Below are positions 1-32,071 of a DNA stretch of 32,071 bases, piece by piece. The stretch comes from a bacterium (GTDB lineage Bacteria > Sysuimicrobiota > Sysuimicrobiia > Sysuimicrobiales > Segetimicrobiaceae), in the NCBI GenBank assembly GCA_035691305.1, contig DASSJF010000081.1, positions 1 through 32,071 on the forward strand. Direction: 5' to 3'. Position 1 is the first letter of the stretch. Every line of letters begins with the position of its first letter. The position numbers and the translations under genes were made by a program. The notes under the pieces were generated by a model. It saw only the letters and a list, made by a program, of their open reading frames with translations. It did no database searches and was not told the origin of the DNA.

Positions 1-123
1 AATGCCCGTGGCCATGACAAAAGCGAACCAGGCCGGGTCGAGGTCCTCGACGGCCGCGGCGATCAGCGGACTATGCGGGGGAGCATCCGATACTCGAGTG
101 TTTCGATCTTCGCATCGTCCCAA
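1..123 (-). CDS. TDT-family (TehA/SLAC1-like) transporter, N-terminal fragment
   Basis: Only the first codons of this leftward gene are in the window; it runs off the left edge. Reading the minus strand with codons at 3-1, 6-4 and so on gives a protein ending at the edge in EDLDPAWFAFVMATGI. This matches the start of the first membrane helix in the TDT family (TehA, Mae1, SLAC1), where a P-x-WFA-x-VM-x-TGI pattern is typical. That family comprises ten-helix channels or carriers for anions and C4-dicarboxylates. No in-frame ATG or GTG lies upstream. The TTG at 123-121 is the only usual start codon, so the start is uncertain. The gene is divergent from the M20 deacylase. Substrate unknown; the family call rests on about 16 residues. 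Confidence 0.5.
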   Translation of the reverse strand, partial: MGRCEDRNTRVSDAPPHSPLIAAAVEDLDPAWFAFVMATGI

Positions 124-197
124 AGGACGGCGGCCGCCGCGCCCCCAAACGCTGGCCCGAGCAGGTTCTCCGGCGCGCCCCGCGTAACCCCGCGATT

Positions 198-1478
198 GTG
201 GACCGGACCGCCGCCGTGCTGGCGCGCATCGATTCGCTTCGCGAGATCCTGGTCGAGGATCTCGCGGCGGTCGTCCGCATTCCGACTGTGGTCGGCCACG
301 AAGGACCCGGCCAGGCGTGGATCGCCGAACGGTATCGTGCCCTCCGGCTCGAGACGCACGCCGTCCCGGTCGATTTCGAGGCTGTGCGGCGCCACCGCGC
401 CTACTGCGGCTGGAGGGCGGGGGCGGCGGCGTACGAGAACCGGCCCAACGTCGTCGGCGTGCTGGAGGGCGATTCGGGCGCGCGCAGTCTCATCTTGAAC
501 GGCCACATGGACGTCGTCTCCGCCGAGCCGGAGTCCGCGTGGACCTACGGCCCCTGGACTCCGGCGGTCGTCGACGGCCGGATGTACGGCCGCGGCGCGA
601 ACGACATGAAGGCGGGCCTCGTCAGCAACTACGTCGCTCTGCGGGCGATCTTGGAATCAGGTCTGCGGCCGCGCGGCACGGTGCAGTTGCACTCCACGAT
701 CGAGGAAGAGGCGGGCGGCGGCGGCGGGGCGCTCGCCCTGCTCCTCGCCGGCTACACGGCGGACGGCTTCATCGCGACGGAACCCTGCCGGCACGGCATC
801 CGGATCGGCAACGGCGGGATCATGTACTTCCGCGTGCGCGTGGAAGGCAAAACGGCGCACGCCGGCAACGCCCATCTCGGCGTCAACGCGGCGCTCAAGG
901 CGGCACCGATCCTCCTCGCCCTCGGCCGGCTCGATGAAGCGCGCGCGAAGCGGCATGAGGGGTCACCGTTTGCCGAAGGCTCCCGCGGCCGCGCGTGCCA
1001 CCTGAGCGTCGGGTCCGTCCGTTCCGGCGACTGGCCGTCCACCGTCGCCGGATGGGCGGAGATCGAAGCGCGCGTCGGCTACCTGCCGGGCGAGACGCGC
1101 GAGGGAGTGCGGGCCGAGGTTGAGACCGCGTGCCGGCAGGCCGTTGAGCACGATCCGTGGATGCGCGACCACCCGCCGGCGATCGAATGGTTCGGGTGGG
1201 ACGCCGAGCCGTGGCAGGAAGACCCGCGCCAGCCGTTCATCACGACACTGCAGGAAGCCGGCACCGAGGTTCTCGGCCGCCCGATCGAGACCTTCAGCCG
1301 GACGTCAGGCGTCGACTCACGCTTCCCCCACTACTTCGGTTTCCCGGGCGTGTGTTGGGGCCACCGCGGCGACAACAACCACGCCGTCGACGAGTGGACC
1401 GACCTCGAGAGCGTCGTACAGTCGACGAAAGTGATCGCGCTGATGATCATGAAATGGTGCGGAGTCGTTCCGGCCTAG
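198..1478 (+). CDS. M20 family deacylase (ArgE/DapE-like)
   Basis: A 426-residue cytosolic zinc hydrolase of the ArgE/DapE/ACY1 group, which removes acyl groups from N-acyl amino acids. The two-metal site is complete. NGHMDVV supplies H103 and D105, GRGANDMKAG the bridging D136, the EEE run the general base and a ligand (E170/E171), TEPC gives E195, and GDNNHAVDEW near the end gives H395. GKTAHAG (H221) marks the lid/dimerisation domain. Length fits the family. The GTG at 198 puts a short N-terminus before the conserved RIPT segment; no strong ribosome site is visible, so the start is moderately sure. It stands alone, divergent from the TDT gene and followed by tRNA-Lys on the other strand. 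Exact substrate cannot be told; generic 'ArgE/DapE family deacylase' is safest. Confidence 0.85.
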   Translation: MDRTAAVLARIDSLREILVEDLAAVVRIPTVVGHEGPGQAWIAERYRALRLETHAVPVDFEAVRRHRAYCGWRAGAAAYENRPNVVGVLEGDSGARSLILNGHMDVVSAEPESAWTYGPWTPAVVDGRMYGRGANDMKAGLVSNYVALRAILESGLRPRGTVQLHSTIEEEAGGGGGALALLLAGYTADGFIATEPCRHGIRIGNGGIMYFRVRVEGKTAHAGNAHLGVNAALKAAPILLALGRLDEARAKRHEGSPFAEGSRGRACHLSVGSVRSGDWPSTVAGWAEIEARVGYLPGETREGVRAEVETACRQAVEHDPWMRDHPPAIEWFGWDAEPWQEDPRQPFITTLQEAGTEVLGRPIETFSRTSGVDSRFPHYFGFPGVCWGHRGDNNHAVDEWTDLESVVQSTKVIALMIMKWCGVVPA

Positions 1479-1501
1479 CGCTGCGCGCGGTCGAGGGGAA
1501 T

Positions 1502-1577
1502 TGGTGGGCCGCGTAGGACTCGAACCTACAACCTTGGGATTAAGAGTCCCCTGCACTGCCAGTTGTGCTAGCGGCCC
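1502..1577 (-). tRNA. tRNA-Lys (anticodon CUU)
   Basis: Read on the minus strand, the acceptor GGGCCGC pairs with GCGGCCC, followed by discriminator A and an encoded CCA. The T-arm has GTAGG-TTCGAGT-CCTAC. The anticodon loop CTCTTAA gives anticodon CUU (plus-strand 1542-1544). The anticodon stem has four Watson-Crick pairs and a G.A at its base. It lies back to back with tRNA-Leu. Confidence 0.95.
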
Positions 1578-1584
1578 CCGCGAC

Positions 1585-1613
1585 ATTCTAGCGTGTTTGA
1601 CGGCGGCGGACAA
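1585..1613 (-). promoter_or_regulatory. Promoter of tRNA-Lys
   Basis: On the minus strand TTGTCC (1613-1608) and TAGAAT (1590-1585) are 17 bp apart and end 8 bp before the tRNA 5' end, a good housekeeping-type promoter. Confidence 0.6.
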
Positions 1614-1665
1614 GCGGAGCGCGCCGGGTTTCGATTACAATGGTCGCAGGACGCGAAGGCCGAAC

Positions 1666-1755
1666 GCGGGCGTGGCGGAACCTGGCAGACGCACCAGGCT
1701 TAGGACCTGGTGGGCCGCAAGGCTCGTGGGGGTTCAAATCCCTCCGCCCGCACCA
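1666..1755 (+). tRNA. tRNA-Leu (anticodon UAG)
   Basis: A class II tRNA with a long variable arm. The acceptor GCGGGCG pairs with CGCCCGC, followed by A and an encoded CCA. The anticodon stem CCAGG/CCTGG encloses CTTAGGA, giving anticodon UAG at 1701-1703. A TACAAT hexamer at 1636-1641 is a plausible -10, about 25 bp before the 5' end. Confidence 0.95.
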
Positions 1756-1810
1756 CCCAGACACGGCGCGCGCAGCTCCAGGGCCGGCGGCGATTCGCCG
1801 CGGGGGTCAC

Positions 1811-2704
1811 CTACCGGTACTCCAGCGCGTCGCGGTCCCAACGTCCCAGATTCGCGGCGGCCTCGTACGTGCTCTGTAGAAAGTCGAGCACCATCGTACG
1901 CGGATCGGGCGCCGACCGCACTTCATCGTACGGCAGAAGAAAATTGTTGAACTCTGCGCTGTAGTACGCCGGCGCCGGGATGCGGGCGTCTCGGAAGCCC
2001 TCGGGCTCAGGCGCGGCGTACGAGTAAAACGCGGGCGCGGTGAGGCTCCCGCTGCCCGGCCACCAACCGGCGCTGCTGACCTCGTGCGAATAGCCCTCGC
2101 GCGTGACCTTGTCCGCGGTTGCGGGCAACGTCGTATTGCGCCGGCCGCTGAACCGCGTGGCGGCGAGATCGAAGCCTCCCCAGAACACGTGCACGGGACT
2201 CGCCTTGCCGATGAACCGCCCTCGGAACCGCTTGAGGATTTCGTCGGCGCCGAGCATGATCCGCCAGCACCGGTGCGCGTATTCAGGGTCGTAGGACGCG
2301 TGCACGGTGTCCTTTTCGAACGGGATCGGATTGGGGTACTCCTGCGGCTTCGTCGAGATCCGCACGCCGATCTCAAGCCGCCGCAGCGCCGCCATGACCT
2401 CCCGGTAAAAATCCGCGACCGGCACCGGACGCAGCGCGATCGTCTCGGTCCGCCCTCCGCTCGTCTGGAACACGAGCCGGTGATCGAAGAAGTCGAATGT
2501 CGCGTCGAACGTCCCGCCCGTATAGGGAATCGGCGTGGTGGTGAGGCCGCGGGAGGTCAGGTACAGGGCGACCTCCCACCAGTGGTTCACGCGCGGTGTA
2601 AGCTCGAGGCGCACCTTCCCGACGATTTGGGTCCACATATGGAGCGTGTCGTACGTGCCCTGCCACGCGGCGAGCGGAAGCGCCGGCCACGCCTCGTTTG
2701 TCAT
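1811..2704 (-). CDS. DUF5996 family protein
   Basis: A 297-residue protein that I recognise as DUF5996, a widespread family of unknown function. Typical features are the opening WPALPLAAWQGTYDTLHMWTQ, the NHWWEVALYLTSRGLTT block, SPVHVFWGGFDLA in the middle and the aromatic-rich PAFYSYAAPEPEGF near the end. There is no signal peptide or membrane helix, so it is probably cytosolic. The ATG at 2704 is preferred over the GTG at 2707 because a GGGAGGG ribosome site sits about five bases upstream of it. It follows the SdhD-SdhC gene by roughly 40 bases on the same strand and may be the last gene of the fumarase/succinate dehydrogenase transcript. Nothing in the sequence shows a link to that pathway. 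Confidence 0.8.
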   Translation of the reverse strand: MTNEAWPALPLAAWQGTYDTLHMWTQIVGKVRLELTPRVNHWWEVALYLTSRGLTTTPIPYTGGTFDATFDFFDHRLVFQTSGGRTETIALRPVPVADFYREVMAALRRLEIGVRISTKPQEYPNPIPFEKDTVHASYDPEYAHRCWRIMLGADEILKRFRGRFIGKASPVHVFWGGFDLAATRFSGRRNTTLPATADKVTREGYSHEVSSAGWWPGSGSLTAPAFYSYAAPEPEGFRDARIPAPAYYSAEFNNFLLPYDEVRSAPDPRTMVLDFLQSTYEAAANLGRWDRDALEYR

Positions 2705-2747
2705 CACACCCTCCCGCAGAGCGCTCCTCCCCGATTCTTGTCCCCCG

Positions 2748-3551
2748 CTAGGGCCGCCGGCCGAGCAGCACCGCGAGCGCCGGGAGCGACAGGGCGACGG
2801 TCAGGACGAGAATCGCGACAAACGACGGCGTTCCCACGTCGGCCGCGCGGCGGTCGAGGATCTCCAGGACCATCAGGCGGAGCCCGTCGAGCGCGTGGTA
2901 CACGACCGCTGCCACGAGGCCGGTTTCCATCGGCAGGAGGTACGGCATCGCGTAGGCCGCGACCGTGCGGTCGTACAGCGCGGGCGCCAGCGGGAACAGC
3001 GCCACGTCGATGATATGCAGCAGCAAAAACACGAGAATGCCGACGCCCGCCGTCCGGTTGAGCGCGAAGGCCCACTGTCCGGCATAGCTCCACCGGCCGA
3101 ACGGTTCGCGCCGGAAAAAGCGCCACGCCAGCGCGAGGGCCGCGGCCGCGATTGCGGCGTAGGTCGCCGTGGCCACGGCGACCAGCCCGGCGATCAGCGC
3201 GGCGGGAATCCAGGCCGCGGACGAGAGCGGTCCCGGGGCCCGGTCCGCCGGCGCGCCCGCCACCACCGCTGCCGTACCGAGCGCGAGGAAGACGACCGCC
3301 GCGGAGCCGGACGCGATGGCAACCGCGCTGCGGACCGCCCGCCCTCGAACCACCTCCCGCAGCATCCCCTGCACTCCGACGATGCCGTGCGTGAGCGCGA
3401 GCGCGAGCAGCATCCAGTCGAAGAGCCGCCACGCCGCGGACGGCGACCAGCGGGCGGCGACGAAGACGGCGGTCGTCGCGGACGGCGCCGAAGCATAATG
3501 CGTGACAAACAGGTGGATGAGGACCAGCGCGACCATGAGGAGGCCGGTCAC
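2748..3551 (-). CDS. Fused SdhD-SdhC membrane anchor of succinate dehydrogenase
   Basis: Hydrophobic subunit that should anchor SdhAB in the membrane and carry haem and quinone sites. Two anchor-type halves are joined in reverse of the usual gene order. The first is SdhD-like (helix with IHLFVTHY, then LALTHGIVGVQGML). The second is SdhC-like (LNRTAGVGILVFLLLHIID, then VVYHALDGLRLMVLEI). The histidines in THG and YHALDG are the expected haem ligands. About six or seven helices are visible in 267 residues from the GTG at 3551. The frame stays open upstream and encodes SFAWYYLR, which belongs to the SdhD first helix, so the true start is further 5'. No ATG, GTG or TTG exists there; only ATT at 3605, ATC at 3626 or CTG at 3557 could serve. 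It follows sdhB directly. Confidence 0.75.
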   Translation of the reverse strand: MTGLLMVALVLIHLFVTHYASAPSATTAVFVAARWSPSAAWRLFDWMLLALALTHGIVGVQGMLREVVRGRAVRSAVAIASGSAAVVFLALGTAAVVAGAPADRAPGPLSSAAWIPAALIAGLVAVATATYAAIAAAALALAWRFFRREPFGRWSYAGQWAFALNRTAGVGILVFLLLHIIDVALFPLAPALYDRTVAAYAMPYLLPMETGLVAAVVYHALDGLRLMVLEILDRRAADVGTPSFVAILVLTVALSLPALAVLLGRRP

Positions 3552-3618
3552 CCGCAGGTAATACCAGGCGAACGATTGCCCGGCGGCGGTGGATCGCTCC
3601 GCAATCTCCGGCGCGGGC

Positions 3619-4323
3619 CTAACGATGGACGGCGCCCTTTCGCAGCAGCTGAATGGAGAGCAGCGGGTTTACGCCGACCGGACAGGCCGTCACGCAGTTG
3701 CCCACGCTGTGGCACCCGTACGCCCCGCCGTCCTCGGAGATCCGGCGGAGGCGCTCGGCTCCGGCCGCGTCGCGCGCATCCGCGGCGATCGCGTACGCGC
3801 GGTTGAGCGCGGCGGGTCCGAGAAACTCTGGCACGATGCCGACCACGGGACACGCGGAATAGCACGCGCCGCAGGAGATGCAGTCGATCTGTCGGTCGAT
3901 CACACCGCGCACCGGATCGCCCGGGGGGACCACCGCGGGCTCCGGCGCCGGTCCGCCGAGCGGGCCGGACCCGCCGACGTAGAAGGGATCGACCGCCCGG
4001 TACTTGTCGAAGAACGGGGCGAGATCGACGAGCAGATCGCGGACGACCGGCAGCGAGCGCAGCGGCTCGACGGTGACCGGCGCGCGCAGGTCCGCGAGGC
4101 GCCGCTGGCACGCCAGGTTCTCGCGCCCGTTGATCACCATCGCGCAGGATCCGCACATCCCGGCGCGGCACGAATAGCGGAACGCGAGCGTGGGATCGCG
4201 GGATTCAAGAATCCAAAAGAGCGCGTCGAGCACGCTCATCATGGGACGCGCCTCGACCGCGTAGGTCTGCCAGCGGGGCCTCCGGCCGTCGGCCGGATCG
4301 AAACGCCGGACCCGGACGATCAC
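3619..4323 (-). CDS. sdhB: Succinate dehydrogenase/fumarate reductase iron-sulfur subunit
   Basis: A 234-residue electron-transfer subunit carrying three Fe-S clusters between the flavin and the quinone. The N-terminal ferredoxin domain has C52, C57, C60 and C72 (YSCRAGMCGSC...LAC) for the 2Fe-2S cluster. The C-terminal domain has C148, C151, C154 and C158 (CISCGACYSACP) plus C204, C210 and C214 (CHSVGNCVTACP) for the 4Fe-4S and 3Fe-4S clusters. The GTG at 4323 overlaps the sdhA stop as GTGA, so the two are translationally coupled. The open frame extends much further upstream, but that part is antisense-like Arg/Ala-rich sequence within sdhA. It is on the membrane face of the complex with the fused anchor just downstream. 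Direction (oxidation of succinate or reduction of fumarate) cannot be settled here. Confidence 0.93.
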   Translation of the reverse strand: MIVRVRRFDPADGRRPRWQTYAVEARPMMSVLDALFWILESRDPTLAFRYSCRAGMCGSCAMVINGRENLACQRRLADLRAPVTVEPLRSLPVVRDLLVDLAPFFDKYRAVDPFYVGGSGPLGGPAPEPAVVPPGDPVRGVIDRQIDCISCGACYSACPVVGIVPEFLGPAALNRAYAIAADARDAAGAERLRRISEDGGAYGCHSVGNCVTACPVGVNPLLSIQLLRKGAVHR

Positions 4324-6044
4324 GGCGGAGCCGTCCGCGCCATGAGATCCTCCGGCCGAAGCCGCGACAACCGCACCGACTCGGTCCAGGGCTCCCGCCC
4401 GATCGCCTGGTGGATATTGACCAGCCACTGCGCGTCGTCCCGCTCGGGAAAGTCGCGTCGGGCGTGCGAGCCGCGGCTTTCGCGGCGGTACAGCGCGGCC
4501 GTCGCAGTGAGCCGCGCGGCCAGCAGCAGGTTGCCGACGTCGAGCACCTGTTGCCAGGCGAGGTTCGCGCGAACGCCGGCCGGTGCGCCGGCGCGCCCCA
4601 GCCGTGCTTCCAGCGCCTCGATCGTGTCGAGAACGCGCCGCAGCCCGGTCTCGTCGCGGACGAGGCCGGCGCCGAGCCACATCGCCCCTTGAAGCTCGTC
4701 ACGGATCGCGAAGGCGCTCTCCCCGCCGTCGCGGCCGAGCGGCGCCGTCGCCCCGCGGAACGCGTCCTCCGCCTCCCGCTCGTCCGGAGCGACGGCGGCC
4801 CCCTCGCCCGCCAGCCGGGCGGCCGCGAGCCCGGCGCGTGTCCCGAAGACGCAGGACTCCGCGACGCCGTTGCCGCCCAGGCGATTGGCCCCGTGCACCC
4901 CGCCGGCGTCTTCTCCGGCGACGAGGAGCCCCGGCAACGCGGTGCCGCATTCGGGATCGATGCGCACCCCGCCCATGTGAAAGTGCGCGGTCGGCGTGAC
5001 CTCCACGGGCCGCCGCGCGAGGTCGTAGCCGACCTCGGCGCAGCGCCGCGCCATCCCCGGGAAGTTTCGCAGCACGAACTCCGCGCCGAGGTGCGACGCG
5101 TCGAGGAGCACTCCGCCGGCGGGGGTTCCGCGGCCCGCCATGATCTCGAGGTAGCTTGCGCGCGCCACGACGTCGCGCGTCGCGCGTTCCATGCGCTCGG
5201 CATCGTAGCGGACCATGAACCGCTCGCCCCGCGCGTTGAGAAGATGCGCGCCGGCGCCGCGCAGCCCCTCCTCCAGCACCATCCCGGACAGCCGCGATGC
5301 CCCCGCAAGCAGCCCCGTCGGGTGAAACTGCATCATCTCCATGTCGACGAGATCGCACCCGGCGCGGTACGCCATCGCGTAGCCGTCTCCGGTCTTCTCG
5401 AGCGATGGGGCCGAGAACGTGTACATGCGCGGACCGCCGCCGGCGGCGAGGATCACGACCCGGGCGTGGGCCAGGACGAACTCGCCGGTCGCGTGGCGCA
5501 GAAGCAGCGCGCCGGCGATACGGCTCCCCGCCCGGTCGTGGAGCAGCGCGACCGCGCGGGTCTCGTCGAGCAGGCGAATGTCGCGCGCGAACAACTGGTC
5601 GTGGAGCCGCGAGACGATCTCGATGCCGGTCAGGTCGCCGCGGTGCACCGTGCGGTCGAACGACTGGCCGGCGAACGCTTTCTGGTGGATGCGGCCGTCC
5701 TCGCGGCGATCGAAGAAGACGCCGATCTTGGTCTCGAGGCGGCGGACGATCTCCGGCGCTTCGGAAACAAGCGCCCACGCGAGGTCCTGGTCGTTCAGAA
5801 ACTGGCCGCCGAGGATCGTGTCGCGGAAGTGGAGCTCGGGCGAGTCGCGCGGATCGAGCGCGACGTTGAACCCGCCCTGGACGAGGCGCGTGCAACCGCT
5901 CTTCCCGACGAGTCCCTTGCTGGCGACCACAACCCGCAGCCTCGGAGCGGCGTCGTACGCATGCAGCGCCGCCATCAAGCCCGCGCCGCCGCTGCCGAGG
6001 ATCAGAATGTCACACGGCAGGGTCTCCCACGACGCGGCGGTCAC
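4320..6044 (-). CDS. sdhA: Succinate dehydrogenase/fumarate reductase flavoprotein subunit
   Basis: A 574-residue FAD subunit that interconverts succinate and fumarate. Visible parts are the Rossmann GSGGAG (17-22), HRGD (134-137), QFHPTG (239-244), R290 in RDVVARA, HFHMGG (H354/H356), and R388 in GANRLGGNG. The C-terminal RRESRGSHARRDFPERDD is diagnostic for SdhA/FrdA. The residue where most SdhA/FrdA proteins carry the histidine that binds FAD covalently is C51 (KSGCTRLVQGG instead of SHTV..QGG), so FAD is probably held non-covalently or by another link. The GTG start at 6044 overlaps the fumarase beta stop as GTGA. Its own stop overlaps the sdhB start the same way. It lies inside a fumarase-Sdh operon. 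Confidence 0.93.
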   Translation of the reverse strand: MTAASWETLPCDILILGSGGAGLMAALHAYDAAPRLRVVVASKGLVGKSGCTRLVQGGFNVALDPRDSPELHFRDTILGGQFLNDQDLAWALVSEAPEIVRRLETKIGVFFDRREDGRIHQKAFAGQSFDRTVHRGDLTGIEIVSRLHDQLFARDIRLLDETRAVALLHDRAGSRIAGALLLRHATGEFVLAHARVVILAAGGGPRMYTFSAPSLEKTGDGYAMAYRAGCDLVDMEMMQFHPTGLLAGASRLSGMVLEEGLRGAGAHLLNARGERFMVRYDAERMERATRDVVARASYLEIMAGRGTPAGGVLLDASHLGAEFVLRNFPGMARRCAEVGYDLARRPVEVTPTAHFHMGGVRIDPECGTALPGLLVAGEDAGGVHGANRLGGNGVAESCVFGTRAGLAAARLAGEGAAVAPDEREAEDAFRGATAPLGRDGGESAFAIRDELQGAMWLGAGLVRDETGLRRVLDTIEALEARLGRAGAPAGVRANLAWQQVLDVGNLLLAARLTATAALYRRESRGSHARRDFPERDDAQWLVNIHQAIGREPWTESVRLSRLRPEDLMARTAPP

Positions 6045-6640
6045 GGAGCCAGGCCCAGCTTGGCGTAGATCTCAGCCAGCCGCTGCTGGGCGGTCCGGGC
6101 AACGTCCCGATAGAGGCTCGCGCCCTCGGCGTCCATCGCCACCGTGAGGGGCCCGAATGCGCGCACGCGGAACTCCCACAGGCACTCCGGCATGAGGTCT
6201 TCCCAGTAGACGTGCTCGATCGCTTCCACCTGCTCGGTCTCGACCGACGCGGCGCCGCCGACGATCGCGAAGTACGCGCCGCCGTATTCGCGGAAGGCGG
6301 CGCTGCTGTCCTCGGCCAGCCCGCCCTTGCCGATGATTCCGCGAATCCCGTAGTCGCGCATCAGCCCGCGCGTGAAACGATCCATCCGGGCGCTGGTGGT
6401 CGTCCCGACGGTCATGGGTTCGTAGCCGCTCGGCGCCGTCGCGGAGCGGCGGACGTTCGGCGCGACGTGCAGCAGCACGCCGCCGCGCAAGTCCGCGGGC
6501 GGCGGCTGGCCGTGGTCGAAGATGCGGATCAGGGTGGCGTCGCGGATCCCCCAGATGATGCCGTCGAGCGTGACGGCGTCGCCCGTCCGGAGCCGGCGGA
6601 CGACGTCTTCGGTGAGCGGAGTCCGGAGGCGGTGCTCCAT
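6041..6640 (-). CDS. Class I fumarate hydratase, beta (C-terminal) subunit
   Basis: A 199-residue subunit of the two-part iron-sulfur fumarase (Fe-S hydro-lyase beta-region family), which hydrates fumarate to malate with the alpha subunit. Landmarks are LRTPLTEDVVRRLRTGDAV at the start, DHGQPPP, PMTVGTTTSARMD, the nucleotide-like loop IGKGG, and EYGGAYFAIVGGAA. The ATG at 6640 lies 11 bases after the alpha stop and starts the conserved LRTPL segment; the longer open frame upstream is antisense to the alpha gene. Its TGA overlaps the sdhA GTG. Tartrate dehydratase has the same fold, but the sdh neighbours favour fumarase. Confidence 0.88.
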   Translation of the reverse strand: MEHRLRTPLTEDVVRRLRTGDAVTLDGIIWGIRDATLIRIFDHGQPPPADLRGGVLLHVAPNVRRSATAPSGYEPMTVGTTTSARMDRFTRGLMRDYGIRGIIGKGGLAEDSSAAFREYGGAYFAIVGGAASVETEQVEAIEHVYWEDLMPECLWEFRVRAFGPLTVAMDAEGASLYRDVARTAQQRLAEIYAKLGLAP

Positions 6641-6651
6641 CGCGGACGCGG

Positions 6652-7548
6652 TCAGTACCCGATCTCGACGCGGCCGTCCGGGTAGACCCGGGCGCGCCGG
6701 CGTTCCCCCCGCCAGCACTGCATATTCACCGCGACGGGGTTGAGCGTGATGTGCGTCCAGGCCGCTTCGATGTGGACGTCCAATACCGTCGTGTCGCCGC
6801 CGAGCCCCATCGGGCCGATCCCGGTGCTGTTGATCGCGTCGCGCAGCTCGGCCTCGAGCGCCGCGATTTTCGGATCGGAGTGCCGCTCGCCGACAGGCCG
6901 GAGCGTCGCTTTCTTGGCGAGCGTCATGCAGAGATCGGACGAGCCTCCGATGCCCACGCCGACGATCGTCGGCGGGCACGGCCGCCCCCCCGCGGCGACG
7001 CACGTCTCGAGGACGAACTTCTTAATGCCGGCCTCCCCGTCCGCGGGCAGCAGCATTTTAAGGAAGGACATACTCTCCGAACCGGAGCCCTTCGGCATCA
7101 TGACGATGTCGATGTGGTCGATCGCGCTCGAGAACTCGATGTGGAACACCGGCACCCCGTCGCCGCTGCTGGTCTGCCGGTTTTGTCGCGCGATCGGCGA
7201 GACAATGCTGGACCGCAGCGGCGTCTCGCGCGTCGCCCGCTCGACTCCACGCCGCAGGGCGTCCAGCATGGCGGCCCCGTCGATCGCGATGCCGCGTCCG
7301 ATGGTGATCCAGAAGATCGGGATGCCGGTGTCCTGGCAGACCAGCGTGTGTTTCCGGTCCGAGACGTCCATCGCGCGCAGCATCGTCGTCAACATGCCGC
7401 GCGCGCCCGGCTGCGTCTCCCGCGCCGCGGCATCGCGCAGCGCCTGCCGCACGTCGGGCGGGATGTCTATCTGGGACTCAACGTACAGGCGGCGCCCCAG
7501 GTCTTCAAAAAGGGCGTCGGCGTTCGTCAGCGCGGCCGCAGATTCCAT
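6652..7548 (-). CDS. Class I fumarate hydratase, alpha (N-terminal) subunit
   Basis: A 298-residue 4Fe-4S subunit of heterodimeric class I fumarase. The three cluster cysteines are visible: C71 in CQDTGIPIF, C191 in GRPCPPTIVGVGIGG, and C278 in NMQCWRGERRR. Other family blocks are KGSGSESMSFLKMLLP and NSTGIGPMGLGG. Such fumarases are oxygen-sensitive in known examples. The ATG at 7548 is chosen because the preceding in-frame sequence is Arg-rich and unlike the family; no strong ribosome site is seen. The order alpha, beta, sdhA, sdhB, sdhDC places two consecutive TCA steps in one unit. Confidence 0.88.
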   Translation of the reverse strand: MESAAALTNADALFEDLGRRLYVESQIDIPPDVRQALRDAAARETQPGARGMLTTMLRAMDVSDRKHTLVCQDTGIPIFWITIGRGIAIDGAAMLDALRRGVERATRETPLRSSIVSPIARQNRQTSSGDGVPVFHIEFSSAIDHIDIVMMPKGSGSESMSFLKMLLPADGEAGIKKFVLETCVAAGGRPCPPTIVGVGIGGSSDLCMTLAKKATLRPVGERHSDPKIAALEAELRDAINSTGIGPMGLGGDTTVLDVHIEAAWTHITLNPVAVNMQCWRGERRRARVYPDGRVEIGY

Positions 7549-7618
7549 GTGCGGCGGGTTCTGCCGCCGGGAAGCGCGCTCCTGCCCCCGCGCGGCCGCC
7601 GCGTCCCCGGCGGCCGCG

Positions 7619-8623
7619 TCAGTGCCCGCCGAAAAACGACGGCAGCGGCATGTCGCGCATCGTGCGCAGACCGGGCGGCGCCGTCCGGATCTTCGGGATG
7701 GTGTTGACAACGATCGATGCGGTCACGACGTCTCCGTGAAATCCCCCTTGAACCCTCGAGGTAAGATTCGGATGGCCGGTGATGGTGACCGCGTCGTACG
7801 ATTCCGGCGCCCCCAGATACGCTTCCATGTGCAGCGTAATAAGCGGCGTGCCGTCTTTGCCGTGTCCGATGCCGTCCTGCACCAGACCGCACACCCGGCC
7901 GGCACCCACGGTGAGGTACTCGCTGGCCACCGGGTTCTCCGCCACCTTGGGTCTGATCGTGTCGGTGATCTTGCCGAGTTTCCAGCCGAGGCTGTCGGCG
8001 ATCATGGCGATGGACTCCGTCAGGCCGACGTGGCGAACGGTCCCGCCGGCGACGCGCTTCTCGAACTCCGCGACGCTGAGGCCGGCCCCGATCTTCTGCT
8101 GAAACGGAAGCCGCCGGACGCCGGCGTCCTGGATCCGGTCGACCCGTACGGCGTCGACGCGCTCGCAGGCGCCGGTGAGCATGATCGGCAGGCTGTCCAT
8201 GACGAACCCGGGGTTCACGCCGGTGCCGACGATCGCCACCTTGGCTTTCTTGGCGAGCGCGTCGATCCGCCTCGCCAGCGGACGGTTCGTGCGGTACGGG
8301 TAGGCCAACTCTTCCGTCGTCGAGACGATGGGGACGCGCAGCCTGAGCACCGTCTCGATCTGGGGCATCGCGGCGCGGAGGGAGCTTCGGGTGCAGAGCA
8401 TGACGACGTCGGGCTTGGATGTCTTGATGGCCGCCACGGGATCGTTCATCACCCGCGCGCCGAGCCGGCGGCCCAACCCCGCGATTTCGCCGAGGTCTTT
8501 GCCTACCTTCGCCGGGTCGATGTCGATGCCGCCGACGACCTTGAAGCCCTTGCGGGCGGCAACCTGTCGGAGAATGCCGATCCCGATGGGGCCGAGTCCG
8601 TAGTGCGCAACGCGAATTGCCAT
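7619..8623 (-). CDS. NAD(P)-dependent dehydrogenase, 2,4-diaminopentanoate dehydrogenase-like
   Basis: A 334-residue protein with an N-terminal Rossmann fold (GLGPIGIGIL, then a DIDP segment ending the second strand) and a dihydrodipicolinate-reductase-like core (STTEELAYPY, GTGVNPGFVMDSLP). The C-terminus HGDVVTASIVVNTIPKI...MRDMPLP is typical of the 2,4-diaminopentanoate dehydrogenase C-terminal domain family. Members oxidise or deaminate amino-acid-like substrates with NAD(P); most are uncharacterised. The ATG at 8623 follows a GGGGGGTGA ribosome site. It is the first gene after a clear promoter (8643-8671), and fumarase alpha follows after about 70 bases, so it may share the fumarase-Sdh transcript. 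Substrate cannot be inferred, and a role in lysine biosynthesis is not supported. Confidence 0.75.
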   Translation of the reverse strand: MAIRVAHYGLGPIGIGILRQVAARKGFKVVGGIDIDPAKVGKDLGEIAGLGRRLGARVMNDPVAAIKTSKPDVVMLCTRSSLRAAMPQIETVLRLRVPIVSTTEELAYPYRTNRPLARRIDALAKKAKVAIVGTGVNPGFVMDSLPIMLTGACERVDAVRVDRIQDAGVRRLPFQQKIGAGLSVAEFEKRVAGGTVRHVGLTESIAMIADSLGWKLGKITDTIRPKVAENPVASEYLTVGAGRVCGLVQDGIGHGKDGTPLITLHMEAYLGAPESYDAVTITGHPNLTSRVQGGFHGDVVTASIVVNTIPKIRTAPPGLRTMRDMPLPSFFGGH

Positions 8624-8642
8624 GCCCGATCACCCCCCGTGA

Positions 8643-8671
8643 ATAATCGGCCACGGACGGTGCGCCGTCAA
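8643..8671 (-). promoter_or_regulatory. Promoter of the dehydrogenase-fumarase-Sdh operon
   Basis: On the minus strand TTGACG (8671-8666) and GATTAT (8648-8643) are separated by 17 bp, 19 bp before the ATG of the dehydrogenase. The -35 overlaps the T-rich tail of the upstream terminator. Confidence 0.6.
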
Positions 8672-8675
8672 GAAA

Positions 8676-8711
8676 CACGACGGGAACGCGGTTTCCCGCA
8701 TCCCCGTCGTG
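8676..8711 (-). terminator. Terminator of the tetR-ECF sigma unit
   Basis: A 9-bp perfect stem (CACGACGGG with CCCGTCGTG) encloses a smaller GCGG/CCGC hairpin. On the minus strand it is followed by TTTCTT, 25 bp after the sigma-factor stop codon. Confidence 0.65.
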
Positions 8712-8736
8712 CGCTTATCGGTAACCTATGCGCGCG

Positions 8737-9393
8737 TCAGTTGGGCCGGTCGAGGCCGTGCGTCCGGCCGTACTCCGCCAGCGCTTTGCGCATCGCGCGG
8801 CGCCCGCGGAACAGCCGGCTCATGACGGTGCCCCGGGGAATCCCGAGCGTCTCGGCGATCTCCTGGTAACTGAACCCCTCCAGGTCGGCCAGCACCACGC
8901 AGGCGCGGAATACTTCGGGCAGCTTCATGAGCGCGTCGCGGACCTCGGCCTCCATCACCGTGTCGGCGACGAGCGTCTCCGGCGTCTCGGTCACGACGAA
9001 CGCCGGATCCTGGCCTTCGATCTCGTCGACGGTCGGCACCGTCCGCGTCGAGGCCCGGTACCGATCGATGTGCGCGTTGTGCAGAATTCGGAACAGCCAG
9101 GCCTTCGGGTTGGTCCCGGCGCGATACGTGTGCAGGGACCGCCAGGCGCGGAGAAACGTCTCCTGGACCAGATCCTCCGCGTCCTGCGGCCGCCCCGTGA
9201 GCCGAAGGGCAGTACGGTACAGCGGATCGAGGTGCGCCTGCACCATTTCCTCGAGCAGCGCCGCCTCCGGCGAGACGCGCGTGTCGGGCGTGGCCGGCGC
9301 GGGATTGGCAAGCCGCCCGCTCGTCAGCAGCGTTCGGAGGACGTCGTTCGAAGCCGAGGTGCGGGCTTCGCGTACCTGTTCCACGATGTTCAC
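8737..9393 (-). CDS. ECF-type RNA polymerase sigma factor
   Basis: A 218-residue sigma-70 family protein with only regions 2 and 4. Region 2 runs from LYRTALRLTGRPQDAEDLVQ through FLRAWRSLHTYRAGTNPKAW and ILHNAHIDRYR. Region 4 has LPEVFRACVVLADLEGFSYQ, then the helix-turn-helix EIAETLGIPRGTVMSRLFRG. The roughly 50-residue N-terminal extension is longer than usual, so an internal start is possible. The GTG at 9393 overlaps the tetR stop as GTGA, which supports it. No anti-sigma factor gene (zinc-binding HXXXCXXC or membrane protein) is adjacent. The upstream coupled TetR repressor therefore looks like the main control visible here. Target promoters are unknown. Confidence 0.9.
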   Translation of the reverse strand: MNIVEQVREARTSASNDVLRTLLTSGRLANPAPATPDTRVSPEAALLEEMVQAHLDPLYRTALRLTGRPQDAEDLVQETFLRAWRSLHTYRAGTNPKAWLFRILHNAHIDRYRASTRTVPTVDEIEGQDPAFVVTETPETLVADTVMEAEVRDALMKLPEVFRACVVLADLEGFSYQEIAETLGIPRGTVMSRLFRGRRAMRKALAEYGRTHGLDRPN

Positions 9394-9977
9394 CTGCTCT
9401 CGAGAAGCGTCAACGTCACCTGTGCCGCCCGCACGGGGTTGACGTTCCCGTAGGTTTTGCTCAACAGCACGGCGCCCTCAAACTGGCTGACCAGCACCGT
9501 GGCGACGCGGGTCACGTCGAGATCCTCGCGGAACTCTCCGGCGCGGACGCCCTCGCGCAGACACTCCACAACCGCATCCTCCCATTGCCGGAACAGCCCC
9601 GAGAGTCGCTCGCGGAACCTCGGATGACCGCCCGCGAGCTCCGCGGCTAGGTTCCCGAAGGGGCATCCGCGACGGCAGGCGTCCGCTTCGAGGCCGTCGG
9701 TTACGGCCGTGAGAAACTGCTCGAGGCGTTGCCGCGCGGGCCGCCGCTCGTCGCGAAGGGTTCCCTCGATCACGCGCGTGCCGAACCTCGCCGCGAGGTA
9801 GTCGAGCACGACGAGCCCCAACTCTTCTTTGCTCCGAAAATGGTAGTAGAGGTTGCTCCGGCACACCCCACTCGCGTTGATGATATCGTCGAGCGAGGTC
9901 GGCTGAAACCCGTGCTCGTGGAACAGGCGGGCCGCCGCTTCCAGGATACGCTCGCGATTGCCACAATTTCGTCGCAT
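9390..9977 (-). CDS. TetR/AcrR family transcriptional regulator
   Basis: A 195-residue one-domain repressor with an N-terminal helix-turn-helix (RERILEAAARLFHEHGF, TSLDDIINASGVCRSNLYYH, FRSKEELG). The ligand domain has the GCPFGNLAAELA signature of the LmrA/YxaF-like branch. Two cysteines sit close together there (C101, C105, in CRRGCPFGN), and C39 lies in the recognition region. Whether they sense redox or a metal is not known. The ATG at 9977 has an AGGTGG site upstream; an in-frame GTG at 10004 is the alternative. It precedes and overlaps the ECF sigma gene. A perfect palindrome covering the presumed transcription start argues for autoregulation and hence joint control of the sigma factor. 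Confidence 0.9.
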   Translation of the reverse strand: MRRNCGNRERILEAAARLFHEHGFQPTSLDDIINASGVCRSNLYYHFRSKEELGLVVLDYLAARFGTRVIEGTLRDERRPARQRLEQFLTAVTDGLEADACRRGCPFGNLAAELAGGHPRFRERLSGLFRQWEDAVVECLREGVRAGEFREDLDVTRVATVLVSQFEGAVLLSKTYGNVNPVRAAQVTLTLLESR

Positions 9978-10039
9978 CGTCAACCACCTGAGCCGCCTGC
10001 GCACGCCCGCGGAGATCTCCGCCGGACCGTCCGCCCAGG

Positions 10040-10061
10040 ACTAGGACTGACCCGTCCTAGT
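10040..10061. promoter_or_regulatory. Probable TetR operator
   Basis: A perfect inverted repeat: ACTAGGAC, six bases TGACCC, then GTCCTAGT. The core ACTGACCCGT resembles operators I recall for the LmrA/YxaF branch of TetR regulators. It starts 2 bp downstream of the -10 hexamer, so bound repressor would cover the transcription start. Confidence 0.7.
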
Positions 10062-10063
10062 AA

Positions 10064-10092
10064 ATCTTAAGTTATTTGCTAAAGAATGTCAA
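10064..10092 (-). promoter_or_regulatory. Promoter of tetR-ECF sigma
   Basis: On the minus strand a consensus -35 TTGACA (10092-10087), 17-bp spacer, and -10 TAAGAT (10069-10064). It lies in a short A/T-rich island, about 90 bp upstream of the tetR ATG. Confidence 0.7.
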
Positions 10093-10141
10093 TTCCAGCC
10101 ATGGCGTCGAGGGTGTCCCACGCGCAGGGCACACGACGCGG

Positions 10142-10741
10142 CTAAGGCGCGGGATGGCGGCCGGCGAGCAGCGACTCCGCCGCCCGGCGCCAAATCGTAC
10201 GGTCGAGCTGCACGCCCGGGAACTTGCCGAGGATCCGGCCGTCGGCGTCGATGAAGAACGTCTCCGGCACGCCCGTTGTCCCGAACAGCCGTCCCACGCC
10301 GCCGTCCGGGTCGCGCAGGTTGAGGTAGGCGACGCCGTACCGCGCCAGAAAGGCGCGCGCCGGCGCCTCAAGGTCCTGCGTATCCACCCCGACGACAACG
10401 AGGCCGCGGTCGCGGTAATCCCGCGCGAGCCCGACGAGCAGCGGCGCCTCATCCCGGCACGGACCGCACCACGACGCCCAGAAGTTCAGCACGACGGCGC
10501 GGCCGCGCAGATCGCGCAGCGCCACCTGCCGCGGCGGCTGCCCCGCCCCGCCGCCGGGCGCGCCGGCCGGCGTGATCGTCCTCAGCATGACCGCAGGCAC
10601 CGGCGGGGCTTCGCCGCGCGCGATGGCCGCGCCGATCGCGAGGGCGCGTTCGCGGCGCACCGAGGCCGCGGCGAGCAGCGCGATGAGCGCGAGCACCGGC
10701 AGCAGCATCGCGGCCCACCTCACCCAGCGCGGGCGGTTCAC
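10142..10741 (-). CDS. TlpA-like thiol:disulfide oxidoreductase, membrane-anchored
   Basis: A 199-residue protein with an N-terminal hydrophobic segment (about residues 8-27), likely an uncleaved anchor, and an extracytoplasmic thioredoxin fold. NFWASWCGPCRDEAP holds the redox pair C92/C95, and TTGVPETFFID gives the cis-proline P159. Such proteins reduce or isomerise disulfides outside the membrane, for example in cytochrome c maturation, but no cytochrome genes are next to it. The GTG at 10741 overlaps the stop of the upstream glycosidase-like gene as GTGA. The longer upstream frame is antisense-like and rejected. A functional tie with the glycosidase gene is not obvious. Confidence 0.88.
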   Translation of the reverse strand: MNRPRWVRWAAMLLPVLALIALLAAASVRRERALAIGAAIARGEAPPVPAVMLRTITPAGAPGGGAGQPPRQVALRDLRGRAVVLNFWASWCGPCRDEAPLLVGLARDYRDRGLVVVGVDTQDLEAPARAFLARYGVAYLNLRDPDGGVGRLFGTTGVPETFFIDADGRILGKFPGVQLDRTIWRRAAESLLAGRHPAP

Positions 10742-11961
10742 GGCGCACCTACCGCGGAAACGAGCCCGAGGACCTGCAGTGCGTACACGTAGAACGCCGC
10801 GTTCCACGCAAACGGCACCTCCGACGAGTACCATCGCCGCGACAGCGGCAGGCCGCCCGGCAGGTAGACTTCGTTCACCGCGCCGGCGCGCACGTACCAT
10901 GAACCGATGCGCTCGAGATCACGCACGGCGGACGCCCGGTCGCCGTGCCGCGCCTTGTTGATCGCGTTGAGCGTGCCGAGCCACGGCCAGATCAGCGTCC
11001 GGTGGTAGTCGGGAATACCGGCGAGATAGTACATCGGGTACACCTGCCACCACGGATACACCGGGTCGCAGGTTCGAAGCGGCGTGCCCGCGTCGAGTCC
11101 CCGCGACGCGATGTACTCGAGGATGCGGCGTGCCTGCCCCTCGCCCGCCAACCCGCAGAAGATCGCGGTGACGTTGCCGTCCGACGAGAACGCCCCGCGG
11201 CGCGTCCCGTGGACCCAATCGATGAAGTAGTCGCCGTTCCAGAAGACGGCCTGCAGGCGCGCGCCGACGCCCTCCGCCGCCTCGGCCGCCCGCGCGCCGG
11301 CGTCCGTTTCGCCGAGCGCGCGCGCGAGCACCGTGAAGGCGCGCAACGCGGCATAATACAGGACGTTAATGTTGAAGACCTTCGTCCGCTTCATGATCGA
11401 GTCCATCCAGTCCGCGAGATAGTGCGTCTCGAGGAGGCCGTCGCCGTCGCTGTCCTGCCCGCGCAGCCACCCCAGCACGCGGTCCGCCGCCGGGAAGAGG
11501 CGCTGGCGGACGCCGCCCGCGTTCGTCCGGAGGAAGTACTCGTTGACGGCGAGCACGAAGATCGCCGCCGTGTCGACGGGATCCCGAAACAGGCCGCCGG
11601 CCCGGCCTACGACCCTCGGGCGGGTGCGAAGCGTATTGTAGCCGGTGAAGTGGTGTCCCACGAACTCCACCCGCACCGGGATGCTCCCAGTCGAGGGCTG
11701 GTACCGGGCGAACATCTCGAGCTCCATCCGTGCCTGATCGGCGTCGCCCGCGGCAAGCGCCCCGAACACCGCCCACAGTCCGTCCCGGGCCCAATAGGCG
11801 TTGAACTTGAGCCGTCCCGCGACAATGCCGTCCGGATTGTAGCAGGCGCGCAGGTCGCGAAGCGCGATCCGGTAGGCACGGGCGAGGGTGCCCCCGTCGC
11901 CGGCAGACACCACGCCGTCGGCCGCCACGTCGGTAGACTCGGTGCGGTCTCGGCCAGCCAT
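10738..11961 (-). CDS. Six-hairpin glycosidase-like protein
   Basis: A 407-residue protein with the look of an (alpha/alpha)6 barrel glycosidase: FNAYWARDGLWAVFGALAAGD (residues 53-73), DPVDTAAIFVLAVNEYF, DSDGDGLLETHYLADWMDS, WWQVYPMYYLAGIPDYH, and a Trp/Tyr-rich end. The YWARDG motif and internal acidic residues recall glycogen-debranching and neutral-invertase families, which cut alpha-linked sugars. I cannot assign the subfamily or name catalytic residues with confidence. There is no signal peptide, so it is probably cytosolic. The ATG at 11961 is the only good start. It is first in a two-gene unit with the TlpA-like gene, which begins within its stop codon. Confidence 0.6.
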   Translation of the reverse strand: MAGRDRTESTDVAADGVVSAGDGGTLARAYRIALRDLRACYNPDGIVAGRLKFNAYWARDGLWAVFGALAAGDADQARMELEMFARYQPSTGSIPVRVEFVGHHFTGYNTLRTRPRVVGRAGGLFRDPVDTAAIFVLAVNEYFLRTNAGGVRQRLFPAADRVLGWLRGQDSDGDGLLETHYLADWMDSIMKRTKVFNINVLYYAALRAFTVLARALGETDAGARAAEAAEGVGARLQAVFWNGDYFIDWVHGTRRGAFSSDGNVTAIFCGLAGEGQARRILEYIASRGLDAGTPLRTCDPVYPWWQVYPMYYLAGIPDYHRTLIWPWLGTLNAINKARHGDRASAVRDLERIGSWYVRAGAVNEVYLPGGLPLSRRWYSSEVPFAWNAAFYVYALQVLGLVSAVGAP

Positions 11962-12277
11962 CCCGGCGGAAGGGGTTCGGGCGAGCGCCGGACCCCCCCT
12001 TCCCTTACTCGAACGCGAACGAGCGCCGCCTCTCGTTCCTATGGCCCCTTGCTATTTGATCCGCGCCGTGCTATGGTTTGCTCCCGTCTCGATGAGAGCG
12101 GTCCGCAAGGCCCGGCCGGTTACAAGAGTACGGCGCGGTTCGGGCCCAAGGGTGGATGCGTTTCCTAGGGCGGGGATATCGGCGGCTGTGACAGCCAAGG
12201 GCGAGCGTGCACTCGCACTCGGCGGCGGCCGCCGATCGTTTTCCGTCTCGCCGGGCGCGGCGGTGCCCGACCGTCGC
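11962..12277. other. 316-bp gap between two leftward genes; possible small RNA on the plus strand
   Basis: No convincing coding frame. It contains a plus-strand promoter-like pair (12049-12077). A hairpin-rich stretch follows, and a GC-rich inverted repeat at 12219-12235 (TCGGCGGC/GCCGCCGA) is followed by TTTT at 12239-12242. Short hairpins inside include TCTC-GAT-GAGA (about 12097-12107), GGTC-CGCAA-GGCC and GGCTGT-G-ACAGCC (about 12184-12196). A transcript of roughly 160 bases would fit. I do not recognise it as a known riboswitch, 6S, SRP, tmRNA or RNase P RNA. Confidence 0.3.
12049..12077 (+). promoter_or_regulatory. Possible plus-strand promoter
   Basis: TTGCTA (12049-12054) and TATGGT (12072-12077) are 17 bp apart; each matches four of six consensus bases. 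No coding gene follows on this strand for about 1 kb. Confidence 0.3.
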
Positions 12278-12985
12278 CTAGGGCGGCCCGCCTGGATGCG
12301 CGTAGCGGAAATTCAAAGCCGCGTCGGACGCAGGGACGTCGAGCCGCGTGGACCTCGACAGGGTCACGTTGAGCCCGACACCCTCAAGGCCATCGACGAT
12401 ACCGCCGCGGACGAGTAACGCGCCCTCGAGGGTCGCGGGATCCCCGATCGCCACGATCTGGAACGGGTCGCGGAGGACCCACGTACGGAAACGCACGCCG
12501 CCCGGATCCGCCGCGAAACCCTCCACCGCCAGCACCCGTGCGCCGTTGACCGAGATCGCTTCCGCGCCGGCCGCCCACAGTTCGTTTACGACGGCGGAGA
12601 CGTCCTGAGCCTGCGGAGTGACAACCCGCTGGGGCGCCGCAGCGAGGGTCACCACGAGACCCGGACCTTCGGCCGGCACGCGGCCGAGCACGAACCGAAG
12701 CTGCGTGACTTCGCGCCGCATCTGCGCGGCCATCGTCTCGCCGCCGGCTTCCGCGGCGCGGTAGTCATCGAGGCGCTTGCGCAGCGCCGTCAATTCGTCA
12801 CGCAGGCTGCGGTCCGCTTCCTGCTGGCGTCGCAGCAGCACGCTGAGGTCATCGAGCCGCCGCGACGGCAGCGCCGCCCCAGCCCTGAGTGCCTGATCGG
12901 CGCGTACTTGAAGAACGAAGAGAAAACCGGCGAGGAGCAGCATCACCGCGAACCCGTACTGCCACTGCCTAATCCTCACGGCCAT
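12278..12985 (-). CDS. DUF881 family membrane-anchored protein
   Basis: A 235-residue protein of the DUF881 (YlxW-like) family, often found near cell-division genes in Gram-positive bacteria but of unknown function. An N-terminal membrane helix (about residues 8-26) is followed by an extracytoplasmic coiled coil (about 40-95; RRQQEADRSLRDELTALRKR). The globular domain then contains GPGLVVTLAAAP, the NELWAAGAEAISVNGARV signature and DPFQIVAIGDPATLEGAL. The ATG at 12985 fits the membrane helix. It is divergent from groEL. No division gene is adjacent, so the usual context is missing here. Confidence 0.85.
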   Translation of the reverse strand: MAVRIRQWQYGFAVMLLLAGFLFVLQVRADQALRAGAALPSRRLDDLSVLLRRQQEADRSLRDELTALRKRLDDYRAAEAGGETMAAQMRREVTQLRFVLGRVPAEGPGLVVTLAAAPQRVVTPQAQDVSAVVNELWAAGAEAISVNGARVLAVEGFAADPGGVRFRTWVLRDPFQIVAIGDPATLEGALLVRGGIVDGLEGVGLNVTLSRSTRLDVPASDAALNFRYAHPGGPP

Positions 12986-13050
12986 CCCGCGGGCCGGCTC
13001 GATAGCCGTGAGAACGGGAGAAAAACGGTGAAATCCGAAGCATTAAAGAT

Positions 13051-13080
13051 ATAGTACGCTCAAATTGGCCTTTTTTTCAA
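13051..13080 (-). promoter_or_regulatory. Promoter of the DUF881 gene
   Basis: On the minus strand TTGAAA (13080-13075) and TACTAT (13056-13051) with an 18-bp spacer, in an A/T-rich divergent region shared with groEL. Confidence 0.5.
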
Positions 13081-13090
13081 TCCCAAGTTG

Positions 13091-13118
13091 TTGATAAGCC
13101 GAGGCAATTTTATAAGAT
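13091..13118 (+). promoter_or_regulatory. Promoter of groEL
   Basis: TTGATA (13091-13096), a 16-bp spacer and TAAGAT (13113-13118). The CIRCE element begins 10 bp downstream, covering the expected transcription start. Confidence 0.6.
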
Positions 13119-13127
13119 TATAGCCGG

Positions 13128-14814
<1,687 letters not shown>

Positions 14815-14878
14815 GATCGCAGGAGGGCCGCGGTTAGACAGGCGCCGACGCCGCCCACCCTGCGGCGCGGGCGAACGT

Positions 14879-14911
14879 GACGAGGCCGGGGCCAAACGCC
14901 CCGGCCTCGTC
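14879..14911. terminator. Strong hairpin after groEL
   Basis: A perfect 14-bp stem (GACGAGGCCGGGGC with its complement) and a CAAAC loop, 64 bp after the groEL stop and 24 bp from the stop of the convergent small gene. There is no T-run on either side, so it may be a shared terminator or an RNA-stabilising hairpin. Confidence 0.6.
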
Positions 14912-14935
14912 AATTGCCGCGTCCGGCCGCCGCGC

Positions 14936-15151
14936 TCAGGATGCGGTGACTTCCACCTCCGCCGCGCGCACCATCCGGCCCATCTGCTGATTCGCGCGCC
15001 CCGCGATGAGCACCACGAGCGTCTCGTACCGCGGATCGACAGCCTGCACGATCGCGGGCGCATCGATGCCCGGCGCCTTCACCTTGTCTCCCACCCGGAT
15101 CGGCCGCCCCTGCCGGTCGGTCATCGACCCCATTACGGTCGGAACCGCCAT
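14936..15151 (-). CDS. Small conserved-looking hypothetical protein (71 aa)
   Basis: A 71-residue protein starting at the ATG at 15151 with a good GGAGGCGGGAG ribosome site. RQGRPIRVGDKVKAPGIDAPAIVQAVDPRYETLVVLI has the look of a small beta-barrel (KOW/SH3-like) fold, with no signal peptide, helix or cysteines. I do not recognise the family. It follows the MBL-fold hydrolase by 29 bases on the same strand and is probably co-transcribed with it. It ends convergently with groEL. Confidence 0.6.
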   Translation of the reverse strand: MAVPTVMGSMTDRQGRPIRVGDKVKAPGIDAPAIVQAVDPRYETLVVLIAGRANQQMGRMVRAAEVEVTAS

Positions 15152-15180
15152 CTCCCGCCTCCCTGTGCTGCCCGTTCGGT

Positions 15181-15969
15181 CTAAGGCCGGTGGTATCGAT
15201 TCCCTTCGCGCCGGGCGCGTCCTTCTCGAACGAGCTTCATCAGATGCGCCCGCACCGTGTTTTCGGCCGCCGGATGGAGCGCCGGATCGAGGTTTCGATA
15301 GATTACCCCCACGATTTCCCCCGGCGTCCGCGCTCCGCCCGCCAGCGCCTCGAGCACCTGGCCTTCGCGCATCCGGCGGTGCGCGATGTACTCCGCGACC
15401 CGCACCGCGGGATCGGTAATCAGCGGCCCGTGGCCGGGCGCCACGGCCGCCAGGTCGAGCGCGGCGACCCGCTCCAAGGAGGCGAGGTAGTCCTCAAGGG
15501 CGCCGTCCCGCGCCTGCAACACCACCGTCCCCGTCCCGAGAATCAGGTCGCCGGAAAACAGTACGCGTTCCGCCGCCCAGTAAAAGACGACGTGGTCGGC
15601 CGCGTGACCGGGAGTGTGCAGTACGCGAAGCGCCGTGCCGCCTTCTTCGATGATCTCGCCGTCGGCGAGCGGCGCGTCACCGCCCTCGAAGCGCCGGACC
15701 GGCACGGCGCCTCCCCCAAGCGCAGCGGCCGCCCCGAGGTGATCGCCGTGGCTGTGCGTCACCAGGATCAGCGCGAGCCGGCCGCCGTCCCGTACCGCGT
15801 CGAGCACCGCCGCGACGTGGGCCGGATCCTCGGGGCCGGGATCGATCACGACGACGCGTTCGCGGCCGACAAGATAGGTGTTGGTCCCGTCCAGCGTGAA
15901 CGGCGATGAGTTGGCGGCAGTGACGGTGCGAAACGGCGCGTGGAACTGCGGGGCGGGCGACGATGACAT
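15181..15969 (-). CDS. MBL-fold metallo-hydrolase (LACTB2-like)
   Basis: A 262-residue metallo-beta-lactamase-fold enzyme. THSHGDH (residues 71-77) supplies H72, H74, D76 and H77. HTPGHAADH, SGDLILGTGTV and APGHGP provide the other zinc ligands. A C-terminal winged-helix-like segment (TPGEIVGVIYRNLDPALHPAAENTVRAHLMKL) is typical of the LACTB2 group, which includes hydrolases and single-strand RNA nucleases. The ATG at 15969 starts just before the conserved PFTLDGTNTYLVG; an ATG at 16005 is an equally open alternative. It is divergent from the small secreted protein and followed by the 71-residue gene. Substrate unknown. Confidence 0.85.
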   Translation of the reverse strand: MSSSPAPQFHAPFRTVTAANSSPFTLDGTNTYLVGRERVVVIDPGPEDPAHVAAVLDAVRDGGRLALILVTHSHGDHLGAAAALGGGAVPVRRFEGGDAPLADGEIIEEGGTALRVLHTPGHAADHVVFYWAAERVLFSGDLILGTGTVVLQARDGALEDYLASLERVAALDLAAVAPGHGPLITDPAVRVAEYIAHRRMREGQVLEALAGGARTPGEIVGVIYRNLDPALHPAAENTVRAHLMKLVREGRARREGNRYHRP

Positions 15970-16114
15970 CGACGGGAGTCGCAATTCGGATCGAGACCAA
16001 CGCATCCCTGCATCGCGATCACGTCGCCGCGGGTGCGGTGGAGTTCAGGCCGGGGTAAATGCCATTGGGGCTTCACAGCACCAGAGTCATTGCGAGGAGG
16101 AGGTGACAGGATCG

Positions 16115-16489
16115 ATGAGGTTGCTCCAGGTGGGTGTGGTTGCGGCGGCCGTCATGCTGCCGGTGTCGGCGGCGTTCGCCCAACCGAGCGTGGAAGGTCA
16201 TGTGCAGACGATCACGATCCACTGCGTCGGCACGGCGCCCGACACGTGTTCGGGCGTGGTCGAGGTCCTGACCGGACCGGGGTCCGGTTATGCCACACGG
16301 ATCTTCATCCCGGAGGGCGTAGGGATCGGTTATGGCGGCGCGCGGGTGCCCGTGACGGCGATCGAAGCCGGCGACCAAGTCCGGATTGACTTCCGGGCGT
16401 CGAATTCGGGGAACGTAGCGACGTCCGCGCGCATTCTCGTGAAACCGGGGTCAAGTCCGTCGACCGAAGACCGCGGGCCGGGCATGTAA
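16115..16489 (+). CDS. Small secreted protein
   Basis: A 124-residue protein with a clear signal peptide (MRLLQVGVVAAAVMLPVSAAFA, cleavage expected after residue 22). The mature part is beta-rich: HVQTITIHCVGTAPDTCSG with two cysteines that could form a disulfide, then YATRIFIPEGVGIGYGG, VTAIEAGDQVRIDF and SARILVKPG. The spacing resembles small OB-like exported domains, but I do not recognise a family. The ATG at 16115 is preceded by a GAGGAGGAGGTGA ribosome site, which decides the start against the longer frame upstream. The antiporter gene follows on the same strand. Confidence 0.75.
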   Translation: MRLLQVGVVAAAVMLPVSAAFAQPSVEGHVQTITIHCVGTAPDTCSGVVEVLTGPGSGYATRIFIPEGVGIGYGGARVPVTAIEAGDQVRIDFRASNSGNVATSARILVKPGSSPSTEDRGPGM

Positions 16490-16641
16490 GCTGGATCGGG
16501 CGCACCAGGATGTGCGCCGGCGCCATCGCGGGCCTGTTTCTGCTCGCGGTGGCGCCGTCTTCATTCACGCGGCAATCATCGTGTACGGTAAACGGCGCGC
16601 GCAGGCGCGGTCCCTCCGCCGCGCGAATCACAGGCCCTGTC

Positions 16642-17847
16642 GTGTCGCCCTTGTCTCTCACGTTGGGCTTCCTTGCGACCGCAGCGCTCGTCTCCACGGT
16701 CGCGTCGCGCGCGCGGCTGCCGTACACGGTCGCGCTGGTCGTCGTGGGCCTGGCCGTCGGGACGGCGCACGTCCTGCCGCGGATCTCGGTCGGACCGGAC
16801 GTCGTCGTCATCGCGCTGATCCTGCCGCTGCTGTTTGAGGGCGCAATCCGCATCCCGCCGCGTCACCTCCGCGCCTACACCCCGCTCATACTGGCGCTCG
16901 CGATCCCCGGCACGATCGTCTCGGCGGCTTTGATCGCGGGCGGGGCGCTGCTCGGCCACGTCCCCTGGCGCGGAGCACTGCTGCTCGGGGCCGTCTGCGC
17001 GGCGACCGATCCGGCGGGCGTGATCGCGCTGGTACGCGACGCGCGCCTGAACGAACGGTTGGGCACGGTGCTGGAAGGCGAAGCGGTTCTCAACGACGCG
17101 GTCGCAATCGTATTGTTCACGCTCGCCGTCGGGGCGCCGCTCGATTTCGTCGCGGCGGCGGGGAACTTCGTCTGGCTCCTCGCGGGCGGTGCCGCCGTCG
17201 GATGCGCGGTCGGAGCGGGCGTTGCCTCCGTCCTCCGAGGCGTCCCGGATCCGGTGGTGGAAGCGATCGGCAGCGTCGTCGCGGCGGCCGCGGCGTACCT
17301 TGCGGCCGAATCCGTCCACGGGAGCGGTGTGATCGGCGTCGTGGCGGCGGGTGTCATGTTCGCCGAGTTCGCGGACCGCAGCCTTACTCCGGCCGGCGCG
17401 GAAACGGTCCGCGTCGTCTGGGACGTGATCGCGTTTCTCGCGAACTCCGCGCTCTTCTTGCTGATCGGCCTCGTCGTTCCGCTGCCGCTGTTGGCGCGCT
17501 ACGCCGGGCTGATCGGGATCGTCATCTTCGCCGCGCTCGTCGCGCGCGCGATCAGCATCTACGGGTTCACCGCGCTGCTTGCCCGGCGCGCCGCGCCGTT
17601 CCCGATGGCGTGGCGGCACGTCATGGTATGGGGCGGTCTGCGGGGCGGCGTCGCGGTGGCGCTCGTGCTTACGCTGCCGCCGGTGCTGCCTCAACGCGAG
17701 GCCGTGGCGGCCGGCGTTTTGGGGACGATCGTCTGGACGCTGGTCGGTCAGGGCCTGCTGGTGCGGCCGATCATGCAGCTCGCCGGGCTTGCGCGAACGA
17801 CCTCGTCGCCGGCACCGACGGAACGCCGCGTGCCGGGCGCGCCTTAG
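16642..17847 (+). CDS. CPA1-family cation:proton antiporter (NhaP-like)
   Basis: A 401-residue membrane protein with about 12 helices that exchanges Na+ or K+ for protons. Family motifs are ATDPAGVIAL (121-130), GEAVLNDAVAIVLF with the N151-D152 ion-binding pair, and WGGLRGGVAVALVL near the end. There is no C-terminal regulatory (TrkA/cNMP) domain. The GTG at 16642 is preferred because TM1 follows at once. The frame is open back to an ATG at 16510, giving 445 residues with an atypical hydrophobic leader, and neither start has a strong ribosome site. Its TAG overlaps the TAA of the convergent small gene. Confidence 0.88.
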   Translation: MSPLSLTLGFLATAALVSTVASRARLPYTVALVVVGLAVGTAHVLPRISVGPDVVVIALILPLLFEGAIRIPPRHLRAYTPLILALAIPGTIVSAALIAGGALLGHVPWRGALLLGAVCAATDPAGVIALVRDARLNERLGTVLEGEAVLNDAVAIVLFTLAVGAPLDFVAAAGNFVWLLAGGAAVGCAVGAGVASVLRGVPDPVVEAIGSVVAAAAAYLAAESVHGSGVIGVVAAGVMFAEFADRSLTPAGAETVRVVWDVIAFLANSALFLLIGLVVPLPLLARYAGLIGIVIFAALVARAISIYGFTALLARRAAPFPMAWRHVMVWGGLRGGVAVALVLTLPPVLPQREAVAAGVLGTIVWTLVGQGLLVRPIMQLAGLARTTSSPAPTERRVPGAP

Positions 17848-18059
17848 CCGGCGCGCTCGTCCTCCGCTTCGCGGTCGATCACCTCGAGGCGCGCGCGCCA
17901 CCGCTCGTCCAGCAGCCGTTCCGCCTGCTCCTGGGTCACGCCGTTCACGACGAGCCGCTCCTCCCCGGCCGGATCGTCGCACGCGGCGACCCAGCGGCGC
18001 CTCGCCGCATCCCACTCGACCGCCACACCCGTCATCACCGCGCGTTCCTCGTCGAGCAT
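17844..18059 (-). CDS. Small hypothetical protein (71 aa)
   Basis: A 71-residue charged protein, predicted soluble: GVAVEWDAARRRWVAACDD looks like a beta hairpin, and GVTQEQAERLLDERWRARLEVI an amphipathic helix. The ATG at 18059 has a GGGAGGG ribosome site six bases upstream, supporting that it is real. Its stop codon is embedded in the stop of the convergent antiporter gene (CTTAG). The 40-bp tandem duplication and tRNA-His lie upstream on the same strand, so it may be transcribed from the tRNA promoter. Family and role unknown. Confidence 0.55.
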   Translation of the reverse strand: MLDEERAVMTGVAVEWDAARRRWVAACDDPAGEERLVVNGVTQEQAERLLDERWRARLEVIDREAEDERAG

Positions 18060-18069
18060 GAGGACCCTC

Positions 18070-18149
18070 CCTGTCGGCGCAGGACCTCCGCCGCCTTCGC
18101 GGCTCCTGCCCTGTCGGCGCAGGACCTCCGCCGCCTTCGCGGCTCCTGC
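18070..18149. repeat. Perfect 40-bp tandem duplication, hairpin-forming
   Basis: Two identical 40-bp copies, 18070-18109 and 18110-18149. Each contains an imperfect 31-bp palindrome bounded by GCAGGA and TCCTGC, so each copy can fold into a GC-rich stem. It lies between tRNA-His and the start of the 71-residue gene. No further copy is seen in the window. Confidence 0.9.
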
Positions 18150-18162
18150 GCGGGGCGCGTCG

Positions 18163-18238
18163 TGGGGTGGCTGACGGGGCTCGAACCCGCAACCCCCAGA
18201 GCCACAGTCTGGTGCTCTACCTTTGAGCTACAGCCACC
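18163..18238 (-). tRNA. tRNA-His (anticodon GUG)
   Basis: On the minus strand the acceptor GTGGCTG pairs with CAGCCAC. Discriminator C73 faces an encoded G(-1), the hallmark of tRNA-His, and CCA is encoded. The anticodon stem CCAGA/TCTGG encloses CTGTGGC, giving GUG (18203-18205). The T-arm is GCGGG-TTCGAGC-CCCGT. A TACAAT at 18254-18249 is the likely -10. Confidence 0.95.
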
Positions 18239-18296
18239 ACGCGGTGTGATTGTAGCATTCGCCCGTCGCGGACGTACACCATGAAACCGTCCCCGG

Positions 18297-18530
18297 TCAG
18301 GCACCGCGGCCGGCTTCGACGTCGACAACTTTGTGCCGGCTACGCAGCCCACGTACGATCCGGACGCGTCCCCGCGCGACGCCGAAGTGATCCGCGAGCG
18401 CCGCGGCGACCGCGTCGTTTGCCTCGCCCCCGTGCGGGGCCGCCGTCACCGCGACGTGGAAGGTACCGTCGGGGCGCCGCTCGACTCCGGGCTTTCGAGC
18501 GCGCGGCGTCACGCGCACGGTGATGCGCAC
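18297..18530 (-). CDS. DUF167 (YggU) family protein
   Basis: A 77-residue member of the small DUF167/YggU family of unknown function. It has the usual core: ITVRVTPRARKPGVE, then VAVTAAPHGGEANDAVAAALADHFGV, then RVRIVRGLRSRHKVVDV. The GTG at 18530 lies 8 bases after the stop of the FAD/Fe-S dehydrogenase and begins directly at the first beta strand. The longer open frame upstream is antisense-like sequence within the dehydrogenase. It is the last gene of the VOC-dehydrogenase unit. Confidence 0.85.
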   Translation of the reverse strand: MRITVRVTPRARKPGVERRPDGTFHVAVTAAPHGGEANDAVAAALADHFGVARGRVRIVRGLRSRHKVVDVEAGRGA

Positions 18531-18538
18531 TCGCCCGC

Positions 18539-21511
18539 TCAGCTCCCGGCGCCGGTGCCGGCCTCCGGAGGCAGCGCGAGGGCCAGCGCCTCGGCGAGGT
18601 GCAGCGCGCGCCGGCCGGTGCCGTGCGCGATTTGCTGGCGGCAGGACGCGCCGGATGCAACGAGGACGGTGTCCTCGGGCGCCGTCCGTACCGCCTTGAA
18701 CAGCACGCGCTCGCCCATCGCGAGCGACACGTCGTAATGCTCGTGCTCCACCCCGAACGATCCGGCCATGCCGCAGCACCCGGAATCGATCTCCTCCACC
18801 TCGGCGCCGGGGACCGCCCGAAGCGCCGCGAGCGCCGGGCCCGTCCGGATCATCGCCTTCTGGTGGCAGTGGCCGTGCATCAAAACGCGGCGCGCCGCCG
18901 CGACGTACGGAGGCCGGATGCCGGCCGCATCGAGCATCGCGAGGTACTCCTCCAGCGCGTACGTCGCCCGCGCGACCGCGTCGACGGCGTCGCCGCGCAG
19001 CAGATCCGGATATTCGTCCTTGAACGTCACGGTGCACGACGGCTCCAGGCCGACGATCGGCACCCCGGCCTCCGCGAACGGCTCCAGGCGCTTGACCGTG
19101 CGGCGCGCGAGCCGCTGGGCCTGGCGCAGCATCCCGTTGCTGATCATCGGCCGCCCGCAGCATGACACCGGCACGAGCTCGACGCGGCACCCCGCCGACT
19201 CCAGCAGGCGTACGGCCGCCCGGCCGATCGACGGATAGTAGTATTCCGTAAACGTATCCACAAACAGCGCGACGCGCCCCCGGCCCGGCACGCCCGCGAA
19301 CCCGGCGGCCGCCTGTCCCCCCTCGCGCGCCGGGCTCCCGAAGCCGCGCCCGCGCCACCAGCGGGTGAAGCGGGTGCGCGCGAACTCCGGCAGCCGTCGC
19401 CGCGCATCGATGCCGGCCACCCGCTCGAGGAGCCAGCGCGCGGGGGCGCTTCGGAGCGCACGGTTCGCGACCGGCGCCACCGCGCACCCGAGCGGTCCGA
19501 GGGCGGCGACGTGGCCGAACAGCCGTGCGCGCAACGGCAGCCCGTGCCGGTCATAGTAGCCGGCCAAGAACTCGTGCTTGAGCTTGGCCATATCGACGTT
19601 GCTCGGGCACTCGGACTTGCAGGCCTTGCAGGCGACGCAAAGGTCCATCACTTCGTAGAGCTCGCGGCTCGTGAGCGCCCCGGCGGGCAGCGCGCCGGAG
19701 ATCGCGGATCGCAGTGCATTGGCGCGGCCGCGCGTGCTGTGCGCCTCCTCGAGCGTCACCATGTACGAGGGACACATCGTGCCGCCGCGCGGCTTGCGGC
19801 ACGCACCGACGCCGCTGCACATCTCGATCGCGCTGCGCACCCCGCCGTCCCGGCTGAAGTCCTGCACCGTCGCCGGAGGCGGCCCGGCCCCCGGCCGGTA
19901 CCGCAGCGACTCCGTCATCGGCGGCGCGTCCACGATCTTGCCCGGGTTCATCCGCCATTCCGGGTCGAAGGCCGCCTTGACCTCGCGGAACGCGCCGTAC
20001 AGCGCGGGACCGAACATCCTGGCTACGAACTCGCCGCGGGACAGCCCGTCGCCGTGCTCCCCGGACAGCGCGCCGCCGAATTCGGCGACGAGCGCCGCGA
20101 CCTCTTCGGCGATCGCCCGCATCTCCGCCACGTCGCGCGGTTCGTGCAGGTCGAGGATCGGGCGCGTGTGCAGGAGGCCGACGCTCGCGTGACCGTAAAA
20201 CGACGCGTCGGTGCCGTGGCGCCGCACGATCTCGCGGAAGCGCCGCGTGTACTCGGCGATCCGCGCCGGGTCGACGGCGCTGTCTTCCACGAACGCCACC
20301 GGCTTGCGCGCGCTCTTCATGCCGAGCAAGAGGCCGACGCCGGCCTCGCGCACGGCCCACAGGTTGGCCTGCGCCGCGGGGTCGACGAGCCGCCGCATCG
20401 CGCCGCGGTACCCCGACCGCCGCATCCGCGCCTCGAGCGCGTCGAGCGTCGGCTCGAGCGCGGCGTGACTCTCGCCGGCGTATTCCACGGCGATGATGGC
20501 CCCGGGCGTCCCCTCGACGAACGTGAGCCGCCGGCTGAGCTCACGGGTCTGGCGGGCGAGCTCGACGATGTAGCGGTCCGTCAGCTCGACCGCCGACGGC
20601 TTGGTGTCGAGAATCTCAGGGGCGTGTTCGAGCGCCGGGATGATGTCGTCGAACTGGAAGACCGCAAGCACGGTGGCGGCGGGCCGGCGCGCGAGCCGCA
20701 CCGTGGCCTCGGTGACGACCGCCAGCGTCCCCTCGGAGCCGCAGACGAGCTTGGCGAGGTTCACCGGGCCGCCCTCGGGGAACTCGTCGAGGTTATAGCC
20801 CCCGACCCGCCGCTGGACGCGGGGGAACCGCCTCGCCACCTCGTCGCGGGCGGCCGTGACGATCCGGGCGACCTCCCGGTAGAGACGGCCTTCGGGCCCG
20901 TCGCCCCGCGCGCGCCGCGCGGCCTCCGCGGGCGCCAGGGCCTCGAAGGTCAGCGCCGTCCCATCGGCGAGCCGCGCCTGCGTCGCGAGCAGCGTATCCA
21001 GGGTCTTGCCGTAAACGATGGAGCGCGACCCGGACGAGTTGTTGCCGATCATCCCTCCGATCGTCGCGCGGGTGCTCGTCGAGGTCTCGGGCCCGTAGAT
21101 GAGGCCGGTCGGCGCGAGCGTCCGCAGCAGCTCGTGCCGGACGACCCCGGGCTGGACGCGCGCCCAACCTTCCTCCGTGTTGACCTCGACGACGCGGTTC
21201 ATGTATTTCGAGAAGTCGAGGACGATCGCGCGGCCGACGGTCTGCCCGGCGAGGCTTGTGCCGCCCCCGCGCGGCAGGAGCGGCGCGCGTGCGGCGCGGG
21301 CGACCTCCAGCACCGCCTGCACGTCGTCGGCGTCGCGGGGCAGGACGACGCCGAGGGGCTCGATCTCGTAGATGCTGGCGTCGGTGCTGTAGATCGCGCG
21401 CGAAACCGCGTCGAACCGCACCTCGCCGCGCACGTGCCGGCGGAGATCGTGCGCGAGATCGCTCAGGTCTCCGCGCGGGACCGCCCGCGCCGTCGCGGGG
21501 CCGGCCTCCAC
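18539..21511 (-). CDS. FAD-linked and Fe-S-binding 2-hydroxyacid dehydrogenase (GlcD-GlcF fusion, YdiJ-like)
   Basis: About 990 residues. The N-terminal half is a PCMH-type FAD domain (PRGGGTSLAGQTVG near residue 80, ATIGGMIGNNSSGSRSIVYG near 149) with the FAD-oxidase C-terminal domain (GEHGDG, NPGKIVD). The C-terminal half is GlcF-like: two cluster motifs (CSGVGACRKPRGGTMCPSY and CVACKACKSECPSNVD), then two CCG domains (SCCGRPMISNG, SGCCGMAGSFG). Relatives oxidise D-lactate, glycolate or D-2-hydroxyglutarate and pass electrons to the respiratory chain. The substrate is not decidable from sequence; the fused layout is closest to YdiJ. Start is GTG 21511 or TTG 21523; neither has a ribosome site. 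It follows the VOC gene by about 13 bases and precedes DUF167. Confidence 0.85.
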   Translation of the reverse strand: MEAGPATARAVPRGDLSDLAHDLRRHVRGEVRFDAVSRAIYSTDASIYEIEPLGVVLPRDADDVQAVLEVARAARAPLLPRGGGTSLAGQTVGRAIVLDFSKYMNRVVEVNTEEGWARVQPGVVRHELLRTLAPTGLIYGPETSTSTRATIGGMIGNNSSGSRSIVYGKTLDTLLATQARLADGTALTFEALAPAEAARRARGDGPEGRLYREVARIVTAARDEVARRFPRVQRRVGGYNLDEFPEGGPVNLAKLVCGSEGTLAVVTEATVRLARRPAATVLAVFQFDDIIPALEHAPEILDTKPSAVELTDRYIVELARQTRELSRRLTFVEGTPGAIIAVEYAGESHAALEPTLDALEARMRRSGYRGAMRRLVDPAAQANLWAVREAGVGLLLGMKSARKPVAFVEDSAVDPARIAEYTRRFREIVRRHGTDASFYGHASVGLLHTRPILDLHEPRDVAEMRAIAEEVAALVAEFGGALSGEHGDGLSRGEFVARMFGPALYGAFREVKAAFDPEWRMNPGKIVDAPPMTESLRYRPGAGPPPATVQDFSRDGGVRSAIEMCSGVGACRKPRGGTMCPSYMVTLEEAHSTRGRANALRSAISGALPAGALTSRELYEVMDLCVACKACKSECPSNVDMAKLKHEFLAGYYDRHGLPLRARLFGHVAALGPLGCAVAPVANRALRSAPARWLLERVAGIDARRRLPEFARTRFTRWWRGRGFGSPAREGGQAAAGFAGVPGRGRVALFVDTFTEYYYPSIGRAAVRLLESAGCRVELVPVSCCGRPMISNGMLRQAQRLARRTVKRLEPFAEAGVPIVGLEPSCTVTFKDEYPDLLRGDAVDAVARATYALEEYLAMLDAAGIRPPYVAAARRVLMHGHCHQKAMIRTGPALAALRAVPGAEVEEIDSGCCGMAGSFGVEHEHYDVSLAMGERVLFKAVRTAPEDTVLVASGASCRQQIAHGTGRRALHLAEALALALPPEAGTGAGS

Positions 21512-21524
21512 GGTCGAGCGCAAG

Positions 21525-22469
21525 CTAGGAGACGTGAACGGCGCCGAACGATTCGCGGGGCGGCATCCAGGAGAGCCGCGCGGGCAGCGGCGAATGGTCG
21601 GCGGTGAGCAGCACGAGGATGCCGTCGAGATCCGCGACTCCGGCGCCGACGCAGGGCCCGCAATCGGCGGCCGGCCCCGACGCGCCGCCGTGCGAGACCA
21701 CCCGCGCCGTCTCGGCATCGAGGTCGGCCCGCGAGGGAAGCGCGACGGTGAAGTACCACAGGCCCGGTCCGGACGTGGCCGCGGGCGGAATGCCCTGCCC
21801 GGCCCACACGTTGGTCCCGAGATGATGGTGATAGCCGCCCGCCGACAGGAACAACGCCCCTTGATAGCGCCGGAGCACGACGTCGAATCCGAGCGCGCCG
21901 TGATAGAACTTTTCCGCCCGCGCCAGCTCGGAGACACGCAGGTGGATGTGGCCGAGCCGCGTGCCCTCGACCGCCGGCGCGGACCGGTCGCCGCCCGCCG
22001 CGAGGAGGTCCCGGAGATCGAGCGGCCGGCTGTCCATCTGAACCTCGTCCGCGTGCCGCGACCACTGCTCGCGCGGACGGTCGGCGTAGAGTTCAACGCC
22101 GTTGCCGTCGGGATCGCGCAGGTACAACGCCTCGCTGACCAAGTGATCGGACGCCCCGTCGAGCGCGACCTCCCGCTCCAACAGCCGCCGCAGCAGCCGC
22201 CCGAGGGCCGCGCGCCCGGGCAGCAGGAACGCGGAATGGTACAACCCGCAGCGCCGGCGCGGCTCCTGCGGCGGATCGGCCGTCGCGGTGAGACCGACCG
22301 CGAACGGGTAGCCGCCGTCCGCCGACAACATGACGGTCTGCCCGCCGCGCCACGCCTCCCGAAAGCCCAGGGCGTCCCGATAGAATTCGAGCGCGCGGTC
22401 GAGATCGGCGACGCGAAGGTGCACGTGGCCGACGGTGGTTCGCGGATCGAGCGGTCGCTCCGGCATCAT
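21525..22469 (-). CDS. VOC-family protein, catechol 2,3-dioxygenase (CatE)-like
   Basis: A 314-residue protein with two glyoxalase/bleomycin-resistance (VOC) modules: GHVHLRVADLDRALEFYRD near the start and LGHIHLRVSELARAEKFYHG in the second half. Metal-ligand candidates are the histidines of these strands, the YHHHLGTNVWAG block, and the glutamate in DPDGNGVELYAD. This resembles B. subtilis CatE-type ring-cleaving dioxygenases, although many relatives are uncharacterised. Two adjacent ATGs (22469, 22466) can start it. It is divergent from the zinc-ribbon gene and first in a unit with the 2-hydroxyacid dehydrogenase. That pairing could mean degradation of an aromatic or keto compound, but the link is inference. 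Confidence 0.78.
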   Translation of the reverse strand: MMPERPLDPRTTVGHVHLRVADLDRALEFYRDALGFREAWRGGQTVMLSADGGYPFAVGLTATADPPQEPRRRCGLYHSAFLLPGRAALGRLLRRLLEREVALDGASDHLVSEALYLRDPDGNGVELYADRPREQWSRHADEVQMDSRPLDLRDLLAAGGDRSAPAVEGTRLGHIHLRVSELARAEKFYHGALGFDVVLRRYQGALFLSAGGYHHHLGTNVWAGQGIPPAATSGPGLWYFTVALPSRADLDAETARVVSHGGASGPAADCGPCVGAGVADLDGILVLLTADHSPLPARLSWMPPRESFGAVHVS

Positions 22470-22519
22470 CGAGGCGTTCGCGACGACGGGCGCGCCATCC
22501 TCCGGCGCGGGCGCACGCC

Positions 22520-22663
22520 TTGATTCGGCTCCTCTGCCCGCACTGCGGCGTGCAGTTCCTGCGGCTCGAGGCCCCGGACGAAGACGAGGCGGTCGAGTGC
22601 CCCCACTGCCACCGGCCGTTCGTCCCCGATGACGAGGAGTACGTCGACCCGGAAGACCTCTAG
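22520..22663 (+). CDS. Small zinc-ribbon protein (47 aa)
   Basis: A 47-residue frame starting at TTG (22520). It has two CPHC knuckles, LLCPHCGVQFLRL and VECPHCHRPF, 21 residues apart, and an acidic tail (PDDEEYVDPEDL). The four cysteines should bind one zinc ion. The coding look (third-position GC, complete zinc site, acidic end) supports a real gene, but the start lacks an obvious ribosome site. It is divergent from the VOC gene by 50 bases and followed by the pterin dehydratase after 100 bases. Role unknown; such ribbons are often nucleic-acid or protein adaptors. Confidence 0.6.
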   Translation: MIRLLCPHCGVQFLRLEAPDEDEAVECPHCHRPFVPDDEEYVDPEDL

Positions 22664-22763
22664 GGCGACGACGGCGCCGCGTGCTACAATGGCGCCGCGG
22701 GGGGCCCGGATCTGGCGCACTGTCGCCGCCGGGCGCAATGCACGACGAGAGGAGTGATCACCG

Positions 22764-23168
22764 ATGCCCCCTCATCCCGCGAACCCCGGAGAGACCCCCA
22801 AACCAACCGGCGGGACCGGCTTGGCCGATCGCCGGTGCGTCCCGTGTCAGGGCGGCACGCCGCCGCTCGCCCGCGAGCAGTTCGCACCGCTTCTCACACA
22901 GCTCGAAGGTTGGGAAGTCGAGCAGGACCGCATGTTGCTCAAGGTCTTTCGCTTCAAGAACTTTGTTGAGGCCGTCGCGTTCGTCAACGCGATCACCCCG
23001 ATCGCGGAGGCGGAGAATCACCATCCCGATCTGAAGGTGGCGTGGGGCCGGGTCCGTGTGGAACTGTGGACGCACAAGATCAACGGGCTGTCCGAAGCGG
23101 ACTTTGTGATGGCGGCGAAGATCGACCGCGCGTATTCGCGGCCGTCCACGGCTGCCGCCGGCGGGTAA
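22764..23168 (+). CDS. Pterin-4a-carbinolamine dehydratase
   Basis: A 134-residue protein of the PCD/DCoH family, which dehydrates 4a-hydroxytetrahydrobiopterin after aromatic amino acid hydroxylation, or has a related role in molybdopterin metabolism. The active-site signature is complete: H86, H87 and P88 in ENHHPDLKVAWG, and H104 in LWTHKINGLSEADF. An N-terminal extension of about 33 residues has CVPC, a common lead-in in bacterial members. The ATG at 22764 has GGAG nine bases upstream. A TACAAT at 22685-22690 could be its -10. It ends convergently with the amidase gene, 12 bases away. No aromatic amino acid hydroxylase is in the window. Confidence 0.92.
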   Translation: MPPHPANPGETPKPTGGTGLADRRCVPCQGGTPPLAREQFAPLLTQLEGWEVEQDRMLLKVFRFKNFVEAVAFVNAITPIAEAENHHPDLKVAWGRVRVELWTHKINGLSEADFVMAAKIDRAYSRPSTAAAGG

Positions 23169-23180
23169 GGCGAGGACCGC

Positions 23181-24593
23181 TCAGTCGAGCGGCGGTCGCC
23201 GGCCGGCCCACGGTTGGATCGCTTCGAACCCCGCCGCGGCGCGCAGGACGACGGCGTCGGCGTGCCAGCGGCCGATGATCTGCAGTCCCACCGGCAGGCC
23301 CTCCCGTGTCCAACCGCACGGAACGGACACCGCCGGATGCCCAGTCAAGTTGAACGGGAAGGTAAACGTCAGGCGTTCCAGCAGCGTGGGTGCGGGCCGG
23401 CCCTCGATTACCGCCGCGCTGTCGGGCTCGACCGGCCACGCCGCGACCGGCATCGCCGGCGTGAGCAGCAGGTCGTAGCCTTCGAAGAAACGGGACACCG
23501 CCCGGTAGAACGGCGCCCGGGTGAGGAGCGCCCTCCCGTAGTCGAGCGCGCTCATGCGGCCCGCATCGACGATCATGCGCATGAGCGAAGGATCGATCCA
23601 GTCGGGATGCTCGCGCGCGCGGTCGTGCTGGCGTGCCGCCACGCCGACGTGCCAGATGAACCGGTGCGGTTCGCGCATATCCGGCCAGCCCAGCGCCGGC
23701 GCCTCGACCGCACAGCCCAACTCGCCAAACCGCCGGGCGGCCGCTTCGGTGACCGTCCGTACCTCGGGGTCGACGGGCAAGCAGCCGAGATCCGGACTCC
23801 ATGCGACGCGCAGGCCGCGCAGGTCGCCGTCGCAGGCGGCCACGTAGTCCTCCGGCGGCGCATCGATCGACAGCGGATCGCGCGGGTCGGGACCCGCCAA
23901 CGCCGACATCAGGAGGGCGGCATCGCGTATCGTTCGTGCGATAGGCCCGTTGTGCGACCGCGCCGACCAGAAATCGGGGCTCGGATGGTACGGCACGCGG
24001 CCGAACGACGGCTTGAACCCCACCACGCCGCACAGCGACGCCGGGCAGCGGATGGAGCCGGCGCCGTCCGATCCGTGTGCGAGCAGTCCCATGCCGGCGG
24101 CGACGGCAGCTGCCGCCCCGCCCGATGATCCACCGGACGTCCGGTCCGGCCGCCACGGATTCCGGCAGGGCGGTCCGATGAGATTGTCGCTCATGTCCTT
24201 GTGGCCGAAGTGCGGGGTGTTCGTTTTGCCGAGCAGGATGCCGCCCGTCGCCCGAAGCCGTCCCGCCGCGGCGCCGTCTTCCACCGGCACGTGGCGTTCG
24301 AACCACTTGGAGCCGTAGGTGGTTCGCACGCCGGCGGTATCCTCGAGGTCCTTGACCGAGTACGGAATGCCGTCGAGCGGCCCCCTCCGCTGTCCCAGGC
24401 GCGCGCGGGTCTCGGCCTCGCGCGCCTGGGCGCGGGCCAAATCGGCCGTGACGGTGATGTAGGCGTTAAGGACGGGGTTCAGCCGCTCGATGCGCGCGAG
24501 CACCGCATCGGTGATCTCCACCGGCGAGACGTCGCCGGCGCGGATCAAGCGATCCAGCTCGAGCGCGGGGGTGAAGCACAGGTCCGGGGTCAT
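23181..24593 (-). CDS. Amidase (amidase signature family)
   Basis: A 470-residue serine hydrolase that cleaves amide bonds, related to AmiC/GatA. The Ser-cisSer-Lys triad is present: K81 in GIPYSVKDLEDTAG, S156 in TSGGSSGGAAAAVAAGMG, and nucleophile S180 in SDGAGSIRCPAS. The C-terminal PFNLTGHPAVSVPCGWT and GLPVGLQIIGR blocks are typical of stand-alone amidases. It is unlikely to be GatA because there is no GatB or GatC nearby. The ATG at 24593 is the natural start. It follows the SPOR-domain gene by 32 bases on the same strand, so co-transcription is possible. Substrate unknown. Confidence 0.9.
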   Translation of the reverse strand: MTPDLCFTPALELDRLIRAGDVSPVEITDAVLARIERLNPVLNAYITVTADLARAQAREAETRARLGQRRGPLDGIPYSVKDLEDTAGVRTTYGSKWFERHVPVEDGAAAGRLRATGGILLGKTNTPHFGHKDMSDNLIGPPCRNPWRPDRTSGGSSGGAAAAVAAGMGLLAHGSDGAGSIRCPASLCGVVGFKPSFGRVPYHPSPDFWSARSHNGPIARTIRDAALLMSALAGPDPRDPLSIDAPPEDYVAACDGDLRGLRVAWSPDLGCLPVDPEVRTVTEAAARRFGELGCAVEAPALGWPDMREPHRFIWHVGVAARQHDRAREHPDWIDPSLMRMIVDAGRMSALDYGRALLTRAPFYRAVSRFFEGYDLLLTPAMPVAAWPVEPDSAAVIEGRPAPTLLERLTFTFPFNLTGHPAVSVPCGWTREGLPVGLQIIGRWHADAVVLRAAAGFEAIQPWAGRRPPLD

Positions 24594-24625
24594 GCGGTCG
24601 TCTTCTACGCGGCGGGCAAACGGCT

Positions 24626-26269
24626 TTAGGGCGTGGAGGCCGGATCGGTTACCACGATCGCTTCGGGTGCCCCGGCTCTGACGACGCCGGTAATCGCATT
24701 TACCGACACCTGCGGGTATGGCCCCAGGCGCAAGATGTAGACCGGACTCTCGCGGATCCAGGCATCGTATCCCGCGGCCGCGATACGGCTCGACAACGTT
24801 TCCGCGTCCGCCTGTGACGTAGCGATGCCGAAAATCAGCTGAACCGATTCACCCGTCGCCGGTTCGATAGAGCTGCGTATCCCTCGACGGGCCAGCGTGG
24901 CCATAAGATCCTCCGCCGCCTTCCGCGGCAGCGGCTCGGAGACCACCCGATATCCCGGCTGCATGGTGATCTGTGACTGGACGAATCCCGCCGTCGCCAG
25001 TTGCTTCGCGACGGCCGTCGCGCGGTCGCGATCAAAAACCGGGCCGATCCGAACCATGTAGACCGCGCCGGAAGACGGCGAGGTGGCCTGTCCGGCAGGA
25101 GCGGGCGCGCCGGGCGCGCCCGGCGCCGCGGCGGCGGGTTCTCCGGAGGAAGTCTGGGGTCGCGCGGGCCCCGGTGGCGTTGCCGGCGGCGAAGACGCCG
25201 CGGTAGGTGAAGCGGGTTGGGATGCGACGGGGGTAGCTGGATCCGGAACTCTCCGCGGGGCCGCCGCGACAGATGAATTGTCCGCCGGCTTCGCCGGAGG
25301 CGTCGGCGTCTGAAGGCCCGCCTTGACCGTGGTTGCCGGTTGTGGGAGCGTGCCGTTGGACGCCGTCGGCTGCTGTGCCGGCGTCGCCTTATCGTCCGTT
25401 ACGGCGAGGTGGGGGGGCTGTCCATTTCCCCGCACCCGACGGTCTGCGGGCCGCAACGGCGGACCCTGCGGTGCGGGCAGACGGTGTGACGCCGCCGCCC
25501 GCGCCGGCTTCCACGTCGCCAGCCCGCTCTCAAGCAGCGGGAGATCGTGAAGCGCCGCGCGCGCCGCCGGCGATCCAGCGCTCCGAGGAGCGCCGCCCGC
25601 GGGCCGTGGTGCCGCCCTCTGCACCGTCGGTTTGGCGCGGTCGCCGGGCCGACGATCCCAGGTGCCGGCGTTAAGGACGAGCACGCCGAGAACGGTTCCG
25701 ACCAGAAACGCTAGCAGCGGAACGCCGGCGTGCCCTACCTTGAAGCGTGGGAATGTTCGCGAGGGGATTGCCGCCGCCGTTGCATCCGGAGGACCATCAT
25801 GTAAACCCGACACGTCCTCCACGATGTGCGCGACCGTCGGCGGAAGATAGACGGGTCCAATCTGTCCGCGGCATATTCTGCCGGCACACTCGTAGTGAGC
25901 AAGTTCCACCTTGAACGCACCGGCGATCGCGGCCGCTGTGCCCCAGACGACGACGCTGCGCCTGGCCGCGCTCAATTCAATGACGTCGAGACCGGCGTCG
26001 CGCGCGAATACCCGGATTCTATCGAGATCGGCCGGATTCGCCCCGTCGCCGTCGCCCGGTTCGTACCGCCAATGCCGAGACGGGTTCCCAAGATCACCCG
26101 CGTCCGCGGCGCTCGTTGACCCGCGGCCCGCTCGGATTCCGGGGCGCAGGTGGATGGCGATCATGAGCGCTTCGTTAGGATCTACGGGACCCAACCATTT
26201 GCCACCGGAGGGGATCGGGCGTTCGCTGTTGCGGAGAGGCACCCAGGCTGTGGTTTGAGGCAGTTGCAT
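24626..26269 (-). CDS. Sedolisin pro-domain / transmembrane / double SPOR fusion protein
   Basis: 547 residues in four parts. Residues 9-158 match the pro-kumamolisin activation domain: VPLRNSERP, LGPVDPNEALMIAIHLRP, PADLDRIRVFARDAGLDVIE, VVVWGTAAAIAGAFKVELAH and GPVYLPPTVAHIVEDVSGL. This fold normally chaperones and inhibits S53 (sedolisin) peptidases. No peptidase domain with the Glu-Asp-Ser centre follows. Instead there is a membrane helix (181-200), a Pro/Ala/Ser-rich spacer (about 201-400), and two SPOR-type repeats (YMVRIGPVFDRDRATAVAKQ and VQLIFGIATSQADAETLSSR) of the fold that binds peptidoglycan or related glycans. With no signal peptide, the likely topology is pro-domain inside and SPOR domains outside. 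The ATG at 26269 fits the domain start. The amidase gene follows. Confidence 0.85.
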   Translation of the reverse strand: MQLPQTTAWVPLRNSERPIPSGGKWLGPVDPNEALMIAIHLRPGIRAGRGSTSAADAGDLGNPSRHWRYEPGDGDGANPADLDRIRVFARDAGLDVIELSAARRSVVVWGTAAAIAGAFKVELAHYECAGRICRGQIGPVYLPPTVAHIVEDVSGLHDGPPDATAAAIPSRTFPRFKVGHAGVPLLAFLVGTVLGVLVLNAGTWDRRPGDRAKPTVQRAAPRPAGGAPRSAGSPAARAALHDLPLLESGLATWKPARAAASHRLPAPQGPPLRPADRRVRGNGQPPHLAVTDDKATPAQQPTASNGTLPQPATTVKAGLQTPTPPAKPADNSSVAAAPRRVPDPATPVASQPASPTAASSPPATPPGPARPQTSSGEPAAAAPGAPGAPAPAGQATSPSSGAVYMVRIGPVFDRDRATAVAKQLATAGFVQSQITMQPGYRVVSEPLPRKAAEDLMATLARRGIRSSIEPATGESVQLIFGIATSQADAETLSSRIAAAGYDAWIRESPVYILRLGPYPQVSVNAITGVVRAGAPEAIVVTDPASTP

Positions 26270-26448
26270 GCGGCCCGCCTGTGCTGACTATGGTGTCGGC
26301 ATCACTACCGTCGGGGTAGCTTCATTCTCTACGGGTATCGTGTTCCCTCCCGGGACCCGCGGACGAATCTGCGACAAAGGACCTCTCCGGACGTCATCGA
26401 ACCAGCCGCATCGTAAGCCTATGACTTCTGTGCGGCGGGGGCGACTGC

Positions 26449-26940
26449 GTGAGCAACGTTGAGATGATTTCGTTCGTCGCGAATGCCGCAGCGATCACGG
26501 TGGCCATCGTAGCGATTTGGCTTGCCATCTCGTCCGTACGGGAGTCGGGCGCCAACCACGAAAAGACCCTGACCACCCTGGCCGCGGTCAGCGAACGGGC
26601 CGCGGTGACCGAGCGAACCGTCGGGGAACATTTCGAGAAATTGATGGGGACAATGCTCAGCATCGCGAACGCGATGGCCGTCGCTCCTGAGGTTCGGAGG
26701 GCCGAAATCGAACGGCTCGGCGAGGAACAGCGCGCCAGGATTCAATCGGACATGATCAAACTGCTCGGTGAGGCGATCAAGTGGGGCGACACGGCCAAGG
26801 TCGATGCGTTCGTGCGAGCGGTAGAGGCTTTCACATCGGGGCGTCCACACGACGCGGCGGCGTTACGAAACCATCGAACGTTGCAGCCGTCGTCCGTACC
26901 GTCAACGGAATCCTCGCCCCCGTTTTCCACCGCACCTTGA
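26449..26940 (+). CDS. Small single-pass membrane protein with coiled coil
   Basis: A 163-residue protein. An N-terminal helix (about residues 8-28, FVANAAAITVAIVAIWLAIS) should span the membrane. A long helical, coiled-coil-like stretch follows (SGANHEKTLTTLAAVSERAA..TVGEHFEKL), then a charged region, a helical segment ending VDAFVRAVEAFT and a Ser/Pro tail. Similar small proteins are common in accessory regions, but I cannot name a family. The GTG at 26449 starts just before the membrane helix, with a G-rich stretch upstream. It is divergent from the SPOR fusion gene, and the next gene lies 49 bases downstream. Bases are less GC-rich than in the left part of the window. Confidence 0.6.
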   Translation: MSNVEMISFVANAAAITVAIVAIWLAISSVRESGANHEKTLTTLAAVSERAAVTERTVGEHFEKLMGTMLSIANAMAVAPEVRRAEIERLGEEQRARIQSDMIKLLGEAIKWGDTAKVDAFVRAVEAFTSGRPHDAAALRNHRTLQPSSVPSTESSPPFSTAP

Positions 26941-26989
26941 CCTGTGACGCAGGCACCGTCGCGTTTCGCCTGTGTGAGGGCCGCCGCGC

Positions 26990-27712
26990 ATGCCTAGGTC
27001 CATGAACCGCCCGCACGTTGTGCTGACGACGACGCAGGGCAACGAAGTGTTTAGGATGATCGAGAAGAACGGACTTGACCCGCACGCCTTTCGGTGGGAC
27101 GAAACGCGCCCCTTCTCACACCGCCCGCATCCGGCCGACCTGTTGCTCTACTGGCCGTCGGGTAAACCCGAAACGCCGGAAGTGTTTTTCGCCTTCGGCC
27201 GCGACCGTGTCGCGCGCTCCCCCGGCAGCGAACGGTTGTATGAAGAACGATCCGCGGGCGATTGGCGCGAACAGACCCTGCCGTACGTGGCCCTGTGGCT
27301 GGACGATATCAAGCGCGAGGCGGGCCCGAGCCTATGGGAGAATTTTCCGCTTGAAAGTCTAACTCCGGTCCCGGAGGGCCGCTTCGCGCCGCCGGAACAG
27401 GCAGTGCTTCTTACCCGGCTGAACGAGCTGGAGCAGCGGCTGACCGCGCTCAATTCGTTGACGCCGGAACAAAGGAAGCAGTTGAAAGAAGAAGTCCGAC
27501 GCATCGCAAACGCGGCATCGCGTTTGGATAAGGCGGAGTGGCTGCGGTTTGCGCTCGGGTGCATCCTCACCGTCGTCGTTACGGCCGGCATCCCGCAGGG
27601 CGTCGGGGCATCGTTGATGCGTTTTGCGCTGTCGGCGTTTCACGGGATGGTGGCCCCGAAAACACAGTACATTCCGGGCGGCCAAGCGTGGCAGCGGGCA
27701 TCCCTGCGGTGA
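26990..27712 (+). CDS. Hypothetical protein with C-terminal membrane segment
   Basis: A 240-residue protein in two parts. The N-terminal part has NEVFRMIEKNGLDPHAFRWD, an aromatic strand LLLYWPSGK, and RSPGSERL followed by WREQTLPYVALWLDDIKREA and SLWENF. The C-terminal part has a helical hairpin-like segment (LTPEQRKQLKEEVRRIANAA), the SRLDKAEW motif and a hydrophobic region (about residues 187-215) that probably enters the membrane. From memory this resembles a scattered family of unassigned bacterial proteins with 'SPG..W..Q...WL..IKRE...LW' and '(R/K)xDW + hydrophobic tail' patterns; I cannot cite a function. The ATG at 26990 or 27002 could start it. It sits between two other small plus-strand genes. 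Confidence 0.6.
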   Translation: MPRSMNRPHVVLTTTQGNEVFRMIEKNGLDPHAFRWDETRPFSHRPHPADLLLYWPSGKPETPEVFFAFGRDRVARSPGSERLYEERSAGDWREQTLPYVALWLDDIKREAGPSLWENFPLESLTPVPEGRFAPPEQAVLLTRLNELEQRLTALNSLTPEQRKQLKEEVRRIANAASRLDKAEWLRFALGCILTVVVTAGIPQGVGASLMRFALSAFHGMVAPKTQYIPGGQAWQRASLR

Positions 27713-27833
27713 GCGAGGGGCCCGCGTGACCGCCGACCGCGCCCGAGATGATGGGTAATCGATCGCGACTCTGTTCCGAAGGGGGTAGGTAACTCCCTTG
27801 TCGTCGAAAATCGAAAGAGTGGGAGTGAGAAAC

Positions 27834-28094
27834 ATGTCTTCCGCAGACCGCCGGGTGGACGCGTACGCACTCACTCGGGGGGCCACACCGATGCAGCTAA
27901 AAGACCTGGTGCGCGGCCTCGTCGACGTGATCTGGGAGCGAGAAAAGCAGGCGCAGCGTCCGGTCGATGATTCGATGTTGACGTACGTACGTGAAGCGGT
28001 GGTGACGGAATTGGAGCATCGGCGCCGCGTCCTCGAGTTGGACCGTCGGCTGAGCGAACTGGAGGGTGTCGGCCACACCGCGACGGCCGATTGA
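27834..28094 (+). CDS. Small hypothetical protein (86 aa)
   Basis: An 86-residue soluble, helical protein: MQLKDLVRGLVDVIWEREKQ, then VREAVVTELEHRRRVLELDR and LSELEGVG. The last third looks like a short coiled coil. The ATG at 27834 is chosen over an in-frame TTG at 27798 because GGGAGTGAG lies just upstream. It ends convergently with the secreted protein gene. It follows the 240-residue gene by about 120 bases. Family unknown. Confidence 0.5.
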   Translation: MSSADRRVDAYALTRGATPMQLKDLVRGLVDVIWEREKQAQRPVDDSMLTYVREAVVTELEHRRRVLELDRRLSELEGVGHTATAD

Positions 28095-28170
28095 CCTCCC
28101 GCCTGTCTGAGTCAGGGATTCACGCGGAGGAGGTGTGCCGCACCGGCCGTCCCAAGCGGGGAGGGGTCCC

Positions 28171-29019
28171 TCAGGGACAGCTCGCCCGCGCCTTTTCTAT
28201 TTGACCGGTGAGCGCGACGAGCCCACGGTTGTTCGGAAACGCCCGGAGCCCCTCCGCGAGCGTCGCTCGCGCCGCGTCCAAACGGCACGCCGCCACCTGC
28301 CCGCGCACCAACCACTCGTACTCGACCGGTTGTTCAGGGACGGTCTCCTGCCGCGCGGCGTACGCGGCTCTCCGCGCCTGCATCAGCGACTCGACGGCCT
28401 GGACTGCGGCGGGATAATCGCGTCCCCCCATCGCGATCTCGTAGATCAGCGTGTACGCAAAGATGAGACCAACGGTCCACTGCCCCGCCGCCGTGATCGC
28501 GCGAGCCTGCTCCAGGGCTTTCCCACTGTCGTTCAACCGCCAAGTCGCCAGCGCGGCTCCCAGGACCGCAAAGTTTCCCGGCTTCCCCTGCCACGCGGCC
28601 AGGGCTTCGCGAGACGACTGGGACGTCAAAGCATACCGGCCCTGCGCGACCACCCTTCCCGACGCCTGGTCCCTCAGCGTTACCGTGTACTCTTCTGCGG
28701 GCAGGAGGCTTCGCCGTCCGTTGGTCAGGGCGAAATGCGCGACCGAACCGCCTACGGCGACGATCAGCGGGCTGCCGGTAAACGTGGCGCTGTTACGCTG
28801 GAGGGTGTACCGTCCGGCAGGTATCCCCCGAAAGACGTAGGTCAGCCACGGGACCCCCTGCGGGAACGCGGCGTCGCATCGCACCGGCGCTCCCGCCACC
28901 CAGTCTTCGCAGGTCTCAATGGCGACCTGGCCCTGGACTCGCGCTGGTCTGCCTCCAACGAGGAACACCGCGAGGCACAGGAGGGCGGCGGTCAACGGCC
29001 GACGCGATCGGCTTCTCAT
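28171..29019 (-). CDS. Secreted protein with helical-repeat C-terminal region
   Basis: A 282-residue exported protein. The signal peptide is MRSRSRRPLTAALLCLAVFL... with cleavage expected near VQG/QVAIE (about residue 30). The middle is beta-rich: LTYVFRGIPAGRYTLQRNSA, VAHFALTNGRR and EEYTVTLRDQASGRVVAQG. The C-terminal half is helical and TPR-like: ALEQARAITAAGQWTVGLIF, YPAAVQAVESLMQARRAAYA and ARATLAEGLRAFPNNRGLV. It has a few cysteines (ETCEDW, VRCDAAF) that could form disulfides. The ATG at 29019 is preferred over a start at 29049 because it places the basic residues correctly before the hydrophobic core. Function unknown. Confidence 0.65.
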   Translation of the reverse strand: MRSRSRRPLTAALLCLAVFLVGGRPARVQGQVAIETCEDWVAGAPVRCDAAFPQGVPWLTYVFRGIPAGRYTLQRNSATFTGSPLIVAVGGSVAHFALTNGRRSLLPAEEYTVTLRDQASGRVVAQGRYALTSQSSREALAAWQGKPGNFAVLGAALATWRLNDSGKALEQARAITAAGQWTVGLIFAYTLIYEIAMGGRDYPAAVQAVESLMQARRAAYAARQETVPEQPVEYEWLVRGQVAACRLDAARATLAEGLRAFPNNRGLVALTGQIEKARASCP

Positions 29020-29170
29020 GGTCTTCGCCTCGATCACGACGCTCGGCAACGAGCGGCCTGTGAGAGATAGGTGACAGTTTGTACCGGACCCGTGGCTAAC
29101 ACTCCTTCCCTGAAGGGGGGAGGAACGAAGATGCGCGGAAACGTGGGGCGGCCCTAAGAGGGACCGCTTC

Positions 29171-31762
29171 TTATTTCGGAGCAGTCACACCGATCGCGTA
29201 AACCGTGCGAAATGCTGTGTGGCTCGTGTCGAAGTCGATCCCAAACCACACACCCCGCGAATCGTACCAAAGTGTCTGTATTGCCGGCGCGCGAGTCACG
29301 CTGACCCGAGACGGCTTGCCCATCGCCGATTCGACCGCGGACAGCGGGCTTCCGACCTGCAGTCCTTCACGCGTGAGGTATCGTCGATCGCCGATCGTCC
29401 AGACTGCCTCCACAACGCCCGACCGGTCCGTACGAATTCCGATACCGGTGTTCTTTGGAGACTCGAACCAACGATATAAGACTGTACCGTCCCGAAGCTT
29501 CTCTCCACCCGTCGCCGGTCCCAGGAGCGCGATCGCGTCGCCGATGGAGGTCCGAAGGCGGATCGGGCCCAATGCGGCGCCCGGTGCCACCGGCCACAGT
29601 TTCATTTCGACTACCTGCGGCCTGCCCAGTTTTAGTACCTCATAGAGGTTGCTGTAGTCATCAGACCAAGCATGGAATCCCCGCGGCACCTGGGCCGGCG
29701 CGCTGTCGGCGGTCACAAAACTCCGCGCCCTAAACCACCGGTCATCGGCCGTAACCAGCACCCATGTGGAATACGCGAGATACGCGGCGTCCTGGCCGTC
29801 GTCATAGAACACCGTCGCGCGACGCCTGAACCGCTCCGCATTGGCCGCGATGACCGGGACCAGGTTAAGGTATCGGTTTGTCACATGTATGGCGAGGATG
29901 CCGTCCGGTCTTAGATGGCGCAGGTACAAGGCGAAGGCCTCGCGGGTCAGAAGGTGCGTCGGGATGGCGTCGCCCGAAAATGCGTCGACGGCCAGCAGAT
30001 CGAAGCCCTGGTCTGGCTCCCGCTCCAACACAAGCCGGGCGTCACCGAGGGAAATTTGCTTATCGGCCGGTGAGGCAGAATAGAAGGTGAATGCATTCCG
30101 CGCGATCTGCGCCACCAACGGATTGATTTCATAAATTCGATAAACGTCGCCGGGCCGGCTGTAGCTCATCAGCACACCGGCGCCCAGGCCGGCGATCCCG
30201 ACCTTGACGGGTCGATCGGCCCCCAATGCGCGCAGCGCCCGCCCGATGCCGGAATTGGGTCCGTAGTAGGTGGTGGCGCGGCGACCCGCCGTGTCCACGA
30301 GCAACTGTCCGCCGTGGCGGATCGTGCCGTGATACAGGTCGCGTTCGCCGCCACCGTCCACGATGCGAAGCGCGCCGTAAAAGTTGCGGACTCGGAGGTG
30401 CGCATCCGCGGCAAGCGTCGTCTCCTGGCTGATCAGCGAGGCGGCAAACACCAGGATGCTCGCCGCGAACACGAAATGCGCAACCGCGGGGCGCACCGAG
30501 GCAAAACGGACGTTCCACAGCACACCCGCGACGGCCAGCGCGCACGCGACGAGCGCGATCGGCAGCTCGGCGTACGAGCGAAACAGATGCGGCGCGACGA
30601 CCGCAACAAAGACCCCACCGATGGCGCCGCCGAGCGCAACCATGAAGTAGTACAGTGTCAATTGAGCCGTCGCCGGCCTGCGGCTCGCCAGTTCGCCGTG
30701 GCACGCCAAGCAACACACAAACAATCCGGCGAGAAACACGGGCACTTGGACTTGGAGCGAAATGTTGCCCATGTTGCCGTAAATCAGGTACGCCATGGCG
30801 CCCAACGCGATCGGCAGCACCGGCAACACCACGGCGCGCCGGTAGATCCTGTCGCTCTCGAACGCGAGTACAAACGTCAGAAGGTACGTCGACAGCGGAA
30901 GCACCCACAACAGCGGGATGGGGGCAACGTTCTGCGTGAGGTGCTCCGTCACGGCAAGGAGCAATGTCGACGGCACGGCGGCAAGGTATGCCCATCGCGC
31001 CAGTTCCCGAACGCGGACCGTGGAGCGCGTATCGATTCCTGCCGCGACGACCCGTTCGGGGTCGCGCGGCGGCCGGCCGATCCACGCGGCGACCCCACAG
31101 AAGATGACGAAGACGGCATAGGCGCCGCTCCACACGTAGGCCTGGACGTGCGATGTGAGATTCGGTTCGACGAACACGGGGAAACTCAGCAGCGCCAGCA
31201 GCGACCCAGCGTTCGACAACGCGAACAGACGGTACGGATTGCCGAGGGCTTTGCGCCTCCCGTACCACGCTTGGAGCATCGGGCTGGTCGACGACAGCAT
31301 GAAATACGGTAGTCCAACGGTCAAAGCCAGCAGCACGAGAATCCGGATCGTCGGGTCCCCGGCGCCGTCGAGCTTCAGCGCCGGCGACGGCAAGATCGGC
31401 AGTAGGACACAGCTCACGACCAACAGAGCGGTGTGGAGGACGGCCCCTGCCCTCGGCGGTAGCAGCCGGATCGAACCATGCGCATATGCGTAGCCGCCAA
31501 GCAGAACGGCCTGGAAAAAGAGCAGCGCCGTACTCCAGACAGAAGCCGATCCGCCGAACCAGGGCAAGATGATCTTGGCAATTAGCGGCTGGACCTGGAA
31601 CAGCAGAAACGCGCTCAAAAAAACTGTGGCCGCATAGAGCGCCGTTAAGAGGCTGTCGATGGTAACCGCGGTCCGACGGCCGAGAGCCGCTGAACGCCCC
31701 GCCGCGTTCAATGCGCCTCGCTCGAGCCGGGGGCGTTGCGTATCCCGAACGGTTGAGTCCAC
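29171..31762 (-). CDS. Fused MFS transporter-like / spermidine synthase-like protein with duplicated C-terminal module
   Basis: 863 residues. Residues about 36-445 form a multi-helix membrane domain like that of 'fused MFS/spermidine synthase' proteins (FQVQPLIAKIILPWFGGSASVW, LPYFMLSSTSPMLQAWY, LLWVLPLSTYLLTFVLAFE). Residues about 455-690 are a spermidine-synthase-type Rossmann domain with GIAGLGAG (523-530), YEINPLV and VDAFSGDAIPTHLL (D593). Activity as an aminopropyltransferase is unproven for such fusions. Residues 737-802 and 803-863 are two copies of a roughly 60-residue module (IGDAIALLGPA...LYRWFE; VGSPLSAVESAMGKP...LWYDSRGVWFGIDF) resembling BamE/SmpA-like repeats, an unusual tail. 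Start GTG at 31762, with AGGTG nearby. It appears to be a single-gene unit. Confidence 0.82.
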   Translation of the reverse strand: MDSTVRDTQRPRLERGALNAAGRSAALGRRTAVTIDSLLTALYAATVFLSAFLLFQVQPLIAKIILPWFGGSASVWSTALLFFQAVLLGGYAYAHGSIRLLPPRAGAVLHTALLVVSCVLLPILPSPALKLDGAGDPTIRILVLLALTVGLPYFMLSSTSPMLQAWYGRRKALGNPYRLFALSNAGSLLALLSFPVFVEPNLTSHVQAYVWSGAYAVFVIFCGVAAWIGRPPRDPERVVAAGIDTRSTVRVRELARWAYLAAVPSTLLLAVTEHLTQNVAPIPLLWVLPLSTYLLTFVLAFESDRIYRRAVVLPVLPIALGAMAYLIYGNMGNISLQVQVPVFLAGLFVCCLACHGELASRRPATAQLTLYYFMVALGGAIGGVFVAVVAPHLFRSYAELPIALVACALAVAGVLWNVRFASVRPAVAHFVFAASILVFAASLISQETTLAADAHLRVRNFYGALRIVDGGGERDLYHGTIRHGGQLLVDTAGRRATTYYGPNSGIGRALRALGADRPVKVGIAGLGAGVLMSYSRPGDVYRIYEINPLVAQIARNAFTFYSASPADKQISLGDARLVLEREPDQGFDLLAVDAFSGDAIPTHLLTREAFALYLRHLRPDGILAIHVTNRYLNLVPVIAANAERFRRRATVFYDDGQDAAYLAYSTWVLVTADDRWFRARSFVTADSAPAQVPRGFHAWSDDYSNLYEVLKLGRPQVVEMKLWPVAPGAALGPIRLRTSIGDAIALLGPATGGEKLRDGTVLYRWFESPKNTGIGIRTDRSGVVEAVWTIGDRRYLTREGLQVGSPLSAVESAMGKPSRVSVTRAPAIQTLWYDSRGVWFGIDFDTSHTAFRTVYAIGVTAPK

Positions 31763-32071
31763 TGAGCACCTGCCTCTCTCGCGCGCGGGCTAAGTGAATC
31801 GGAACGTTGACTTCCCAACCGCCACACGTTGGAGACGGTCCGACGACGGGTCAGGCAGGGATGCCGAGATGGGTCAATTCAGCAACCTGGGGCATGATCG
31901 CCCATAGCCCTAACGATGCCCGCAGGAACAACTTTTTAGACATATCAACCGAATTTTGGTGTAAGGCGTTGGGGACGACAAACCATCGGGTGGCCCGCCG
32001 CCGGTCTTCCTCAGCCGGCACAGTGGATAATTGAGGTGCTCATTCGTCGCTGGGGCTTGACTGGCTGGACC
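31763..32071. other. 309-bp right-end region without a convincing gene
   Basis: A/T content rises here (for example 31927-31970). A plus-strand frame at 31807-32034 has mixed, low-complexity composition and no ribosome site, and I do not accept it as a gene. The region should hold the promoter of the leftward MFS/spermidine-synthase gene, but I see no clear -35/-10 pair. Confidence 0.4.

Follow-up and report, generated by a model that had tools for sequence, protein, structure and literature searches.

A gene in the window analysed here, a 32,071-nucleotide stretch of a draft genome from the bacterial family Segetimicrobiaceae, encodes the pro-domain of a kumamolisin-type S53 peptidase followed by a transmembrane (TM) helix, an Ala/Pro-rich spacer and two SPOR repeats. 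The domain fusion appears to be real, though so far a single case; the architecture is new, and we infer its mechanism. With a probability of roughly one half, we read the product as a bitopic SPOR protein of the FtsN/DedD kind in which an exapted S53 pro-domain makes up the cytoplasmic part and acts as a binding module. Its most likely role is to serve as an adaptor at the division site, not to inhibit a protease.

Domain layout of the fusion protein

The gene runs from 26269 to 24626 on the minus strand, from ATG to stop, and encodes 547 amino acids in a reading frame that is continuous over all 547 codons. A stop codon lies in frame on the 5' side of the ATG, and because the ATG aligns with the starts of S53 precursors, the protein very likely does begin with the pro-domain. 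The idea that a second gene begins downstream, just ahead of the TM helix, was rejected, since no in-frame ATG, GTG or TTG occurs between residue 153 and the helix. The GC level is similar along the ORF.

Pfam detected SPOR (E 4.4e-12, 46.6 bits against a cut-off of 21) and Pro-kuma_activ in the protein, and no other family. The pro-domain (residues 9-158; 25796..26245, minus strand, as for all features below) was delimited by PF09286, by relatives and by the match of an AlphaFold (AF2) model to 1T1E, 3EDY and 3EE6 in Foldseek and VIA-align. Within it, the alignment and a pLDDT below 50 mark a diverged stretch (residues 45-74; 26048..26137) that replaces the first pro-domain helix segment. The TM helix (residues 181-203; 25661..25729) is the highest hydropathy peak of the protein and its one hydrophobic helix (peak of 2.46 at 181-199; AF2 helix at 183-201). 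The spacer that follows (residues 204-401; 25067..25660) has no Pfam match, and the 193 residues from 206 to 398 are 23% Ala and 21% Pro, or 44% together. SPOR repeat 1 (residues 402-467; 24869..25066) matches PF05036 by itself with E 3.1e-7, and repeat 2 (residues 471-541; 24647..24859) reaches 18.2 bits by itself, below the cut-off of 21, the tandem being conserved. A preceding sequence-only reading had proposed this order of parts, with a spacer of about 200 residues and SPOR domains at 400-547; the order is borne out and PF05036 matches where it was placed, the second repeat being weak alone. The reading had also claimed that a signal peptide is missing, in agreement with the hydropathy profile of the 547-residue protein, which has no N-terminal hydrophobic segment. 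A full-length AF2 model built from two sequences gave a pLDDT below 50 for the SPOR part and was therefore not used there.

Identity and fold of the pro-domain

Against the Pro-kuma_activ model the protein scored 30.3 bits (E 5.7e-7; cut-off 23.5), with only residues 78-157 aligned. The first half of the domain has diverged beyond the reach of the Pfam model, yet it aligns directly to intact S53 precursors. Identity was 36% to the S53 precursor of Scopulibacillus daqui (P0002) over window-protein residues 10-160 (E 3e-22), and 44-46% over residues 3-160 to P0005, the complete S53 precursor of a same-family genome (G011), which itself matches pro-kumamolisin 1T1E nearly full-length (E 6e-160). 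Viral contigs searched for relatives of the G011 precursor yielded none. When the window protein was compared with the PDB using phmmer, 1T1E was the sole match (E 1.7e-5).

The AlphaFold model of the pro-domain, built from a shallow two-sequence alignment, had a mean pLDDT of 72; most of residues 11-44 and 78-158 were of fair to high confidence, and residues 45-74 were predicted to be disordered. From the pro-kumamolisin literature and the alignment, we take these residues to occupy the place of the first helix segment in S53 precursors. Foldseek against the PDB returned, below 1e-3, only 1T1E (E 2.5e-9) and two TPP1 precursor entries. In VIA-align, 145 residues aligned with 1T1E at Z 17.6 (rmsd 5.0); TPP1 reached Z 12.4 and the best unrelated chain 5.5. 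Because both comparisons match S53 precursors, the modelling supports a pro-domain fold with one diverged stretch. The claim of an N-terminal S53 pro-domain is thus upheld by the Pfam match, by 36-46% identity over about 155 residues and by the match to 1T1E, the HMMER search and the predicted fold pointing the same way. That recognisable pro-domain blocks fill residues 1-150 holds for most of the fold and fails at about 45-74, where a pro-domain sequence can no longer be recognised.

The window protein keeps 36 of the 50 positions that are conserved in four or more of five S53 pro-domains. Asp157 and Arg159 are replaced and the whole linker is lost: most S53 precursors examined continue GLD-x-RPQA-x-x-HFR or variants where the window protein reads GLHDGPPDATAAAIPSRTF, and the active-site linker RPQAKPHFR, which most of these precursors have as such or as a variant, is absent. 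In a phylogenetic tree the window pro-domain groups with the G011 and Scopulibacillus precursors with weak support (86/76), that of G011 being nearest by path. Its end branch is long, at 1.81 changes per column where the median is 0.56, suggesting that it changed rapidly after parting from an enzyme. The protein therefore resembles pro-kumamolisin and other S53 precursors (1T1E, P0005, P0002) in its N-terminal pro-domain (27-46% identical), its predicted fold and the lack of an evident signal peptide; unlike them, it has neither the catalytic domain nor the linker, its first helix segment is diverged, and a TM helix and SPOR repeats follow.

Absence of a peptidase

We built an HMM of the S53 catalytic domain from S53 loci, and it found the domain in nearly all pro-domain loci fetched. 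Over the six frames of the window it found nothing (best E 0.67), indicating that the catalytic domain is missing rather than hidden by a frameshift. A hidden catalytic remnant is thereby ruled out for the window, and the absence claimed from the sequence alone is confirmed. Of the features that define S53 membership, the pro-domain is present, and the catalytic domain with its GGTS serine motif was not found in the window or the genome. No S53 or S8 peptidase was detected in the source genome (3.58 Mb, 87 contigs, 3.15% contamination) by family or by S53 query, a missed gene being possible at its 96% completeness. A second pro-domain was not found there either, and the fusion protein carries the sole copy.

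Two sister species of the same genus (L021 in G002, L022 in G001) encode secreted S53 peptidases that begin with a signal-like segment and lack a recognisable pro-domain, and neither an orphan pro-domain nor a relative of the window protein was found in these two genomes. Of the three genomes of the genus, none was thus seen to hold both enzyme and orphan pro-domain, and this argues against their working as partners in trans. Of what had been envisaged for related genomes, S53 peptidases without a pro-domain do exist, in these two species, and the same architecture was not found.

Distribution of the architecture

The pro-domain/TM/SPOR architecture was not found elsewhere; the source genome stands alone among 43 genomes of the phylum. 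Pro-domain matches occurred in 11 of the 389 genomes sampled, and the remaining matched loci have an S53 catalytic domain in the same frame in all cases but two, a 228-aa ORF in G204 and a locus in G392 that was read in part. Among the matches listed for the phylum of G280, the pro-domain part of the window protein (P0001) was covered and the SPOR part was covered in none. Among the papers searched, none names both a SPOR domain and kumamolisin. Seen in a single genome among all those sampled, the fusion is not a recurring "system".

Elsewhere, some pro-domains do stand in a chain that lacks a peptidase. In G017, a genome belonging to the same order, an ORF of about 130 aa encodes only a pro-domain and lies beside a subtilase (L047, G017:C506). 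The ORF (859-1257, minus strand, from an internal ATG) scores 27.1 bits against Pro-kuma_activ and directly follows the subtilase (1257-2648, minus strand; PF00082 E 1.4e-21, 463 aa, no signal peptide evident), whose own N-terminus resembles this ORF by eye; an integrase-like ORF lies nearby. The two are a candidate stand-alone pro-domain/subtilase pair.

The SPOR module and its relatives

The tandem SPOR of the window protein is 61-65% identical to two-repeat modules of the same family in G003 (P0003) and G008 (P0006). These proteins and a copy in G010 share with it the two repeats, a Pro/Ala spacer and an N-terminal hydrophobic helix; P0003 and P0006 carry other modules instead of the pro-domain. 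P0003 (L004) has a signal-like helix and a domain (residues 41-175) that shares 44% identity with residues 725-859 encoded by the window gene at 29171-31762; a TM helix is present in P0006 and in the G010 copy, P0006 also having a weak TPR-like stretch. G003 additionally encodes a short TM-SPOR form. An extra module before the TM helix occurs only in the window fusion, and the family relatives with an extra module, P0003 and P0006, carry it on the wall side. Because the tandem SPOR recurs in the family with other N-terminal parts or with no extra module, we regard module shuffling on it as normal there, and the fusion of the window is in keeping with such shuffling.

Two side observations concern these relatives. 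The G010 gene (L012, G010:C277) is matched partly in one frame and partly in another, a TAA lying within the match, and may be frameshifted in the assembly. The window gene at 29171-31762 (minus strand) encodes a spermidine-synthase-like membrane protein whose C-terminal domain (725-859) is common to the N-terminal part of P0003, and the shared domain, at 44% identity, would represent a module exchanged between two genes that lie close to each other in the window.

Like FtsN, DedD, DamX and other bitopic SPOR proteins, the window protein has an N-terminal part, one TM helix, a disordered spacer and a C-terminal SPOR region, presumably in the same orientation. Unlike them, it has a tandem SPOR and, in the N-terminal position, a folded protease pro-domain of about 160 residues. 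Its C-terminal half matches the NCBIfam FtsN model (TIGR02223) weakly, with 28.7 bits against a cut-off of 107.65, and by this model the protein does not count as an FtsN. The source genome also encodes conventional N-tail/TM/spacer/SPOR proteins and an FtsA, which has an SHS2 domain by family and was judged from its sequence to be FtsA rather than PilM.

Genomic neighbourhood

An amidase gene (23181..24593, minus strand; PF01425) begins 32 bases past the stop of the fusion gene. The amidase is present in 12 of 12 family genomes, and the fusion is absent from all eight amidase loci read, so an operon logic was rejected and the amidase is probably an unrelated neighbour. Upstream of the amidase, a relative of the fusion gene is absent in seven of the eight loci, and G003 (C142) has a short TM-SPOR gene about 2 kb upstream. 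On the other side, the gene at 28171-29049 is nearly private to the source genome within the family, suggesting that the fusion gene adjoins a variable stretch. Two uncharacterised ORFs with hydrophobic segments lie on the plus strand at 26449-26940 (no Pfam match) and 26990-27712 (no Pfam or NCBIfam match).

Possible roles of the pro-domain

The main rival to the adaptor is a history in which a fusion or deletion left an S53 pro-domain before a TM-SPOR gene, the SPOR part working and the pro-domain being tolerated as a slowly decaying passenger. We think this unlikely, though worth serious attention: a singleton among 43 phylum genomes, with a long branch, diverged residues 45-74 and a plausible donor in the nearest S53 precursor of its own bacterial family, is what it would leave behind. 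It accounts less readily for 547 open codons with a start matching S53 precursors, for the 36 conserved positions and for a fold predicted well except in one loop. That the gene is an assembly or binning artefact joining two unrelated genes appears very improbable. The assembly has 87 contigs and some contamination, the architecture is seen in it alone, and a low-complexity spacer separates the two halves; however, each half has its best relatives in the same bacterial family, GC and frame run evenly through the ORF, and our searches found no second copy of either half in the source genome.

The sequence-only reading had also offered a trans-acting inhibitor. A protein held at the membrane or wall that inhibits or helps to fold an S53 or S8 peptidase is disfavoured by our results, and we consider it improbable. 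Precedents can be named: stand-alone propeptide-like subtilase inhibitors exist (SUB1-ProM, PMC6993865), G017 has its pro-domain-only ORF adjoining a subtilase, and the sister species have S53 peptidases without pro-domains. Like SUB1-ProM and POIA1, the window protein has a peptidase pro-domain without its peptidase; unlike these, which are of the S8 subtilase type, it is of the S53 type and membrane-anchored, in a genome where no such enzyme was detected. The sister species with the enzymes have no orphan pro-domain, and their enzymes start with a signal-like segment, whereas the window pro-domain should be cytoplasmic. The linker is absent, with Asp157 and Arg159 replaced, although a different tail could still bind. 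Inhibition of subtilases depends largely on the propeptide's C-terminal tail, which enters the active site and is not essential in all of them (PMC10580911); this rule may extend to S53 by analogy.

Among the functions offered earlier, a scaffold or exapted binding module is the best reading of the sequence. SPOR proteins usually have the SPOR domain joined to an N-terminal TM helix via disordered stretches, and SPOR domains attach to denuded glycan strands, which are concentrated at the septum (PMC6895207); the cytoplasmic tail of FtsN binds FtsA (PMC9525312). By analogy with these properties and given the layout of the window protein, an adaptor is favoured. The FtsN/DedD-like layout places the pro-domain most likely in the cytoplasm, where it should lie if the SPOR repeats are on the wall side; the charge flanking the TM helix leaves the topology undecided (K+R minus D+E is +3 in the 15-residue flanks on both sides). 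The tandem SPOR would bind peptidoglycan, most likely denuded septal glycan, and the spacer and single helix would reach across the wall and the membrane. With its catalytic domain gone, the pro-domain fold would sit in the cytoplasm as a protein-binding module and couple a partner, perhaps a divisome protein such as FtsA, to the septal wall.

The adaptor is supported by the SPOR and pro-domain matches, the one TM helix without an N-terminal hydrophobic segment, the retained positions, a model that strongly matches only S53 precursors and the missing enzyme partner. Also in its favour are the weak FtsN match of the C-terminal half, the conventional SPOR proteins and the FtsA of the same genome, and the family's use of the tandem SPOR with other N-terminal parts. 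Counting against it are the occurrence in one genome with no orthologue, a long branch and lost helix segment that fit decay as well as repurposing, and the wall-side rather than cytoplasmic position of extra modules in family relatives. More speculatively, the pro-domain might be the cytoplasmic receiver of a wall-to-cytoplasm coupling, in which engagement of septal wall by SPOR positions or gates its binding to a divisome or signalling partner; this extension we regard as doubtful.

If the adaptor is functional, a sedolisin pro-domain can persist without its enzyme as an intracellular binding module, and the cytoplasmic end of FtsN-like wall-binding proteins would be an exchangeable socket. 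The protein would then offer a way to test how a protease-chaperone fold alters after release from its catalytic domain.
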